64,000 bases of DNA from Acrocarpospora phusangensis (GTDB taxonomy: Bacteria; Actinomycetota; Actinomycetes; Streptosporangiales; Streptosporangiaceae): assembly GCF_016862995.1 (NCBI RefSeq), contig NZ_BOOA01000002.1, positions 62,001 through 126,000 on the forward strand. The letters run 5' to 3'. Made by a program: the position numbers and the translations under genes. Below, one piece after another: positions 1 through 64,000 of the stretch. The notes beneath the pieces are model-generated. The model was not told the origin of the DNA. It worked only from the letters and a program-made list of their open reading frames with translations, and searched no databases. How positions within the stretch are numbered: the first letter of the stretch is position 1; the number at the start of each line of letters is the position of its first letter.

Positions 1-1414
1 GCCGTACCCGGGCTTGGTGTCGCTCGGGACGGGAGGCGGTGGGCGTGTGCTCATCGACCTGGAGGCCGCGCACGGGGTGATCTCCATGACGGGTCCCAAC
101 ACGCTGGCGGCCCTGTCCGCGCTCGCCGTGGAGCTGGCCACCAACCGTTGGTCGGACCAGATGCGCATCACCCTTGTCGGGTTCGGTGAGGAACTCTCCC
201 TGATCGCCCCCGATCGTGTACGCGTGGCCGCCAGCCTCGCCGAAGTCCTTCCCGAACTCGAGGAACAAGCCCAGGACCAGCCCGGCGACGTGCTCACCGG
301 GCGCATCCACGGGCGGGCCCACGACCCGGCCTGGCCGCCGCACTACCTGCTGTCGGCCATCCAGCCCACTGCCGAGGAGGCGCGCAGGCTGGCCCTGCTC
401 AGTAAGGGGACAAGGACGGCCTCCGGGTTCGTCGTCGCGGGAGCCGTACCGCACGCGACCTGGACGTGGGAGATCACCGAGGACGGGCGGGCGCTGGTGG
501 AGACGCTCGGGTTCGACGTGGACGCGCAGTTGCTGCCGCGGCGGCACTACCAGGCGGTCGTGGATCTGTTCCGGACGGCTGGGCGGACCGAGGGGGAGCC
601 CCGGTCCGAGTCGTGGCAGGACCCGCGGGAGCCGTACCGAGCGGATATGCCGCCCGCGATCGAGGTGCGCATTCTCGGTCCGATCGAGATCAGTCCGGTG
701 AACATGCTGGAGGAGGGTCGCGCGTCGCTCGCGCAGGAGTTGGTGGTCTACCTGGCCACCCATCCGGGCGGCGTGCATCCAGTGGTGCTCGGCGGCGTGC
801 TGTGGCCGCGCGGGGTGCAGCCGATGGTCAGGGACGCCACGATCGCCCGGGTCGCGCAGTGGCTGGGCAAGGACTCCCGGGGACGTTCCTACCTCTACAC
901 CGACGAGTCGGGGCGGCTGCGGCTCAGCCCGGAGGTGCGCACCGACTGGGACCTGTTCCGCGATCTCGTACGCCGCGGGGACGCCGCCTCCCTGGAACGC
1001 GCCCTCGGCCTGGTCCGCGGGCCCCTGCTCAACGCCCGCCCGGGAAACCGGTACGCCTGGCTGGCCGCCGACTCGCTGGAGTACGACGTGACCGCCGCCG
1101 TGGCCGACGCCGCGCACCGGGTGTGCGAGACCCGGCTGGACCGCCGCGAACCGGACATGGCGGTGGCCGCCGCCAGGGCGGGGCTGCTGCTGGCCCCCGA
1201 CGACGAGGCGCTCTGGCGTGACCTGCTCCGCGCCGCGCACGCCACCGGCGACCACGCCCGGCTGCGTGCCGTTGTCGACGCCCTGCACCGGAGGGCGGCG
1301 TCGCACCCGTACGGCGGCGGCATGGCCCCCCAGACGGAGGCGCTGATCGACGAGCTGTTCCCGGCCTGGCGCCGGACCACCGCACCGGATCTGCGCGCTC
1401 CGCGACTGGCCTGA
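1..1414 (+). CDS. C-terminal part of a BTAD-domain regulatory protein (truncated by window start)
   Basis: The frame is open from base 2 with no stop, so the gene begins before the window and only its C-terminal ~470 residues are seen. The last ~250 residues, from about base 650 on, contain a winged-helix-like segment (RILGPIEI) followed by a helical repeat region typical of the bacterial transcriptional activator domain (BTAD) of SARP/AfsR-like proteins. The earlier part (TGPNTLAALSALAVELATN) resembles the linker of large actinobacterial LysM/BTAD proteins that sit near Tad-like pilus genes. No enzymatic motif is visible. Two exported proteins follow on the same strand (next start 95 bases downstream), so they may share an operon. 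The role in transcription or envelope signalling is inferred from the domain only. Confidence 0.75.
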   Translation, partial: PYPGLVSLGTGGGGRVLIDLEAAHGVISMTGPNTLAALSALAVELATNRWSDQMRITLVGFGEELSLIAPDRVRVAASLAEVLPELEEQAQDQPGDVLTGRIHGRAHDPAWPPHYLLSAIQPTAEEARRLALLSKGTRTASGFVVAGAVPHATWTWEITEDGRALVETLGFDVDAQLLPRRHYQAVVDLFRTAGRTEGEPRSESWQDPREPYRADMPPAIEVRILGPIEISPVNMLEEGRASLAQELVVYLATHPGGVHPVVLGGVLWPRGVQPMVRDATIARVAQWLGKDSRGRSYLYTDESGRLRLSPEVRTDWDLFRDLVRRGDAASLERALGLVRGPLLNARPGNRYAWLAADSLEYDVTAAVADAAHRVCETRLDRREPDMAVAAARAGLLLAPDDEALWRDLLRAAHATGDHARLRAVVDALHRRAASHPYGGGMAPQTEALIDELFPAWRRTTAPDLRAPRLA

Positions 1415-1508
1415 GGAGGACCCCGAAATGCGCCATGCCGAAACCCGCATAACGGTGGATCCACCCCGGTCCGCGTCATTACCGTCCGATCGACGCACGG
1501 GAGGACGA

Positions 1509-2132
1509 GTGACCATCGCGAGAGCGGCGCTGCTGGTCCTGGTGCTTTCCGCGTGCGGCGCGCCCGCCGGGCGGGAGTTCGTGCCGGGCGGCGGAGCGGC
1601 CACCGCGAAGGCCGCTCCCGCCGCGTCGTCCGCGCCCGCGCCCGGCGTGGAGACGGTCACGGCCGCGCCGGGCCTGAAGGTCACGATCGAATGGCCGTCC
1701 GAACGGAACGTCATGGTCAAGGCGTTCACCGACAGCTTCGTCGGCCAGTGGCGCGCGGTCGGCACGGACGGCGAGGACGAGTCCTACCTGGAGGGCGTCG
1801 AGGAGCCCGCCAACCGGGACGCCTACCGCTGGGTCAGGAGCTTCCTGGCCGAGAAGCAGTCCGCGCAGGGCACGGCCAAGCTGTACGCGCTCCGGGTCGC
1901 CTCGGTGACCGGGCGGGGTGCGGAGATCAACGCGTGCGTCGACACCTCCGGCATCAGGGTCACCGATGCCGCGGGTGACCCGGTGGCCGACCAGCCGCCG
2001 TGGACGGCGCCGCCGCAATCCACGTACCTGCAGGTCGCCGCCGTGCGGAGAGGGGACGACGGCACCTGGCGGGTCAAGCTGTTCCGGCACGCGAGCTACC
2101 CCCACGAACGCGCGAAGGAGTGCCTGCGTTGA
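1509..2132 (+). CDS. Predicted lipoprotein, function unknown
   Basis: The chosen start is the GTG at 1509, preceded by a GGGAGGACG ribosome site at about 1499. The ATG at 1428 would add residues that do not look like a signal peptide. The N-terminus is a short basic and hydrophobic stretch ending in the lipobox LVLSAC, so the protein (207 residues) is probably lipid-anchored outside the membrane. An Ala/Pro/Ser-rich linker follows, then a compact domain. I do not recognise the family. It lies between the BTAD protein and another exported protein, which suggests a small envelope-associated operon. Confidence 0.75.
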   Translation: MTIARAALLVLVLSACGAPAGREFVPGGGAATAKAAPAASSAPAPGVETVTAAPGLKVTIEWPSERNVMVKAFTDSFVGQWRAVGTDGEDESYLEGVEEPANRDAYRWVRSFLAEKQSAQGTAKLYALRVASVTGRGAEINACVDTSGIRVTDAAGDPVADQPPWTAPPQSTYLQVAAVRRGDDGTWRVKLFRHASYPHERAKECLR

Positions 2133-2148
2133 TTTCCGAGGAGGTCCG

Positions 2149-3075
2149 ATGAGACTGCTGCTCGCCCTGGCGCTCGCGCTCGCCCCGGCCGCCGCCCCCA
2201 ACCCGGGCGGGCCGTACGGCCAGGGTTTCCAGGCCGGCCGCACCGTCGGTGTGCAACTGGAGAACTCCACCATCGTCATCACCGGGACCGGCCTGGGCGC
2301 GAAACCCGACGGCTACCGGATCAAACGGCCGTGCTGGTACGAGCCCGGCCGCAGCGCCGAGGACATGCTGAAGACCCAGGAGGACCTGCGGGCGTTCTGG
2401 TTCCACACCAACCCGAACAGCACCGAGGAGGAGTTCCAGGAGTTCCTCAAGCAGTTCAAGGACAAGATCGGGCAGCCGGGCCGCTGGTGGGCGCCCGCCT
2501 ACAACGCGGCCGACCCGGGCGGCATGTCCTGCTGGAGCGCTCTGGAGGGCGCGATCTGGGTGGATCAGGGCAACACGCCGCCCGCCGGGATCACGATGAC
2601 CGAGCTCCTGGACATCGCCAGGGCCGCGCTGACCGTTCCTGAGCCGCAGATCCAGCTCAATCCGGACGCCAAGAGCTACGTGAACCTGCCCACCTTCGTC
2701 TGGCTCAACGGCCAGGGCCAGACGACCCGCTCGGTCACGGCGACCCTGCCGGGCCTGCTGAGCGCCACGGTGACCGCCACCCTGGACGACATCAAGATCG
2801 ACGCCGGGACGACCAGCGACCGGGCCGAGGTCAAGGAGAACTGCGGCCCGGCCGGGAGGCCGTACGCCAAGGGTGCGGCTTTCACGTGTGGTGTCCGGTA
2901 TCTGCGGGCTTCCGCGGATCAGCCGCGCAAGGTCTACACCCTGACCGTCACCACCGTCTGGCCGGTGACGAGCAACGCCGACCAGTCCGTGGTTCCGTTC
3001 GTGTTCGACCCCGTGGAGGGTACGGTCACCCGCGACGTCCAGGTGGGCGAGGTCCAGAGCACGGTCAAGGGCTGA
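2149..3075 (+). CDS. Secreted protein of unknown function
   Basis: The start is the ATG at 2149, with GAGGAGGT just upstream. The frame is open further upstream, but that part overlaps the preceding lipoprotein gene and is not used. The first ~20 residues (MRLLLALALALAPAAA) form a signal peptide, giving a 308-residue exported protein. The mature part is rich in Trp and acidic/aromatic segments in the first half and beta-type Thr/Val-rich sequence in the second half. Cysteines near FTCGVRYL and RPCWYEP may pair outside the cell. It is 16 bases after the lipoprotein stop, so the two are probably co-transcribed. No family is recognised. Confidence 0.75.
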   Translation: MRLLLALALALAPAAAPNPGGPYGQGFQAGRTVGVQLENSTIVITGTGLGAKPDGYRIKRPCWYEPGRSAEDMLKTQEDLRAFWFHTNPNSTEEEFQEFLKQFKDKIGQPGRWWAPAYNAADPGGMSCWSALEGAIWVDQGNTPPAGITMTELLDIARAALTVPEPQIQLNPDAKSYVNLPTFVWLNGQGQTTRSVTATLPGLLSATVTATLDDIKIDAGTTSDRAEVKENCGPAGRPYAKGAAFTCGVRYLRASADQPRKVYTLTVTTVWPVTSNADQSVVPFVFDPVEGTVTRDVQVGEVQSTVKG

Positions 3076-3082
3076 CCGGGGC

Positions 3083-3577
3083 TCAGTTGGCCCGCTCGTG
3101 GTGGAGCAGCCACTCCTTCACGGGCGGGCCGTAGTAGTAGCCGCCGTACCCGCCCGCGGCCGGGAGCACCCGGTGGCAGGGGACGAAGGGCGCGATCAGG
3201 TTCTGGGCGCAGGCCGAGCCGGCCGCCCGGGCGGCGGTCGCGGGCAGCCCGGCGCTGACGGCCAGTTCGGCGTAGCGCACGGTGGTCCCGGCGGGGACCG
3301 CGCGGAGCGCCTGGTAGAGGCGCTGGCGGGTGGGCGTGCCCGGCTGCGACACGGGGATCTTGTCCAGGGCGTCCAGTCTGCCGTCCAGGTAGTCGGCGAC
3401 GGCCTGGGCGGCTTCGGGGAGTTCGCCCACGCGCAGGCCCTCGGCCTGGAGGCGCGGCGAGAGGCGTACGAACATCTCGTGGGGGTCGGCGGTGAAGCCG
3501 GCCGCGACCAGGACGTCTTCGCGGGCGAGCAGGGCGAGCGGTCCGGCGGGGGTCGGGACGGTCTGGGTGACGATCAT
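3083..3577 (-). CDS. ogt: Methylated-DNA--[protein]-cysteine S-methyltransferase
   Basis: This 164-residue protein removes O6-alkyl groups from guanine by suicide transfer to its own cysteine. The active-site motif PCHRV is present with the acceptor at about Cys134, and the helix-turn-helix region before it (TTVRYAELA) is typical of Ogt/AGT. The length matches the family. The ATG at 3577 is preceded by TGAGGAG, and the upstream gene stops only 10 bases before it, so it is co-transcribed with and probably translationally coupled to the Ada-AlkA gene. Together they form an alkylation-repair operon. Confidence 0.95.
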   Translation of the reverse strand: MIVTQTVPTPAGPLALLAREDVLVAAGFTADPHEMFVRLSPRLQAEGLRVGELPEAAQAVADYLDGRLDALDKIPVSQPGTPTRQRLYQALRAVPAGTTVRYAELAVSAGLPATAARAAGSACAQNLIAPFVPCHRVLPAAGGYGGYYYGPPVKEWLLHHERAN

Positions 3578-3587
3578 GATGATCTCC

Positions 3588-5213
3588 TCACGCGTTCCAG
3601 ATATGGAGGGCGGCGTAGGCGCGCCAGGGGCGCCACCGCTCGATTTCGTCTTCACCGATGGCCAGTTCGGCCATTTTGCGGCGCAGGACCAGGTCGCCGC
3701 CGGGCCACGCGTCGGGGTCGCGGAGCGCGCGCAGCGCGATGTAGGCGACGGTCCAGGGCCCGATGCCGGGGATCTCCAGCAGCAACGCCGAGGTCTCAGC
3801 GGGGTCGCCGCCGTCCAGGTCGATTCGGCCGTCGGCGACGGCACGGGCGACCGCGTGCAGCGTGGCGACCCGCCGGTTGGTCAGCCCCAGGCCGGTCAGG
3901 TCCCGCTCGGCCAGCTCTTCCGCGGTCGGAAAGGCGGTCGGAAAGGCGGTCGGGAAGGCGGTCGGAAGGGCGGTCGGGAAGGCGGTCGGCCTGCCGGTCC
4001 GGATATCGGCCGCTTGGTTGGCGGCAATGTCGGTTTGGCTATCGGTTGGGATGTCGGCCGATTGATCGGTAGGGATGCCGGCCGACAAGGCGACCGGCAC
4101 GCTGGCCGATCGATCGGCAGGAATGTCGACCGGCAAGGCGACCGGAGTGTCGGCCTCAACGGTGGTCGGGGAGCTTCCGGCCGCCGCGATCCGGCCCAGG
4201 AGGGTTCGTGCGCCCGCAACCGAGATCTGCTGGCCGACGATCGCGCGGACCACCAACTCGAAAGCGTCGAAAGCCCCCGGAACCCGCAGGCCCGGGCGTT
4301 TCGCCACCAGCGGCCCCAGCGACGTGGGCTCCAGCACGGCGGCGATGGCGTCGGGCGCGGCGTCCAGATCGAGCATGCGGCGGCAGCGCGCGACGATCCT
4401 GGCCAGCTGCCGGGTGTCGTCGGTGCTCACCGTCAGCCGGATGTGATCGGCGCCAGGAGCCAGGGCGATCAACCCGCCGGGAATCACCCGCTGATAGCTG
4501 GCCACCAGGTCGTCCTGAAATATCACGCTTTCGATGCCAGGAATCGCCCGGGACGCGAGGAACCGCAGCAACGCCTGCGCGTCATACGGCGCGCGATATC
4601 CAAGCCGCAAAGTCACCCCATCCACCCCACCCGCCCCCCGCAACGGCCCAACCGCCTTCCGAAGATCCCCAGGCGCGAACCCGTACGACTCCTTCATGGC
4701 CGCGTTGAACTGCCGCACGCTCCCGAACCCCGCCGCGAACGCGACCTCGGTGATCGGCAGCGCCGTCTCGGTGAGCAGCTGCTTGGCCAGCAGCAACCGC
4801 CGGGTCCTGGCCACCGCCAGCGGCCCGGTGCCCAGTTCGGCTGCGAACAGCCGGTGCAGGTGGCGCTCCGTCACGTGCAGCCGCCGCGCCAGCCCGGCCA
4901 CCCCGGTCTCGTCCGCGACGCCGTCGTCGATCAGCCGCAGCCCGCGTCCGACCAGGTCGGCGCGGGCGTCCCAGCCGGGCGACCCCGGGCTCAGCTCCGG
5001 CCGGCAGCGGCGGCACGGCCGGAACCCGGCCGCCTCCGCCGAGGCCGCGTACGGATAGAACCGCACGTTCTTCCGCGCGGGCGTACGAGCCGGGCAGATC
5101 GGCCGGCAGTAGATCCCGGTCGAGGTCACCGCCGTGTAGAACCGCCCGTCGAACCGCGCGTCCCGCGCCGATATCGCCAGGTAGCACCGGTCGAAGTCCA
5201 GTTCCGTGCTCAT
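3588..5213 (-). CDS. alkA: Ada-type regulator fused to AlkA 3-methyladenine DNA glycosylase, with a low-complexity insertion
   Basis: The ~541-residue protein has three parts. The first is an Ada methylphosphotriester zinc domain with Cys36, Cys40, Cys67 and Cys70 (YCRPIC and PCRRC), Cys36 being the expected methyl acceptor. An AraC-type double helix-turn-helix (about 80-180) follows. The last part is an AlkA N-domain plus HhH-GPD glycosylase, with the helix-hairpin-helix PGIGPW and the catalytic Asp in GGDLVLR. It should sense methylated DNA, activate its own operon and excise alkylated purines. Between about residues 346 and 429, inside the glycosylase domain, lies a Pro/Thr/Asp-rich repetitive insertion (FPTA, DIPTD units) absent from ordinary AlkA proteins. 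The start could also be the GTG at 5222; the ATG at 5213 gives the usual family N-terminus. ogt lies 10 bases downstream. Confidence 0.92.
   Translation of the reverse strand: MSTELDFDRCYLAISARDARFDGRFYTAVTSTGIYCRPICPARTPARKNVRFYPYAASAEAAGFRPCRRCRPELSPGSPGWDARADLVGRGLRLIDDGVADETGVAGLARRLHVTERHLHRLFAAELGTGPLAVARTRRLLLAKQLLTETALPITEVAFAAGFGSVRQFNAAMKESYGFAPGDLRKAVGPLRGAGGVDGVTLRLGYRAPYDAQALLRFLASRAIPGIESVIFQDDLVASYQRVIPGGLIALAPGADHIRLTVSTDDTRQLARIVARCRRMLDLDAAPDAIAAVLEPTSLGPLVAKRPGLRVPGAFDAFELVVRAIVGQQISVAGARTLLGRIAAAGSSPTTVEADTPVALPVDIPADRSASVPVALSAGIPTDQSADIPTDSQTDIAANQAADIRTGRPTAFPTALPTAFPTAFPTAFPTAEELAERDLTGLGLTNRRVATLHAVARAVADGRIDLDGGDPAETSALLLEIPGIGPWTVAYIALRALRDPDAWPGGDLVLRRKMAELAIGEDEIERWRPWRAYAALHIWNA
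3920..4175 (-). repeat. 12-bp tandem repeats and degenerate repeats inside alkA
   Basis: On the plus strand a 12-base unit close to GGTCGGGAAGGC is repeated about five times between roughly 3925 and 3990, and looser copies continue to about 4175. The unit is a multiple of three, so the reading frame is kept and translates as FPTA units, then DIPTD/DIPAD-like units. This is a coding minisatellite in the AlkA linker region. Confidence 0.8.
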
Positions 5214-5284
5214 GTGGAACACGCTATGCCCTGCTCAGCAACCCATGCTGGCGGAAATCGGACCTCAGCGTATGCCCAGGTGGG

Positions 5285-6232
5285 CTACTTGCTGGAGATG
5301 CCCACCCCCAGGTCGAACTCCCGGTAGACCCGCGCCCAGAAGCCGTCCCGCAGCCACACCCTGGCCTCGGGGTACGGCCGCAGCGAGTGCCCGAGCTCCT
5401 TCTCCGCCTCGATGAGCAGCTCGGTGTCGATGACGGTGGGCAGGATCGGGCCGGGCAGCAGGTCCCTGATGTTGTCGCGGCCGCGGGTGAGGATCCACTT
5501 CTGCGCCACGTGCTCGCCGACCTCCTCCACCCGGGGACGGCTCGGCCCCAGTTTGGGGCTGCTGGGCGCGCCGTGCACGGGTTTGGGCGGCGCGACCGGC
5601 TTGGCGGCGCGGGCGGCGAACACCTGCGCGGGCGACGGCGGCGGCGTGACCGGCACCGGGATGGGGGCCCGGTTGAAGTACGGCCGCAGGAAGTCGGCAC
5701 TGAGGATCTCCACCGTGTCGGACTCCCACACCAGCCGCTCGGCTTGGTTCGTTCCGAACGGGGGTTCCACGCCCCACAGGTGCACCCGCACGCCGTACGC
5801 CTGGGCGGCCTCGACGGCGGGGACCATGTCCTCGTCGCCGGCGATCAGCACGGTGTCGCTGACCGCGTGGTGCCGGGCCAGGGCCTCCAGGTCGCTGCGG
5901 ATCTGCGCGTCCACGCCCTTCTGCTGGCCGCGCGCGTTGAGGTTGCCGAGCCGTACCTTGACCCAGGGGAGCTGCGCGATGACGCGCTGGTCCACGGTGG
6001 GCACGCGGTCGCGGGCCGCGTCGTACCAGTAGACGCGCAGCAGTTCGCCAGGGATGCGTTCCAGCGCGTGCTTCTGCAACGACTGGATCAACTCGTCGGC
6101 CGCGACGCGGTACTCCTTGCGCTCCTTGGCCGACAGGAGAACCTCTCCAGCAGCCGCGTAGAGGTATCCGACATCGACGAGTACCGCGTATTTGGCTGCC
6201 ATGCTGTGCGCTGCGAGGTCCGGGATGGCCAT
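5285..6232 (-). CDS. NYN domain-containing (PIN-like) protein
   Basis: The N-terminal ~190 residues carry the NYN/PIN-like nuclease pattern: VLVDVGYLY near the start (first acidic residue), GVDAQIRSDL in the middle and LIAGDEDMVPAV, giving the acidic residues expected to bind metal. This family cleaves or processes RNA, though no substrate is known here. A Pro-rich linker follows, then a C-terminal helical region of ~100 residues (a likely OST-HTH/LOTUS-like position, not certain). The start at 6232 has a strong GGAGG ribosome site. It stands alone on the minus strand between alkA and the carboxylase genes. Confidence 0.85.
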   Translation of the reverse strand: MAIPDLAAHSMAAKYAVLVDVGYLYAAAGEVLLSAKERKEYRVAADELIQSLQKHALERIPGELLRVYWYDAARDRVPTVDQRVIAQLPWVKVRLGNLNARGQQKGVDAQIRSDLEALARHHAVSDTVLIAGDEDMVPAVEAAQAYGVRVHLWGVEPPFGTNQAERLVWESDTVEILSADFLRPYFNRAPIPVPVTPPPSPAQVFAARAAKPVAPPKPVHGAPSSPKLGPSRPRVEEVGEHVAQKWILTRGRDNIRDLLPGPILPTVIDTELLIEAEKELGHSLRPYPEARVWLRDGFWARVYREFDLGVGISSK

Positions 6233-6343
6233 CTTGTCCTCCAGGCCTCGTCTCCATGTGTTTGGCTGAGGGTAATTGCCCTTTTGTAGATACTCCCAAC
6301 TCTTGGGCCACTTGACACCCGGTTCGGCGGATCTAATCCCTCG

Positions 6344-6568
6344 CTAATCCGGCAGCGCGCTCGCCCGCCAGGCGCCCGGACCGGGCCGCCAGGCGCCGCC
6401 CGGGCCGGTGGCGCCGCGCATGCGACGGGCCGGATCCCGCCAGCTTTGCCTGGTCGGTACGGCTTCCGGTTGTGACGGCGGGGCTGCGCTGAGTGCCACC
6501 AGCAGCGCCGCGATCTCCTCTGGGGACGCGTCCCCCCGTACGATTCTCAGCTGGTTCAACTGGTTCAC
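6344..6568 (-). CDS. accE: Acyl-CoA carboxylase epsilon subunit
   Basis: This is a 74-residue protein starting at a GTG whose bases overlap the stop of the carboxyltransferase gene (GTGA overlap), so it is translationally coupled to it. It has the two conserved blocks of the actinobacterial AccE/PccE family: [17 protein letters not shown] at the N-terminus and W..PARRM followed by GPGAWRAS at the C-terminus. The epsilon subunit stabilises the alpha-beta acyl-CoA carboxylase complex. The reading frame is also open further upstream, but that part is the shadow of accD. Confidence 0.9.
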
Positions 6569-8160
6569 AGCGGGATGTTCCCATGCTTCTTGGGCGGGAG
6601 TGAAGCGCGCTTGTTGCGCAGTGCGCGCAGCGCCCGTACCACCTGGGAGCGGGTCTCGGAGGGCCGGATGACCGCGTCCACGTAGCCGCGCTCGGCGGCC
6701 AGGTAGGGGTTGGCCAGGGTGTCCTCGTAGTGGGCCACGAAGCCGGCGCGGGCCGCGTCCGGGTCCTCGGCGGCGGCCAGCTCCCGGCGGTAGAGGATGT
6801 TGACCGCGCCCTGGGCGCCCATGACGGCGATCTGCGCGGTCGGCCAGGCCAGGTTCACGTCCGCTCCGAGGTGTTTTGACCCCATAACGTCGTACGCCCC
6901 GCCGTACGCCTTTCGGGTGATGACCGTGACGAGCGGCACGGTGGCCTCGGCGTAGGCGTACAGGAGTTTGGCGCCGCGCCGGATGATGCCGTTCCATTCC
7001 TGATCGGTCCCCGGAAGGAATCCCGGTACATCAACAAATGTCAGCACAGGGATATTGAAAGCATCGCAAGTCCGGACGAATCGCGCGGCTTTTTCCGATG
7101 CGGCGATGTCCAGCGTGCCCGCGAAACTCATCGGCTGGTTCGCCACCACCCCGACCGAACGCCCCTCGACGCGCCCGAACCCGGCCAGGATGTTGGGCGC
7201 GAACGCCGCGTGCACCTCCAGGAACTCCCCGTCGTCCAGCACGTGCCCGACCACGGTGTGCATGTCGTACGGCTGGTTGGCCGAGTCGGGGATCAGCGTG
7301 TCCAGCTCCGGCACCGGGTCGAGCGCCGAGTCCGCGGGGAAGACCGGCGCCTCGTCCATGTTGTTGGACGGCAGGTAGGACAGCAGCGCCCGGGCGAACA
7401 CCAGGCAGTCCTCCTCGTCGGCGGCCTCGTAGTGCGCCACGCCGGAGCGGGAGTTGTGCGTGTGCGCCCCGCCGAGCTCCTCGAAGGTCACCTCCTCGCC
7501 GGTCACCGTCTTGATCACGTCCGGCCCGGTGATGAACATGTGCGACTTTTCCTGAACCATCAGGACGAAGTCGGTCAAAGCGGGCGAGTAGACGGCGCCG
7601 CCCGCGCACGGGCCCATGATCAGCGAGATCTGCGGGATCACGCCCGAGGCGTGCACGTTCCGCTTGAAGATCTCCGCGTACAGCCCCAGGCTGACCACGC
7701 CCTCCTGGATGCGCGCCCCGCCCGAGTCGTTGATCCCCACCATCGGGCAGCCGGTCTTGAGCGCGTGGTCCATGACCTTGACGATCTTCTCCCCGAAGAC
7801 CTCCCCGAGCGACCCCCCGAACACGGTGAAGTCCTGCGCGAACACGGCCACCGGCCGCCCGTCCACGGTCCCGTGCCCGGTCACCACGCCATCCCCGTAC
7901 GGCCGGTCGCGGTCGAGGCCGAAACTCGTGGACCGGTGCCTGGCCAGCTCGTCGAACTCCACGAAGGAGCCCTCGTCCAGGAAGGCGGCGAGCCGCTCCC
8001 TGGCCGTCATCTTGCCCTTGGCGTGCTGTTTCTCGACGGCGCGCGCGGAGCCCGCGTGCTCCGCCTCGTGCAGCCGGCGCTCCAGTTCGGCGATCTTGCC
8101 CGCGGTGGTGTGAATGTCGATCTCCGAGGCCGGTGCCGCCTTTATTCCATCAGCCGTCAT
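6565..8160 (-). CDS. accD: Acyl-CoA carboxylase carboxyltransferase (beta) subunit
   Basis: This 531-residue protein belongs to the carboxyltransferase family (AccD/PccB). The two crotonase-like halves are visible, with [17 protein letters not shown] and the acyl-CoA oxyanion-hole stretch SGGARIQEG in the first, and PGFLPG then [10 protein letters not shown] in the second. It transfers CO2 from biotin to acetyl- or propionyl-CoA, giving malonyl- or methylmalonyl-CoA for fatty-acid and polyketide synthesis. The partner biotin-carrying alpha subunit is not in the window. accE follows with an overlapping start, and birA lies about 17 kb away. Substrate preference cannot be read from the sequence alone. 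Confidence 0.95.
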
Positions 8161-8240
8161 GTCGTCAGGGTAACCATTCGCTCACCGCGCCCGTCGCAGG
8201 GGCCGGAGTATTGTCGGTCACGCTGGGTAGTCTCACGGTC

Positions 8241-9587
8241 ATGAAAGCGCAAACTTCCCTCCGCAGGGTCATCGGCCGCAAGGTGCTGCTGCTGTTCGTG
8301 GTGGGCGACATCCTGGGCGCGGGCATCTACGCCCTGGCCGGGAAGGTCGCCGGCCAGGTCGGCGGCGCGCTCTGGGTGCCGTTCCTGGTGGCCTTCGTGC
8401 TGGCCGCCCTGACCGCGACGGCCTATGCGGAACTGGTCGGCAAGTATCCGCAGGCGGCCGGCGCGGCCCTCTACGCGAACAAGGCGTTCGGGGTGCCGTT
8501 CGTGACCTTCATCGTGGCGTTCGCCGTGATGATGAGCGGCGTCACCTCGGCCGGGGCCGCCGCCCGCGCCTTCGGCGGCCAGTATCTGGCCGAGTTCGTC
8601 AGCCTGCCCGTCCTGGCCGGGGCGCTGATCTTCCTGGCCCTGGTCACCCTGGTCAACTTCGCCGGCATCTCGGAGTCGATCAAGGTCAACGTGGTGCTCA
8701 CCCTGATCGAGGCGTTCGGCCTGCTGGTCATCATCGCCATCGGCGTCTACGCGCTGGTCTCGGGCGACGGCGACCCCGGCAGGGCGCTGGAGTTCCACCC
8801 GGTCAACGGCGCGTTCCTGGGCGTGCTCGGCGGCACCGCGCTGGCCTTCTACGCCCTGCTCGGCTTCGAGGACTCGGTCAACCTGGCTGAGGAGGCCAAG
8901 GACCCCCAGCGCGACTTCCCCCGAGCCCTGTTCGGTGGTCTGGCCGTGGCCGCCGCCGTCTACCTGGCGGTCGCCTTCACGGCCACCATGCTGGTCGACA
9001 CCGAGACGCTCAGGACCTCGAGCGGTCCGCTGCTGGAAGTGGTCAAGGTGGCCGGGCTGAGCTTCCCGCCCAAGCTGTTCGCGCTGATCGCCTTGCTCGC
9101 CGTGGGCAACACCGCGCTCATCAACATGCTGATGGCCTCCCGCCTGGTCTACGGCATGGGCCGGGAGCGGATCGTGCCCGCCGTGTTCGCCAGCGTGCAC
9201 CCGACCCGGGCCACCCCGTGGGTGGCGATCCTGTTCACCGTGGCCGTCGCGGTCGCCCTGGTCAGCACCGGCGACGTGGGCGGCCTGGCGGAGACCACCG
9301 TCCTGCTGCTGCTGTGCGTGTTCGCGCTGGTCAACGTCTCGGTCCTGGTGCTGCGCCGGGATCCGGTGGAGCACGCGCACTACCGCGCCCCGAACTGGGC
9401 GCCGGCCCTCGGCGCGGCCGTCTGCGTGCTGCTGGCCCTGCCGATCACGGGCAGGGACGGCTCGGTCTACCTGCGCGCCGGCGTCCTGCTCGCGGTCGGC
9501 GTCCTGCTCTGGTTCGTCAACCGCCTCCTGGCCGGCCGTGGGAGGAACCGCGAGGACAGCGCCGTCGAGGCAGAGATCGGGCGGTGA
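8241..9587 (+). CDS. APC-family amino acid permease
   Basis: This is a ~448-residue integral membrane protein with about 12 hydrophobic segments. Near the N-terminus it has the APC-superfamily motif GDILGAGIYALAG (broken helix 1 that binds substrate). The core GFEDSVNLAEEAKDP in the middle is characteristic of amino acid/polyamine/cation transporters. The start ATG at 8241 is preferred over upstream codons because it precedes the first membrane helix directly. It is transcribed divergently from accD with an 80-base gap, so the two promoters overlap. Substrate unknown. Confidence 0.88.
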   Translation: MKAQTSLRRVIGRKVLLLFVVGDILGAGIYALAGKVAGQVGGALWVPFLVAFVLAALTATAYAELVGKYPQAAGAALYANKAFGVPFVTFIVAFAVMMSGVTSAGAAARAFGGQYLAEFVSLPVLAGALIFLALVTLVNFAGISESIKVNVVLTLIEAFGLLVIIAIGVYALVSGDGDPGRALEFHPVNGAFLGVLGGTALAFYALLGFEDSVNLAEEAKDPQRDFPRALFGGLAVAAAVYLAVAFTATMLVDTETLRTSSGPLLEVVKVAGLSFPPKLFALIALLAVGNTALINMLMASRLVYGMGRERIVPAVFASVHPTRATPWVAILFTVAVAVALVSTGDVGGLAETTVLLLLCVFALVNVSVLVLRRDPVEHAHYRAPNWAPALGAAVCVLLALPITGRDGSVYLRAGVLLAVGVLLWFVNRLLAGRGRNREDSAVEAEIGR

Positions 9588-9669
9588 CGGCACCCGATTT
9601 GCAACTTAAGCCCGATTATGTTCGTTGATGTAGAGACGGGGGCGCCGTCACACAGAGAGAGTTGAGCGC

Positions 9670-10431
9670 ATGGAAGAGGCGGTCCGCACACGGGGGCTGG
9701 TCAAACGGTTCGGCCAGCAGGTCGCGGTGGCCGGGGTCGATCTGATCGTGCCGAAGGGCAGTTTCGCCGGTCTGGTCGGCCCGAACGGCGCGGGCAAGAC
9801 GACCACGCTGTCCATGGTCACCGGCCTGCTCCGGCCCGACTACGGCACCATCGCCATCGACGGCTTCGACGTGTGGGCCGACCCGCTCAACGTGAAGTCC
9901 CGGATCGGCGTGCTGCCCGAGGGCCTGCGCCTGTTCGAACGCCTCTCCGGCCGGGAGCTGCTGCTCTACAACGGCCAGCTGCGCGGCATTCCCCGTGCCC
10001 AGGTCCAGCAGCGGGCCGAGGAACTGCTCCGGGTCATGGACCTGACCGAGGCCCAGGACAAACTGGTCGTCGACTACTCCACCGGCATGCGCAAGAAGAT
10101 CGGCCTGGCCGCCGCCCTGCTGCACAACCCGGAGGTGCTCTTCCTGGACGAGCCCTTCGAGGGGGTGGACCCGGTGAGCGCGAACACCCTGGTCGAGGTG
10201 CTCCAGCGCTACACCGGCTCCGGCTCCACGGTGATCTTCTCCAGCCACGTCATGGACCTGGTCGAACGCCTCTGCGACTGGGTCTCGGTGATGAGCCGCG
10301 GCTTCATCGTGGCCCAGGGCCCGGTCGCCGAGGTCCGGCAGGGCCGTACGCTCAATGAGGCGTTTCTGGACCTGGTCGGGGCGCGGGGGCACGGCGACGG
10401 CGAGGGACTGTCCTGGCTGGGGTCCCGATGA
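9670..10431 (+). CDS. ABC transporter ATP-binding protein
   Basis: A 253-residue nucleotide-binding subunit with Walker A GPNGAGKTT, a signature-like STGMRKKIGLAAAL and Walker B EVLFLDEPFEGVDP. This is the ABC-2/CcmA-type exporter ATPase class. Its last four bases overlap the start of the permease gene (ATGA), so the two are translationally coupled and form one transporter. Substrate not indicated. Confidence 0.92.
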   Translation: MEEAVRTRGLVKRFGQQVAVAGVDLIVPKGSFAGLVGPNGAGKTTTLSMVTGLLRPDYGTIAIDGFDVWADPLNVKSRIGVLPEGLRLFERLSGRELLLYNGQLRGIPRAQVQQRAEELLRVMDLTEAQDKLVVDYSTGMRKKIGLAAALLHNPEVLFLDEPFEGVDPVSANTLVEVLQRYTGSGSTVIFSSHVMDLVERLCDWVSVMSRGFIVAQGPVAEVRQGRTLNEAFLDLVGARGHGDGEGLSWLGSR

Positions 10432-11978
10432 CCGGCACGTTCGTCCGGCTCAAGCTGCGCCTGATCGCGGGCAGTCTGCGCGGGGATCTGGTCAGGCAGC
10501 TGGGCTTCGGCTTCTCCGTGTTCGCCGCCGTGGTCTGCGCCCTGCTCGGCTTCCTGCTCTTCAGCCTGGTCAGCCTCACCCCCGACGAGATGGCCCTGCG
10601 GATCGGCGCGACGGTCTTCACGGTGGCCGTGCTCGGCTGGGTCGTCGTGCCGCTGCTCGCGTTCGGCCTGGACGAGACGCTCGACCCCTCCCGGCTGGCC
10701 CTGTTCCCGCTGACCACCCGGCAGCTGGCGCTGGGCATGTTCGCCGCCTCCGCCACCGGCGCCTGGCCGATCGCCTCGCTGGTCGCGCTCTTCGGCGCCC
10801 TGGTCGGCCTGTCCCGGGGCATCGGGGGCGTGCTGCTCGGCCTGGTCGCGGTGCCGCTGGTGTTCGCGCTCTGCCTGGTCGCCTCCCGGCTGGTCACCAC
10901 CGCGCTGTCCGGCGCGCTGCGCAGCCGCCGCGGCCGGGACATGCTCGCGGTCGCCGTGGTGTTCGTGGTGCTCCTCACCCAGCTGCCCAACCTGCTGGTC
11001 AACCGCGGCCTGCCCAGCGCCTCGATGGAGATGTTCACCTCGGCCGCCGACACGCTGCGCTGGACCCCGCCCGGCCTGGCCGCGCACGCGATCGCCGACG
11101 GCGGCCTGGCCGGCCTGCTCGACCTGCTGATCCTGGCCGCCGTCGTGGTGCTGCTGGGCTGGCTCTGGATCATCGCCCTGCGGGCGGCACTGGTCCGCCC
11201 CGACTCCTCCAACCAGGGCGGCTCGGTCCGCCGCTCCCGCCGCAAGGGCCTGCTCCCGGACGGAAAACTCGGCGCGGTCATCGCCAAGGAGCTCAAGTAC
11301 GCGCGCCGCGAGCCGCGCGGCCGGGTGGCCTGGTTCACCGCCGTCGCGGTCAGCGGCGTCATGCTGTTCTCCTTCACCGGCCAGGGCTGGGGCGGCTTCG
11401 GCCTCGCGATCGGCCCCGCCATGATCGCCGCGATCATGATCGGCGTGCAGTCCGCCAACACCTTCGGCATCGACGGGCGCTCCCTGTGGATGAACGCGGT
11501 CGCCTTCGGCACCGACCGCGACCTGCGTACTGACTTCGCGGGGCGGCAGCTGGCCAACTTCCTCATCTCCGGGCCGCTGCTCGCCGTCGTGGCGACCGCC
11601 GGCTCGGTGCTGGCAGGGAACGCGCTCTGGGCGGTGCCGGCCACTCTGCTGGCCTGGGGCATGCTCGGGGTCGCCATGGGCACCGGCTCGCTGATGAGCG
11701 TGCTCTCGCCGTACACGTATCCGGAGCGGATGAACGCGTTCAGCGGGGCCGCGCCGGGGCAGGGCGGGCAGGCGTTCGTCGCCGGTCTCGGCGCGATGGC
11801 CGGCGCCGGCCTGCTGGTGCTGCCGGTGCTGATCCCCACCGTGTTCTTCGCCCAGTGGGTGAGCGGCATCGCCGTGGTGTACGGCGCGGCGATGGCCTGG
11901 GGCGGCAGGCGGATCGCGTCCAGGATCGGCTTCCGGCGCATGCCGGAACTGCTGGAGGCGGTGTCCCGGCCCACCTGA
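10428..11978 (+). CDS. ABC transporter permease (ABC-2 type)
   Basis: A 516-residue membrane protein with multiple hydrophobic segments (for example VFAAVVCALLGFLLFSLVSL and DLLILAAVVVLLGWLWIIAL) and a charged cytoplasmic loop in the middle (SVRRSRRKGLLPDGKLGAV). It is the membrane partner of the preceding ATPase, with which it overlaps by four bases. The length and the pair arrangement fit exporter-type systems of unknown substrate common in actinomycetes. No binding protein is encoded nearby, which supports export rather than import. Confidence 0.85.
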   Translation: MTGTFVRLKLRLIAGSLRGDLVRQLGFGFSVFAAVVCALLGFLLFSLVSLTPDEMALRIGATVFTVAVLGWVVVPLLAFGLDETLDPSRLALFPLTTRQLALGMFAASATGAWPIASLVALFGALVGLSRGIGGVLLGLVAVPLVFALCLVASRLVTTALSGALRSRRGRDMLAVAVVFVVLLTQLPNLLVNRGLPSASMEMFTSAADTLRWTPPGLAAHAIADGGLAGLLDLLILAAVVVLLGWLWIIALRAALVRPDSSNQGGSVRRSRRKGLLPDGKLGAVIAKELKYARREPRGRVAWFTAVAVSGVMLFSFTGQGWGGFGLAIGPAMIAAIMIGVQSANTFGIDGRSLWMNAVAFGTDRDLRTDFAGRQLANFLISGPLLAVVATAGSVLAGNALWAVPATLLAWGMLGVAMGTGSLMSVLSPYTYPERMNAFSGAAPGQGGQAFVAGLGAMAGAGLLVLPVLIPTVFFAQWVSGIAVVYGAAMAWGGRRIASRIGFRRMPELLEAVSRPT

Positions 11979-12054
11979 GCAGCCCCCCAGTGGTCTAGTC
12001 CAATGGGTGAGACCGGTCTCGGGCCAGTCAGGGTCACTCGCTACTCTTCGAACC

Positions 12055-14694
12055 ATGGCCTCGATCGAACGCCACAGCGCTGTCACTGAGATGCCCGACG
12101 AACTCCGCGCCGACGTCCGCCTCCTGGGTGAACTGCTAGGTCGAGTGATCGCCGAACAGGGCGGCCCCGATCTGCTGGCCGACGTGGAACGGCTGCGGAA
12201 AGCGGTGATCTCCGCCCGCCGCCGGGAGACCACCGTGGACGAGGTCGCCGCGCTGGTGAACACCTGGCCGGTGGACCGCGCGGTGGAGATCGCCCGCGCC
12301 TTCACCTGCTACTTCCACCTGGCGAACCTGGCCGAGGAGCACTACCGGATCAGGATCCTGCGCCGCCGCGACAGCGACGACACGCCGGTGCCGGAGTCGC
12401 TGGCCCAGGCCGTACGGGATCTCAAGGACGATCTCGGGCTGGAGGAGCTGAACCGGCTCATCCAGGGCCTGGAGTTCCGGCCGGTGCTCACCGCCCATCC
12501 CACCGAGGCCAGGCGGCGGGCCGTGGTCACCGCCATCCAGCGGGTCAGCGCCCAGCTCGACGCGTACAACACGCCGGGCAGGGGAGCGGCCGAGCGGGAG
12601 GAGGCGCACCGGCGGCTGCTGGAGGAGATCGACCTGCTCTGGCGTACCTCCCAGCTCAGGAGCACCAAGCTGGACCCGCTCGACGAGGTGCGCACCGCGA
12701 TGGCCGCCTTCGACGAGACCCTGTTCCGGGCCGTCCCGCACATCTACCGCTCGCTGGACGCCGCGCTCGAACCCGGCACCGGCACCCGCGCCCCCCGCTC
12801 CCGCGCCTACATCCGGTACGGCAGCTGGATCGGCGGCGACCGGGACGGCAACCCCAACGTGACCGCCAAGGTGACCAGGGAGGCCGTGCTCATCCACGCC
12901 GAGCACGTGCTGACCGCGCTGGAGACCGCCGCCAACCGGATCGCCCGCACGCTGACGGCCGCCGCGGCCTACACCCCGCCGTCCGGCCAGCTGGCCGCCG
13001 CGCTGGCCCAGGCCGAGGGGGACTTCCCCGACCTGGTCTCGGAGATGGCCACCCGGTCGCCGCAGGAGCCGCACCGGCAGTGGCTGCTGTTCACCGCCGC
13101 CAGGATCGCCGCCACCCGCCGCCGCGACCTCGACCTGGCCTACCTGTCGCCGGCGGACCTCCTGGCCGATCTGCGGCTGGCGCAGGACTCGCTGCGCGAC
13201 GCGGGCGCGGCCCGGCAGGCGTACGGGGAGATCCAGAACCTGATCTGGCAGGTGGAGACGTTCGGCTTCCACCTGGCCGAGCTGGAGGTGCGGCAGCACT
13301 CGCAGGTGCACGCGGAGGCGCTGGCCGAGCTCACCGCGGGCGGCCGGCGCTCGGAGCGCACCGAGGAGGTGCTGGCCACCATCCGGACGATCGCCTGGAT
13401 CCAGGAGCGTTTCGGGGTCAAGGCCTGCTCCCGCTACGTGGTCTCCTTCACCCGCTCCGCCGACGACGTGGCCGCCGTCTACGAGCTGGCCCGGCACGCG
13501 CTGGGGGACCGGGCGCCGGTGCTGGACGTGGTGCCGCTCTTCGAGTCGGGGGAGGACCTGGACAATTCGGTGTCGGTCCTGTCCGGGATGGTGGCGTCCG
13601 AGCCGGTCCGGCGCAGGCTGGCCGCCAACGGCCGCCGGATCGAGGTCATGCTCGGCTACTCCGACTCGGCCAAGGAGCTGGGCCCGGCCGCCGCGACCAT
13701 GCGCCTCTACGACGCGCAGGCCGCGCTGACCGCCTGGGCGGCCGAGAACGACGTGCGGCTCACCCTCTTCCACGGCCGCGGCGGCGCGCTCGGCCGCGGC
13801 GGCGGCCCCGCCAACCGGGCCGTGCTGGCCCAGGCCCCGGGTTCGGTGGCCGGCCGCTTCAAGGTCACCGAGCAGGGCGAGGTCATCTTCGCCCGGTACG
13901 GTCACCAGGCCATCGCCCGCCGCCACATCGAGCAGGTCACCAACGCCGTCCTGCTCGCCTCCACCTCCAGCGTGGAGTCCAGCACCGCCGAGGCCGCCGC
14001 CAAGTTCCGCGCGCTGGCCGGCCAGGTGGCCTCGGCGTCGGAGCACGCGTACCGGGCGCTTACCGAGGCGCCCGGCTTCCCCGAGTGGTTCGCGCTGGTC
14101 AGCCCGCTGGAGGAGATCGGCTCGCTGCGCCTCGGCTCGCGCCCGGCCCGCCGCGGCCTCGGCGCGCCCAAGTCGCTGGACGACCTGCGCGCCATCCCGT
14201 GGGTGTTCGCCTGGGCCCAGACCCGCGTCAACCTGCCCGGCTGGTACGGCCTGGGCAGCGGCCTGTCGGCCGTCCTGGAGGCCGGGGGCAGGGCCGAACT
14301 CCAGTCGGCGTACCAGGAGTGGCCGCTGTTCGCCTCGCTGCTGGACAACGTGGAGATGTCCCTGGCCAAGACCGACCGGGCCATCGCCTCCCGCTACCTG
14401 GCCCTGGGCGGCAGGGACGACTTCGCCAAGCAGGTCCTCGTCGAGTACGACCTGACCAGGAAGCTCGTCCTGGAGATCACCGGGCACAGCCGCCTGCTGG
14501 AGAACCGCCGGGTCCTGTCGCGGGCGGTGCAACTGCGCGATCCGTACGTGGACGCGCTCTCGCACCTGCAGTTGCGGGCGCTGTCGGCGCTGCGCTCGGA
14601 GGACGGGCTGACCGAGGAGGAGCGGGACCGGCTCTCGACGCTGCTGCTGCTCAGCGTGAACGGTGTGGCGGCCGGCCTGCAGAACACCGGCTGA
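12055..14694 (+). CDS. ppc: Phosphoenolpyruvate carboxylase
   Basis: An 879-residue enzyme that makes oxaloacetate from PEP and bicarbonate to refill the TCA cycle. Conserved blocks seen in order: VLTAHPTEARRR (catalytic His), the GGDRDGNPNVT PEP/metal region, GYSDSAKELGPAAA, FHGRGGALGRGGGP (glycine loop) and QGEVIFARYG. The length is typical of actinobacterial Ppc. The block after GYSDS reads AKELGP rather than the N/SKD.G seen in enterobacteria, which I take as a lineage variant. The ATG at 12055 gives the family N-terminus; an in-frame upstream ATG at 12007 is less likely. Confidence 0.96.
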   Translation: MASIERHSAVTEMPDELRADVRLLGELLGRVIAEQGGPDLLADVERLRKAVISARRRETTVDEVAALVNTWPVDRAVEIARAFTCYFHLANLAEEHYRIRILRRRDSDDTPVPESLAQAVRDLKDDLGLEELNRLIQGLEFRPVLTAHPTEARRRAVVTAIQRVSAQLDAYNTPGRGAAEREEAHRRLLEEIDLLWRTSQLRSTKLDPLDEVRTAMAAFDETLFRAVPHIYRSLDAALEPGTGTRAPRSRAYIRYGSWIGGDRDGNPNVTAKVTREAVLIHAEHVLTALETAANRIARTLTAAAAYTPPSGQLAAALAQAEGDFPDLVSEMATRSPQEPHRQWLLFTAARIAATRRRDLDLAYLSPADLLADLRLAQDSLRDAGAARQAYGEIQNLIWQVETFGFHLAELEVRQHSQVHAEALAELTAGGRRSERTEEVLATIRTIAWIQERFGVKACSRYVVSFTRSADDVAAVYELARHALGDRAPVLDVVPLFESGEDLDNSVSVLSGMVASEPVRRRLAANGRRIEVMLGYSDSAKELGPAAATMRLYDAQAALTAWAAENDVRLTLFHGRGGALGRGGGPANRAVLAQAPGSVAGRFKVTEQGEVIFARYGHQAIARRHIEQVTNAVLLASTSSVESSTAEAAAKFRALAGQVASASEHAYRALTEAPGFPEWFALVSPLEEIGSLRLGSRPARRGLGAPKSLDDLRAIPWVFAWAQTRVNLPGWYGLGSGLSAVLEAGGRAELQSAYQEWPLFASLLDNVEMSLAKTDRAIASRYLALGGRDDFAKQVLVEYDLTRKLVLEITGHSRLLENRRVLSRAVQLRDPYVDALSHLQLRALSALRSEDGLTEEERDRLSTLLLLSVNGVAAGLQNTG

Positions 14695-14715
14695 CGTTCG
14701 ATCCCGGCGGCTCCT

Positions 14716-14739
14716 CGGTAGGGATCGTCATCCCTACCG
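14716..14739. terminator. Bidirectional hairpin between ppc and moeA-PBP
   Basis: A perfect 10-bp inverted repeat, CGGTAGGGAT / ATCCCTACCG, with a 4-base loop (CGTC) fills the 54-base gap between two convergent genes. There is no clear T-tract, so it is a probable rather than proven terminator for both strands. Confidence 0.65.
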
Positions 14740-14748
14740 GTATCCGGG

Positions 14749-16668
14749 TCAGCGGATGCGACGCCCGGTCTCGGTGCAGGAGTACCCGCCCAGCGCCTCC
14801 ACGTCGGCGCGGAACCCGGGCCGATCCAGCAGCGCCCACAGGGGAGCCAGCAACTCGTCGGACAGCGCGCTGGTACGCAGCACCAGGTCGTACGGCTCCT
14901 GGGCCACGGGGATGAAGTCGAGCCCGAAGGCGCGGGCGGCGGCGAGAATCCCCAGGCCGGCATCCGCGCGTCCGGCGGCCACGGCCGCGGCCACCGCCAG
15001 GTGCGTGTGCTCCTCGCGGGAGTAGCCGGCCACTTCGCCCGGGTCGATGTCGAGGCCGGCCAGCTTGTGGTCCAGCAGCGCCCGCGTGCCGGCGCCGCGC
15101 TGCCGGTTCACGTAGCGCAGGTCGGGCCTGGTCAGATCCTTGAGGCCGTCCAGGCCGAGCGGGTTGCCGGGAGCGACGATCAGTCCCTGGTCCCGGTGGA
15201 CCAGCCGGACCACGGCGATGTCGGAGTCCGCGCCCAGCAGCCGGTCGACGTAGGGCAGCGTGTACTCGCCGGTGGACGGGTCCAGCAGATGCGAGCCGGC
15301 CACGTGGCACAGGCCGTCGCGCAGCGCCACCAGGCCGCCCAGCGAGCCGACGTTCGACGACGCCAGCGTGATCAGTGGGTCGGCCGCGCGCAGGGCCGAT
15401 GCCGCGAGGTCGAGCACCAGGTCGTGCGAGCCGATCGAGACGATGGTCCGGCCGATCTCGGACAGACCGCGCAGCAGCTCGACGCGGACCTGTTCCCCGG
15501 CGTGATGGCCCTCCACGCCCGAGGGCACGAGCAGCAGCCCGTCGGCGCGTACGAGCGAGGTGAGCACGCCGGCGCCCCGGGGCAGCGGGGTGGCGACGAG
15601 CCGGTCCCGCACCCGTCCCAGGCGCACCCGTATCCAGTCGTCCATGCCGATGGCGGACGGCAGCTTCCTGGCCAGGTGCGCCGTCGCCGACGGGCGTTCA
15701 CGCGGCGCGGCGCCCTCCAGTTCGGCGAGCATCGGAGCCGCGAAGATGTCGAAGGTCAGCGCCGCCGACACGGGGTAGCCGGGAACGCCGATCACGGGCG
15801 TGGCCTCGACCGCGCCGAGGACGACGGGGTGGCCGGGGCGTACGGCGACCCCGTGGACGGCGACCACGCCGGCCCGGGCGACCACGCGGGCGGTGTAGTC
15901 GTCCCATCCGGCGCTGGAGCCGGCGATGAGCAGGACCAGGTCGGCATCGCGGGTGGCCTCCCGGAGCACCGCGGTGATGGCTTCCGGGTCGTCGGGGACG
16001 ATGTCGGTGACCCGGGCTTCGCAGCCCGCCTCCCGTGCCTGCGCGGCGAGCATCATCGAATTCGTGTCGAGGATGTCGCCGGGGGCGAGCTCCGCGCCGA
16101 TCGGGCGGATCTCGTCGCCGGTCGGCACGATCACCACGCGCGGCGCGCGGCGGACGCCGAGTTCGACGGCTCCCGCCGCCGCGCACGCGGCGACGTCGAC
16201 CGGGCGCAGCCGGTGGCCCTCCGGGAGCAGCAGCTCGCCCGCGCTGATGTCCTCCCCGATGGAGCGGACGTGCTGGTAGGGCGGGACGGCCGCCCGGAGC
16301 TCCGCCTCCCCCGCCGCGGTGCGGTGCACGTGCTCGCGCATGACCACGGCGTCGTACCCGTCGGGCAGCGGGTCGCCGGTGTCGACGACGGCGAAGTCCC
16401 CGGCGGCGAGGAGCACCGGGCTGGTCTCGGACGCGCCTACGGTGTCGGCGGCGCGGACGGCGATGCCGTCCATGGCCGAGGAGTCGAACGCGGGTGAGGA
16501 CCGCAGCGCCCAGACCGGCTCGGCCGTCACCCGGCCCACGGCGGCGCCGACCGGAACCCGGACCGTGCCGACCCGGGCGGGGCACTCCGCCGCGGCGCGT
16601 GTCTCGCGCCAGACGGAGAGGGCCTGCGCCGCGGGAACGTCGAAGACGAAGGGACTTTCTGCGCTCAT
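14749..16668 (-). CDS. MoeA-like molybdopterin molybdotransferase fused to a periplasmic-binding-protein-like domain
   Basis: A 639-residue protein. Residues ~1-400 are MoeA: SSPAFDSSAMDGIAVRA (substrate loop), PTGDEIRP and the MoCF-type core LIAGSSAGWDDYTARV. The last ~200 residues form a type-2 periplasmic-binding/LysR-effector-like fold (ITLASSNVGSLGGL, NRQRGAGTRALLD, PYDLVLRTS). The MoeA-PBP architecture is known in archaea and bacteria and is thought to sense or deliver molybdate or tungstate, or to steer metal insertion. The start ATG overlaps the stop of the upstream moeA (ATGA). It is the last gene of the minus-strand Mo/W block. No signal peptide is seen, so it is cytoplasmic. Confidence 0.9.
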   Translation of the reverse strand: MSAESPFVFDVPAAQALSVWRETRAAAECPARVGTVRVPVGAAVGRVTAEPVWALRSSPAFDSSAMDGIAVRAADTVGASETSPVLLAAGDFAVVDTGDPLPDGYDAVVMREHVHRTAAGEAELRAAVPPYQHVRSIGEDISAGELLLPEGHRLRPVDVAACAAAGAVELGVRRAPRVVIVPTGDEIRPIGAELAPGDILDTNSMMLAAQAREAGCEARVTDIVPDDPEAITAVLREATRDADLVLLIAGSSAGWDDYTARVVARAGVVAVHGVAVRPGHPVVLGAVEATPVIGVPGYPVSAALTFDIFAAPMLAELEGAAPRERPSATAHLARKLPSAIGMDDWIRVRLGRVRDRLVATPLPRGAGVLTSLVRADGLLLVPSGVEGHHAGEQVRVELLRGLSEIGRTIVSIGSHDLVLDLAASALRAADPLITLASSNVGSLGGLVALRDGLCHVAGSHLLDPSTGEYTLPYVDRLLGADSDIAVVRLVHRDQGLIVAPGNPLGLDGLKDLTRPDLRYVNRQRGAGTRALLDHKLAGLDIDPGEVAGYSREEHTHLAVAAAVAAGRADAGLGILAAARAFGLDFIPVAQEPYDLVLRTSALSDELLAPLWALLDRPGFRADVEALGGYSCTETGRRIR

Positions 16669-17885
16669 CGGTACAGGATGACCTCTATCTCGGTGCCCGC
16701 GTCCAGGCCGGTGGCCGGTTCGGGCACGATCATGTATCCGTCCGCGCGGGTCAGCACCGACAGCAGCGCCGACGGGCCGAAAATCGGCTCCGCCACGCCG
16801 CCGCGGACCGCGACCTGGACCACGTCGAGCCGGCCGGCCGCCGACGCCAGGTCGCGCGACAGCCGCGCGCGCGTGCTCGGCTGCGGTGGCGGCGCCTCGC
16901 ATCCGGCGATGCGCCACAGCAGCGGTGTCCCGACCTGCCCGAACACGACCAACGCGGACAGCGGGTTGCCCGGTAGCCCGATGAGCGGGATTCCGGAGCA
17001 CTCGGCCAGCAGGGTGGGCTTGCCCGGCTTGATGGCGATCCCGTGGCACCAGATGTCGCCGATGGCGGCCACCGCTCCCGCCGTCTCGTCCCGCGCTCCG
17101 ACCGACGAGCCCGCCGACACGACCACCAGGTCGGACTCGGTGAGGATCTCGGTCAGCCGCTCCTTGAGCGCGCCGGGCTCGTCCGGGACGATACCAGCGA
17201 TCATCGGCTCGCCACCCGCGTCGGCGACCAGGCCCGCCAACGCGGAGGCGGTGGCGTCGCGTACCTGCCCGGCGGCGAGCTCCACGGTGCCGGAAGGCAC
17301 CACCTCGTCCCCGGTGGAGACGATCGCCACCCGCGGGCGGCGGTGCACGGCGACCGTGGTCACCCCCGCTGCGGCGAGAAAGCCCAGGTCAGGGGCGCGC
17401 AATGGCCGGCCGGCGGGTGCCAGGAGGCCGCCCGCCACGGCGTCTTCGTCGGCGCGTACGATGCCGCCGCCCGGTGCGACGGGCCGGGTGACCTCGATCG
17501 TGCCCGGCATCGTCTCCGCGGTGTACTCCACCATGACCACCGCGTCGGCGCCGTCCGGGATCACTCCTCCGGTCGGCATCGCGACACATCCGCCTGCCCG
17601 GACCGCCACGGTGGGCGCGGCGCCCATCCGCACCGCGCCGATCAGGTCGAGGTAGGACGGAAGCCCCTCGGAGGCGCCGTAGGTGTCCATCGCCCGGACC
17701 GCGAAACCGTCCACGGTGGAACGGGCGAAGCCGGGCAGCGCGGCGGGCGCCGTGATGTCCGCGGCGGGCACCCGGCGCAGCGCCTCCGACAACGGCACCC
17801 GCTCCACCGGCGTGCGGTGCGCGGGCCGGAAACCGGCCCGGACCTCGGCCAAGGTACGGGCGGTGAAGAACTCCCTGCCGCTCAA
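16665..17885 (-). CDS. moeA: Molybdopterin molybdotransferase MoeA
   Basis: A 406-residue protein that inserts molybdate (or tungstate) into adenylylated molybdopterin. Motifs: FARSTVDGFAVRAMDTYG, VSTGDEVVP, VVVSAGSSVGARDETA and GLPGNPLSALV, all typical of MoeA. The start is a TTG at 17885 whose bases overlap the stop of the formate dehydrogenase beta gene (TTGA), and its own stop overlaps the next start, so three genes are chained by overlaps. A second MoeA-type gene follows immediately, so this locus has two different metal-insertion proteins. Confidence 0.94.
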   Translation of the reverse strand: MSGREFFTARTLAEVRAGFRPAHRTPVERVPLSEALRRVPAADITAPAALPGFARSTVDGFAVRAMDTYGASEGLPSYLDLIGAVRMGAAPTVAVRAGGCVAMPTGGVIPDGADAVVMVEYTAETMPGTIEVTRPVAPGGGIVRADEDAVAGGLLAPAGRPLRAPDLGFLAAAGVTTVAVHRRPRVAIVSTGDEVVPSGTVELAAGQVRDATASALAGLVADAGGEPMIAGIVPDEPGALKERLTEILTESDLVVVSAGSSVGARDETAGAVAAIGDIWCHGIAIKPGKPTLLAECSGIPLIGLPGNPLSALVVFGQVGTPLLWRIAGCEAPPPQPSTRARLSRDLASAAGRLDVVQVAVRGGVAEPIFGPSALLSVLTRADGYMIVPEPATGLDAGTEIEVILYR

Positions 17886-19627
17886 CGGTCCGGCTGCTCC
17901 TCAGAACCTTCGGGCCGGGGCTGCGGACGGGCCGCCGCGCCGCCCTTGTTCAGCCCGAGCACCGATACCACCGGCCCCAGCGCCACCTGACCGAGCCCGC
18001 AGATCGACGTCTTGCGCATGGTCTCCTCCAACTGCAGGATCCGGCTCCTCTGGGCGTCGCCGAGGGTGGAGGATCCCGAGTCGAGGGCGCCGCGCAGCAG
18101 GTCGTGCGCCTTGGTGGAGCCGACCCGGCAGGGCACGCACTTGCCGCACGACTCGTTGCGGAAGAAGCGCAGCACATTCGTCGAGGCGGCCAGCAGGTCG
18201 GTGCCCTCGGCGAGCACCACCAGCGCGCCGGAGCCGAGCATGGTCCCGGCCTCGGCGAGCGCGCCGAAGTCCAGCGCCAGGTCCAGCTTGTCGGGGCCGA
18301 TGAAGTTGGAGGACGCGCCACCCGGCTGCACGGCGCCGACCTCGGCACCGCCGAGCACGCCACCGGCGATGTCGATCAGAGCGCGCACCGTGGTGCCCAT
18401 CGGCACGCAGTACACGCCGGGGTTCTCCACGTGCCCGGACACGGCGAAGAACTTCCAGCCGACGGAGTCGCCCTCGCCCTGCTCGGCCCACCAGTCGGCA
18501 CCGCGCCGCAGGATCACCGGCACGTCGGCGAAGGTCTCCACCGAGTTGATCAATGTGGGGCGGCCGTGCAGGCCGTAGTTGCCGGGGAAGGGCGGCTTGT
18601 TGCGCGGCTCGCCGCGGTGGCCCTCCATGCACTCCAGCAGCGCCGTCTCCTCGCCGAGGATGTAGCCGCCGGGCGAGACGAAGATGCCGAGGTCGAGGCG
18701 GCGGCCGCTGCCGCAGGCGTTCTCGCCGATCACACCCGCCTCGCGCAACGCCTCGATCTCCGCGTGCAGCACGCGCTCCTCGGGGCCGTACTCGTGCCTG
18801 ATGAAGATCCAGCCCTGTTTGGCCCCGACGACCGCCATGCCGATCAGGACGCCCTCGATCACCAGGTGCGGCTGGTCGGTCAGGATCTGGCGGTCCTTGA
18901 AGGTGCCCGGCTCGGACTCGTCGGCGTTGCAGATCGCGTACTTGACGCCGCCCGGCTCGGCCGCGCGGACCAGGCCCCATTTCCGGCCCGTGGGGAATCC
19001 GGCGCCGCCCATGCCGCGCAGTCCGGAGGCCTCCAGCGTGGCCACCACGCTCTCGGCGCTCAGCTCACCGGACAGCAGCGCGCGCAGGCTCGCGTACCGG
19101 GTCGAGATGTCCGAACCGGCCGGGTACGGGTCGTTCGGCCAGGGTTCGGCGCGGCCGGTCACGGTGGCCTCGCCGAGCTCGTCATCCCGCGCGGCGGTCA
19201 CGAGCGCGTCCACGTCGGTGACCGGCGCCGGGAACTCGTTGACGGCCAGCGCCGGGGCGCTGTCGCAGCGGCCCAGGCACGAGACCTCGACGAGCTCGAC
19301 CTCGGTGTCATCGCCGTGGCGGGCGCGCACCTCGGCGATCCGGTCGTCCGCGGAGCGCAGCCAGCACGACAGGTCGTGGCAGATGTTGACGGCCACCTTG
19401 GCGGGCTGCGTCGTGCGGAAGTGCGGGTAGAACGAGATCAAGCCCTCGATCTCGTAGAGTGGCCGCCGCATGGTGCGGGCCAGCTCCTCCAGCTCCTCCC
19501 GAGGCAACCAGCCCAGCCGCGCCTGGATGGCGTTGAGCGCCGGGATCAGCGACGGCCCGGGGAACTTGCCGGCTCGCGCCTCCACCCCCGGCACCCGGGG
19601 ACGTCCCAACTCGAAACTCAGGGTCAT
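17882..19627 (-). CDS. NAD-dependent formate dehydrogenase beta subunit (NuoE-NuoF fusion type)
   Basis: A 581-residue diaphorase subunit. Residues ~1-150 are a NuoE-like thioredoxin-fold [2Fe-2S] domain with CHDLSC and SCLGRC. The rest is NuoF-like: GMGGAGFPTGRKWG (FMN/NADH site), the stretch around EPGTFKDR, and the C-terminal [4Fe-4S] motif ESCGKCVPCR with a later Cys in SICGLGQ. It passes electrons from formate oxidation to NAD+. It starts one base after the alpha-subunit gene and is overlapped by moeA downstream. A separate gamma subunit is not needed because NuoE is fused here. Confidence 0.92.
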   Translation of the reverse strand: MTLSFELGRPRVPGVEARAGKFPGPSLIPALNAIQARLGWLPREELEELARTMRRPLYEIEGLISFYPHFRTTQPAKVAVNICHDLSCWLRSADDRIAEVRARHGDDTEVELVEVSCLGRCDSAPALAVNEFPAPVTDVDALVTAARDDELGEATVTGRAEPWPNDPYPAGSDISTRYASLRALLSGELSAESVVATLEASGLRGMGGAGFPTGRKWGLVRAAEPGGVKYAICNADESEPGTFKDRQILTDQPHLVIEGVLIGMAVVGAKQGWIFIRHEYGPEERVLHAEIEALREAGVIGENACGSGRRLDLGIFVSPGGYILGEETALLECMEGHRGEPRNKPPFPGNYGLHGRPTLINSVETFADVPVILRRGADWWAEQGEGDSVGWKFFAVSGHVENPGVYCVPMGTTVRALIDIAGGVLGGAEVGAVQPGGASSNFIGPDKLDLALDFGALAEAGTMLGSGALVVLAEGTDLLAASTNVLRFFRNESCGKCVPCRVGSTKAHDLLRGALDSGSSTLGDAQRSRILQLEETMRKTSICGLGQVALGPVVSVLGLNKGGAAARPQPRPEGSEEQPDR

Positions 19628-22588
19628 TTAGACACTTCCCATGTCGCTGTGGAGCTCCGTGTCGCCCACGCCCGACGCCTCGACCTGAACCGCGCAGAAC
19701 TTGAACTCGGGGATCTTCCCGTAGGGGTCGATCTCGTCGATCGTCAGCAGGTTGGCCGCCGCCTCGCGGAAATGGAACGGGATGAAGCAGTTGCCGAGCT
19801 GCTCGCGGTGGGAGACACGCACCTGCAGCTCGATGGTTCCGCGCCGGGACCGTACCCGGGCCCTCTGGCCGTGCGCCAGCCCGCGGTCGGCGGCGTCCTT
19901 GGGGTGCATGTACACCTCGGCGATCGGCGCGATCGTGTCCAGCGCGTACGAGCGTCGCGTCATCGACCCGGTGTGCCAGTGTTCGAGCAGCCGGCCGGTG
20001 TTGAGCACCAGCGGGTACTCCGCGTCCGGCAGCTCCTTGGCCGGCAGCCACTGCGCCGGGACGAGATGGGCGAGGCCGTCGTCGGTGTTGAACCGCTCGT
20101 CGAACAGGACCACGGTCCCGTCGGAATGCTCGGGGTCGGCGTTGGGGTAGAGCTTCCCGGTCAGCCCCAGGTTGTCGTGACGCAGGTTCGCGTACGACGG
20201 CATGAGCCCGACCATCTCGTCGAACACCTCGCTGGGCGAGGCGTACGACCAGTCCAGACCGATCCGCCGGGCGATGTCCTGGATGATCTCCCAGTCCACG
20301 CGGGCCTGGCCCGGCGGGTCCATCACCTTGCGGCCGAGCTGCACGCGCCGGTCCGTGTTGGTGTAGCTCCCCTCCTTCTCCAGGTACGACGACGCCGGCA
20401 GGATGACGTCGGCGAACTCCGCGGTCTCGGTCAGGAAGATGTCCTGCACCACCAGGAAGTCCAGCTGCGACAGCGCCTTGCGCACCTTGTTGATGTTGGG
20501 GTCCGACAGGAACGGGTTCTCGCCGAGCATGTACATGCCGCGCACGCCGCCGGGCTTCAGCACCGACCCGATGATCTCGGTGACGGTGAGGCCACGGTCG
20601 GGGTCGAGCTCGGTGCCCCAGGCCTCCTCGAACCTCCGGCGGGTGGCGTCGCGGTCGACGCCCTGGTAGTCGGGGTAGAACATGGGGATCAGTCCGGCGT
20701 CGGAGGCGCCCTGGACGTTGTTCTGGCCGCGCAGCGGGTGCAGGCCGGTCCCGGGCCGGCCGACGTTGCCGGTGATCGAGCACATCGCGATCAGGCAGCG
20801 GGCGTTGTCGGTGCCGGTGGTGTGCTGGGAGATGCCCATGCCCCAGTAGATGACGCCGGCTTTGGCCTCGCCCCAGACCCGCGCGACCTGCCGGATCAGG
20901 TCCGCGTCGACACCGGTGATCTGCGCGCTGCGCTCCGGCGGGTAATCGCCGACCGTGCGGACCAGTTCCTCGAAGTTGGAGACCCGGGCCCTGATGAACT
21001 CCATGTCGATCAGGCCGAGCCGGATCACCTCGTGCATGATCGCGTTGTAGAACGCCACGTCGGTGCCGGGCTTGACCTGGCAGTGGTAGTCGGCGTGCTC
21101 GGACACGGTGCTGGCGCGCGGGTCCACGTAGATGATCTTTGTGCCGCGCCGGCGGGCCTGCTTGAAGAAGGAGCTGGCGACGGGGTGGTTCGCCGTCGGG
21201 TTGGACCCGGTGATGATCACGACGTCGGCGTTGGCGACATCGCCGTACGTGGTCGAGACCGCCCCGGAGCCGACGCCCTCGAACAGCGCGGCCACCGACG
21301 AGGCGTGGCAGAGCCGGGTGCAGTGGTCGACGTTGTTGGTGCCGAAGCCGGCCCGGATCAGCTTCTGGAAGAGGTACGCCTCCTCGTTGGAGCACTTCGC
21401 GGATCCGAACCCCGCGATGGCGCCGGGGCCCTGCTCCGCGTGGATCCCCTTCAGCCGCCGGGCCACGAGGTCGAGCGCCTCCTCCCAGGTGGCCTCGCGG
21501 AAGTGCGGCAGCACCTCGTCGTAGTCGACCAGGCCGCCGGGCTTGCGCCGGCCGTCCTTGCCGTTCTTGCTCAGCTTGGCGCTGCGCCCGCCGCCGCTGC
21601 GGTTGCCGCCGGCGCCGGCCCGGCCGCGGTCGTTGTCCGCGTCGCCGCGCACGTCCGCCGAGAGCGGGCCCTTGGGGTAGGACGAATCCACCCGGATCAG
21701 GGGCACCGTCAGGCGCTGCGGCGACGCCGCGTAGTCCCAGCCGTACCGGCCCTTGACGCACAGCCGGCCCTTCGAGCCGGGCTGGTCGCGGCCCTCCGCG
21801 AAGGCGATCGCGCCACGCGACCGGTCGACGTAGTACGTGAGCGCACAACCGACGCCGCAGTACGGGCAGACGCTGTCGACCGCGTCCAGCTCCTCGCGGG
21901 GCCGGATCGGGACGTCGTTGATCGCCTTGTTGGTCAGGGCGCCGGTGGGACAGGCCTGTACGCACTCCCCGCAGGTCACGCACGAGCTGGCGCCCATCGG
22001 GTCGTCGAGGTCGAAGGCGATCTTCGTCGAGTAGCCCTTGCCCGAACGGCCGATGACGTCGTTGCCCTGGATGTCGTCACACGCGCGGACACAGCGGTCA
22101 CAGAGGATGCACGCGTCATGGTTGACGGCGATCACCGGGTTCGAGATGTCCATGCCCCGGCCCGAGCCACAGGGCAGGTCGGTGGTCTCCTTGGCCACGT
22201 CGAACCGGTCGGCGAGGCCGAGGAGCAGGTTGTCGCCGGTGGTGGTCTGCTTCGGATCCTCCTCGCGCGGCGGCTGGTCGGAGATCAGCAGCTCGGTCAG
22301 GGTGGCCCGGTTGCGCTCCAGCTCGGGGGTGCTGGTCCTGACCTGCATGCCGTCCTCGCAGGGACGCACGCACGCGGCGGCGAAGGCCCGCCCGCCGGTG
22401 TCCACCACGCACATGCGGCACACCCCGACGGGGTCATAGCGCTCGTCGTGGCACAACACCGGAATGTCAATGTCCAGTCGCTTCGCGGCATCGTAGATGC
22501 TGGTGCCCTCCGGCACGGTCACCGCGCGGCCATCGATCTCGACGGACACAGTCCGCAGGGCCGTCGCCGGCTCCCTGAGTATCGTCAT
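19628..22588 (-). CDS. fdhA: Formate dehydrogenase alpha subunit (molybdopterin, FeS)
   Basis: A 986-residue catalytic subunit that oxidises formate to CO2. N-terminal NuoG-like region: [2Fe-2S] ligands in VGVCRMC and the later ACVRPC, then two [4Fe-4S] ferredoxin motifs (CILCDRCVRAC and CVTCGECVQAC), then CPYCGVGC of the molybdopterin domain. The metal ligand is the Cys in RLCHASS, so this is a cysteine, not selenocysteine, enzyme. The start at 22588 has GAGG five bases upstream; an ATG at 22618 lies inside the operator-like palindromes and lacks a ribosome site. A charged Gly/Arg-rich insertion at about residues 300-345 (RGDADNDRGRAGAGGNRSG region) is unusual. Confidence 0.93.
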   Translation of the reverse strand: MTILREPATALRTVSVEIDGRAVTVPEGTSIYDAAKRLDIDIPVLCHDERYDPVGVCRMCVVDTGGRAFAAACVRPCEDGMQVRTSTPELERNRATLTELLISDQPPREEDPKQTTTGDNLLLGLADRFDVAKETTDLPCGSGRGMDISNPVIAVNHDACILCDRCVRACDDIQGNDVIGRSGKGYSTKIAFDLDDPMGASSCVTCGECVQACPTGALTNKAINDVPIRPREELDAVDSVCPYCGVGCALTYYVDRSRGAIAFAEGRDQPGSKGRLCVKGRYGWDYAASPQRLTVPLIRVDSSYPKGPLSADVRGDADNDRGRAGAGGNRSGGGRSAKLSKNGKDGRRKPGGLVDYDEVLPHFREATWEEALDLVARRLKGIHAEQGPGAIAGFGSAKCSNEEAYLFQKLIRAGFGTNNVDHCTRLCHASSVAALFEGVGSGAVSTTYGDVANADVVIITGSNPTANHPVASSFFKQARRRGTKIIYVDPRASTVSEHADYHCQVKPGTDVAFYNAIMHEVIRLGLIDMEFIRARVSNFEELVRTVGDYPPERSAQITGVDADLIRQVARVWGEAKAGVIYWGMGISQHTTGTDNARCLIAMCSITGNVGRPGTGLHPLRGQNNVQGASDAGLIPMFYPDYQGVDRDATRRRFEEAWGTELDPDRGLTVTEIIGSVLKPGGVRGMYMLGENPFLSDPNINKVRKALSQLDFLVVQDIFLTETAEFADVILPASSYLEKEGSYTNTDRRVQLGRKVMDPPGQARVDWEIIQDIARRIGLDWSYASPSEVFDEMVGLMPSYANLRHDNLGLTGKLYPNADPEHSDGTVVLFDERFNTDDGLAHLVPAQWLPAKELPDAEYPLVLNTGRLLEHWHTGSMTRRSYALDTIAPIAEVYMHPKDAADRGLAHGQRARVRSRRGTIELQVRVSHREQLGNCFIPFHFREAAANLLTIDEIDPYGKIPEFKFCAVQVEASGVGDTELHSDMGSV

Positions 22589-22608
22589 CTCAACCTCATC
22601 AGTCGAGC

Positions 22609-22700
22609 ACTGTGGCATACAGAATGCTGCATACAGTTAACTGTGGCATTTGTCCTATTGTCTAGTACCGGCCTATGCCCGACGACCCGCCCCGCTACAC
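22609..22700 (-). promoter_or_regulatory. Operator-like repeats and promoter region of the formate dehydrogenase operon
   Basis: Upstream of fdhA lie two copies of ACTGTGGCAT (22609-22618 and 22640-22649), two copies of GCATACAG (starting 22615 and 22629) and the 12-bp perfect palindrome ACAGTTAACTGT (22633-22644). Such overlapping ATAC/GTAT half-sites are typical of GntR/FadR-type operators, but the regulator is not in the window. On the minus strand a TAGACA at about 22665 could serve as -35, with the palindrome covering the -10. This suggests repression independent of the upstream aor gene. Confidence 0.5.
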
Positions 22701-22715
22701 ACGACCATGCGCTGA

Positions 22716-24515
22716 TCACGCGTCGAGCAGCAGGTCATCCAGATCGGCCGTGACCCGCCCCTCCTCGTCCAGGCCGCGCGCCGCGTAGTACCCGGCGATC
22801 ATGGACCGCAGCCGGTCCGCGCCCAGCGCCGCACGACGGCCGGAGCTGAGTTCCAGGGGCGTCTCCAGCATCCGGGCCGGCAGTGTGTCGTCGGCCGCGG
22901 TGGCTCCCTCGCGCATGTTGAAGGCGCGCTTGGCCCGGACGATCCGCCGCGCGGTCTCCCGCAGCTCGGTCGCGTCCAGTTGCCATCCGGTGACCAGCGC
23001 GAGCAGCCTGGCCCACTCCGTGAAGGGGTCCTCGAAGACGCCGCGCAGGAACTTGCAGAGGATCATCGAGTCCATGACCGCGGCGCGGTCCTCGGTCTCG
23101 ACCGCGGCGGCGACGTGGGCGGAGCCACCTGCCAGCCGGTCGAGCTCGCCCGACAGGTCGGCCTCGTACGCGCCGGACCGGTTGTGGTCGGCCCCCCTGG
23201 CGTTCACCGCGAGCCCGAGTGCCATCGTCTGCAGGCTGCGCGGCTCGTAACCGGGCAGCTCCAGCCCCTTGACCTGCGGCGCGAAGTCGATCGAACCGTG
23301 CCCGACCACCCCGGCGGCGCGGCGCGAGCCCTGCGCGAGCAGTTCCCCGAGGCCGGGCGACCGCTTGCCGATCGCGTCCAGCGCGCGCAGCAGCGCCGAG
23401 CCGTCGCCGAACCGCAGCCACGGCTCGTCGAGCAGGCCACGTTCGACGCACTCCATGGCCCACGCGATCGTGCCGCCCGCCGAGATGGTGTCGATGCCCA
23501 GTTCGTCGCAGCGCGCGCTGGCGGCGAACACCTCGTCGGGGTCGGACACGCCGCAGAGCGGGCCGAGCGCGAAGACGTTCTCGTACTCCATCCGCTGGCT
23601 GCCGCCGCCCTTGCGCGAGTAGATGTGCTCGCAGCCGATGGAGCACGACGCGCAGCTGTTGCGCGCCACTCCGCGCAGCTCGTGCAGTTCCTCGGCGGCC
23701 AGCTGGGGCGCGCCTTCGAAGGTCGCCGCGGTGAAGTTGCGGGTGGGCAGGGTGCTGACGGCGTTGAACGCCAGGAGGTTGGCCAGCGTGCCCAGCTCCC
23801 GGTATTTCGCGGTGGCCGGGCCGAAACTGCGCCGGCGCAGGTCGCGGGCGGCGGCGAGGACTCCGGGCTGGTCCGCGACCGACACCTTGGTCGCTGCTCT
23901 GACCAGCACGGCCTTGATGTTCTTCGCGCCCATCGTCGCGCCCAGGCCGCCCCGGCCGGCGTGACGGCCGTCGTGGCTGATGGTCGCGTATCTGACCAGG
24001 CGCTCGCCCGCCGGGCCGATGGCCGCGGTGCGCCAGTGGCGGCCGAACCGCGCCCGCGCCGCGGACTCCGCCTCGGCCGCGGTCAGCCCGGCGAGCTCGG
24101 GAGCCGGTTCGAGACGCACCCTGTCGCCGTCGATCAGCAGCACTGAGAGCTCGTCGGCGCGGCCGCGGATCACGAGCGCGTCATGCCCGGTCAGCTTGCC
24201 CGCGATGGCGAACTGGCTGGACGCGAGGGCGTCGGTCAGCAGCCCGGTCAACGGCGACTTGGCCACGACCGCGAACTTCGCGCTGGTCGTCAGCGGGGTG
24301 CCGACCAGCGAGGAGAAGACGAAGGCCAGCGGCGCCTCGGGCGCGAGGGGATCGACCCCGGCGGGCGCCAGCCGGTGCAGCAGCCACGTGCCGAGGCCCA
24401 CCCCGCCCAGGTAGGACCGCAGCACCCGCTCGTCCAGCTCGTACGGAGCGCAGCTCGCCTCCCTGCCGGCGACGTCCACGAGCAAGGCCCGTCCGAAGAA
24501 TCCACCAGGCGCCAT
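22716..24515 (-). CDS. aor: Aldehyde ferredoxin oxidoreductase family protein
   Basis: A 599-residue AOR-family tungsto/molybdo-pterin enzyme, converting aldehydes and acids with low-potential electrons. Seen: the N-terminal GGVGLGTWLL, SSLVGTPLTTSAKFAVVAKSP and GRGGLGATMGAKNIKAV pterin-binding stretches. The [4Fe-4S] ligand set is SCASCSIGC plus a later Cys in MILCKFLRG. The length matches the family. The mobA-moaD fusion ends 21 bases upstream and fdhA starts 127 bases downstream on the same strand. AOR enzymes are mostly known from anaerobes and archaea, so substrate and metal in an actinomycete are open; reduction of acids with formate-derived electrons is one possibility. Confidence 0.9.
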   Translation of the reverse strand: MAPGGFFGRALLVDVAGREASCAPYELDERVLRSYLGGVGLGTWLLHRLAPAGVDPLAPEAPLAFVFSSLVGTPLTTSAKFAVVAKSPLTGLLTDALASSQFAIAGKLTGHDALVIRGRADELSVLLIDGDRVRLEPAPELAGLTAAEAESAARARFGRHWRTAAIGPAGERLVRYATISHDGRHAGRGGLGATMGAKNIKAVLVRAATKVSVADQPGVLAAARDLRRRSFGPATAKYRELGTLANLLAFNAVSTLPTRNFTAATFEGAPQLAAEELHELRGVARNSCASCSIGCEHIYSRKGGGSQRMEYENVFALGPLCGVSDPDEVFAASARCDELGIDTISAGGTIAWAMECVERGLLDEPWLRFGDGSALLRALDAIGKRSPGLGELLAQGSRRAAGVVGHGSIDFAPQVKGLELPGYEPRSLQTMALGLAVNARGADHNRSGAYEADLSGELDRLAGGSAHVAAAVETEDRAAVMDSMILCKFLRGVFEDPFTEWARLLALVTGWQLDATELRETARRIVRAKRAFNMREGATAADDTLPARMLETPLELSSGRRAALGADRLRSMIAGYYAARGLDEEGRVTADLDDLLLDA

Positions 24516-24536
24516 GTCCCGACTCTACGACCGGCC

Positions 24537-25385
24537 TCAGCCGCCGGCGTCCGCGGACAGGAAGGCGACGGTGTCTCCCGCCACCAGGGGCAGCCACTCG
24601 TCCCGGGTGACCTGATCGCCGTTGAGCGCGGCCACCACGTGGCGGTTCAGGGTGAGCCCGACCGCGGCGGCGGCGGCTCCGAGGGTGGCGGCCCGGACCT
24701 CGCGCGGCCGATGGCCGCCGTTCCTCGCCAGCGCGCCGAAGCACTCCACCGTGATCTCCGGCGGCAGCCGGTCGCGGGCCGCCGCGTAGTCGTCCGGGGA
24801 GTTGACGTTCACCACGGATTCCAGCGTCGGGTCGCGCCGTGCGAGCTCGGTGTCGGCCAGCAGGTCCTCGTCGGTGAGCTGGGCCACCTCGCAGTGCTTG
24901 AAGAGCATGCCGGGCCGGAGGTCGCCCGCGGCCAGGAGATCCTTGATCAGTCCCGCCAGCGCGGTTCGGTAACCGGCGGCCAGCGGCTGCCGGAAGCCTC
25001 GGGCCACCGGGAGCGCGACGTCCGTCCCGGCGGGCAGGGCACGCAGGACGCGGCGGACGAAGGCCGGGTGGAGGAACGGCATGTCGGTGGAGCACACGAA
25101 CGCCGTCTCGGCCCGGTCGGCCACCGCCGCGAGCCCCACGGCCAGCCCCTGCATGGGCCCCAGCCCTTCCACCGGATCCCCGACCACCGACACGTTCGGG
25201 GGAAGCGGCGGGAGCTCCTGCCCGGGCGCGGCCACCACGATGACCGGACCGTCGACCGTCCTGGCGAGGACCGCGGCGGCTCGGTACAGCAACGTCGAAC
25301 CGTGCCACTCCAGCCAGGCTTTGGGCCGCCCCATCCGCGTGGAGCGCCCGCCCGCGAGCACAAGGCCCGCAGCTGCAGTCTGCAT
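24537..25385 (-). CDS. MobA-like nucleotidyltransferase fused to a MoaD/ThiS-like sulfur carrier
   Basis: A 282-residue two-domain protein. Residues ~1-195 are a MobA/IspD-type nucleotidyltransferase with LAGGRSTRMGRPKAWLEW (NTP-binding loop), CSTDMPFLHP and NVNSPDDYAAA. From about residue 207 on the sequence is a beta-grasp MoaD/ThiS fold (ITVECFGALAR, VVAALNGDQV, LVAGDTVAFL) ending exactly in Gly-Gly, the tail that is adenylylated and thiocarboxylated in sulfur carriers. One chain therefore could supply both the dithiolene sulfur and the nucleotide of a molybdopterin-dinucleotide. It is first in the Mo/W block, 21 bases from aor. Confidence 0.87.
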   Translation of the reverse strand: MQTAAAGLVLAGGRSTRMGRPKAWLEWHGSTLLYRAAAVLARTVDGPVIVVAAPGQELPPLPPNVSVVGDPVEGLGPMQGLAVGLAAVADRAETAFVCSTDMPFLHPAFVRRVLRALPAGTDVALPVARGFRQPLAAGYRTALAGLIKDLLAAGDLRPGMLFKHCEVAQLTDEDLLADTELARRDPTLESVVNVNSPDDYAAARDRLPPEITVECFGALARNGGHRPREVRAATLGAAAAAVGLTLNRHVVAALNGDQVTRDEWLPLVAGDTVAFLSADAGG

Positions 25386-25443
25386 GCCCGCATGCTAGAC
25401 CGTACGGCGCGCCGTCCCAGTGGCCGATGTGAGTCACTGATTG

Positions 25444-25470
25444 TAACTATCTAATCTCTATGAGTAGTTA
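25444..25470. promoter_or_regulatory. Inverted repeat in the divergent mobA-moaD / birA promoter region
   Basis: In the AT-rich gap between the two divergent genes lies TAACTA (25444-25449) and its exact reverse complement TAGTTA (25465-25470), separated by 15 bases. It could be a regulator site or part of overlapping promoters. No known motif is matched with confidence. Confidence 0.3.
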
Positions 25471-25529
25471 TTCCAGGTCATTGGGGTAATCGGGTTACAG
25501 AGTGTCGCTCGGGAGGGGAAAATGGGCGA

Positions 25530-26354
25530 GTGCCAGACTCACCGTTCCTGGATCTTGAGCGTCCGCCGTTGTCGCAGGCAGCGCTGGAGAGCGCGCTCGT
25601 CCGCCCCGGCTCGCTCTGGTCGGCCGTCAAGGTCGTCGAGCGCACCGGTTCCACCAATGCCGACCTTGCGCAGGCCGCCAGGGAGGGCCTCCGGGAGGGA
25701 GCCGTCCTGGCGGCCGAATCCCAGTTCGCCGGCCGGGGGAGGCTCGGCAGGATCTGGACCGCGCCGCCCCGGTCCGGGCTGACGTTCTCGGTGCTGCTCC
25801 GCCCGGACGTGCCGATGGCCAGGCTGGGCTGGCTGCCGCTGCTGTTCGGCCTGGCCGCCGCCACCGCCGTGGCCGCCCACACCGGCGTGGACGTACGGCT
25901 CAAGTGGCCCAACGACCTGCTGATCGGGGAGCGCAAGCTGGCCGGCGTGCTGGCCGAGCGCGTGGACCGGGCCGTCGTGGTGGGTATGGGCCTCAACGTG
26001 ACCATGAGGCAGGAGGAGCTGCCGGTGGAGCGGGCGACCTCGCTGCTGCTGGCCGAGGCCTCCTCCGTCGACCGGGGCGCGCTGCTGCTGGCCGTCCTGC
26101 GGGAGCTGGAGACGCGGTACCGGACGTGGGTGGCCGCCGACGGGGACGTGGAGTCGACCGGGCTGCGGCAGGCGTACTTGGCGGGAAGCGCGACGGTGGG
26201 GCAGGAGGTGCGGGTGGAGCTGCCGGGCGAGCGGGTGCTGGTCGGGCTGGCCACCGGCATCGACAAGGCCGGCTACCTGATGGTGCGCTCCGAGGGCACC
26301 GACCATCTGCTGAGCGTGGGGGATGTGGTCCATGTCCGGCCAGCCAATCCGTGA
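25530..26354 (+). CDS. birA: Biotin--[acetyl-CoA-carboxylase] ligase
   Basis: A 274-residue biotin protein ligase that loads biotin onto acyl-CoA carboxylase. The biotinyl-AMP loop GRGRLGR, ERTGSTNADL, VRLKWPNDLLIGERKLAGVL and the C-terminal SH3-like domain are all present. No N-terminal DNA-binding domain is seen, so it is the non-repressor class. It starts at a GTG with GGGAGGGG upstream. The gene is divergent from mobA-moaD. Confidence 0.95.
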   Translation: MPDSPFLDLERPPLSQAALESALVRPGSLWSAVKVVERTGSTNADLAQAAREGLREGAVLAAESQFAGRGRLGRIWTAPPRSGLTFSVLLRPDVPMARLGWLPLLFGLAAATAVAAHTGVDVRLKWPNDLLIGERKLAGVLAERVDRAVVVGMGLNVTMRQEELPVERATSLLLAEASSVDRGALLLAVLRELETRYRTWVAADGDVESTGLRQAYLAGSATVGQEVRVELPGERVLVGLATGIDKAGYLMVRSEGTDHLLSVGDVVHVRPANP

Positions 26355-26397
26355 CGAAACAACACATGGGTCCGCTGGTCGTGCCACGATTCGCTCC

Positions 26398-26910
26398 ATG
26401 GGTCTGCCCGATCACCACCTCACGCAGGGCGAGCGAGTCGTGCACTCGTTCCACCCGCACTGGAAGCGCCTCGTCGTGCCCTTCCTCGCGCTCGTCTTGG
26501 TCGTCGCCGCGTCCAGCGCCGCGATCTACTTCATCCCCGGCGATTTCGAGTACGTCTCGCTGGCCAGGATCACCGTCGCCGTGGTCGCCGTCGTCGCGCT
26601 CACGCTGCTGTCCTTCGTGCCGTACCTGCGGTGGAAGACCACGTCGTACACGCTGACCACGCACCGGTTCAACATCAGCACCGGCATCCTCAACAAGTCG
26701 GACGACGACATCCCGCTCACCAAGGTCAACTCGGTCAGCTCCGACCAGACCCTGATGGAGCGCCTGTTCGGCTGCGGCACCCTGAAGGTCGAGTCGGCCT
26801 CGGACCGCGGCGAGATCCTCTACCGGGACATCCCCCAGATCCAGACGGTGCGCACCGAGCTGTTCCGGCTGGTGGAGGACGCCTCCGACGGGAACATCGA
26901 CGGCAAGTGA
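26398..26910 (+). CDS. Membrane-anchored PH (bPH2) domain protein
   Basis: A 170-residue protein with two hydrophobic segments near the N-terminus (LVVPFLALVLVVAASSAAIYF and ITVAVVAVVALTLLSFVPYL). A bacterial PH-like domain follows (TSYTLTTHRFNISTGILNKSDDDIPLTKV in pieces; LFGCGTLKVESAS). Proteins of this class are common in actinomycetes and have no fixed function. Its last bases overlap the GTG start of the cyclase gene (GTGA), implying coupled translation and perhaps a shared membrane-linked role. Confidence 0.85.
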   Translation: MGLPDHHLTQGERVVHSFHPHWKRLVVPFLALVLVVAASSAAIYFIPGDFEYVSLARITVAVVAVVALTLLSFVPYLRWKTTSYTLTTHRFNISTGILNKSDDDIPLTKVNSVSSDQTLMERLFGCGTLKVESASDRGEILYRDIPQIQTVRTELFRLVEDASDGNIDGK

Positions 26911-27881
26911 CGACGGAACCGGCGGGCCGGCCGACCTCAGCGGACATCCAGCGGCTGTTCGTCGGCCAGGCGCGCTACACCCGCCGGGAGGTCGCCGCGT
27001 CCGCCGGGATTCCGCAGGACCTGTCCGAACGCATCTGGCGGGCGCTCGGCTTCGCCACCCTCGCCGACGACGCCGTCTTCTTCACCGACGCCGACCTGGC
27101 GGCGCTGCGCCGGATCCGGGTGATCCTGGACGCCGGCCTGCTGGACGAGGTCACCCTGATCCGGATGACCCGGGCGCTCGGCCGGACCACCGCGCGGCTG
27201 GCCCAGTGGCAGGCCGAGATCATGATCGGCGCCCTGCTGGACCCGGGCGCCACCCCGACGGACGCCGACCTGGCGCGGGTCATGGGGGCGGCGGAGCTGC
27301 TGCTGCCCGACTTCGAGCACACCCTGGTGCACGTCTGGCGGGCCCAGCTGGCCGCCTCCGCCAGCCGCCAGCTGGCGCTCACCGAGGTCGGCGAGAACCG
27401 GGCGACCCTGGCCGTCGGCTTCGCCGACCTGGTCTCCTTCACCCGGGTCTCCCGCGAGCTGGACGAGCCGGCCCTGGCCGACCTGGTCGAGGGCTTCGAG
27501 GCCCGCGCCTCCGACGTGATCGCCCAGCACGGCGGGCGCCTGGTCAAGACCCTGGGCGACGAGGTCCTGTTCACCGCCGCCGAGCCGGAGACCGCCGCCC
27601 GGATGACCCTCGACCTCGTGGACGCGCTCGGCCGGGGCGACCCGGGCGTGCGCATCGGCCTGGCGTACGGGCCGGTGCTGCCGGTGATGGGCGACGTGTT
27701 CGGCACGACCGTCAACCTGGCCGCCCGGCTCACCGCGATCGCCCGCGCGGGCAGCGTGGTCGCCGACGCCGCCCTGGCCGGGAGCGTCACCGGCCTGCCG
27801 GGCATCGACGTGCTCAAGATCAGCCGTCGGCCGGCCCGGGGGCTCGGGGTGATCCAGCCGTACGTGCTGCGGCGCGCCTGA
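26907..27881 (+). CDS. Class III adenylate/guanylate cyclase domain protein
   Basis: A 324-residue soluble protein. The first ~90 residues look like a MerR-type winged helix (RYTRREVAASAGI, VFFTDADLAALRRIRVI). The C-terminal ~170 residues are a class III cyclase: GFADLVSFTRVS (metal Asp), LVKTLGDEVLF (substrate Lys and second metal Asp) and FGTTVNLAARL (transition-state Asn/Arg). It should make cAMP or a related cyclic nucleotide; the Lys in LVKTLGDE favours ATP. The helix-turn-helix-like N-terminus beside a cyclase is a known mycobacterial/actinobacterial layout. The start overlaps the PH-domain gene. Confidence 0.85.
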   Translation: MTTEPAGRPTSADIQRLFVGQARYTRREVAASAGIPQDLSERIWRALGFATLADDAVFFTDADLAALRRIRVILDAGLLDEVTLIRMTRALGRTTARLAQWQAEIMIGALLDPGATPTDADLARVMGAAELLLPDFEHTLVHVWRAQLAASASRQLALTEVGENRATLAVGFADLVSFTRVSRELDEPALADLVEGFEARASDVIAQHGGRLVKTLGDEVLFTAAEPETAARMTLDLVDALGRGDPGVRIGLAYGPVLPVMGDVFGTTVNLAARLTAIARAGSVVADAALAGSVTGLPGIDVLKISRRPARGLGVIQPYVLRRA

Positions 27882-27938
27882 TCGGCTTGACGGGGAGGCC
27901 GCTCATGGAAATCCTGATCAAACACACGGAGGTGCGGA

Positions 27939-29024
27939 ATGTCGTATGAAGTGCAGGGCGTGATCGCCAAGGGCAAGGGTGCGCCGGTCACCCTGGAGAC
28001 CGTGCTGGTCCCGGACCCGGGCCCCGGCGAGGCGGTCGTCACGGTCCAGGCCTGCGGGGTCTGCCACACCGACCTGCACTACCGCGAGGGCGGGATCAAC
28101 GACGACTTCCCGTTCCTGCTCGGCCACGAGGCCGCCGGCGTGGTCGAGGCCGTCGGCGACGGCGTGACCGACCTGGCGCCGGGCGACTACGTGATCCTCA
28201 ACTGGCGCGCGGTCTGCGGCAACTGCCGGGCCTGCCTGCGCGGCCGCCCCTGGTACTGCTTCGCCACCCACAACGCCAAGCAGAAGATGACCCTGGCCGA
28301 CGGAACCGTGCTCAGCCCCGCGCTCGGCATCGGCGCCTTCATCGAGAAGACGCTGGTCGCGGCCGGTCAGTGCACCAAGGTCGACCCGCGGGCGAAGCCG
28401 GCCGTGGCCGGTCTGCTCGGCTGCGGCGTGATGGCCGGCCTGGGCGCCGCGATCAACACCGGCGGGGTCTCCCGGGGCGACTCGGTGGCCGTCATCGGCT
28501 GCGGCGGCGTGGGCAACGCGGCCATCCTCGGCTCCCAGCTGGCCGGCGCGGGCACGATCATCGCCGTGGACGTGGACGGGCGCAAGCTCGACTGGGCCCG
28601 CGACTTCGGCGCCACCCACACCGTGAACTCCCGCGAGACCGACCCCGTGGAGGCCATCCGCGAGCTCACCGGCGGCCACGGCGCCGACGTCGTGATCGAG
28701 GCGGTGGGCCGGCCGGAGACGTACGAGCAGGCCTTCTACGCCCGCGACCTGGCCGGGACCGTCGTGCTGGTCGGCGTGCCCACCCCCGACATGCGCCTGG
28801 ACCTGCCGCTCCTGGACGTCTTCGGCCGCGGCGGCTCCCTCAAGTCCTCCTGGTACGGCGACTGCCTGCCCAGCCGCGACTTCCCCATGCTGATCGACCT
28901 CTACCTGCAGGGCCGCCTCAACCTGGACGGCTTCGTGTCCGAGACCATCGGCCTGGGCGACGTCGAGGAGGCCTTCGCCAAGATGCACCGCGGCGAGGTC
29001 CTGCGCTCGGCGGTGGTGCTGTGA
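27939..29024 (+). CDS. mscR: S-(hydroxymethyl)mycothiol dehydrogenase / S-nitrosomycothiol reductase
   Basis: A 361-residue zinc alcohol dehydrogenase of the class III-like, mycothiol-dependent group. Motifs: [10 protein letters not shown] (catalytic zinc), GHEAAGVVE, structural-zinc cysteines in [15 protein letters not shown], and the NAD site [11 protein letters not shown]. It oxidises the formaldehyde-mycothiol adduct and can reduce S-nitrosomycothiol. The next gene, a metallo-beta-lactamase fold hydrolase, overlaps its stop; this pairing is standard and fits a role in finishing the same pathway. Formaldehyde oxidation would yield formate, the substrate of the fdh operon 5 kb away. Confidence 0.94.
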
Positions 29025-29644
29025 GCGTCACCCGCCTGGTCACCTCCGGCACGTTCGCGCTGGACGGCGGGACCTGGGAGGTGGACAACAACGTCTGGCT
29101 GGTCGGCTCGGACGAGGAAGTCGTGATCGTCGACGCGGCCCACGACGCCGCGGCGATCCTCTCGGCCGTGGCCGGCCGCCGGGTCGCCGCGATCGTCTGC
29201 ACGCACGCGCACAACGACCACATCAACGCCGCCGCCGAGGTCGCCGCCGCCACCAGTGCGCCCATCCTGCTCCACCCCGCCGACCAGGTCCTCTGGGAGA
29301 TGCAGTACGGGCCGGAGGTTCCGTACCTGCCGTTGAAGGACGGGCAGGTGATCGACGCGGGGGAGGTGGCGCTCACCGTGCTGCACACGCCCGGCCACGC
29401 GCCGGGCGCGGTCTGCCTCTACGCGCCGGAGCTGGGCGTGGTCTTCACCGGGGACACCCTGTTCCAGGGCGGCCCCGGGGCCACCGGCCGGTCCCACTCC
29501 TCGTTCGAGACCATCATCGAGTCGATCGAGGACCGGCTGCTCACGCTGCCGCCCGAGACGGTCGTGCACACCGGCCACGGGGACTCCACCACGATCGGGG
29601 CGGAGGCGCCGCACCTGGCGGAGTGGCTGGCCAGAGGGCACTAA
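29021..29644 (+). CDS. MBL-fold metallo-hydrolase, mycothiol pathway partner
   Basis: A 207-residue glyoxalase-II-like enzyme with the metal motif THAHNDH, a further His in HTPGHAPG, the bridging Asp in FTGDTLF and the C-terminal His in HTGHGD. The GTG start overlaps the mscR stop. Its placement suggests hydrolysis of S-formylmycothiol to formate and mycothiol; this is inferred from context, while the metal-binding fold is seen directly. Confidence 0.9.
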
Positions 29645-29674
29645 CGGGATTCGGTGAGCTGTGGTGAGCCTCAC

Positions 29675-29722
29675 ATAGGCAAGCCTTACCAAAGTGGGTT
29701 ACCTTAGGTGTGCCTAACCTAC
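29675..29722 (+). promoter_or_regulatory. Tandem IdeR/DtxR-type iron boxes before bfd-bfr
   Basis: The sequence TTAGGTGTGCCTAACCTAC (29704-29722) matches about 15 of 19 positions of the DtxR/IdeR consensus TTAGGTTAGGCTAACCTAA. A second, weaker site ATAGGCAAGCCTTACC lies at 29675-29690. Placement just upstream of a bacterioferritin pair fits iron-dependent activation by IdeR, as known for mycobacterial bfr genes. Confidence 0.7.
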
Positions 29723-29743
29723 TTTGAAAGGGCTCTCCCCCGT

Positions 29744-29923
29744 ATGTACGTCTGCATTTGCCGCGCCGTGACCGATTCGGAGGTTCACGCGTGCATCGCC
29801 GCGGGAGCCACCAGCGCCCGGCAAGTGCGCGACACCACGGGCGCCGGGGGCGACTGCGGCTCATGTGTCCGGAAGATCTGTGCGATCCTGAAACGGTCAG
29901 AAGACCTGATCACCACCGCATAG
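29744..29923 (+). CDS. bfd: Bacterioferritin-associated ferredoxin-like [2Fe-2S] protein
   Basis: A 59-residue protein with MYVCICRAVTDSEV at the N-terminus and GDCGSCVRKI near the C-terminus. This gives the four Cys (CxC and CxxC) of the BFD [2Fe-2S] domain. It is expected to reduce ferric iron in bacterioferritin to release it. The ATG at 29744 begins the conserved domain; bfr starts 16 bases after its stop. Iron boxes lie directly upstream. Confidence 0.92.
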   Translation: MYVCICRAVTDSEVHACIAAGATSARQVRDTTGAGGDCGSCVRKICAILKRSEDLITTA

Positions 29924-29939
29924 ATGCAAGGGGCCCGTC

Positions 29940-30422
29940 ATGCAGGGCGACAGAGAGATCATCGCGCTCCTCAACGAGCAGCTGACCTCGGAGCTCACCG
30001 CCATCAACCAGTACTTCCTGCACGCCAAGATGCAGGAGAACTGGGGTTACACCAAGCTGGCGAGCTTCACCCGGGCCGAGTCCATCGACGAGATGAAGCA
30101 CGCGGAGAAGCTCACCGACCGCATCCTCTTCCTGGACGGTCTGCCCAACTACCAGAAGCTGTTCACCCTGCACATCGGCCAGACCGTGCGCGAACAGCTC
30201 CAGGCGGACCTGGACCTGGAACTGGGCGTGGTGCAGCGGCTGCGTCCGGGGATCGCGCTCATGCGCGAGCGCGGGGACATCGTCTCCGCCCTGCTCTTCG
30301 AGGAGATCCTCGCGGACGAGGAGCACCACATCGACTATCTGGAGACCGAGCTCCAGCTGATGGACAGCCTCGGCGAGCAGCTGTACCTCCAGCGGTACGC
30401 GGAGCCGCCGTCGGCCTCATGA
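29940..30422 (+). CDS. bfr: Bacterioferritin
   Basis: A 160-residue iron-storage protein. The ferroxidase ligands and the haem ligand can be seen at the classical positions: Glu18 in LTSELTA, and Glu51, Met52 (haem) and His54 in DEMKHAE. A later EEILADEEHH supplies Glu/His ligands. It assembles into a 24-subunit shell that oxidises and stores iron. It is in an operon with bfd and under the same iron boxes. A hairpin terminator follows 14 bases after the stop. Confidence 0.96.
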   Translation: MQGDREIIALLNEQLTSELTAINQYFLHAKMQENWGYTKLASFTRAESIDEMKHAEKLTDRILFLDGLPNYQKLFTLHIGQTVREQLQADLDLELGVVQRLRPGIALMRERGDIVSALLFEEILADEEHHIDYLETELQLMDSLGEQLYLQRYAEPPSAS

Positions 30423-30436
30423 TCGGCCGATGACAC

Positions 30437-30470
30437 GCCCGTCGGGATCTCCCGGCGGGCTTCTCTCTTT
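30437..30470 (+). terminator. Rho-independent terminator after bfr
   Basis: The 10-bp stem GCCCGTCGGG / CCCGGCGGGC (one G-T pair) with the loop ATCT is followed by the pyrimidine tract TTCTCTCTTT. This is a good intrinsic terminator for the bfd-bfr transcript. Confidence 0.85.
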
Positions 30471-30564
30471 ATCGCCCTCATCCCAGGGGAGTTTTCCTGT
30501 CACGCTACCCCCGCAGGGCGCACGAACTACTGCGATAAACCGAGCTTTAGGAGTGTTTGCCCAG

Positions 30565-30592
30565 GTCAATTGATAAGTCAACGACGAGTCAA
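30565..30592 (+). promoter_or_regulatory. Three GTCAA direct repeats upstream of the response regulator gene
   Basis: GTCAA occurs at 30565, 30577 and 30588, spaced by 12 and 11 bases, about 50-75 bases before the start of an OmpR-type response regulator. Helical-turn spacing of this kind is usual for OmpR/PhoB-type binding sites, so autoregulation is possible. Confidence 0.4.
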
Positions 30593-30642
30593 ACCGCGCG
30601 CTGCTGCCGGGAAACGATCGCTTAAGGTCCTACGATCGCTCC

Positions 30643-31311
30643 ATGACCTGCGTACTTCTCGCCGAGGATGACACCTCGATCTCCGAGCCGCTTGCGCGCG
30701 CCCTGCGCCGGGAGGGCTATCAGGTGGAGGTGAGTCCGGACGGCCCGCAGGCCCTGGAAAGGGCTCTTTCGGGGGGCGTCGACCTCATCGTGCTAGACCT
30801 TGGCCTGCCAGAGATGGACGGGCTCGAGGTCGCTCGCCGCATCAGGGCCGAAGGCCACGGCACACCCGTTCTGATTCTGACCGCCCGTGTCGACGAGGTC
30901 GACACCGTGGTCGGCCTCGACGCCGGGGCCGACGACTACGTAACCAAACCCTTCCGGCTGGCCGAGCTGCTGGCCCGGGTCCGGGCGCTGCTCCGGCGTG
31001 GCACGTCGGAGACGCCCGTGGTCCAGGGCGTACGGATCGACGCCGACTCGCGCCGCGCCTGGATGGGAGACAAGGAACTGCATCTGACCACCAAGGAGTT
31101 CGACCTGCTTCGCGTGCTCGTCCGGGACGCCGGCAAGGTCGTCACCCGCGAACAGATCATGCGGGAAGTGTGGGACACCAACTGGTGGGGTTCCACCAAG
31201 ACCCTGGACATGCACATCTCGTGGCTGCGGCGCAAGCTCGGTGACGACGCCGCAAAGCCTCGATACATCACCACCGTGCGAGGAGTCGGCTTCCGCTTCG
31301 AACGCGAGTAA
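30643..31311 (+). CDS. OmpR-family response regulator
   Basis: A 222-residue protein with a receiver domain (acidic pair in LAEDD, phospho-acceptor Asp52 in IVLDLGLPEMDG, Lys in VTKPFR) and a C-terminal winged helix (KEFDLLRVLV, DMHISWLRRKLGDD). It works with the histidine kinase that starts 6 bases after its stop. The stimulus is unknown. The gap upstream holds repeated GTCAA elements. Confidence 0.95.
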   Translation: MTCVLLAEDDTSISEPLARALRREGYQVEVSPDGPQALERALSGGVDLIVLDLGLPEMDGLEVARRIRAEGHGTPVLILTARVDEVDTVVGLDAGADDYVTKPFRLAELLARVRALLRRGTSETPVVQGVRIDADSRRAWMGDKELHLTTKEFDLLRVLVRDAGKVVTREQIMREVWDTNWWGSTKTLDMHISWLRRKLGDDAAKPRYITTVRGVGFRFERE

Positions 31312-31317
31312 GGGGCC

Positions 31318-32589
31318 ATGCGGAGACGTTTGCTCTCCTCGATGCTGTTGGTTGCGGTCATCGCGGTTCTGCTGCTCGGTGTGCCCCTGGGCGTGGTCGT
31401 CGTACGGCTCATCAACGACGAGGCCGCCCAGGAGCTCAACGCCGAAGCGACCCGCGTGCTGATCAGCGTGGAGTACGCGATCAGCCAGGAGCAGCCCGTC
31501 GACCCCAAGCAGCTGGCGAGCAACTACCCCAATCGATATATCCAGGTCGCGTTCCGGGGCATCGCGCCCATCGCCGTGGGCACCCAACCACCGGCGAACC
31601 GTTCCCTCACCGAGGACGCGCGCTCCGAGAACGGCGTGGTGCGGGTCAGCAGGGACACCGCCCAGATCGACCACGAGATAAGAGCACGGCTGCTGCTCAC
31701 CATCGCCCTTGCGCTCGCCGCGCTCGGCGTGGCCATCGGCCTGGCCGTGGTCACCTCCCGCCGCCTCTCCCTGCCGCTCCTGGATTTGGCGAAGATCGCG
31801 GAGCGGCTGGGGTCCGGCGACGCCCGGCCGAGCAAACACCGCTACGGCATCCCCGAACTGGACCGCGTCGCCGAGGTGCTGGACCGCAGCGCCATCCGCA
31901 TCTCCGAACTGCTCGGCCGCGAGCGCGAGTTCGCCACCGACGCCTCCCACCAGTTGCGTACCCCGCTCACCGGCCTCACCATGCGCCTTGAGGAGATCGT
32001 CGCCGCGGCCGGGGAGCCCGCCATCGTGCAGGAGGAGGGCGAGGCCGCCATCCTCCAGGCTGAACGCCTCACCGCCGTCATCGACGAGCTGCTGGCCGCC
32101 GCCCGGCGGCAGCGTCAGGCCCAGGCCGAGCCCATCGACGTGGACGAAGTCCTGATCCAGCAGATCAGCGAGTGGGAGCCGGCGTTCCGGCGCTCGCAGC
32201 GCCGGATCGAGCTGCTCGGCACCCGCGGGCTGCTCGCGCTCGCCACGACCGGCGGCCTCAGCCAGGTGGTGGCGACGCTGCTGGACAACTCGCTCCAGCA
32301 CGGCGGCGGCCCGGTCCGGATCACCACCACCAGCTCGGAGAAGTCCATCGTCATCGAGGTGGCCGACCAGGGGCCAGGGGTGCCGGAGAAGATCCGCAAC
32401 CGGGTGTTCGAGCGGAACGTCACCGGCGGGCGGGGGACCGGGCTGGGCCTGACGCTCGCCCGGTCACTCGTGGTGTCCGACGGGGGAAGGCTCGAACTGG
32501 TCAAACCGCGCCCGGCGACCTTCGCCATCTTCCTCCGCCAGGTGGGGGAGAACGGCCGCCGTCACCGGGTGGTCAGCGGCCCCGCCTGA
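31318..32589 (+). CDS. Sensor histidine kinase
   Basis: A 423-residue membrane kinase. There are two membrane segments: the first near residues 5-33 (LLVAVIAVLLLGVPLGVVVV) and the second at about residues 122-142 (LLLTIALALAALGVAIGLAV). A ~90-residue extracellular sensor lies between them. A HAMP-like linker, the HisKA box ASHQLRTPLTGL with His211 and an HATPase with DQGPGVPE and GGRGTGLGL follow. It pairs with the response regulator just upstream. Its 3' end overlaps the 3' end of the convergent gtrA-like gene by 28 bases. Confidence 0.94.
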   Translation: MRRRLLSSMLLVAVIAVLLLGVPLGVVVVRLINDEAAQELNAEATRVLISVEYAISQEQPVDPKQLASNYPNRYIQVAFRGIAPIAVGTQPPANRSLTEDARSENGVVRVSRDTAQIDHEIRARLLLTIALALAALGVAIGLAVVTSRRLSLPLLDLAKIAERLGSGDARPSKHRYGIPELDRVAEVLDRSAIRISELLGREREFATDASHQLRTPLTGLTMRLEEIVAAAGEPAIVQEEGEAAILQAERLTAVIDELLAAARRQRQAQAEPIDVDEVLIQQISEWEPAFRRSQRRIELLGTRGLLALATTGGLSQVVATLLDNSLQHGGGPVRITTTSSEKSIVIEVADQGPGVPEKIRNRVFERNVTGGRGTGLGLTLARSLVVSDGGRLELVKPRPATFAIFLRQVGENGRRHRVVSGPA

Positions 32590-33044
32590 TCGACCGCCTC
32601 GGCCGGGAGCGCCGGGGCCAGGAACACCCATCTCTTGTACGACCAGAAGCGGAACAGCGTGCCCAGGCCGGTGCCGATCAGGGTGGCGATGTTGTTGGCG
32701 ATCAGGCTGTCCAGGCCGAGGGTGTAGCGGCTGAAGCCCAGGCAGAGCAGCTCGATCAGCAGGCCGACCCCGTTGAGGATGAAGAACAGCAGGTATTCCC
32801 TGGTCAGGCCGCTCTGCTCGCGGTGGCGGAAAGTCCAGAAGCGGTTCCCGAAGTAGGCGAACGTCGCGGCGATCACGGTCGCGATGCCCTTCGCCGTCAG
32901 CGTTCCCTCCGACCCCCACCAGGCCCACAGGATGTTGACCACGCCAAAGTTGATCACGAAGGCCATGGCGCCCACGGTGCCGAACTTCAGCACTTCATGG
33001 ACGAGTGCGGCGAACCGCTCGTATGCGCGACGGATTAGCTGCAC
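32562..33044 (-). CDS. GtrA family membrane protein
   Basis: A 160-residue protein with four hydrophobic helices, for example FGTVGAMAFVINFGVVNIL and FFILNGVGLLIELLCLGF. The family motif WTFRHREQ follows helix 2, and the C-terminal FRFWSYKRWVF is also conserved. GtrA-type proteins take part in moving polyprenyl-linked sugars for cell-surface polysaccharides. It starts at a GTG with a weak ribosome site, and a short frame upstream with a strong site overlaps that start. Convergent 28-bp overlap with the histidine kinase gene. Confidence 0.9.
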   Translation of the reverse strand: MQLIRRAYERFAALVHEVLKFGTVGAMAFVINFGVVNILWAWWGSEGTLTAKGIATVIAATFAYFGNRFWTFRHREQSGLTREYLLFFILNGVGLLIELLCLGFSRYTLGLDSLIANNIATLIGTGLGTLFRFWSYKRWVFLAPALPAEAVDQAGPLTTR

Positions 33045-33147
33045 GAGCCGTACGGTCCTTCCTGCTTGGGGGTTCGCCCCAGGCTACCGGCCCTTGCTCG
33101 ACATACGTGTGCCCATCCACTTCCACAGCCGTTTCTTCCCAGCTCAT
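32995..33147 (-). CDS. Possible 50-residue small protein overlapping the gtrA-like start
   Basis: An ATG at 33147 has a strong GAGGAG site 9-10 bases upstream and opens a 50-codon frame (MSWEETAVEVDGHTY at its start) that overlaps the gtrA-like gene by 50 bases in another frame. It could be a real small protein or a leader frame that delivers ribosomes to the weak gtrA start. The basic C-terminal half looks like shadow sequence. Kept as tentative. Confidence 0.3.
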   Translation of the reverse strand: MSWEETAVEVDGHTYVEQGPVAWGEPPSRKDRTARAANPSRIRAVRRTRP

Positions 33148-33273
33148 CGGTGATCTCTCCTCGGCCACCGAAGAACATTTCAATAAATTTCCGACTATAA
33201 GGGCAAAAGGCAGCGTTCAGGCACTACGCTCGCGCCGACATTGGGCGTTGGCTGGTGAGGAGACTTCCGGATC

Positions 33274-34230
33274 ATGGGCCTCATGGGTTGGGGCCGCCGT
33301 CGCCGAGGGGTCAGTGTCCTCAGTCTGGCCGGGGTGTTGGCCGGCGTGGTGGCGTGCGGGGGGCAGCCGGTGGCGGAGCCCGTCTTCAGCGAGGGCGCGT
33401 CCGCCTCGCCGGTGCTGACGGTGGAAGCGGCCGAGGCGGCGCTGGAGATCCTGCCGGAGCTGCGGGAGGCCTGGCGGGAGACGGACTGCGACAAGGTCGA
33501 GTCGCTGACGGGGTGGGCCGAGGGCGAACTCGGCGCGACCGTGTGCAAGGCGGTGCGCAACGGGCGGCGCGGCGTCAACCTCCCGAGCTATTCGGACATC
33601 GAGGTCTTCCTGCCGGCCGAGGACGAGGACGGCGCCTGGTTCACGGCGCTCGCCCGCAAACCCGACCCGGCCTACTTCGTCTTCGCGTACGAGAGCGGGA
33701 CCTGGCGGCTGGCGCTGGGCCCGATTCCGCTGCTCGGGAAGGTCCCGGAGCCGGACTCGGTGCCCACCGCCGCGGCCGACATGATCGTCAAAGCCCGGCT
33801 CGTCCCGCAGCAGTACCTGACCTACCTCACCGATCCGGCCGGCGTCAGCGGGGTCGCCTTCCCGTCCGGAGACCCGGTGCGTACGGTGCTGGCGGAGCTG
33901 CTCCGTACGCCGAGAAGAGTCAGGCCTGACCGGATATCGGTGGACGTCCGGCTGGCCGTGGACTCCGCCAGGGCGCTCCTGCTCGACGACGGCGGCGCGC
34001 TCGTCTTCCACGCGATCACCCTCGTCTTCACCCAGAAGCCCGGATCCGGCCGCCGCGCCATCCGCCATCCCCGGTACGCCACCGCCGACGTGCGCGCCTT
34101 CACCGGCAAATCCAAGCCGGGCTCCCTCACCGGCAGCGAGATCGTCTTCCTCATCACGAGGGTCAGCGCGGCGGGCAAGATGTCCACCATCGGGCTCCGC
34201 CGGGAACTGGCTCACATCACCGCGGGCTAA
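33274..34230 (+). CDS. Predicted lipoprotein, function unknown
   Basis: A 318-residue exported protein. After a basic start (GWGRRRRG) comes a hydrophobic stretch and the lipobox LAGVVACG, so it is probably lipid-anchored. The rest is a soluble domain with no family I recognise; a segment such as FFVFAYESGTWRLALGPIPL suggests a beta-rich fold. The start at 33274 has GGTGAGGAG upstream; the ATG at 33283 is an alternative. It is divergent from the gtrA-like gene and ends 11 bases before purK, with which it may be co-transcribed. Confidence 0.8.
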   Translation: MGLMGWGRRRRGVSVLSLAGVLAGVVACGGQPVAEPVFSEGASASPVLTVEAAEAALEILPELREAWRETDCDKVESLTGWAEGELGATVCKAVRNGRRGVNLPSYSDIEVFLPAEDEDGAWFTALARKPDPAYFVFAYESGTWRLALGPIPLLGKVPEPDSVPTAAADMIVKARLVPQQYLTYLTDPAGVSGVAFPSGDPVRTVLAELLRTPRRVRPDRISVDVRLAVDSARALLLDDGGALVFHAITLVFTQKPGSGRRAIRHPRYATADVRAFTGKSKPGSLTGSEIVFLITRVSAAGKMSTIGLRRELAHITAG

Positions 34231-34241
34231 GCTAGCCCTTT

Positions 34242-35396
34242 GTGAACAGCGCTAACGTGACCCCCGTCGTCGGCATGGTCGGTGCCGGGCAGCTCGCCCG
34301 CATGACCCAGCAGGCCGCCATCGCGCTCGGCATCGAGCTGCGGGTGCTGGCCGATTCGCCCGATGAGAGCGCGGCACGGGTGATCACGCGGACGACGCTG
34401 GGCGACTACCGGAACCTGGACGATCTCCGGGCGTTCGCCGACGGATGCGACGCGGTCACGTTCGACCACGAGCACGTGCCCGGCGCGCACATCCGGGACA
34501 TGGCGGCGGCCGGGATCGTGGTCCACCCCGGGGCGGACGCGCTCATCCACGCGCAGGACAAGGCCGTGATGCGCGCCCGGCTCACGGAGATCGGCGCGCC
34601 CTGCCCCGCGTGGCGGCGGGTGGAGTCCCTCTCCGACGTCGAGGAGTTCGCCGAGGAGAACGGGTGGCCGGTCGTCCTGAAGGCCGTTCGCGGGGGCTAC
34701 GACGGCCGTGGCGTGTGGGTCGCCGACTCCCCGACCGAGGCGGCCCGGGTCCTCGAAAACGGCACTGAGCTGCTCGCTGAGGCTTTCGTCCCGTTTGAAC
34801 GCGAGCTGGCGGTGCTGGTGGCACGTTCCCCGCACGGCCAGGGCGTCAGCTACCCCGTCGTGGAGACCGTCCAGGAGGACGGCATCTGCGTCGAGGTCAT
34901 CGCCCCCGCGCCCGACCTGGACGCCGAGGACGCCGCCCAGGCCCAGAAGATCGCCCTCACCATCGCCAGCGAACTCGGCGTCACCGGCCTGCTCGCCGTC
35001 GAGATGTTCCAGACCAAGACCGGTCTCCTCGTCAACGAACTCGCCATGCGCCCCCACAACAGCGGCCACTGGACCATCGAGGGCGCCCGCACCTCCCAGT
35101 TCGAACAGCACCTGCGCGCCGTCCTCGACCTCCCCCTCGGCTCGCCCGCGATGACCGCCCCCGTCGTCGTCATGGCCAACCTCCTCGGCGGCCCCGACCC
35201 GGACATCTTCTCCCGCTACGAACACGTCCTCGCCAACGACCCAGGCATCAAGCTGCACTTCTACGGGAAGGAAGTCCGTCCCGGCCGCAAAATCGGCCAC
35301 GTCACCGCACTCGGCACCGACCTCGACGAGGTCCGCGCCCGCGCCCGCCACGCCGTGACGTGCCTGCGCGGCCCGTCCGCTCCGAAGGGATCATGA
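34242..35396 (+). CDS. purK: 5-(carboxyamino)imidazole ribonucleotide synthase
   Basis: A 384-residue ATP-grasp enzyme of purine synthesis, making N5-CAIR from AIR, bicarbonate and ATP. The N-terminal [11 protein letters not shown], the ATP-grasp core [13 protein letters not shown] and [14 protein letters not shown], and the C-terminal [19 protein letters not shown] are all typical. It starts at a GTG and is followed after one base by purE, the next enzyme in the pathway. Confidence 0.96.
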
Positions 35397-35397
35397 C

Positions 35398-35925
35398 ATG
35401 ACGTACAGCCAGCCCGAGGTCGTCCCGCAGGTCGGGATCGTCATGGGCAGCGACTCCGACTGGCCGGTCATGAAAGCCGCCGCCGAGGCGCTGGCGGAGT
35501 TCGGCGTGGCCTTCGAGGCGGATGTGGTGTCCGCGCACCGCATGCCGGAAGAAATGATCGAGTACGGGAAGCACGCGGATTCGCGCGGGTTGAAGGTGAT
35601 CATCGCGGGGGCTGGGGGAGCGGCGCATCTGCCGGGCATGCTCGCTTCGGTGACGCCTCTCCCGGTGATCGGTGTGCCGGTTCCCCTGAAGTATCTGGAC
35701 GGAATGGACTCGCTTCTGTCCATCGTGCAGATGCCCGCGGGTGTTCCTGTGGCCACCGTGGCTATCGGTGGCGCTAGAAACGCCGGCCTGCTCGCTGTGC
35801 GCATTCTTGCCGCCACCGATCCCGCGCTTCAGGGTCGCATGGTCACTTTCCAGACCGCGTTGCGTGAACAGGCCCACGCCAAGGGCAAGAACCTCCGCGC
35901 CGAGGCCGCCACCTTGCATCAGTAG
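35398..35925 (+). CDS. purE: N5-carboxyaminoimidazole ribonucleotide mutase
   Basis: A 175-residue class I PurE that converts N5-CAIR to CAIR. The substrate loop [22 protein letters not shown] (catalytic His) and [11 protein letters not shown] are intact. It lies one base after the purK stop, so the two form a tight operon. A hairpin follows 20 bases after its stop. Confidence 0.96.
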
Positions 35926-35944
35926 GGGATTTGGTTCCCAAAGG

Positions 35945-35966
35945 GCTTCGGCAAACTCGCCGAAGC
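35945..35966 (+). terminator. Hairpin after purE
   Basis: A perfect 8-bp stem GCTTCGGC / GCCGAAGC with a 6-base loop lies 20 bases after purE. No T-tract follows, so termination is plausible but not certain. Confidence 0.5.
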
Positions 35967-36038
35967 GGGCGGAACTGTGAAGCGAGCGGAGCCTCATGAG
36001 GCAGGCGAAGCCCACGGGGGCGGGCGGAGCCCGCAAAA

Positions 36039-36053
36039 GGGTGGGTGGGTGGG
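36039..36053 (+). other. G-quadruplex-forming tract in the purE-ugd gap
   Basis: The 15-base run of four GGG blocks joined by single T residues is an ideal parallel G-quadruplex. It sits in a 259-base gap that otherwise holds short GC-rich hairpins (for example GCCTCATGAGGC) and no gene. A near-identical G-tract occurs at 60349-60363. Confidence 0.7.
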
Positions 36054-36184
36054 AACAGCCACTGCCAGCGCAAACGCGGAAAGCCTCGGCTGGAACTACC
36101 CCAGACAGGGCACGCTCCGCGCACCAGGGCCGACCGGTTGGATTCAAGTGAGTGAACACGCAAGAGTAAAGGGTGGGAGAACCC

Positions 36185-37498
36185 CTAGGGACGACCGAGA
36201 GCGCGGTAGTTCCAGCCCGCCGCCCGCCACGTCTCCGCATCCAACGCATTACGCCCATCAACGATGTTCCGCGTATTCACCACCGCCCCAATAGCCTCCG
36301 GATCGAGATCCACGAACTCCTGCCACTCAGTCAGCAGCAGCACCACATCCGCGTCGTTCGCCGCCTCCAGCACCGAATCCGCAGTCCCAAGATCGGGATG
36401 CGCCTTCCGTACATTGGTCAAGGCCACCGGGTCGTACACGGTGACCGCCCCACCCTGCTGCCCGATCGTCAGCGCCACATCCAACGCCGGCGAATCCCGA
36501 ATATCATCAGAATTCGGCTTGAACGCCGCCCCCAGCACCCCCACGATCCTCCGCCGGAACGACCCCCCCACGAGATCACGAGCCAGATCCACCATCCGCG
36601 CCCGCCGCCGCATATTGATCGCATCCACCTCACGCAGGAACGTGAGCGCCTGATCCGCCCCCAGTTCCCCCGCCCGCGCCATGAACGCCCGAATGTCCTT
36701 GGGCAGACACCCACCCCCGAACCCCAACCCCGGGTTCAGGAACCTCCCCCCGATCCGCTCATCGAACGACAACGCCAGCGAAAGCTGCTTCACATCCGCA
36801 TGCGCAGCCTCGCACACCTCCGCCATCGCATTGATGAACGAGATCTTGGTGGCCAGAAACGCGTTCGCCGCCGACTTGACCAGCTCCGCGGTCGGAAAAT
36901 CGGCCACCACCGTCGGCACGTCCCCCAACGGCGCGTACACGTCCCGGAGAATTTTCTCCGCCCGCTCCGACTGCACCCCGAACACCAGCCGATCCGGCTT
37001 CAAGGTGTCCTGAACCGCGAACCCCTCCCGCAGGAACTCCGGATTCCACGCGAGCTCCACATGCGACCCCGCCAGATGCGACAGCTTGTCCGCCAGCCGC
37101 TGGGCCGTACCGACCGGAACCGTGGACTTCCCCACGATCAGGCACTCTCGCTTCAGCCGCGGCGCCAGCGCCTCGATCACCGCGTCGAGCGCGGACACGT
37201 CCGCCGCGTACTCCCCCTTCTTCTGCGGCGTCCCCACACACACGAAGTGCACGTCCCCGAACTCCGCCACTTCGTCATAGGACGTGGTGAACCGCAACCG
37301 CCCGTTCGCGAGGTTCCGCCGCAGAACCTCCTCCAGCTCAGGTTCGTGGATGGGCAACTCGCCCCGCTGCAGACTCGCGACCTTCTCCGGCTCGACGTCC
37401 AGACCGAGAACCTCGAACCCCAGCTCGGCCATGCACGCGGCGTGCGTGGCCCCCAGATACCCGGTCCCCAACACCGTCAGACGGTACGGCACGGCCAC
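36185..37498 (-). CDS. ugd: UDP-glucose/GDP-mannose dehydrogenase family protein (UDP-glucose 6-dehydrogenase)
   Basis: A 437-residue enzyme that oxidises UDP-glucose to UDP-glucuronate with two NAD+. N-terminal NAD fold LTVLGTGYLGATHA, the catalytic-Cys loop GFGGGCLPKD, and the C-terminal domain GAAFKPNSDDIRDSPAL are conserved. It starts at a GTG (37498). The sugar probably feeds cell-surface polysaccharide. The gene stands alone, divergent from the acyl-CoA dehydrogenase. Confidence 0.94.
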   Translation of the reverse strand: MAVPYRLTVLGTGYLGATHAACMAELGFEVLGLDVEPEKVASLQRGELPIHEPELEEVLRRNLANGRLRFTTSYDEVAEFGDVHFVCVGTPQKKGEYAADVSALDAVIEALAPRLKRECLIVGKSTVPVGTAQRLADKLSHLAGSHVELAWNPEFLREGFAVQDTLKPDRLVFGVQSERAEKILRDVYAPLGDVPTVVADFPTAELVKSAANAFLATKISFINAMAEVCEAAHADVKQLSLALSFDERIGGRFLNPGLGFGGGCLPKDIRAFMARAGELGADQALTFLREVDAINMRRRARMVDLARDLVGGSFRRRIVGVLGAAFKPNSDDIRDSPALDVALTIGQQGGAVTVYDPVALTNVRKAHPDLGTADSVLEAANDADVVLLLTEWQEFVDLDPEAIGAVVNTRNIVDGRNALDAETWRAAGWNYRALGRP

Positions 37499-37684
37499 GC
37501 TCCCTCCGTTTGCTCATCTTTTGCGTCCCGGAATGTTATCCCAGGTTAGGGCACCTGCCAGTGATCCCCTCGCAACACAGCAATCCACAGGAAGTGCCCT
37601 TTAAGGGATGTACCGCTCCACTGATGACAGCTGTGCATACCCACCCCTGGCCCGCCCAATAGTTGGACGTCCTAGAATCTGTCT

Positions 37685-38848
37685 ATGAGTGTGCCTCTCT
37701 ACTCGCCCAGCGAAGAGCACGAGATGCTGCGCGAGGCCGTCCGCGCCCTCGCCGACGAGAAGATCGCCCCGCGCGCCGCGTCCGCCGACGAAAGCGAGGA
37801 GTTCCCCGCCGACGTCTACAAGGACCTCGTCGCGGCCGACTTCCACGCCATCCACATCCCCGAGGAGTACGGCGGCGCCGGTGCCGACGCCCTGGCCACC
37901 GTCATCGTCATCGAGGAGATCGCCCGCGCCTGCGCGTCCTCCTCCTTGATCCCCGCCGTCAACAAACTCGGCACCGTCCCCCTCCTGCTCTCCGCGTCAG
38001 AGGACCTCAAGGCCCAGTACCTGGCCCCGGTCGCCCGCGGCGACGGCATGTTCTCCTACGCCCTCTCCGAGGCCGACGCCGGCTCCGACGCCGCCGCCAT
38101 GAAGACCCGCGCGGTCCAGGACGGCGACCACTACGTCCTCAACGGCACCAAGTCCTGGATCACCAACGCCGGAATCTCCGAGTACTACACGGTGATGGCC
38201 GTCACCGACCCCACCGCCGGCCCCCGCGGCATCTCCGCATTCGTCGTCGAGAAGTCCGACCCCGGCGTCACCTTCGGCCCGAAGGAGAAGAAACTCGGCA
38301 TCAAGGGTTCCCCCACCCGCCAGGTCATCCTCGAAAACGTCCGCATCCCCGCCACCCGGATGATCGGCGCCCCCGGCACCGGCTTCAAAACCGCGCTGGC
38401 CACCCTCGACCACACCCGCATCACCATCGCCGCCCAGGCCCTCGGCATCGCCCAAGGCGCCCTCGACTACGCGATCGACTACGTCAAGCAGCGCAAACAG
38501 TTCGGCCGCCCCATCGCCGACTTCCAGGGCCTCCAATTCATGATCGCCGACATGGCCATGAAACTCGAAGCCGCCCGCCAGCTCACCTACGCCGCCGCCG
38601 CCAAATCCGAACAGGCCATGCACGGCACCCCCGTCAAGGACCTCACCTTCTTCTCCAGTGCCGCCAAATGCGCCGCCAGCGACGCCGCCATGGACATCAC
38701 CACCGACGCCGTCCAACTCCTCGGCGGCTACGGCTACACCCGCGACTACCCGGTAGAACGCATGATGCGCGACGCCAAAATCACCCAAATCTACGAGGGC
38801 ACCAACCAGATCCAGCGCATGGTGATGGCCCGCCAACTCCTGAAGTAG
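37685..38848 (+). CDS. Acyl-CoA dehydrogenase; its 3' end is the attachment site of the adjacent island
   Basis: A 387-residue flavoenzyme that introduces the alpha-beta double bond in acyl-CoA. Conserved stretches: [12 protein letters not shown] (FAD/substrate), [15 protein letters not shown]-like helices ([18 protein letters not shown]), the catalytic-base region [12 protein letters not shown] near the C-terminus, and [10 protein letters not shown]. The length is normal and the product is intact. Its last ~67 coding bases, stop and downstream hairpin are duplicated at 51998-52113 with only synonymous differences in the coding part, so an integrating element has replaced or re-supplied the 3' end. 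Chain-length preference is unknown. Confidence 0.95.
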
Positions 38849-38942
38849 CCCCTGACATGCAGAAACCCCGCCATGCGCGGTCTGTGGGCGGGGTTCCTGA
38901 TGTCCGATTCGGCATCCTAAGCGATCACTGTTCCGTCCCTGT
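38782..38942 (+). repeat. Left copy of the island-flanking repeat (att-like)
   Basis: It covers the last ~67 bases of the acyl-CoA dehydrogenase gene, its terminator hairpin and ~45 bases beyond, ending in ACTGTTCCGTCCCTGT. Its partner is 51998-52156. Differences are concentrated in third codon positions and the hairpin loop. Confidence 0.85.
38864..38895 (+). terminator. Terminator after acyl-CoA dehydrogenase (left copy)
   Basis: A perfect 9-bp stem AACCCCGCC / GGCGGGGTT with a 14-base loop follows the stop codon by 15 bases. The same stem with a different loop occurs in the right repeat copy. Confidence 0.75.
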
Positions 38943-39176
38943 TCCGTGAGAGATTGGCCGCGGCCGGAACAGGCGGTCGTCTATGGCTTGCCGGGCGCGG
39001 TCGTGGGAGCCCGGCATCATGTGGGCGTAAACACGGAGAGTGAAGCCCGGATCGGCGTGGCCGAGGTATTCGGCGAGCTCTTTGATGGAGACGGCTCCGG
39101 CGAGCATGACGCTCGCGTAGTAGTGGCGGAGCTGGTGAAGACCTTCCTTCCGGGAGGCCAAGCCGCCACTCACGCG
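38925..39176 (-). pseudogene. Tyrosine recombinase (integrase) C-terminal remnant
   Basis: The frame encodes the catalytic C-terminal half of a phage-type integrase: LHQLRHYYASVML (His and Arg of the HxxR box), EYLGHADPGFTLRVYAH (second His and the nucleophile Tyr). The upstream N-terminal and core-binding domains are missing, and the sequence before about 39176 is unrelated. It ends inside the left flanking repeat, exactly where an element integrase is expected. Not functional as it stands. Confidence 0.8.
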
Positions 39177-40206
39177 GCAGGGGCAGGCCGACGGGGAAGG
39201 TGAGGAGAGGTGGAAGCGAGAGAGAGTAAGGGTGAGCCCTTTGGAGGGTGGGGGTGTGCGCCCTGGACGATCCAGCGGGGCGGCCCGCGGGGAGCGGACG
39301 CGCCGGGGGATGGGTGCACAGCGCTGCCCAGGTGCCATCTACGGCCAGTACGGAAAGTGCACACGACGATCATTCTTCATCTGTTGATTCGCGCGCTCGC
39401 CCGCCGGCGGCTGCGGCCTCTTCGGGCCGGTCCGCCGGCAGCGGCGCGAGCCACGCCGACAAGCGGCGTGGCAATACCCGATGGCGGCAGTCGCCTGGTG
39501 TGAGATGGTCTCTTCCCAGCCGTGTGGACGGCCACGACGGGGACGAACCGGAACATGTACACGCGAAGCAGCGTGACCTTCCGTCACCAGCCAGCTGCCC
39601 CGCCTCTGATCTGCTGCTGGTCCTTGGAATCGCAACGCTCGGCGCAGATCATCCCGCGCCTCCGGCACAGCAGGCTGAGTGGGGTCAGGCCTCGCCATGC
39701 AGGACCTCCAGTGCCTGGAGCACATCGGTAACAACGTGGTCCACCTCGTGCTCGTGGTGGGGCCATGGACCCAGTCGATCTAGATCGTACGCACTCCCCT
39801 TGCGCATCCGCCGACGATGTCGGGCGATCCCGAACAAGCTGGGATCTGACTTACGGATGCCCTCGACGCCTGGGAGGTCGTAGGTGTTCACGGCCTCAGC
39901 CGACCCGACCCCGTCTACTAGGACGTGTCTGAGAATTCGGCTTGGCGAAGCCAGGGCACTAAGGACGCGATGACGGCACCCGCGAGGTAGCCTCGGCGCA
40001 ACGCCTAACCAGGCTCCTAGGCCCTGCACGCATTAACTGGCCAATCCACCCAAAAAGCCCATATCCGCCATTGCTATACCCCCCTGACAGACAGAAATCC
40101 GGGTCCGGCCACGCGTAAAATCAGGCCCTCGCCGAAACTTGCTGTAGGTGGCATACTTAACACTTTCTGCCGTATCGGTCACCACCACCATAGAAAAGGG
40201 ACAGGC
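39177..40206. other. About 1 kb without a confident gene at the left end of the island
   Basis: Several frames are open here on both strands but have shadow-like composition. The only one with protein-like composition is the short minus-strand frame at 39685-40029. No hairpins or repeats of note were seen apart from a GC-rich stretch at 39203-39310. G+C falls toward 40100 as the ABC-3C operon begins. Confidence 0.5.
39685..40029 (-). CDS. Short hypothetical protein or gene remnant
   Basis: A frame of up to 114 residues whose C-terminal ~80 residues have plausible protein composition (NTYDLPGVEGIRKSD, then YDLDRLGPWPHHEHEVDHV, ending VLQALEVLHGEA). The N-terminal part looks like noise, so the true start may be an internal GTG near residue 38. 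No family is recognised. It lies among island debris and may be the tail of a broken gene. Confidence 0.3.
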   Translation of the reverse strand: MQGLGAWLGVAPRLPRGCRHRVLSALASPSRILRHVLVDGVGSAEAVNTYDLPGVEGIRKSDPSLFGIARHRRRMRKGSAYDLDRLGPWPHHEHEVDHVVTDVLQALEVLHGEA

Positions 40207-41313
40207 GTGCCACACCAAGCACCAGGAGACCCGCCAGTCCCTCTGTCAGACATACCCGCTCCGCCTCAGGGACAAGTGACTACGGTGGCGAATCTTGCTG
40301 GCGGCACTCCACCGACCCCGAGACAGAGAATCTTCTTCTACACACCTGACGTCTGGGAAGACTTCATCCTTGAGTGGGTAACAGGTCTGCGAGAAGACTA
40401 CTTTCAAATCAAGCGTATCGGCGGATCAAACGATCGAGGTGCCGACGTCGCCGGCTTTTTGAGTCCGGATGGGTTTGAGGGGGAATGGGATTGCTTTCAA
40501 TGTAAGCATTATGAAGAAGCGTTGATGCCCAGCGACGCTTACCCGGAGATCTTTAAGATTCTTAGGTCGGTTGTCGAAGGCCACTACACGATGCCCCGCA
40601 GGTACTATTTCCTTGCCCCACAAGGATGCGGACCAGGTCTTAAGCGAATGCTGAGCAAGCCTAGTGAGCTTCGTACGAAGTTCCTTGAAAAGTTTGAGGG
40701 AGACAAGCCGCTAGGGGCCGGACTTGATGGGAGTTTGGTCGATAAGGTTCGAGGCCTGGCCGAAACGATCGAGTACAATGTTTTTCGGTCAGTGGAAATA
40801 CATGAGATTCTGGAAGTTCATAGTCGCACACCGTACTATGCCCATCGCTTCGGTGGCCCTCTACCAGCACGTCCAGTTGTCCAGACCCCTCCGGAGACGC
40901 CCGAGGAAGAAGAGACACGCTACATTGAGCACCTGCTCAATGTCTATGTCGAACACTTCAAAATGGAGATACAGGGCATCGAGTCTCTGATGTCACATCC
41001 GAAGGCTATGAAACACTTTAGTCGACAGCGCGAGGCCTTTTACAGCGCTGAAGCGCTGAGGGTTTTCGCGCGGGATAGCGTAATGCCCGGTACATTCGAG
41101 GAATTGCAAAACGAGGTATATGAGGGCGTCATTGAGACACAAGAACGCTCCTATCCAGACGGAATGGAACGACTAACGCGAGTCTTGGAGATGGCGACAG
41201 CGTTGAGTCTAACCTCGAATGCACTTATTTCGGTGTCCAACCCAAGAGACAAGCGGGGCATTTGCCATCAGCTGGCAAACTCAGATCGCCTCATCTGGTG
41301 TGACGAGCAATGA
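40207..41313 (+). CDS. ABC-3C system effector: Mrr-like nuclease domain plus ABC-3C C-terminal domain
   Basis: A 368-residue protein. After a Pro-rich ~40-residue lead, residues ~45-125 form a restriction-endonuclease-like fold: WEDFILEW, then GSNDRGADVAGF (Asp80), then FQCKHY (Gln98, Lys100), the D...QxK pattern of Mrr-type PD-(D/E)xK nucleases. The C-terminal ~200 residues are helical and match in character the shared domain of ABC-three-component proteins (many acidic/Tyr-rich helices, for example YIEHLLNVYVEHFKMEI). It is expected to cut nucleic acid when the system fires. G+C is near half, far below the host. It starts at a GTG; the next gene overlaps its stop (ATGA). Confidence 0.8.
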   Translation: MPHQAPGDPPVPLSDIPAPPQGQVTTVANLAGGTPPTPRQRIFFYTPDVWEDFILEWVTGLREDYFQIKRIGGSNDRGADVAGFLSPDGFEGEWDCFQCKHYEEALMPSDAYPEIFKILRSVVEGHYTMPRRYYFLAPQGCGPGLKRMLSKPSELRTKFLEKFEGDKPLGAGLDGSLVDKVRGLAETIEYNVFRSVEIHEILEVHSRTPYYAHRFGGPLPARPVVQTPPETPEEEETRYIEHLLNVYVEHFKMEIQGIESLMSHPKAMKHFSRQREAFYSAEALRVFARDSVMPGTFEELQNEVYEGVIETQERSYPDGMERLTRVLEMATALSLTSNALISVSNPRDKRGICHQLANSDRLIWCDEQ

Positions 41314-41795
41314 TAAACCAACCTCTGAACGGCCCACTAGAGACAGGCATACGAGTACTGGCTATTCTAACTAGCGCATTCCCAGAAGCCTACGACATAA
41401 ATGCTCTCGCGTTTTTTGATTACAGCCTGCTCCACTCTGAGGAGTTTGGAGGCCCGCAGAGTTTACATCCGGATGTTCCTAACCACACGAGCGAGATAGC
41501 TGTGAAACGCGAACTTCTGGAACTTGGGCTACAAGTCATGATTCGCGCGAGACTGGTTACCTTGCAGGTCAGTAGTAGCGGAATTGGTTATGCTGCGACA
41601 GATAATGCGCCCGGTTTCGTGGAACTTCTCGAGTCATCGTATATGCATCAATTGCGAAATCGTGCAGACTGGGTCATTGAGGCCTTTGGAAGTGTAAACC
41701 CTGCCGAGATTCGGGAGAAAATGTCGGCCCTGGGTCGCTGGCCGGAGTTGGTGGACCCATCACCAAGCCGCCGCATGGAGGCAACCGATGAGTAA
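41310..41795 (+). CDS. ABC-3C system middle component
   Basis: A 161-residue protein with helix-rich winged-helix-like composition (ETGIRVLAILTSAFPEAYD, FFDYSLLHSEEFGGP, KRELLELGLQVMIRARLV). The size, the position between effector and ATPase, and the start ...LFDYLLVHSGD-like motif are those of the ABC-3C middle component, thought to bridge sensor ATPase and effector. It overlaps the upstream gene by 4 bases and the downstream ATPase gene by 8, so all three are translated as a unit. Confidence 0.8.
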   Translation: MINQPLNGPLETGIRVLAILTSAFPEAYDINALAFFDYSLLHSEEFGGPQSLHPDVPNHTSEIAVKRELLELGLQVMIRARLVTLQVSSSGIGYAATDNAPGFVELLESSYMHQLRNRADWVIEAFGSVNPAEIREKMSALGRWPELVDPSPSRRMEATDE

Positions 41796-43635
41796 ATTGC
41801 GGCTTACACACCTCAGCTTTATCGGCAAGGGTGTCCCGGATGCAACGGTGGAGTTTGGGTCGGGCCTTACCGTGATATATGGCGCTTCTGACACAGGCAA
41901 ATCGTATATCGTTGAAGCAATCGACTTCATGCTCGGCAGAAAAGCACTAAAATCCATCCCCGAAGCAGAGCCATACTCTACTATTCTGCTGAGTATGATT
42001 TTGCCCGATGATACTGCATTGACTCTAGAGCGATCAATACAGGGCGGTTCATTCCGCGCATATCGCGGCGAGTTCATGAGTGCGCCGAATACGGCACCAG
42101 ATTTCACGCTGGCGGCGGCTCACGGGCAAGCAAGCTCTACGAAGGATAGCCTTTCAGGCTTCCTGCTGCGGCAAATCGGCCTGGATGGTCGTCAGATCCG
42201 GAAGAATAAGCGCAATGAAACCGTTCCCCTGAGCTTCCGAAATCTTTGCTTTTTGTGCATCATCGATGAGACCAAGATGCAAGCCGCTACACCGCCAGCG
42301 CTCTCGGGTCAATACACGACGGCAACAGCAGAGATCTCGACGCTTAAACTGCTCTTGCAGGGCGACGATGATAGTGCGATTGCCCAGGACGCGGGTGCAG
42401 TCGAACGACGGAAGATTGGTAGAGGTAAAGCAGAGGTCCTCGAAGTAGTGATCAGGGATCTTAAGGAGACCCTACTCTCCGCCGACGGCCCTCTTGAGCT
42501 TAATGAGCAGTTGTCCCGCCTCAACAATTCCATCCAGGAGCATACCTCAGCAATAGATTCGATTCTCGACTCACGAACCGGCGTCGCCTCCGAGCATGCC
42601 TCGGCAGTGCGTGTTTACAGCAACCACCAGGCGCGACTTGAAGAGGTCAGCGAGCTTATTTCTCGCTTCTCGCTCCTACTCGCCAAATACGATTCAGATT
42701 TGGACCGGCTAGAAATGGTTCGGGAAGCAGGAAGTCTGCTTGGCTATTTCCGGCCAGGTGTATGCGTATTTTGTGGTGCAGAAGTAGAGCACCAAGCGGC
42801 GGATGTTCACAGCGCAGAGGAGATTTCTGCATTCGGGGAGTCGGTTCTTGTGGAGATTCAAAAGACCAGCATGCTCCGTGAGGATCTGCTCAGCACCCTC
42901 TCCGATCTCCAAACGCAAGAACAGCGCTTGCGGTCGAGCATTCTCGGCTCCACAGCTACAATCCAGCAGCTGCGACAGCAGATCAATGCTTTCGACGAAG
43001 AACTTCAGCCTCAGAGGGTGGCAATACAGGACCTTGTGAACGTAAGGTCGGACATCGAGAGCAAGCTGGCAACTTATGCTCAAATAGAGAAACTAGAGGC
43101 ACTACGGGCAACTGTCCAACCCGAAGATCCAGAGAATCTGCCAACCCCTACTGGCCTTAACGAAAAAGTACTGATAGAGCTTGCCGCGTCAATTAAGGAA
43201 GTACTCCATCAGTGGTCGGTGCCAATTGCGGACTCCGTTACATATAGCAAAAGCGCTAATGATCTCTTCGTCGGCGATCAAGCCCGAGGTTCGCGAGGAA
43301 AAGGCGTGCGATCCATTCTTCATGCCGCCTTTACGCTCGGGTTGGCCCAATACTGTTTCGATCGCGATCTGGAACATCCCGGATTCGTCGTCCTCGATTC
43401 TCCCCTTATTACATATCGGGAACCAGAGCCCGGGGTAAGCGAAGGACCTTCGGAAGAGGAATTTGCGAGCGTTGCAGACGCTTTTTATTTCTATATAGAT
43501 TTCCAGTTTGATGGTCAGTGTATTGTCGTCGAGAACACCGACCCTCCAGCAAACTTGTCCGACGAGGTGAAACTTGTTCACTTCACTAAGCGCCGCGATT
43601 TCGGCCGTTATGGGTTCTTTCCGGTTCCCGTTTGA
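41788..43635 (+). CDS. ABC-3C system SMC/Rad50-like ABC ATPase
   Basis: A 615-residue ATPase. Walker A is GASDTGKSY near residue 30, and a long coiled coil spans roughly residues 200-450. A CxxC pair in CVFCGAEVEHQ (about residue 327) sits mid-coil like a zinc hook. The C-terminal half-site has the signature-like SRGKGVRSI, then Walker B FVVLDSPLI. This is the Rad50/SMC-type head and coil used by ABC-3C conflict systems, where the ATPase is thought to sense invading or aberrant nucleic acid. It overlaps the middle component. The low-G+C block ends with this gene. Confidence 0.85.
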   Translation: MSKLRLTHLSFIGKGVPDATVEFGSGLTVIYGASDTGKSYIVEAIDFMLGRKALKSIPEAEPYSTILLSMILPDDTALTLERSIQGGSFRAYRGEFMSAPNTAPDFTLAAAHGQASSTKDSLSGFLLRQIGLDGRQIRKNKRNETVPLSFRNLCFLCIIDETKMQAATPPALSGQYTTATAEISTLKLLLQGDDDSAIAQDAGAVERRKIGRGKAEVLEVVIRDLKETLLSADGPLELNEQLSRLNNSIQEHTSAIDSILDSRTGVASEHASAVRVYSNHQARLEEVSELISRFSLLLAKYDSDLDRLEMVREAGSLLGYFRPGVCVFCGAEVEHQAADVHSAEEISAFGESVLVEIQKTSMLREDLLSTLSDLQTQEQRLRSSILGSTATIQQLRQQINAFDEELQPQRVAIQDLVNVRSDIESKLATYAQIEKLEALRATVQPEDPENLPTPTGLNEKVLIELAASIKEVLHQWSVPIADSVTYSKSANDLFVGDQARGSRGKGVRSILHAAFTLGLAQYCFDRDLEHPGFVVLDSPLITYREPEPGVSEGPSEEEFASVADAFYFYIDFQFDGQCIVVENTDPPANLSDEVKLVHFTKRRDFGRYGFFPVPV

Positions 43636-43774
43636 TACTGCACGCCGTAGAGGGCTTCTCGCCCTGCCTGAAAGACGACAGTGGCGAGCCGGTGGCGTGT
43701 GATCATGTGAGGCAGTGTTGCTGTACAGCAAACCGCGACCCCTTCGATGCGAACTGTAGGCGACGGGAAGACTG

Positions 43775-44383
43775 GTGGTTATGACTGCTGAGACCTGGTC
43801 GGCGATAGCCGCGTTCATCGCCTTAAGCGGGAGCTTTCTCGCCTGGAAGGCCGCGGCGAAGTCCGCCGACGCAGCATCGCGACTTACGGAGATTGAGCGG
43901 CGTCGGTGGCATCACGAGATGACGCCCCAACTCAGAGCCGCCGTGGTGGCTCCGAAGGTGTGGGACAATGCTGAATTACGTCTACTGCTGCTTGGCCCGA
44001 CGGCCCTGCATGAGGTGACGCTGACGGTGTCGATTCGGGATGACTGGCCGGATCGCAAATCGACGCTGGCAGGCGGGCCCACCGCCGACGAGATCGCTGC
44101 CACAATCTGGGGGCCGTACCGGTTCAACAGGGCTATCGACGGAGGAAGCGAGGACGGGCGGTCCGTTGAGACCTTTCGTCTTACTATGGGGGACTACAAG
44201 CCCATTGCACTGATCAGGTCGGCATGGCCTCGCTGGACGAACCAAGACCACTGGCGCACCAAGTACGCGGACGCCCCCGTACGGATCGCCGTCACGTGCG
44301 AGCATCCCGATTACGAGCCCTGGACGGTCCACCTTGAGGTTCCGGTGGACATCGACGAGCAGGCGTTCTTCAAGCCGAAGTAG
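43775..44383 (+). CDS. Hypothetical single-pass membrane protein
   Basis: About 202 residues. The N-terminus has one hydrophobic segment (TWSAIAAFIALSGSFLAWKAAA) followed by a short coiled stretch (DAASRLTEIERRRWHHEM) and a ~140-residue soluble beta-rich domain. No family is recognised; proteins of this shape are common hypothetical genes in actinomycetes. GTG 43775 or ATG 43781 can both serve as start. G+C is higher than in the ABC-3C genes, so it may have a different origin, and it is probably not part of that system. Confidence 0.65.
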   Translation: MVMTAETWSAIAAFIALSGSFLAWKAAAKSADAASRLTEIERRRWHHEMTPQLRAAVVAPKVWDNAELRLLLLGPTALHEVTLTVSIRDDWPDRKSTLAGGPTADEIAATIWGPYRFNRAIDGGSEDGRSVETFRLTMGDYKPIALIRSAWPRWTNQDHWRTKYADAPVRIAVTCEHPDYEPWTVHLEVPVDIDEQAFFKPK

Positions 44384-45141
44384 CAACCTCCGGTTCCTCA
44401 GGCCGGAAGTCGGGCCACCCACCGTCCGACGATGAGGAAGCCTCATGTTCGAAAGGCGCGCATGAGCTACTCCGTTAATTGGCGGACCGGAGTGCTCGTA
44501 GTCGGCGCACTCTCGGTGTAGTCGTTGGACCTCGGACAGGAGGATCATCAGTAGAGCGATGACATCTCGTCTTGCGCCTAGATGGCCGACCTGCAAGACG
44601 GAGTGCCGTACCGCCTCCAGTGCTCGGACCCGGCGGCCCTGCGCTCGTGTCGGCTTTTCCAGCGGATGATGGGCGACCCGCTGGATTGGGTAGTCCGGCG
44701 ACACGGGATATGTGCGGGATGCTCTTCTCTGTGTAGATACCTGGGTACGGTCTAGCCGCAGGTGAGAGGTCGAATCGGCATAGATTCCATACTGGTCTTG
44801 AAAACCGCCACGCATGAAGCGAGGTGGCTGTGGTCGTGACGATCGCTCACTCCGGTGTCGCCGTACAGAGTCAGGGTGATCGGAGCACTGATCTTCGTTC
44901 CTCAGCCCCAGCCCATCGGATTCCGGGGGAAGCGCCGATTGCGGCTTAATCACGCGTTCTCCCTGTGTCCTCCGGTTAGCTATCGGTCCCCCTCTTACCC
45001 GCTCGTTGCGCGGGGCCATCACGAACAGGCTCAAGGTCGGGAGGCTGCGTCCGAGGAGAGGCAAGAGCGGCGGTAACCGCACCAGGGCTAAGGCGCAGGC
45101 GGTGAGCGGTGTCCGCATACGTTGCTCTGTCACGGCAGTCC
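44384..45141. other. About 760 bases with no supported gene
   Basis: Frames on both strands are interrupted or shadow-like. A short segment at about 44600-44650 (TGCTCGGACC.GGCGGCC) resembles a segment at about 51145-51170 in the same island, hinting at a shared broken ancestor. No RNA gene is seen. Confidence 0.5.
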
Positions 45142-45178
45142 AAGCGCCCCTGCCCTCGACACGAGAGTAGGGGCGCTT
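45142..45178 (-). terminator. Hairpin downstream of the small island operon
   Basis: A perfect 10-bp stem AAGCGCCCCT / AGGGGCGCTT with a 17-base loop lies 17 bases beyond the stop of the minus-strand gene at 45195. It probably terminates that transcript. Confidence 0.7.
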
Positions 45179-45194
45179 CGACGGACGGGTCGCC

Positions 45195-45428
45195 TTAGCT
45201 TGGTGACTCCCGTAGTCGGTTCAGCAGTTCGGTGGCGTCTCGCGTCCTGAGCAGTCGCCAGACGTGTGCGCGCGTCCAGTGGCAGGTTCCCATGGGTGTG
45301 GAGACTCCCGCCTGGTTGAGCTCATCGGCGATGGCCTGATCTCCCATGCCGGCTATCTGCATGCGGACGACCTTCTCCCTTGCCTCGGGCGAGATGCAAG
45401 CAGGGCGGCCCCTGCGGTGGCCGCTCAT
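45195..45428 (-). CDS. Small helix-turn-helix protein, resolvase C-terminal-like
   Basis: A 77-residue protein with a basic start (SGHRRGRPACISPEAREKVVRM) and a helix-turn-helix-like core (QAIADELNQAGVSTPMG, then WTRAHVWRLLRTR). This matches the DNA-binding C-terminal region of serine recombinases and related small actinobacterial proteins. No catalytic recombinase domain is present, so it is either a regulator or a relic. Its ATG overlaps the stop of the membrane-protein gene upstream (ATGA). Confidence 0.65.
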   Translation of the reverse strand: MSGHRRGRPACISPEAREKVVRMQIAGMGDQAIADELNQAGVSTPMGTCHWTRAHVWRLLRTRDATELLNRLRESPS

Positions 45429-45715
45429 GTCTGGCTCCTAAAGAGCCCGATGATGGCCCTGACGATGTCGACGAGGAACTTCAACATCGCCCGTAGGATC
45501 TTCTCGGCGCGTTTGCACCGCTCGATGTCGGTGCTCAACACGGCCACACAGCCGAGGAAGATGACGAAAAGCACGACCAGCACGAGAACGCTGGACAGGA
45601 CGCTAACGAAAATGTTGGCCGAGGCAGATGGCTCGGCTGGCAGCCCTGCGATGTGCAGGACCACGGAATGGGTGTATGGCACCCTTGACTCCCGGGTGAA
45701 CGCGGGAGCGCGCAT
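45425..45715 (-). CDS. Small membrane protein, function unknown
   Basis: About 96 residues from an ATG at 45715; the same frame is open to 45937, but that would overlap the upstream gene by 131 bases. One strong membrane helix (IFVSVLSSVLVLVVLFVIFL) is followed by a basic amphipathic tail (ERCKRAEKILRAMLKFLVDI). It overlaps the downstream helix-turn-helix gene, so the two are coupled. No ribosome site is obvious. Function unknown. Confidence 0.5.
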   Translation of the reverse strand: MRAPAFTRESRVPYTHSVVLHIAGLPAEPSASANIFVSVLSSVLVLVVLFVIFLGCVAVLSTDIERCKRAEKILRAMLKFLVDIVRAIIGLFRSQT

Positions 45716-45806
45716 GCGCAACCCGCAGGCGAACTGGTCACGGCTGGCTGCGGGAATGCGAACACCCCCAGGCCAAACAAGAAGCTCCGGTTCGACCTGC
45801 AGGGGA

Positions 45807-46484
45807 TTATCGGGTGCTGGCGTGGTGTGTGTAGTGCACAGCGAGCTCGCCGAAGGAAGGTGCGATGCGCGGTGCCTCGCTGTCGTAGCCCTGTGGAACA
45901 ACGGCGGTCCGTGACCGCCGGATCTTGTCGATCCCAATCAGGAAGGGGATCGGCAAAGTCCGGGAGGCGAGTTCAATGAGGACGTCTGCCAACCACCGGG
46001 GCAGCTTCCGCCGTCCGCGTCCTCCGGACTTGTCTGAACTCGCTGCTGCGCGGCAGACGTTGAGGGCCTTGCGCCACGCATCGCGGTCAGAGCGCCTGGC
46101 GCCGTCCGCGGTCAGGAACCCCTTCGCCTGTATAAAAGCCTTACGTCCGTCACCAAAGGTGACGACGAGGTCGAAGCCGGAGTCGCCATGGCAGGCCAGA
46201 TCGACGAGGGGAGTCCTCTTGCTCCACGATCCGCGTAGGGCCTCGCGGAATGCCTCGAACTGCGGATCAAGGGGCCTAAGGCGAAGTTCCAGCATGGACC
46301 GCTGGAGCTCCACATAGCGGAGCATAACGGTCTGCGCCATCTCGTCCGCGGCGTCGGCTGTCGAGTACACGATAGGGAGGTCTGGCTCGCCGTCTTGCTT
46401 CTCACCCCAGCCCGGGGGAGGGTGGCCCTCACCTCCGGTGGCCCAATCCTCCCAATCGCGCGATGTCGGAGTCAGCATGTTCAC
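45807..46484 (-). CDS. Hypothetical protein with a PD-(D/E)xK-like motif
   Basis: A 225-residue protein. In the middle, GDSGFDLVVTFGDGRKAFIQAKG reads as an acidic residue (FDLVV), a beta hairpin and QxK, the spacing of restriction-endonuclease-fold nucleases (shown here in pieces: SGFDLVV and FIQAKG). The remaining sequence is helical, with a basic stretch RRSDRDAWRKAL and KSGGRGRRKLPRWL. The C-terminus may be incomplete as a nuclease; no named family is recognised. It is first in a three-gene minus-strand set with a membrane protein and a helix-turn-helix protein. Confidence 0.6.
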   Translation of the reverse strand: MNMLTPTSRDWEDWATGGEGHPPPGWGEKQDGEPDLPIVYSTADAADEMAQTVMLRYVELQRSMLELRLRPLDPQFEAFREALRGSWSKRTPLVDLACHGDSGFDLVVTFGDGRKAFIQAKGFLTADGARRSDRDAWRKALNVCRAAASSDKSGGRGRRKLPRWLADVLIELASRTLPIPFLIGIDKIRRSRTAVVPQGYDSEAPRIAPSFGELAVHYTHHASTR

Positions 46485-46879
46485 CTCCTAGGTGCTGACG
46501 TTGAGGGAACGGTACACCTCGGTTCATGGGCGTACGGTTATTCTCAGACCGTCCGACCTCGGCCGCCGCGAAGGGCATCACGGACGGTATCGTCCCCGGC
46601 GAACGTGGGGCATCTGCGGGGTGATCATCCTTCTCCCTCCGCCATCATGGTGAATTTGAGCAGCTCAGAGGAACAGGGCGTAGCTCACGCTCTCCTAAGC
46701 GCGGGTGTTGGTTGGCCAGGGCCGTGACGATCGCGCACTTCGGTACCCGCCGTTCGGGGTTGGGGCGATCGAGGCCAAGCCCTTCCTTCGTCAGGACTTG
46801 GCACCGGTGATCATGGCTGAGGTGGCAGCCTCCAACGGGGCAAACACCATGCGGTCGATCTTGCCAACGCCGTTGCTAA
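46485..46879. other. About 400 bases with no supported gene
   Basis: Only shadow-like frames are seen between the start of the minus-strand operon and the inverted repeat at 46880. The part next to 46484 should hold the promoter of that operon, with GGAGGT as ribosome site directly upstream of the ATG; no clear -10 box was picked out. Confidence 0.5.
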
Positions 46880-46917
46880 CAACGTTCGTGGACGCTGGTG
46901 TACGTTCACGAACGTTG
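46880..46917. promoter_or_regulatory. 11-bp inverted repeat with 16-base spacer
   Basis: CAACGTTCGTG (46880-46890) and CACGAACGTTG (46907-46917) are exact reverse complements. No gene start is near on either strand, and the tRNA relic and integrase relic follow within 100-200 bases. It could be an operator left from a lost gene or a recombinase arm site. Confidence 0.45.
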
Positions 46918-46982
46918 ATCAGGCCGGAGGGCCCACTGAACAGGCACGTCTGACGGCGGTAGACACCGGTGGATGCTGTCGA

Positions 46983-47030
46983 GTTGGCTTGTAAACAGAA
47001 GGTCTGGGGTTCGATTCCCCAAGGCGGCTC
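46983..47030 (+). pseudogene. 3' half of a tRNA gene (Thr, UGU anticodon by its loop), relic
   Basis: The sequence contains an anticodon-loop-like CTTGTAA, a variable loop AGGTC, a perfect T-arm TGGGG-TTCGATT-CCCCA (47005-47021) and a 3' acceptor strand AGGCGGC. The matching 5' half (GCCGCCT acceptor strand, D-arm) is absent upstream, and the anticodon stem pairs poorly. Integrase attachment sites commonly carry just such tRNA 3' halves, and an integrase relic lies 85 bases downstream. Confidence 0.6.
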
Positions 47031-47115
47031 ACATGCGAAATCCTCAGACCAGGTCAGATATGGCCAGGGACTCTAGATTTGTCCGGGCAATGTTCCCGAT
47101 CTTGCTAACAGGCCC

Positions 47116-47320
47116 TCACGCCACCTTGATCGCGTTGGCGAAGATGTCGGCCCCGTCTGTTCGCTGATCAGGTGAGGCGTACACCCGGAGCGTGATAGCG
47201 GGATCGGAGTGGCCGAGGCGGGCCGTGACGAGGTAGACAGGGACACATCCTTGCCTCTTGATTGCATTAGCGCGGACAATGCCATCTAGGCCCGTCTTGC
47301 GCCCATAGGCTGCTCGGGCG
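47116..47320 (-). pseudogene. Second tyrosine recombinase C-terminal remnant
   Basis: The frame reads VPVYLVTARLGHSDPAITLRVYA, given here as VTARLGHSDP and ITLRVYA, then ADIFANAIK, the tail of an actinobacterial integrase with the second active-site His and the nucleophile Tyr. The HxxR box and everything before it is lost. It differs from the remnant at 38925, so two separate elements have left traces. Confidence 0.7.
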
Positions 47321-47363
47321 CTGATCAAGGCTTGGCTGGTATGGACTGTTTTGGGAGTCAAAT

Positions 47364-47684
47364 ATGGATCGACTGTTGGCCGTGCCTGTTGAGGTCTGCA
47401 GCGAAGACGTTATCGTTTTCGAGGTCGATCGCGATTTGATGGGCCAGGATCTCGACCTCGCCGCTGGGGATGGAACTATTGCACGAGCTCGCAATTCTCT
47501 CGATAAAGCACTTCACAGCATCAAGCCCGCTCTCGCCCAAATCATCGACACTCTCCGTGAAGCGGCGCCCAATGAAATCGAAATAGAATTCGGTTTAAAG
47601 GTTAGTGGCGAGTCGACAATCGTGATTGCCAAGGGGACCACGGAAGTAAATTTTGCGATCCGGGTACTGTGGAAGCGTTCTTAG
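47364..47684 (+). CDS. Trypco1 (CU044_2847-type) small protein, partner of the trypsin-NTPase protein
   Basis: A 106-residue protein with the beta-rich start VPVEVCSEDVIVFEVDRD, a helix (RARNSLDKALHSIKPALAQI) and a C-terminal EIEFGLKVSGES..IVIAKG hairpin. This is the pattern of the trypsin-co-occurring domain found beside trypsin-like/NTPase conflict proteins in actinomycetes. The protease-NTPase gene starts directly after its stop, which supports the assignment. Its biochemical role is unknown; a substrate or partner of the protease is one guess. Confidence 0.75.
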   Translation: MDRLLAVPVEVCSEDVIVFEVDRDLMGQDLDLAAGDGTIARARNSLDKALHSIKPALAQIIDTLREAAPNEIEIEFGLKVSGESTIVIAKGTTEVNFAIRVLWKRS

Positions 47685-47688
47685 GGTG

Positions 47689-50600
47689 ATGGCGACTATA
47701 TCGCGGCACGGATTTTTGGTCCGCATCCGACGCTCTGGAAGTGAAGACACCGTGGGTGTCGGTCTCGTGGTGGGCGATCGCGAAATTCTGACGTGTGCAC
47801 ATGTTATCAATGCGGCGATGGGGCGAGACAAGATCACCAGCGATCGCCCGGCACAGAGCGTGCGGATCCAGATTGATTTCCCGCTTCTAGGTGATGTCGA
47901 TGGTGCGCCTCTAAGGAACTGCAAGGTTGTTGCATGGAGCCCGCCGGCGGCGACTGATTGCGCTGGCCGCGATATCGCCGGACTCGTTCTCGTGGGAGGA
48001 GACACCTTGCCTTACGGTGCCGGCCCGGCCCGGCTGGTAAACCGCAAAGAGCCGCCCAAAGGCGAGATAAGCATGTTCGGGTATCCAAGCTCCCCTTCCC
48101 GGGCCAACGGAGCATGGACCACGTGCAGAATTCGTGGTGCGGTCACCGGGGGGCTGCTTCAACTCGATGCGGCCAGCGAGTCCGCCCTGAGGGCTCAACC
48201 AGGATACAGCGGTAGCCCCGTGATCACGGAGGACGAATGGGGGGACGTGGTCGTCGGCATGTTGGTCATCGCATCTCGCGATGGTTTGGTGGGCGATGCC
48301 TATGCGATCCCTATGGCACATATTGCAGAATCATGGCCAGAGGTTCTCGCTGGTAGTTCCATTCCACCTTGCCCGTATCGCGGACTACGTACATTCACGG
48401 CCGCTGACGCTCGAGCCGGGCTTTTCGTTGGGCGGGAAGACGAAATAACCAGGCTCAGGTCCATGGTCAAAATCAATCCACTGATCCTTGTGGTCGGGCC
48501 TTCCGGTGTCGGCAAATCATCCCTGGTAGCTGCCGGTCTAGAGCCTGCTCTCCGCGCCGAGGGTTGGCGGGTGACCTCGTTCCGGCCCGGTCGATCGCCA
48601 TTCGATGCCGCTGCGTATGCACTGCTGAGTCTAGCGCAACCAGAAAAGACGCCTTCTCTGGAGGACCTTAATGCCTGCGCTACCCAAGTACGCCAGTACG
48701 GTCTAACGCATGTCACCGAGAAAATGACCCTTCTGGTAGGCGGACCGGTCGCGATCATCTGCGATCAGATGGAAGAGCTTTTTACTTCCGAGCAAAGCAA
48801 TAGTGAAGGTCTAGAATTCCTGCAGAAATTACTTCCTCCTGTCGGGAGTGAATCAGTCTCGCGTGCCGTCCGACTCGTTTGTACGCTCAGGGCCGACTTC
48901 CTTCCAATGATTCTCGAACTACCTGGAATGGGATTGCGGCTGCAGGATCGGCAGCTGAACATCTCTCCATTGGATGAACGGGCTCTGACCCGGGTAATTG
49001 TCGAGCCTTCCACTACCGAAGGCGTGATGTACTCACCGCAACTCGTGGAGCTTATCGCTGCAGAAGCCAGCCGGAGTAGAGGCGGACTACCACTCCTTGA
49101 ATTCACTCTGACCCAGCTGTGGCCGATGCAGATCAAGCGCAGGTTGACATTTGATCACTACTATGCTCTCGGTGGTGTCGCCGGTGCTCTGAATCGACAT
49201 GCGGAAAATGTCTACCATGAACTGTGCGCAGAATTCGATGAAGGGAGCATCCGGAGGGTCCTGCTGGCAATGGTGCGCGCCAGAGGCGGGGCAGCGAGTG
49301 CGGTCCGAGTGGTCGCGCAGCGTGAGCATTTAGGCGATGGCTGGAAGATAGCCGAAGCGCTTGCCAGTTCAACTAACCGTTTAGTGGTGCTCGCACCCGA
49401 AGGGCCGGACACAGCAGAAATTGCTCACGAAGCATTGATCCGCGAATGGAAGCGCCTGCGGGACTGGGCCGATACGGATGCGGAGTTCCAGCGCTGGCTG
49501 ACGGTAATGGATGAGCGTTCTGCGGAGAGTGATTTACTCTCGGACGTCAGGGTCGCCGAAGCGCAACGTTGGCTGGTCGAGCGGTCGGACGATATTCCGT
49601 CCGGAATCGTATCCTTCGTCGAACTCAGCCAAAAAGATATCAAGCTCAAGATCGAAGCCTTGAAGGCTCAAGATGAGCTGCGCAGATCCAACGCCGAGCT
49701 CGAGGAGAAGGCGGCGCTGCTGGCCAGGCAGAACCGTGCGATTGAGATCCAGAACTTCCAGATCGAACAGGCCAGAAAGACCCTGGAGGAGCGGGCCGAG
49801 CAGTTGGCCGTCTCCTCCCGCTACAAGTCCGAGTTCCTTGCCAACACATCTCACGAGCTGCGTACACCCCTCAGTAGCATGCTCGTGCTGGCCAAGCTCC
49901 TCACCGAGAATGCCGAGGGCAACCTCACCTCCCAGCAGGTGGAGTTCGCGCGCACGATCCACGGCGCGGGCTCGGCGTTGCTCCAGCTGATCAACAACAT
50001 CCTGGATGTATCCAAGGTCGAGGCGGGCCGTATGGACATCCATCCGAGCCAACTCTCGGTGCCCAAGCTCGTCAGCTACGTCGAGTCCGCTTTTGCCCCG
50101 CTGGCCCAGGACAAAGGGCTGGCCTTCATCGTTGAGCTCGACCCAGGCGTCCCGCAGAACCTACGCACCGATGAGCAGCGCCTGCAGCAGGTGCTGGGCA
50201 ACCTGCTCTCCAACGCGGTCAAGTTCACCCCCAAGGGCGAGGTACGGCTGCGCGTCGCGCCCGCGCCGATGAGCATCGAGTACAGCGACGCGGCGTTGCG
50301 CGAGGCAGGCGATCTGATCGCCTTCCAGATCACTGACAGTGGCATCGGCATCCCGCCAGACAAGCTCGAGGTCATATTCGAGGCATTCAGGCAGGTGGAC
50401 GGCACCACCAGCCGCAAGCACGGCGGCACCGGTCTCGGCCTCTCGATCTGCCGCGACATCGCCCGGTTGCTCGGCGGCGAGATCCACGTCGATAGCGAGC
50501 TCGGCAAGGGGAGCACGTTCACCCTCTACCTACCGCCCGTCTATTCAGGCCCGCTGGCCGCGAGCGACGGTGGTGTGGTTCGCCGTCCGGTCACAACGAA

Positions 50601-51078
50601 CCCAGTCAAGGCGCCGGTCGCCGACCTGCCCGTCTGGGGCCAGAAGTGGCAGGGCGAGGACCCGCTGGTTGGCGTCAAGATTCTGATCATCGACGACGAC
50701 ATTCGGAATGTGTTCGCGCTGACCAGCGTGCTGGAGCGGTACGGCTCGACGATCGTCTACGCCGAGAACGGCAGTGAGGGTATCGAGCAGCTCGAACGCA
50801 ACGAGGACGTCGCCCTGGTCCTGATGGACATCATGATGCCCGAGATGGATGGCTGGGCGACGACCTCGACCATCCGCCGGATGCCGCAGTTCGCGGATCT
50901 GCCGATCGTCGCGTTGACCGCTAAGGTCATGCGAGGCGATCGCGAGAAGAGCATCGCCTCCGGCGCCTCCGACTATGTGGCCAAGCCATTCGATGTAGAC
51001 CGGCTGCTGGAGCGACTGCGCGGCTGGCTCAGCCGTGGCCGGGGAACCGCAGCCGACTCATCAGCTGAAGGGGCGTAG
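47689..51078 (+). CDS. Trypsin-like protease / nSTAND NTPase / histidine kinase / receiver fusion protein
   Basis: A single uninterrupted 1129-residue frame. Residues ~1-215: trypsin-like protease with a full triad, His38 (LTCAHVI), Asp95 (GRDIAGLVL) and Ser174 (GYSGSP). Residues ~230-600: STAND-type NTPase, P-loop GPSGVGKSS at 270-278, Walker-B-like IICDQMEELF, ending in IAHEALIREWKRLRDW. Residues ~640-705: coiled coil. HisKA follows with His722 (NTSHELRTPLSS), then HATPase (LLSNAVKFT, DSGIGIPPDK, GGTGLGLSI). Residues ~995-1115: receiver with Asp1047 (LVLMDIMMPEMDG) and the Lys in VAKPF. Usual relatives carry WD40 repeats where the kinase sits here. The kinase half resembles multi-HAMP hybrid kinases of streptomycetes but has no HAMP or membrane helix. 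Starts possible at GTG 47686 or ATG 47689. G+C rises near 49660, at the domain junction. Confidence 0.88.
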   Translation: MATISRHGFLVRIRRSGSEDTVGVGLVVGDREILTCAHVINAAMGRDKITSDRPAQSVRIQIDFPLLGDVDGAPLRNCKVVAWSPPAATDCAGRDIAGLVLVGGDTLPYGAGPARLVNRKEPPKGEISMFGYPSSPSRANGAWTTCRIRGAVTGGLLQLDAASESALRAQPGYSGSPVITEDEWGDVVVGMLVIASRDGLVGDAYAIPMAHIAESWPEVLAGSSIPPCPYRGLRTFTAADARAGLFVGREDEITRLRSMVKINPLILVVGPSGVGKSSLVAAGLEPALRAEGWRVTSFRPGRSPFDAAAYALLSLAQPEKTPSLEDLNACATQVRQYGLTHVTEKMTLLVGGPVAIICDQMEELFTSEQSNSEGLEFLQKLLPPVGSESVSRAVRLVCTLRADFLPMILELPGMGLRLQDRQLNISPLDERALTRVIVEPSTTEGVMYSPQLVELIAAEASRSRGGLPLLEFTLTQLWPMQIKRRLTFDHYYALGGVAGALNRHAENVYHELCAEFDEGSIRRVLLAMVRARGGAASAVRVVAQREHLGDGWKIAEALASSTNRLVVLAPEGPDTAEIAHEALIREWKRLRDWADTDAEFQRWLTVMDERSAESDLLSDVRVAEAQRWLVERSDDIPSGIVSFVELSQKDIKLKIEALKAQDELRRSNAELEEKAALLARQNRAIEIQNFQIEQARKTLEERAEQLAVSSRYKSEFLANTSHELRTPLSSMLVLAKLLTENAEGNLTSQQVEFARTIHGAGSALLQLINNILDVSKVEAGRMDIHPSQLSVPKLVSYVESAFAPLAQDKGLAFIVELDPGVPQNLRTDEQRLQQVLGNLLSNAVKFTPKGEVRLRVAPAPMSIEYSDAALREAGDLIAFQITDSGIGIPPDKLEVIFEAFRQVDGTTSRKHGGTGLGLSICRDIARLLGGEIHVDSELGKGSTFTLYLPPVYSGPLAASDGGVVRRPVTTNPVKAPVADLPVWGQKWQGEDPLVGVKILIIDDDIRNVFALTSVLERYGSTIVYAENGSEGIEQLERNEDVALVLMDIMMPEMDGWATTSTIRRMPQFADLPIVALTAKVMRGDREKSIASGASDYVAKPFDVDRLLERLRGWLSRGRGTAADSSAEGA

Positions 51079-51369
51079 TCGATGCCTGGCTAAGCGAAGA
51101 TACCTCGGTCGGTGACTACGGGGACATCAGGCTGCCGCGCCGCTTCCGGTGCTCGGACCTGGCGGCCTTGTGCTCCGTCAGCTTGCTACCAGATGGCTCG
51201 TGGCTGCGGTGGATCCTTCTCCAGGCTGAGTGTCTGGCCAGAGCACCGCGCGTCCTGGCCAAGCGGTACGCGGCCGGTGGGCCGCGCTTGACCCTCGCCC
51301 ATCCGGGGCTGGGTCGGCAGCTACGAGGAGGACGAAGACGATTGGGAGCGCGTGGAATATCCGCGAAAT
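51079..51369. other. Gap of about 290 bases with decayed sequence
   Basis: No credible gene. Around 51145-51170 the sequence resembles a segment at about 44600-44650, also gene-free. Confidence 0.4.
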
Positions 51370-51598
51370 GATCAGCTCTAAGAGTGTCGAAAGCCCCTCG
51401 CGTTCACCGCTGGTCAGGCCGTCACGCTTGCCGGCGTCGCCCTCGGCCTGGCGGACCCATTCCCGCACAGCGGGTCTCGGTCAGATCGAAGCCCTTGGCC
51501 ACCTGCCCGGCCGAGCGGTCACCCCGCCTGCACAGCTCGACGATCTCGTATTTGAATTCCGCGGTGAACGAGCGGCGTGGACGTCTCTTCTTGCCCAT
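51370..51598 (-). pseudogene. IS3-family transposase orfA remnant with frameshift
   Basis: From an ATG at 51598 the frame reads KKRRPRRSFTAEFK, then EIVELCRRGDRSAGQVAKGF, the start of an IS3-type OrfA. After about 51470 the homology continues in another frame (REWVRQAEGDAGKRDGL) and then stops. No orfB or inverted repeats are seen. A dead insertion-sequence fragment. Confidence 0.75.
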
Positions 51599-51997
51599 GC
51601 TGTCCAACATGGACACCTTTCCGGGGGCGAACCCCTGATCTCAGGTGTCCGTCAAACCGGATCAAGCCCACCGGAACAAGTGGAAATCATCAGTATCGAC
51701 AAGCTCAAGATCCGGGATATTGCTCCAGTCAGGTCATAGGAGTCGAGCCGTTTCTTGGCGTAGGCGGGCGGGCTTGTGGCGGACGCGCCAGTGGTAAGCC
51801 ATATCGCTCGCGGTGACGCTGTGAGAGCCCTTCTTAGGAAGTGCCACCGAGCACCTCCTGATCATGGTCTGTTCCGTGACTGTTCCGTGGGAGCGCCGAA
51901 ACCGACGGCAACCGATGGAAGGTCCTGAAAAGCCTATGCCCTGGTCAACGGCTAGCTTCGTGGGCTATTGCAGGTAGCCCATGAGCGCATCGAAGAA
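51599..51997. other. About 400 bases at the right end of the island, no gene
   Basis: No frame is convincing. A motif GTTCCGTGACTGTTCCGTG at about 51873-51891 resembles the GTTCCGTCCCTGTTCCGTG at the end of the left flanking repeat (about 38930-38948), so element-end sequence may be present here. Confidence 0.45.
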
Positions 51998-52156
51998 CAC
52001 CCAAATCTACGAGGGAACCAACCAGATCCAGCGCATGGTGATGGCCCGCCAGCTCCTCAAGTAGCCCTGGCATGCCGAAACCCCGCCAACCGAGGTTCGA
52101 TGGCGGGGTTTCTTCTGTCCGGTTCGGCATTTTAAACGATCACTGTTCGGTCCCTG
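51998..52156 (+). repeat. Right copy of the island-flanking repeat (att-like, probable original gene end)
   Basis: It carries the last ~22 codons of an acyl-CoA dehydrogenase with the same amino acids as the left copy but different third positions, then a hairpin and the 3' end of the convergent hxlR-type gene. Because it runs smoothly into host DNA, this copy is likely the original chromosomal end of the dehydrogenase gene, displaced 13 kb by the insertion. Confidence 0.85.
52078..52114 (+). terminator. Terminator in the right repeat copy
   Basis: A perfect 10-bp stem AAACCCCGCC / GGCGGGGTTT with a 14-base loop, followed by CTTCT. It can serve both the displaced dehydrogenase end and the convergent HxlR gene. 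Confidence 0.75.
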
Positions 52157-52530
52157 TCGTGTTGGGTGACGTTGTCGTACGACTCGCGGGCGTCGAGTAG
52201 TTCGTCCCAGTGTTCCTCCGCCCAGGCGCAGGCGACCGCCATCGGTTTGAGCATGCTGCGGCCGAGCGGGGTCAGTTCGTACTCGACATGCGGGGTGGTC
52301 CCGGCGTAGACGGTGCGTTTGACCAGACCGTCCCGCTCGAGGGATCGCAGCGACTGGGTGAGGACCTTGGGAGTGACGCGTTTCAGGGGTACGCGTAGCT
52401 CGGTGAACCGGCGTGGCCCGTGTTCGAGGCAGCGGATGATGAGCGCCGCCCACTTGTCGCCGAATCGGATCGGATTGAGCGAGGACGGACACAGCTCGTC
52501 GAACATGTCGTCGGGCAGGGGTTCCCTCAT
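52132..52530 (-). CDS. HxlR-family transcriptional regulator
   Basis: A 132-residue winged-helix protein: IRFGDKWAALIIRCLEHG, then RFTELRVPLKRVTPKVL (recognition helix), then EYELTPLGRSML. HxlR proteins often sense electrophiles or redox stress and control a divergent oxidoreductase gene. Here the divergent gene, 104 bases away, encodes an NAD(P)-binding reductase. Its 3' end lies inside the right flanking repeat of the island. Confidence 0.9.
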   Translation of the reverse strand: MREPLPDDMFDELCPSSLNPIRFGDKWAALIIRCLEHGPRRFTELRVPLKRVTPKVLTQSLRSLERDGLVKRTVYAGTTPHVEYELTPLGRSMLKPMAVACAWAEEHWDELLDARESYDNVTQHDRDRTVIV

Positions 52531-52634
52531 GGCCTCACGGTAGCCGGTATCCCGGTGGTAACCGTGGCCCCGGATAGCGTCCTGGAATCGGCCGGGCGTT
52601 TGGGCTCCGGCGCTGGTGGAGGGGCGGTTTCGTC

Positions 52635-53255
52635 ATGAACATCGTGGTGTTCGGCGCGGGCGGCCGGGCGGGGCGGCAGGCGGTCGCGGAGGCGCGTCGG
52701 CGCGGTCACGCGGTCACCGCCGTGGTGCGTGACCCCGCAGGCCACAGTGACTTGAGCGACGTGCGGGTGGCGGGCGATGTCACGGACCCGGTGAGCATCG
52801 AGCACGCGGCTGCCGGGCATGACGCCGCCATCAGTGCTGCCGTGGACCTGTCCAGGCCACCGCACGACTTCTTCACCTCGTCGGCCCGCGCCCTGGCCAC
52901 CGGTCTGGCGAAGGCGGGCGTGCCCCGCCTGGTGGTGGTCGGGCTCGCGTCGATCATGCCGGGGGCATCCGGTGCTCCTCTGATGGACGAGCCCGGCTAC
53001 CCCAACGAGTACCGCGCCTTCTATCTGGGCCATGCGGCGGGGCTCGACGTGCTTCGGGACTGCGACCTCGACTGGGCCTATGTCGCGCCGGCGGGCGACT
53101 TCAGCCGAGACGGCACGCGCACCGGCCGGTATCAGATCGCCGAGCATGGCGACCCGGCCAGCCGGATCACCTATGCGGACTTCGCGGTCGCGCTGGTCGA
53201 CGAAATCGAGGCTCCCCGCCACCGCCGCACCGCCGCCAGCGTCCGGGAGGCGTGA
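52635..53255 (+). CDS. NAD(P)H-binding protein (NmrA/SDR-like)
   Basis: A 206-residue Rossmann-fold protein beginning MNIVVFGAGGRAGRQAV (dinucleotide loop), with VAGDVTDP and PRLVVVGLAS typical of atypical short-chain dehydrogenases (NAD(P)H-quinone-reductase/NmrA-like). Substrate unknown. It is divergent from the HxlR regulator, which probably controls it, and its stop overlaps the next start. Confidence 0.88.
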   Translation: MNIVVFGAGGRAGRQAVAEARRRGHAVTAVVRDPAGHSDLSDVRVAGDVTDPVSIEHAAAGHDAAISAAVDLSRPPHDFFTSSARALATGLAKAGVPRLVVVGLASIMPGASGAPLMDEPGYPNEYRAFYLGHAAGLDVLRDCDLDWAYVAPAGDFSRDGTRTGRYQIAEHGDPASRITYADFAVALVDEIEAPRHRRTAASVREA

Positions 53256-53674
53256 TGCCCGAGGTCCACGACAACCCGAACCCCTGGATTGCCGAACATA
53301 TCCGTCGTTTCGAGGAGACCGGCGGTCGGCCACGGCCGGGTGTGAACGACCTGCTGCTGACGACCCGGGGGCGAAAAAGCGGCGAGCTGCGCCGCACTGC
53401 ACTGGTCTACGGACGTGACGGCGGCCGTTACGTCCTGGCGGCCTCCAACCGCGGAGCGGATCATCACCCTGCCTGGTACCTGAACCTGCTCACCGACCCG
53501 CATGTCACCGTGCAGGTCGGTACGGAGACCTTCACCGCCCGAGCACGCCCCGCCACGGCGGCAGAGCGTCCACATCTGTGGCACCTGATCGTGTCGGCCA
53601 TGCCGCAGTACGCGGCCTACCAGGAGCAAACCACTCGCGAGATCCCCGTGGTTCTCCTGGAACGCAATAGGTGA
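53255..53674 (+). CDS. Nitroreductase family deazaflavin (F420)-dependent oxidoreductase
   Basis: A 139-residue Ddn-type protein: LLLTTRGRKSGELRRTALVY (F420 site), YVLAASNRGADHHPAWYLNL and VTVQVGTETF. The family reduces quinones or nitro compounds with F420H2. The ATG shares a base with the stop of the preceding reductase gene, so the pair is co-translated under likely HxlR control. A GTG at 53252 is an alternative start. Confidence 0.9.
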   Translation: MPEVHDNPNPWIAEHIRRFEETGGRPRPGVNDLLLTTRGRKSGELRRTALVYGRDGGRYVLAASNRGADHHPAWYLNLLTDPHVTVQVGTETFTARARPATAAERPHLWHLIVSAMPQYAAYQEQTTREIPVVLLERNR

Positions 53675-53792
53675 ATAGGCGGCGGGACGGTCCCGAGTAG
53701 CGGATCGATCATGGCTGGCCGACGGCGTGCAACAGTCCTGGGCGGGCGTGGACAGCGATGGACGAGTCTCCGGTCCAGGCGGCGCGCCGATT

Positions 53793-54254
53793 TCAGGCGA
53801 GGCGCGCCGGGAAACCACCCGTCGCGACCGGGCCCCAGCGGGTGGGGGTGACGCGTACCAGGGATTTGCCCTGGCGGGCCATGGCCGTCCGGTATTCGTC
53901 CCAGTCGGGATGTTCGCCCGAGATCGAGCGGAAGTAGTCCACGAGGGGTTCGAGCGCCTCGGGCAGGTCGAGCACTTCGGCGGTGCCGTCCACCTGGACC
54001 CATGGGCCGTCGAAGTCGTCGGACAGCACGATGACGCTGACCTGCTCGTCGCGCCGGGCGTTGCGGGTCTTGGCCCGCTCGGGGTAGGTCGAGATCACGA
54101 TCCTGCCCTCGGCGTCGACGCCGCACGTCACCGGCGACGCCTGCGGCCGTCCGTCACGTCGCGCCGTGATGAGGATCGCCCGGTGCCGTTCCCGCAGGAA
54201 GTCGAGCAGCTGGTCACGGGTGACGGTGTCGGACGTGGCGATCTTCCGGCTCAT
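53793..54254 (-). CDS. PPOX-class F420-dependent enzyme (pyridoxamine-phosphate-oxidase-like fold)
   Basis: A 153-residue split-barrel flavin/F420-binding protein: FLRERHRAILITARRDGRPQ, VISTYPERAKTRNAR, VSVIVLSDDFDGPWVQVDG. The pattern is of the F420-dependent PPOX group in actinobacteria. Substrate unknown. It stands alone on the minus strand, convergent with the Ddn-type gene. Confidence 0.88.
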   Translation of the reverse strand: MSRKIATSDTVTRDQLLDFLRERHRAILITARRDGRPQASPVTCGVDAEGRIVISTYPERAKTRNARRDEQVSVIVLSDDFDGPWVQVDGTAEVLDLPEALEPLVDYFRSISGEHPDWDEYRTAMARQGKSLVRVTPTRWGPVATGGFPARLA

Positions 54255-54274
54255 ACGGCAACTCTAGGCGGCGA

Positions 54275-55714
54275 TCACCGCTCGTCGAAATCGGCGAAGG
54301 GCATGCCGTGCTCCTCGGCTTGGTGCACGCGTTCGCCGGAACCGAGCAGGGACCTGGTCAGCGCTTCCCGCTCGCCCAGCATGTCCGTCAGAGCCTGGCT
54401 CAAGTGTTCGCCGGTCAGGACGGGTGACGGGTCCTCGTCGCGGAGCGCGGTCAGGACCGTACGGCGGAGGAGTTCCTTGAAGAACGACGCGGTGGCGCCG
54501 GCCGTCTTGGCGACGACCGGGTCGAGGTCGGCTTCCAGCCGCAGGTCACGGGCGTACAGGCGGAGGAGCGCGGTACGGCCGACGGCGTCCGGCTTGGGGA
54601 TCTCCACGGCGAGGTCCACGCGTCCCGGGCGGTCGACCAGGGCGTGTTCGAGCACGTCTGCCCGGTTGGTGGTGAGGACGAAGGTGACGTCGGCGTCGGC
54701 GCCCACGCCGTCCATCGCGTCGAGGAGGGCGAACAGCAGCGGGTTGCCGTCGTCGGTGTGCGAGCGGTCGCGGGCGACCAGGTCCACGTCCTCCAGGATG
54801 ATGATCGCGGGCTGGAGCCGCCGGGCCAGGCCGGCGGCCTGGGTGACGTACCGGATGGCGGTGCCGGTCATGACGATCACCGTGCACTCGCTCATGCGGC
54901 CCATGAGGTAGCGGACGGTGTGCGTCTTGCCGGTGCCGGGCGGCCCGTGGAGCAGCAGGCCCCGCTTGAGGTGCTGGCCGTGCTCCCGCAGCCGTACGGC
55001 ATGCTCGGCGATCCCCACGATGTGCCGTTCGATGGTCGCCAGCACCCCGCCCGGCAGGATGACCTCGTCGGCGGCGAGGCTGGGGCGGGGCAGGAACGTC
55101 ACCAGGTCGTTGCCGCGGTGCTCGCTCCACGCGAACGACAGGACCTGCCCCCGGTAGATGTCGTGCTCGCGCATCAGCCGTTCGATCGCGTCGCGGGTGC
55201 CGGTGGCGCTGCGCCGGTCCGGGGCGAGGACGACGATCCGGCACTGCGGGGCCGAGTGCTCCTGCGCGCCGCGCAGCCCGACCACCACCGGGACTCCTTC
55301 GGGGGAGCGGGTCAGGATCAGGCCGAGCGAGATGACCTCGGTGGTCTCGTCGGGCCCGACGGCGGCGGTGGCGTAGTCGACGGCGCCGGGTTCGAAGCGC
55401 TCCCAGTTCCGCTCGGCGCTGGCCAGCATGTTGACGATGTCGTTGTGCTCGCGGCCGTGCCCGGCGATCCCGAACCACTCGGCGTCCGGGGTGTGCGCCG
55501 CCAGGTACGCGTCCAGGCCGCGCTGCAGGTTGACGTGCTCCCAGGTGGGGAACCTCTCGACGACGTTGACGACGTCCTTGAGCGAGCACCCGAGATGCCC
55601 GGTGACCCGCGCCACCAGTTCGGGGGTCGGCCGCGCCTCGTCCAGCTGGTGGTGGGCGTCCTTGAGGAGCTCGCTGAGAGCCCGCGTCAGCTCCTTGGCG
55701 TCCTTGAGGTCCAT
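54275..55714 (-). CDS. AAA-family ATPase
   Basis: A 479-residue protein. The N-terminal ~230 residues are an unfamiliar helical/alpha-beta domain (DAYLAAHTPDAEWFGIAGHG). From about residue 235 on it is an AAA module: Walker A HGPPGTGKTHTV, Walker B IIILEDVDLVARD, sensor 1 FVLTTNRAD and arginine finger region DRPGRVDLAVEIP. It resembles FtsH/CDC48-type AAA domains without protease. The C-terminal acidic tail ends EEHGMPFADFDER. The start ATG at 55714 is chosen because the open frame upstream is antisense to metH. It is divergent from metH. Target proteins unknown. Confidence 0.88.
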   Translation of the reverse strand: MDLKDAKELTRALSELLKDAHHQLDEARPTPELVARVTGHLGCSLKDVVNVVERFPTWEHVNLQRGLDAYLAAHTPDAEWFGIAGHGREHNDIVNMLASAERNWERFEPGAVDYATAAVGPDETTEVISLGLILTRSPEGVPVVVGLRGAQEHSAPQCRIVVLAPDRRSATGTRDAIERLMREHDIYRGQVLSFAWSEHRGNDLVTFLPRPSLAADEVILPGGVLATIERHIVGIAEHAVRLREHGQHLKRGLLLHGPPGTGKTHTVRYLMGRMSECTVIVMTGTAIRYVTQAAGLARRLQPAIIILEDVDLVARDRSHTDDGNPLLFALLDAMDGVGADADVTFVLTTNRADVLEHALVDRPGRVDLAVEIPKPDAVGRTALLRLYARDLRLEADLDPVVAKTAGATASFFKELLRRTVLTALRDEDPSPVLTGEHLSQALTDMLGEREALTRSLLGSGERVHQAEEHGMPFADFDER

Positions 55715-55813
55715 ACGCCCCACACTGGCAGAGCTCACCCTGATTCGTGAGGGATTGCCCGTCAGGCGGTCGCATGATCGTGGGAGTGCCAGTCGGACGA
55801 GTGTGAGCTCAGG

Positions 55814-55819
55814 TAGACT
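55814..55819 (+). promoter_or_regulatory. metH: Probable -10 box of metH
   Basis: TAGACT fits the TANNNT pattern and would place the transcription start near 55826, right at the 5' end of the riboswitch. No good -35 box is visible at the expected distance. Confidence 0.4.
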
Positions 55820-55827
55820 TGAGGCAG

Positions 55828-55908
55828 GTCGAGAGGCGCTGCAACGGGCTGGAGCCCGCCACGCTCGACTGGAACCATCCCCCTCAAGGTCGCCTCCCAC
55901 GTGGGAGG
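55828..55908 (+). ncRNA. S-adenosylhomocysteine (SAH) riboswitch with ribosome-site switch, upstream of metH
   Basis: The leader contains GTCGAG (55828-55833) pairing with CTCGAC (55864-55869), the core GGCGCTGCAACGGGCT with hairpin GGGCT..AGCCC, then GCCACGCTCGAC, and GAGGCG (55833-55838) pairing with CGCCTC (55891-55896). This follows the SAH aptamer layout known upstream of ahcY and metH. Directly after, CCTCCCAC (55893-55900) is the exact complement of GTGGGAGG (55901-55908), which holds the metH ribosome site. The two pairings exclude each other, so SAH binding should free the site and turn metH on. Confidence 0.8.
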
Positions 55909-55918
55909 AGACTTTCTG

Positions 55919-59521
<3,603 letters not shown>

Positions 59522-59597
59522 GGCTGGTGAGAACGGGCAGGGGAAGGGTCTGGACAGTGCTCAGGCAGCGTCTAGGCAGCTCAGAAGGGAGACAGCC

Positions 59598-60140
59598 ATG
59601 ATCGAAGGCAAGACCGTCGCATTTCTCGCCGCTCCCGAGGGCACCGAGCAGGTCGAGCTGACCGACCCCTGGCAGACCATCCTGCACGCCGGGGGCACGC
59701 CCAGGTTGATCTCCACCCGGGAAGGCCGGATCCAGGCGTTCCACCACCTCGACCGCGCCGACACCTTCCCGGTGGACGCCACCCTGGACGAGGTCGACGC
59801 CGCCCAGTTCGACGGGCTCGTACTGCCCGGCGGTGTCGCCAACCCCGACTACCTGCGTACGCGCCCCGAGGCCGTCCGGTTCGTCCGGGCGTTCTTCGAC
59901 ATGGGGAAGCCCGTCGCGGCGATCTGTCACGCGCCGTGGACGCTCATCGAGGCGGATGTCGTACGGGGGCGGACGATGACGTCGTGGCCCAGCCTGCAGA
60001 CGGATCTGCGCAATGCGGGCGCGACCTGGCATGACCAGGAGGTCGTGGTCTGCAATGCGGCCCCGTCGACTCTGGTCACCAGCCGCATGCCCGACGACCT
60101 GAAGGCCTTCGGCGAAGCGACGATCGACGCGTTCGCCTGA
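59598..60140 (+). CDS. DJ-1/PfpI family protein
   Basis: A 180-residue class-I-glutamine-amidotransferase-fold protein. The nucleophile elbow AAICHAPWTLIEA contains the conserved Cys followed by His, and VLPGGVANPDYLR and the N-terminal acidic Glu region fit the PfpI/YhbO group (protease, deglycase or chaperone claims for the family are debated). Its ATG has AAGGGAG upstream. It ends with a long perfect terminator hairpin. Confidence 0.9.
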   Translation: MIEGKTVAFLAAPEGTEQVELTDPWQTILHAGGTPRLISTREGRIQAFHHLDRADTFPVDATLDEVDAAQFDGLVLPGGVANPDYLRTRPEAVRFVRAFFDMGKPVAAICHAPWTLIEADVVRGRTMTSWPSLQTDLRNAGATWHDQEVVVCNAAPSTLVTSRMPDDLKAFGEATIDAFA

Positions 60141-60152
60141 CCCTCGGACGAT

Positions 60153-60185
60153 GGCCGGACGGTGCCACAAGCGCACCGTCCGGCC
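60153..60185 (+). terminator. Terminator after the DJ-1/PfpI gene
   Basis: A perfect 13-bp stem GGCCGGACGGTGC / GCACCGTCCGGCC with a 7-base loop begins 12 bases after the stop. A second small hairpin, TTTCACC / GGTGAAA (60199-60218), follows. Confidence 0.8.
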
Positions 60186-60249
60186 CATGCGTAAACAGTT
60201 TCACCCTGAAAGGTGAAATCCATTTACCCTTCCCGCCGCTGCTTTGCTC

Positions 60250-60445
60250 ACGGGCCGAGCGCCAGCTCAAACGGGTGGGAGAGCCACCGCAAGCACTGCC
60301 AGGGCATGCGCCCAGCGCCGGAGGAGGGGCCGAGCGCCAGCTCACAAAGGGTGGGCGGGTGGGAGAACCACCGTAAGCAATGCCGGGCATGCGGCCAGCG
60401 CTGGAGGAGGGGCCGAGCGCCAGCTCACAGAGGGTGGGAGAACCA
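60250..60445. repeat. Tandem repeat of about 80 bp, about 2.6 copies, with a G-quadruplex tract
   Basis: Each unit begins GGGCCGAGCGCCAGCTCA, continues with a G-rich GGGTGGGAGA.CCACC segment and ends CAGCGC.GGAGGAG. Unit starts are near 60255, 60328 and 60410. The middle copy carries GGGTGGGCGGGTGGG at 60349-60363. The 375-base gap between the DJ-1 and hydrolase genes holds nothing else apart from the terminator. Confidence 0.8.
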
Positions 60446-60515
60446 CGTGTACCGGCGGAAGGCCGGAGGCAAGGGTGAGCGGAGTTTTGAGAGGTTCCGT
60501 CGGCGCTGGTCGGGG

Positions 60516-61238
60516 TTAGGTCAGGTGCTCGGAGAAGAAGGTGGTGATTCGGTGCCAGGCATGGGGGGCGGATTCGGGGTCGGGGGCGATGCCGGCGATG
60601 TGGAGGAGGGGACGGAGGGCTAAGGGGGTGGTGACTTCGTCGTTGAGGAAGGCGTGGCCGGCGGTGGGGTACTCCTTGACGTCGTGAGGGACGTCGAGGG
60701 TGGTGAGGGCGGATTCGAGGCGGGCGGCGGCGTTTCTGAGGGTGCGGTCGCGGGCGCCGTAGTTGGCGACGATGGGGCAGGAGCCGGTGAGGGTGGCCTC
60801 GAGGTCGCGGGGGAGTCTGCCGTAGTTGACGGAGGCGGCGTCGAAGCCGGTGGTGGTGGTGAGGAGGGCGAAGGCACCGCCCAGGCAGAAGCCGATGACG
60901 CCGATTTTGCCGGTGCAGTCGGGGGAGGCGGCGAGCCAGGTTCTGGCGGTTTCGATGTCGGCGAAGGGGCGGCCTTCGCGTCTTTGGAGCGCGCGGATGG
61001 TGGAGACGAGGCAGCGTCGCGGGCCGCCGGCGCTGAAGAGATCCACGGCGAGGGTCAGGTAACCGGCCTGGGCCATACGGTCGGCATGGCGGAGGATCAT
61101 CGGCTCCAGCCCCATGATCTCGTGGATCATCACCACGCCGGGCCAAGGCCCCTCGCCCTGAGGCGTCGCGAGATATCCGCGTAGGGGTTGTGATCCGCCG
61201 TGCTGCGCGGCGTGCTGCGTCAGATCGATCTCGGCCAT
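60516..61238 (-). CDS. Dienelactone hydrolase family protein
   Basis: A 240-residue alpha/beta hydrolase with the Cys-type nucleophile elbow GFCLGGAFAL, a His in TAGHAFLND and VVMIHEIMGL near the N-terminus. The Cys in place of Ser is the hallmark of dienelactone hydrolases; the natural substrate is unknown. It is a single gene on the minus strand. Confidence 0.9.
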   Translation of the reverse strand: MAEIDLTQHAAQHGGSQPLRGYLATPQGEGPWPGVVMIHEIMGLEPMILRHADRMAQAGYLTLAVDLFSAGGPRRCLVSTIRALQRREGRPFADIETARTWLAASPDCTGKIGVIGFCLGGAFALLTTTTGFDAASVNYGRLPRDLEATLTGSCPIVANYGARDRTLRNAAARLESALTTLDVPHDVKEYPTAGHAFLNDEVTTPLALRPLLHIAGIAPDPESAPHAWHRITTFFSEHLT

Positions 61239-61427
61239 CTGAGCTCCCGCTATTGACCCGCTGTTTCAGCGTCTGACCCTAAGGCCGCCCATGCCCGACT
61301 GGGGGCGTATTGCCCATCCACGTCCACGCAGTACGCCCAGTGGCTTTGCGGGCCATCTCGTTTGACGCAGGTGACGCTGTTCGCCGCACCGGTGCCAAGG
61401 GCGACCGGCTTCGTTCTGTCCGGGGTC

Positions 61428-61745
61428 CTAGTCGCGGTCGACTTTGAATTTGATGATTTTGCCGGTCTTGATGGAGACGTAGACGTCGTACTCGTAGCGG
61501 CCCTTTTCGAGTTCGATTTTCCAGGTGCGGTGGCCGTGCTCGTATTCGCGTTCCACGTCGGTGACGCGGGCGCCGGGGACGGCTTTCTTGGCGATTTTGA
61601 TGGCCTTGGCGCGGGTGATGTCGGCCGCGGCGGTGGAAGCGGAGGCGGTGCCGGCGGAAGTCGTGGCGGCGCCGGCGGTGGCGGCGCCGGTGAGGAGAAG
61701 GGCGGTGGCCGTCAGGGCGCCGGTGAGGGCGGTTTTGATTCTCAT
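61428..61745 (-). CDS. Exported PepSY-domain protein
   Basis: A 105-residue protein with a signal peptide (ALTGALTATALLLTGAATAGA) and one PepSY domain (AKAIKIAKKAVPGARVTDVE, YDVYVSIKTGKIIKFKVD). PepSY domains outside the cell inhibit peptidases or take part in metal and redox sensing. It follows the histidine kinase gene on the same strand after 46 bases, so it belongs to the two-component operon and may be its extracellular accessory or target. Confidence 0.9.
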   Translation of the reverse strand: MRIKTALTGALTATALLLTGAATAGAATTSAGTASASTAAADITRAKAIKIAKKAVPGARVTDVEREYEHGHRTWKIELEKGRYEYDVYVSIKTGKIIKFKVDRD

Positions 61746-61791
61746 GGCTTTACCGTTGCCTGGGGTTGGCTATGGGCGCGCTTTGCGAGGG

Positions 61792-63051
61792 TTAAGGCGC
61801 GGCAAAGGTGAGGGTGACGGTGGTTCCGCCGCCGGGTGGCGTGCTCAGGGTCATGGTGCCGCCGGCCGATTGGGCGGTACGGCGGGCGATGTCGAGGCCG
61901 AGGCCGGTGGAGTTGCCGCCGCTTCGGCCGCGCTCGGTGAGTTGGGGGATGCCCGGTCCTGAGTCGGTGACGGTGAGTTCGGCGCCGGGGGTGGAGGGCG
62001 TCAGCCGTACCGACATGGGGATGCCTTCGGGGGTGTGGGCGAAGACGTTTTCGAGGAGGGCGTCCACGGCGGCGGCGAGGTCGTCTGCGGAGGCGGCGAC
62101 CGGGAGGGGGGAGCCGGGGAGGGACAACGTGAGGGGGCGGTCCTGTTCTTCGGCGAGTACGGACCAGAAGGTGACGCGGGCGGCGACGACGGCGGTGGCG
62201 TCGCAGGAGCCGCGTTCCCTGCTCCGGCGGCGTACGTCGACGATCACAGAGGTGACGGCGCGGTCGAGAGCGTCGACGCGGGTGCCGAGGCGTTCGGCCT
62301 CGTCCGGATTGGACAGGGATTCGGCTTCGAGGCGGAGACCGGTCAGGGGGGTACGGAGGCGGTGCGAGATGTCGGCGACCGATTCGCGTTCTTCATGGAG
62401 GAGGGCGTCGATTCGGGTCGCCAGGTGGTTGAGGGCGAGGGCGGCGGCGCGGATCTCCGGAGGGCCGGTGGGGGTGGCACGGGCGGACAGGTCGCCGCCG
62501 GCGAGACGGTGGGAGACCTGGGCGAGGCCGGTCATCGGGCGGGTGAGCGCGACCGCGAGACGATCGGCCACCAGGACGCCGAGCCCGACGAGGATCAGGC
62601 CAAGCAGCAGCAGTCCAAGCCACGCCGCCTGTACGCCCCTGCTCAGATCGGCGGCAGAAAGCAGCACCCGCACCACGCTGGTCCCGGATTCGCCCTGAAC
62701 TGCGACGAGGATCTCGCGTCCGCCTCCGGGGGCTTCCGCGGAGAGGCTCCGGCCGCGGGCGGCGAGATCGACGGCGGGGGAGCGTTCGGCCGGGACTCCG
62801 GCGACCGTTCCATCAGGGAGGAAGACCGAGATCTGATGGCCACCTGCGGCGGACGCACGGTTCGCCGTAAGCGCGAGCGCGGCCGGGTCGACCGTGCCGA
62901 TTACGGCGGCGACCGACTGGGCCTCGGTAGTGGCCTGGGCGACCGCGCCGTTCTCGGCGGCCGATCGCACCAGCAGGCCCATCGGCACCAGCATCGCGAT
63001 CAGGACGAGCGAGGTGGTCGCGGCGACCAGAAGTGCCAGCCTACGTCTCAT
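61792..63051 (-). CDS. Sensor histidine kinase
   Basis: A 419-residue membrane kinase: a first helix (LALLVAATTSLVLIAMLVPM), a ~120-residue outside region, a second helix (LGLLLLGLILVGLGVLVAD), a HAMP domain, the HisKA box DISHRLRTPLTGL with His230, and an HATPase with DSGPGIPQ and GNSTGLGLDI. It pairs with the response regulator gene 157 bases upstream. The gap between the two genes is filled with tandem repeats, unusual for a kinase-regulator pair. Confidence 0.93.
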   Translation of the reverse strand: MRRRLALLVAATTSLVLIAMLVPMGLLVRSAAENGAVAQATTEAQSVAAVIGTVDPAALALTANRASAAGGHQISVFLPDGTVAGVPAERSPAVDLAARGRSLSAEAPGGGREILVAVQGESGTSVVRVLLSAADLSRGVQAAWLGLLLLGLILVGLGVLVADRLAVALTRPMTGLAQVSHRLAGGDLSARATPTGPPEIRAAALALNHLATRIDALLHEERESVADISHRLRTPLTGLRLEAESLSNPDEAERLGTRVDALDRAVTSVIVDVRRRSRERGSCDATAVVAARVTFWSVLAEEQDRPLTLSLPGSPLPVAASADDLAAAVDALLENVFAHTPEGIPMSVRLTPSTPGAELTVTDSGPGIPQLTERGRSGGNSTGLGLDIARRTAQSAGGTMTLSTPPGGGTTVTLTFAAP

Positions 63052-63054
63052 GTC

Positions 63055-63205
63055 GCCAGTCGAGTGGTCATCGGGATTCTTTCGCCGGGTCAGGTGGGGT
63101 CACAGGAGTGCTGGCCTGGGTCTCATCGGGCCGGTCGAGTGGTCATCGGGATTCTTTCGCCGGGGCAGATGGGGCAACCAGGAGTGCCGACCTGGGTTTC
63201 ATCGC
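63055..63205. repeat. Tandem repeat of about 80 bp between regulator and kinase genes
   Basis: Two long near-identical units start with GTCGAGTGGTCATCGGGATT (about 63059 and 63137) and run through TTCGCCGGG.CAG.TGGGG and AGGAGTGC.G.CCTGGGT. A partial third part, GGGTCAGGTGGGGTCGACCAG, enters the end of the regulator gene at about 63205. No gene lies in the gap. Confidence 0.8.
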
Positions 63206-63208
63206 GGG

Positions 63209-63889
63209 TCAGGTGGGGTCGACCAGTTTGACGCCGACGCCGCGTACGGTGTGGAGGAAACGGGGGGCTTGGGCTGTTTCGCCTAGTTTGCGGCGGAGCC
63301 AGGATAGGTGGACGTCGACGGTTTTGTCGGTGCCGCCGTAGGGGACCTGCCAGACCTCGGTGAGGAGTTCGCGTTTGGTGACGACGCGGCCGGGGCGGGA
63401 TGCCAGATACAAGAGCAGGTCGAACTCGCGGGGGGTCAGGTCGATGGGGGTGCCGTCGAGGGTGGTCTCGCGGCCGCGGACGTCCATGTGGAGGCCGCCG
63501 ACGGTGACCGTGGTGTCGGTGTCCTCCTGGCCGGTACGGCGGAGCACCGCCCGGATGCGGGCGTCCAGATGGGTGGCGGTGAACGGTTTGACCACGTAGT
63601 CGTCGGCGCCGGCGTCCAGGAGGCGTACGGTTTCCGGTTCGCCGTCGCGGGCGGTGGCGACGATGACGGGCATGCGGCTGACGGCGCGGAGCATGCGGAG
63701 CAGTTCGGTGCCGTCCAGGTCGGGGAGGCCCAGGTCGAGCACGACGAGGTCGGGCCGGGTGTCGAGGGCCAGGCGGAGGCCGTCTAGGGCGGTGGCGGCG
63801 GAGGACACGGCGTGACCACGATCGCGCAACCCCCGGACCAGGGCCGTACGGATGGTGACGTCATCCTCGACGAGCAGGACGTTTGCCAT
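63209..63889 (-). CDS. OmpR-family response regulator
   Basis: A 226-residue protein: receiver with acidic pair LVEDD, phospho-acceptor Asp52 (VVLDLGLPDLDG) and VVKPF; winged helix with PREFDLLLYLAS and DVHLSWLRRKLGE. It is the first gene of the regulator-kinase-PepSY operon. Its promoter region contains three 11-bp direct repeats that it may bind itself. Confidence 0.94.
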   Translation of the reverse strand: MANVLLVEDDVTIRTALVRGLRDRGHAVSSAATALDGLRLALDTRPDLVVLDLGLPDLDGTELLRMLRAVSRMPVIVATARDGEPETVRLLDAGADDYVVKPFTATHLDARIRAVLRRTGQEDTDTTVTVGGLHMDVRGRETTLDGTPIDLTPREFDLLLYLASRPGRVVTKRELLTEVWQVPYGGTDKTVDVHLSWLRRKLGETAQAPRFLHTVRGVGVKLVDPT

Positions 63890-63928
63890 TTGCGGCCACG
63901 TTAGCCGGTCGGGAGGGGGTGCATAAGG

Positions 63929-63961
63929 TTCTTATCGGGGTCTTAGCGTGGGCTTAGCGCG
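63929..63961. promoter_or_regulatory. Three adjacent 11-bp direct repeats, probable response-regulator site
   Basis: TTCTTATCGGG, GTCTTAGCGTG and GGCTTAGCGCG follow each other without gap, sharing CTTA at the same place in each unit. Contiguous 11-bp repeats are the classical OmpR/PhoB-type site. They lie between the regulator gene and a divergent gene that begins at the window edge, so both could be controlled. Confidence 0.6.
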
Positions 63962-63981
63962 GGGTGGGGGATCGTGTGGGG

Positions 63982-64000
63982 GTGAATCTGCGGACGTTGC
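63982..64000 (+). CDS. Possible start of a divergent gene, cut by the window end
   Basis: A GTG at 63982 opens a frame reading MNLRTL before the window ends. It is divergent from the response regulator gene and behind the 11-bp repeats. Too short to identify. Confidence 0.35.

What the first reader, a model, noticed from the sequence alone, without database searches (positions are those of the whole stretch)
47364..51078. Trypsin / STAND NTPase / histidine kinase / receiver in one protein, with a Trypco1 partner
Seen: one unbroken frame with an intact protease triad (His38, Asp95, Ser174), a P-loop at 270-278, a HisKA His722, HATPase motifs and receiver Asp1047, preceded by a Trypco1-type gene. 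Known: trypsin-nSTAND proteins with Trypco1 neighbours are proposed actinobacterial conflict proteins and usually end in WD40 repeats. Inference: here the recognition or effector part is replaced by a complete phosphorelay, so NTPase oligomerisation could drive autophosphorylation and a receiver output, linking an immune-type switch to two-component signalling. I know of no described system with this layout.
Basis: partly seen in the sequence, partly recalled or inferred. Interest (0 to 1): 0.9.

Follow-up and report, generated by a model that had tools for sequence, protein, structure and literature searches.

The report
Immune switch wearing host's stress kinase
A protease-armed bacterial immune-type ATPase carries, where most of its nearest relatives carry a sensor, a copy of the cell's own stress-signalling kinase, and in some relatives that copy matches the local host's version, so it may be a bacterial bait of a kind known from plant immunity.

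Summary
The architecture is real: Trypsin_2-nSTAND1-HisKA-HATPase-receiver in one intact 1129-residue protein behind a Trypco1 gene. It is not a one-strain fusion: there are 17 distinct intact full-length proteins including the window's (the other 16 are 52-76% identical), in Streptosporangiaceae and Streptomyces, three on plasmids, all with Trypco1 upstream.

Two results change the interpretation. First, the trypsin-nSTAND parts form one clade, the kinase-receiver parts do not (AU p 4e-29): they scatter among resident OsaA-like hybrid kinases of their hosts' lineages, and in two Nonomuraea-group species the module is far younger than its scaffold (synonymous difference 0.25 against 0.76). Second, protease triad and P-loop are intact in 17 of 17, but core relay residues are altered in 8 of 17, including paired H722Y/D1047E in four Streptomyces; 24 of 24 resident OsaA-type kinases scored keep all of them. 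The linker keeps heptad phase in 15 of the other 16.

The kinase-receiver is therefore more likely a host-matched, mechanically coupled sensor or bait than the output; the protease is the likely output. The window protein's relay residues are intact and its module has no close donor in the sample, so an active relay is not excluded. Function is untested.

The parts
47364..47684 (+). Trypco1 gene (106 aa), first gene of the two-gene unit
   Evidence: Pfam PF19493 E 2.7e-21; NCBIfam CU044_2847 family; a homologue lies directly upstream of the fusion gene on the same strand at all 18 loci compared
47689..51078 (+). fusion gene, 1129 aa: trypsin - nSTAND1 - coiled coil - HisKA - HATPase - receiver
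   Evidence: 17 distinct full-length intact proteins including this one
47755..48252 (+). trypsin-like protease domain (residues 23-188), triad His38/Asp95/Ser174
   Evidence: Pfam Trypsin_2; triad invariant in 17 of 17 fusions and 9 of 9 cousins
48373..49518 (+). nSTAND1 NTPase (residues 229-610), P-loop 270-277
   Evidence: Pfam nSTAND1 E 5e-88; P-loop residues, D359 and E362 invariant in 17 of 17 fusions
49525..49824 (+). helical arm and coiled coil (residues 613-712) joining NTPase to kinase
   Evidence: length from W603 to the H722 position equals the window's or differs by whole heptads in 15 of the other 16 proteins, by -3 in one; predicted helix 638-718, low confidence
49669..51029 (+). 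stretch similar in DNA to the resident OsaA-like kinase gene of the same genome (two main blocks, 81 and 84%)
   Evidence: blastn against L049: 49669-50573 and 50622-51029
49825..50028 (+). HisKA domain (residues 713-780), His722
   Evidence: Pfam; H722 replaced by Y in 4 of 17 proteins
50167..50535 (+). HATPase_c domain (residues 827-949)
   Evidence: Pfam
50680..51018 (+). receiver domain (residues 998-1110), Asp1047
   Evidence: Pfam; D1047 replaced in 5 of 17 proteins

Best explanation
A two-gene immune-type switch. SHOWN: a trypsin-nSTAND1 scaffold with a Trypco1 partner is conserved as one clade; its C-terminal place, WD40 in most nearest relatives scanned, is filled by the kinase-receiver end of an OsaA-type hybrid kinase, and in several lineages that module belongs with the kinases of the present host's own genome or genus. 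SHOWN: the linker keeps coiled-coil phase with the kinase, and core relay residues are altered in several lineages while protease triad and P-loop are not. INFERRED: the kinase-receiver module is the sensor (bait or guard). It dimerises through its DHp helices and holds the NTPase in a resting state; when an invader's factor binds or modifies this OsaA look-alike, or the OsaA pathway changes state, the helix shifts, the nSTAND1 module oligomerises, and the trypsin domain is released, with Trypco1 as its likely substrate, inhibitor or adaptor, to cleave a target and stop the infected cell. Copying from the resident kinase keeps the bait like the true target. In the window's clade the relay may still be active and may tune the switch.
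For: (1) Kinase modules of the fusions are not one clade: 46-row tree, AU p 3.8e-29 for all 17, 4e-8 for the four Streptosporangiaceae, 0.012 for the 13 Streptomyces; scaffold parts are one clade 100/100. (2) N. gerenzanensis against A. parvosata: synonymous difference 0.76 [0.71-0.81] in trypsin-nSTAND but 0.25 [0.20-0.31] in HK; each fusion against its own resident kinase 0.14 and 0.23; the two resident kinases 0.18. Four Streptomyces control pairs show like values in both parts. (3) Similarity to the resident gene starts near residues 654-661 and runs nearly to the stop codon in window, L150 and L135. (4) Triad and P-loop 17/17; core relay residues altered in 8/17; 24/24 resident OsaA-type kinases scored are intact. 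(5) Heptad-phased linker lengths, 15 of 16. (6) Seven close Streptomyces pairs: dN/dS 0.05-0.15 in nSTAND, 0.18-0.41 in HK, 0.15-0.51 in receiver; resident kinases within genera 0.07-0.11 in HK and 0.01-0.07 in receiver, where not zero. (7) 7 of 8 cousins scanned show WD40 or beta-propeller matches at this place, one of them weakly. (8) Only Trypco1 is shared by all 18 loci; three intact copies are on plasmids, and the window copy lies 3.7 kb from a Lamassu-type set.
Against: No defence, protease or kinase activity was tested. The window protein and its three nearest relatives keep His722 and Asp1047, and the receiver is strongly conserved between window, L150 and L134 (dN/dS 0.07-0.12), as for a working receiver. 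Gene conversion between similar genes could happen without selection for a match. The window's own module is not closest to its own genome's kinase: it groups with Nonomuraea-group kinases (95/85), and none of seven resident kinases tested is nearer than synonymous difference 0.40. One event for N. gerenzanensis plus A. parvosata is not rejected (AU p 0.137). The tree has long fusion branches and the sub-groups tested were chosen after the tree was seen. Resident kinases compared between genera reach dN/dS 0.28-0.33 in HK, so the faster change of the fusion HK is clear only against within-genus pairs. Of eight altered copies one has only E723K (7 of 17 without it). No phage factor that hits OsaA-type kinases is known to me; no search was made for one.
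Confidence: 0.5

Rival explanations
1. Phosphorelay output: NTPase assembly drives autophosphorylation of His722 and transfer to Asp1047, plugging an immune switch into the OsaA/OsaB stress pathway.
For: All relay residues are intact in the window protein; the receiver is conserved in three of the four Streptosporangiaceae copies; the coil enters the kinase in constant phase; N729, S730 and L734 on DHp helix 1 are kept in 14, 16 and 17 of 17; the coil is the normal input side of a histidine kinase.
Against: Changes at H722, E723, D883, D1003, D1047 or K1099 in 8 of 17 proteins and at least five lineages, none in the protease triad; no response-regulator gene is conserved beside the fusion.
Confidence: 0.2
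2. Scaffold with passive conversion: the kinase part is a dimerisation and coupling module only; its likeness to resident kinases is the by-product of homologous recombination, with no need to match the host.
For: Resident and fusion modules are similar enough in DNA (main blocks 72-90%, eight pairs) to recombine; higher dN/dS and altered catalytic residues fit relaxed constraint.
Against: dN/dS stays below 1 in the close pairs (0.15-0.51 for HK and receiver) and the ATP-binding motif residues scored remain in the H722Y/D1047E group; a pure scaffold would not need CA and receiver domains, yet all 17 align through both.
Confidence: 0.2
3. Stress-controlled protease, not immunity: the protein reads the osmotic or envelope stress handled by OsaA/OsaB and uses the trypsin domain for regulated proteolysis.
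For: OsaA/OsaB serve osmoadaptation in Streptomyces (PMC9739842 and PMC10117811, passages read); relay intact here.
Against: Patchy distribution (4 of 341 family genomes carry the full fusion; 7 of 392 sampled Streptomyces), plasmid carriage, variable neighbours and a defence neighbour fit conflict genes better than housekeeping regulation.
Confidence: 0.1

Closest known systems
Trypsin-nSTAND1-WD40 proteins and Trypco1/Trypco2-linked conflict systems (Kaur et al. 2020, PMC7159879, passages read)
   Same: Trypsin_2 + nSTAND1 order, triad and P-loop, Trypco1 neighbour, actinobacterial hosts
   Different: C-terminal WD40 replaced by HisKA-HATPase-receiver. [quoted passage not shown]
OsaA-type hybrid histidine kinases (S. 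coelicolor SCO5748; here, in G003, seven HAMP stretches-GAF-HisKA-HATPase-REC in a 1396-aa frame; in G001 a response-regulator gene follows directly)
   Same: Coiled coil, HisKA, HATPase and receiver at 74-76% identity to the five genus copies
   Different: HAMP and GAF input replaced by trypsin-nSTAND; no OsaB-like gene conserved beside it; core relay residues altered in 8 of 17 proteins
Plant NLRs with integrated decoys (recalled; PMC8813719 seen only as a search listing)
   Same: A STAND-type receptor carrying a domain derived from a host protein, some copies without catalytic residues (recalled)
   Different: Bacterial, protease-armed, module apparently recopied from resident genes; no matching effector known; analogy, not membership
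Avs / bNACHT antiphage STAND proteins (recalled; PMC12169576 seen only as a search listing)
   Same: N-terminal effector, central STAND NTPase, C-terminal sensor (recalled)
   Different: Different NTPase family and sensor; no PADLOC model matches the fusion beyond two weak P-loop hits

Membership tests
trypsin-nSTAND1 conflict NTPase with Trypco1 | nSTAND1 domain above the curated cut-off with P-loop | tested here: met
   (296.6 bits against 27.1); P-loop in 17 of 17
trypsin-nSTAND1 conflict NTPase with Trypco1 | N-terminal trypsin domain with intact triad | tested here: met
trypsin-nSTAND1 conflict NTPase with Trypco1 | adjacent Trypco1 gene | tested here: met
   directly upstream at all 18 loci
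trypsin-nSTAND1 conflict NTPase with Trypco1 | C-terminal WD40 repeats (usual, not obligatory) | tested here: not met
   absent in the window protein; found in 7 of 8 cousins scanned
trypsin-nSTAND1 conflict NTPase with Trypco1 | protective activity against phage or other invaders | not testable with these tools
   no experiment available
OsaA-type hybrid histidine kinase | HisKA-HATPase-REC with intact relay residues | tested here: met
   for the window protein; altered in 8 of 17 proteins of the family
OsaA-type hybrid histidine kinase | multiple HAMP domains and GAF input | tested here: not met
   present in the resident kinase scanned, absent in the fusion
OsaA-type hybrid histidine kinase | OsaB-like response regulator gene next door | tested here: not met
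   directly after the resident kinase in G001, not conserved beside the fusion
integrated-decoy immune receptor (analogy) | domain derived from a host protein and fused to a STAND receptor | tested here: met
   for the window copy the exact donor was not found
integrated-decoy immune receptor (analogy) | an invader factor binds both decoy and true host target | not testable with these tools
   none known to me

The most novel reading that the evidence does not exclude
A bacterial immune receptor with an integrated decoy: a mobile protease-NTPase cassette that keeps the kinase end of the resident OsaA-type kinase as bait, recopies that bait from the local host after moving between species, and lets the bait lose its own catalysis. 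It would imply that phages or plasmids of filamentous actinobacteria attack the OsaA hub.
Probability: 0.33. Interest if true: 0.93.

Novelty: new variant of a known kind. Interest (0 to 1): 0.8.

Why it matters
If right, bacteria reached the plant NLR integrated-decoy solution on their own, with an added step: the decoy is made to match new hosts by copying from the resident gene. It would tie immune-type STAND switches to two-component signalling, name the poorly understood OsaA/OsaB hub as a likely target of invaders, and give a direct test (swap the module between hosts). Even the weaker reading, an active relay, would be a STAND-driven histidine kinase of a layout for which I found no description in the searches listed.

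Tried and rejected
Strain-specific accident or misassembly: rejected, 17 distinct intact proteins. A single vertically inherited kinase module: rejected by AU tests and synonymous distances. Selection-free decay of the whole gene: rejected, nSTAND dN/dS is 0.05-0.15 in close pairs and triad and P-loop are invariant. Viral carriage: one scan of viral contigs confirmed no relative among 49 pattern matches. Wider actinobacterial spread: only the window's own genome among 396 sampled across the phylum at E 1e-75. Structure: the full-length model is poor (mean pLDDT 53, pTM 0.31), as is Trypco1 (pLDDT 53), so no fold search was run; only the long helix 638-718 was noted. PDB sequence search: the best 60 of 322 matches shown all lie in the kinase-receiver region. 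A second Streptomyces draw (5 of 246) gave only genomes already among the first 7 and is not added to the counts. The search of the order (345 genomes) gave no strong relative beyond those of the family. Rows dropped: the S. clavuligerus pSCL3 copy (frameshifted, L149) is left out of the 17 but counted among the 18 loci for Trypco1; L159 is identical to L138 over the stretch compared; L112 is a fusion and L122 a duplicate, both taken out of the resident-kinase set; seven resident-type hits with short alignments (L124, L125, L129, L170, L171, L181, L182) were not scored. The 24 resident kinases include 7 of a paralogue group outside the closest clade; 5 more distant paralogues keep His and Asp but have altered receiver pockets. 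Codon comparisons used 13 resident kinases; column counts used 11. Pfam was run on 8 of the cousins fetched.
Full report
OBSERVATION. The window holds a Trypco1 gene (47364-47684) followed, 4 bases after its stop, by an intact 1129-codon gene (47689-51078). Pfam gives Trypsin_2, nSTAND1, HisKA, HATPase_c and Response_reg in that order, each over its cut-off, and Trypco1 for the small gene. The window lies in a 9.1-Mb genome (G000) of a family that also contains [Actinomadura] parvosata and Nonomuraea gerenzanensis, so Streptosporangiaceae by inference.

HOMOLOGUES. None of the 4 other genomes of the genus has the gene; their best matches are 33-37%. Searching residues 1-604 in 341 genomes of the family found 37 with a match at E 1e-45; besides the window three are strong and full-length (79, 73 and 68% identity over this part; frames of 1096-1143 aa), then comes a drop to 38% or less, apart from one partial protease match at 54% in G055. 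The three are N. gerenzanensis (L150, the same DNA as the G153 copy L086), A. parvosata (L134, same protein as in G145) and Spongiactinospora sp. TRM90649 (L135, same protein as in G293). Four named Streptomyces carry it (S. flavofungini, S. aureocirculatus, S. aureoverticillatus, S. typhae), as do 7 of 392 sampled genomes of the genus of G367, which is Streptomyces because one of the 7 carries the S. aureoverticillatus sequence, and four Streptomyces plasmids (S. xanthophaeus, S. virginiae, S. sp. NBC_01431, S. clavuligerus pSCL3), the last one frameshifted. That makes 17 distinct intact proteins including the window's; the other 16 are 52-76% identical to it. The plasmid collection also lists the 11.85-Mb N. 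gerenzanensis record, which I treat as the chromosome. A sample of 396 genomes across the phylum gave only the window's genome at E 1e-75; viral contigs gave none.

COUSINS. Of eight proteins from the 36-38% group scanned with Pfam, seven show WD40 or beta-propeller matches after nSTAND1 (weak in one) and one shows no C-terminal domain. In a tree of trypsin-nSTAND parts the 17 fusions are one clade (100/100) against 9 cousins.

CONSERVED UNIT. Comparing open frames around 18 loci (the 17 plus the frameshifted pSCL3 copy), the Trypco1 gene lies directly upstream on the same strand in all 18. Apart from frames overlapping these two genes and genes sharing a receiver domain, no other neighbour recurs in more than a few loci. 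In the window a Lamassu-type LmuA-LmuC-LmuB set lies at 40207-43635.

ORIGIN OF THE KINASE PART. Residues 656 to the end are 74-76% identical to a resident kinase found in all five genomes of the genus, built in G003 as seven HAMP stretches, GAF, HisKA, HATPase and receiver, with a response-regulator gene directly after it in G001. This is the layout of OsaA/OsaB of Streptomyces, which serves osmoadaptation (passages of PMC9739842 and PMC10117811); the name OsaA-like rests on this layout, not on a phylogeny with SCO5748. In a tree of 46 kinase-receiver modules the fusions need 7 changes of label, with at least 4 forced by well-supported branches: A. parvosata's module is sister to its own genome's resident kinase (98/86), N. 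gerenzanensis's lies with the Nonomuraea-group resident kinases (100/99), Spongiactinospora's next to its own resident kinase (85/84, long branch), and the 13 Streptomyces modules with four Streptomyces resident kinases (98/99). Holding all 17 together is rejected (AU p 3.8e-29), as are the four Streptosporangiaceae (4e-8), window+N. gerenzanensis+A. parvosata (2e-4), window+N. gerenzanensis (4e-4) and, more weakly, the 13 Streptomyces (0.012); N. gerenzanensis+A. parvosata is not rejected (0.137). Sub-groups were chosen after the tree was seen and long branches are present, so DNA was checked separately.

DNA CHECK. Between N. gerenzanensis and A. parvosata the synonymous difference is 0.76 [0.71-0.81] in trypsin-nSTAND but 0.25 [0.20-0.31] in the kinase; the resident kinases of the two genomes differ by 0.18, and each fusion differs from its own resident kinase by 0.14 and 0.23. 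In Spongiactinospora the fusion kinase differs from its own resident by 0.23, its receiver by 0.43. Four Streptomyces control pairs show similar values in both parts (0.19/0.16, 0.33/0.31, 0.15/0.21, 0.46/0.38). So in these two species the scaffold is much older than the module it carries. Similarity to the resident gene begins at the start of the coiled coil (about residues 654-661 in window, L150 and L135; later in L134, which lacks part of the coil) and runs nearly to the stop codon. I infer recombination of a homologous kinase segment rather than fresh joining, but repeated capture at one junction is not excluded. The window's own module has no close donor in the sample (0.40 or more to all seven resident kinases tested for it) and groups with Nonomuraea-group kinases; it may have been last copied in another host. 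In Streptomyces the fusions tested are no closer to their own resident kinase (dS 0.41-0.88 in HK) than the resident kinases of different species are to each other (0.36-0.45), so no recent recopying is seen there.

WHICH PART IS THE OUTPUT? Triad and P-loop are kept by 17 of 17 fusions and 9 of 9 cousins. At the core relay sites H722, E723, D883, D1003, D1047 and K1099, 8 of 17 fusions are altered: S. flavofungini, S. aureocirculatus, S. aureoverticillatus and S. typhae all have both H722Y and D1047E; G792 D1047R and K1099T; G742 E723Q and D883G; G1086 D1003H; G966 E723K, at least five separate lineages on the tree (seven of 17 if E723K alone is not counted). T1077, a softer site, is also changed in several copies. 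Of 29 resident-type kinases scored, 24 keep every site; the 5 most distant paralogues keep H722 and D1047 but have altered receiver pockets. In the fusions H722 (13 of 17) and D1047 (12 of 17) are kept no better than the average column that is invariant in 11 resident kinases (86% in DHp, 75% in the receiver). Against this, the window and its three close relatives keep H722 and D1047, and the receiver is under strong constraint between window, L150 and L134 (dN/dS 0.07-0.12). So phosphotransfer is unlikely to be the general output of the system, but it may be active here.

COUPLING. From W603 to the H722 position the 17 proteins have 120, 92, 141, 99 or 117 residues: of the 16 others, 15 equal the window or differ by a multiple of seven and one differs by -3, a shift that coiled coils tolerate as a stutter (recalled). 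Heptad-repeat slippage could favour such lengths, so this is support, not proof, for a rigid coupled helix. The structure model shows one helix from 638 to 718, at low confidence.

MECHANISM. Best reading (0.5): the kinase-receiver is a host-matched sensor or bait coupled to the nSTAND1 switch, and the trypsin domain is the output, with Trypco1 as its partner. Rivals: relay output (0.2), scaffold with passive conversion (0.2), non-immune stress protease (0.1).

LITERATURE. Kaur et al. 2020 (PMC7159879, passages) define Trypco1 and state that no histidine kinase domains were found among vWA-associated effectors; PMC8195603 (passages) describes receivers occurring independently of histidine kinases; PMC10907252 (passages) mentions Trypco1 as an adapter beside trypsin-like and other effectors. 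Apart from these, searches listed no paper recognisable from title or abstract as describing this layout; most subscription papers are not held, and supplementary tables were not read.

Noticed in passing
window 40207-43635 +: Lamassu-type three-gene set: LmuA (CTD6 of ABC-3C), LmuC (MC2) and LmuB, PADLOC E 2e-114, 1.7e-46 and 1.9e-169.
   Followed up: partly
window 47116-47361 -: An 81-aa frame just upstream of Trypco1 reads like the tail of a tyrosine recombinase (LGHSDPAITLRVYA); Pfam gave no match, so the label is recalled, not shown.
   Followed up: partly
L146, L147, L148, L149 at about 9990-13490: In 4 of 4 plasmid records the fusion gene has no listed protein and two locus-tag steps are missing there, although the frame is intact in 3. 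The table used is known to be incomplete; still, annotation may split or discard the fusion, which could hide it from protein databases.
   Followed up: no
L134 coiled coil: The A. parvosata copy is 28 residues (four heptads) shorter between nSTAND and kinase than the window protein.
   Followed up: yes
L103 1698-3531 - (G055): A Trypsin_2 protein 53% identical to the window's protease domain, with a Trypco1-like frame upstream, on a contig of 4356 bases; its 376-aa frame shows no kinase or nSTAND match.
   Followed up: no
L128, L130-L133: Distant HAMP-type paralogues (44-47% identity) in three genomes of one genus (g39) keep the kinase His but have altered acidic and lysine residues in the receiver pocket.
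   Followed up: no
G000, whole genome: Sixteen other stretches of the own genome match nSTAND1 above the cut-off, eleven of them in frames of 1178-1753 aa.
   Followed up: no
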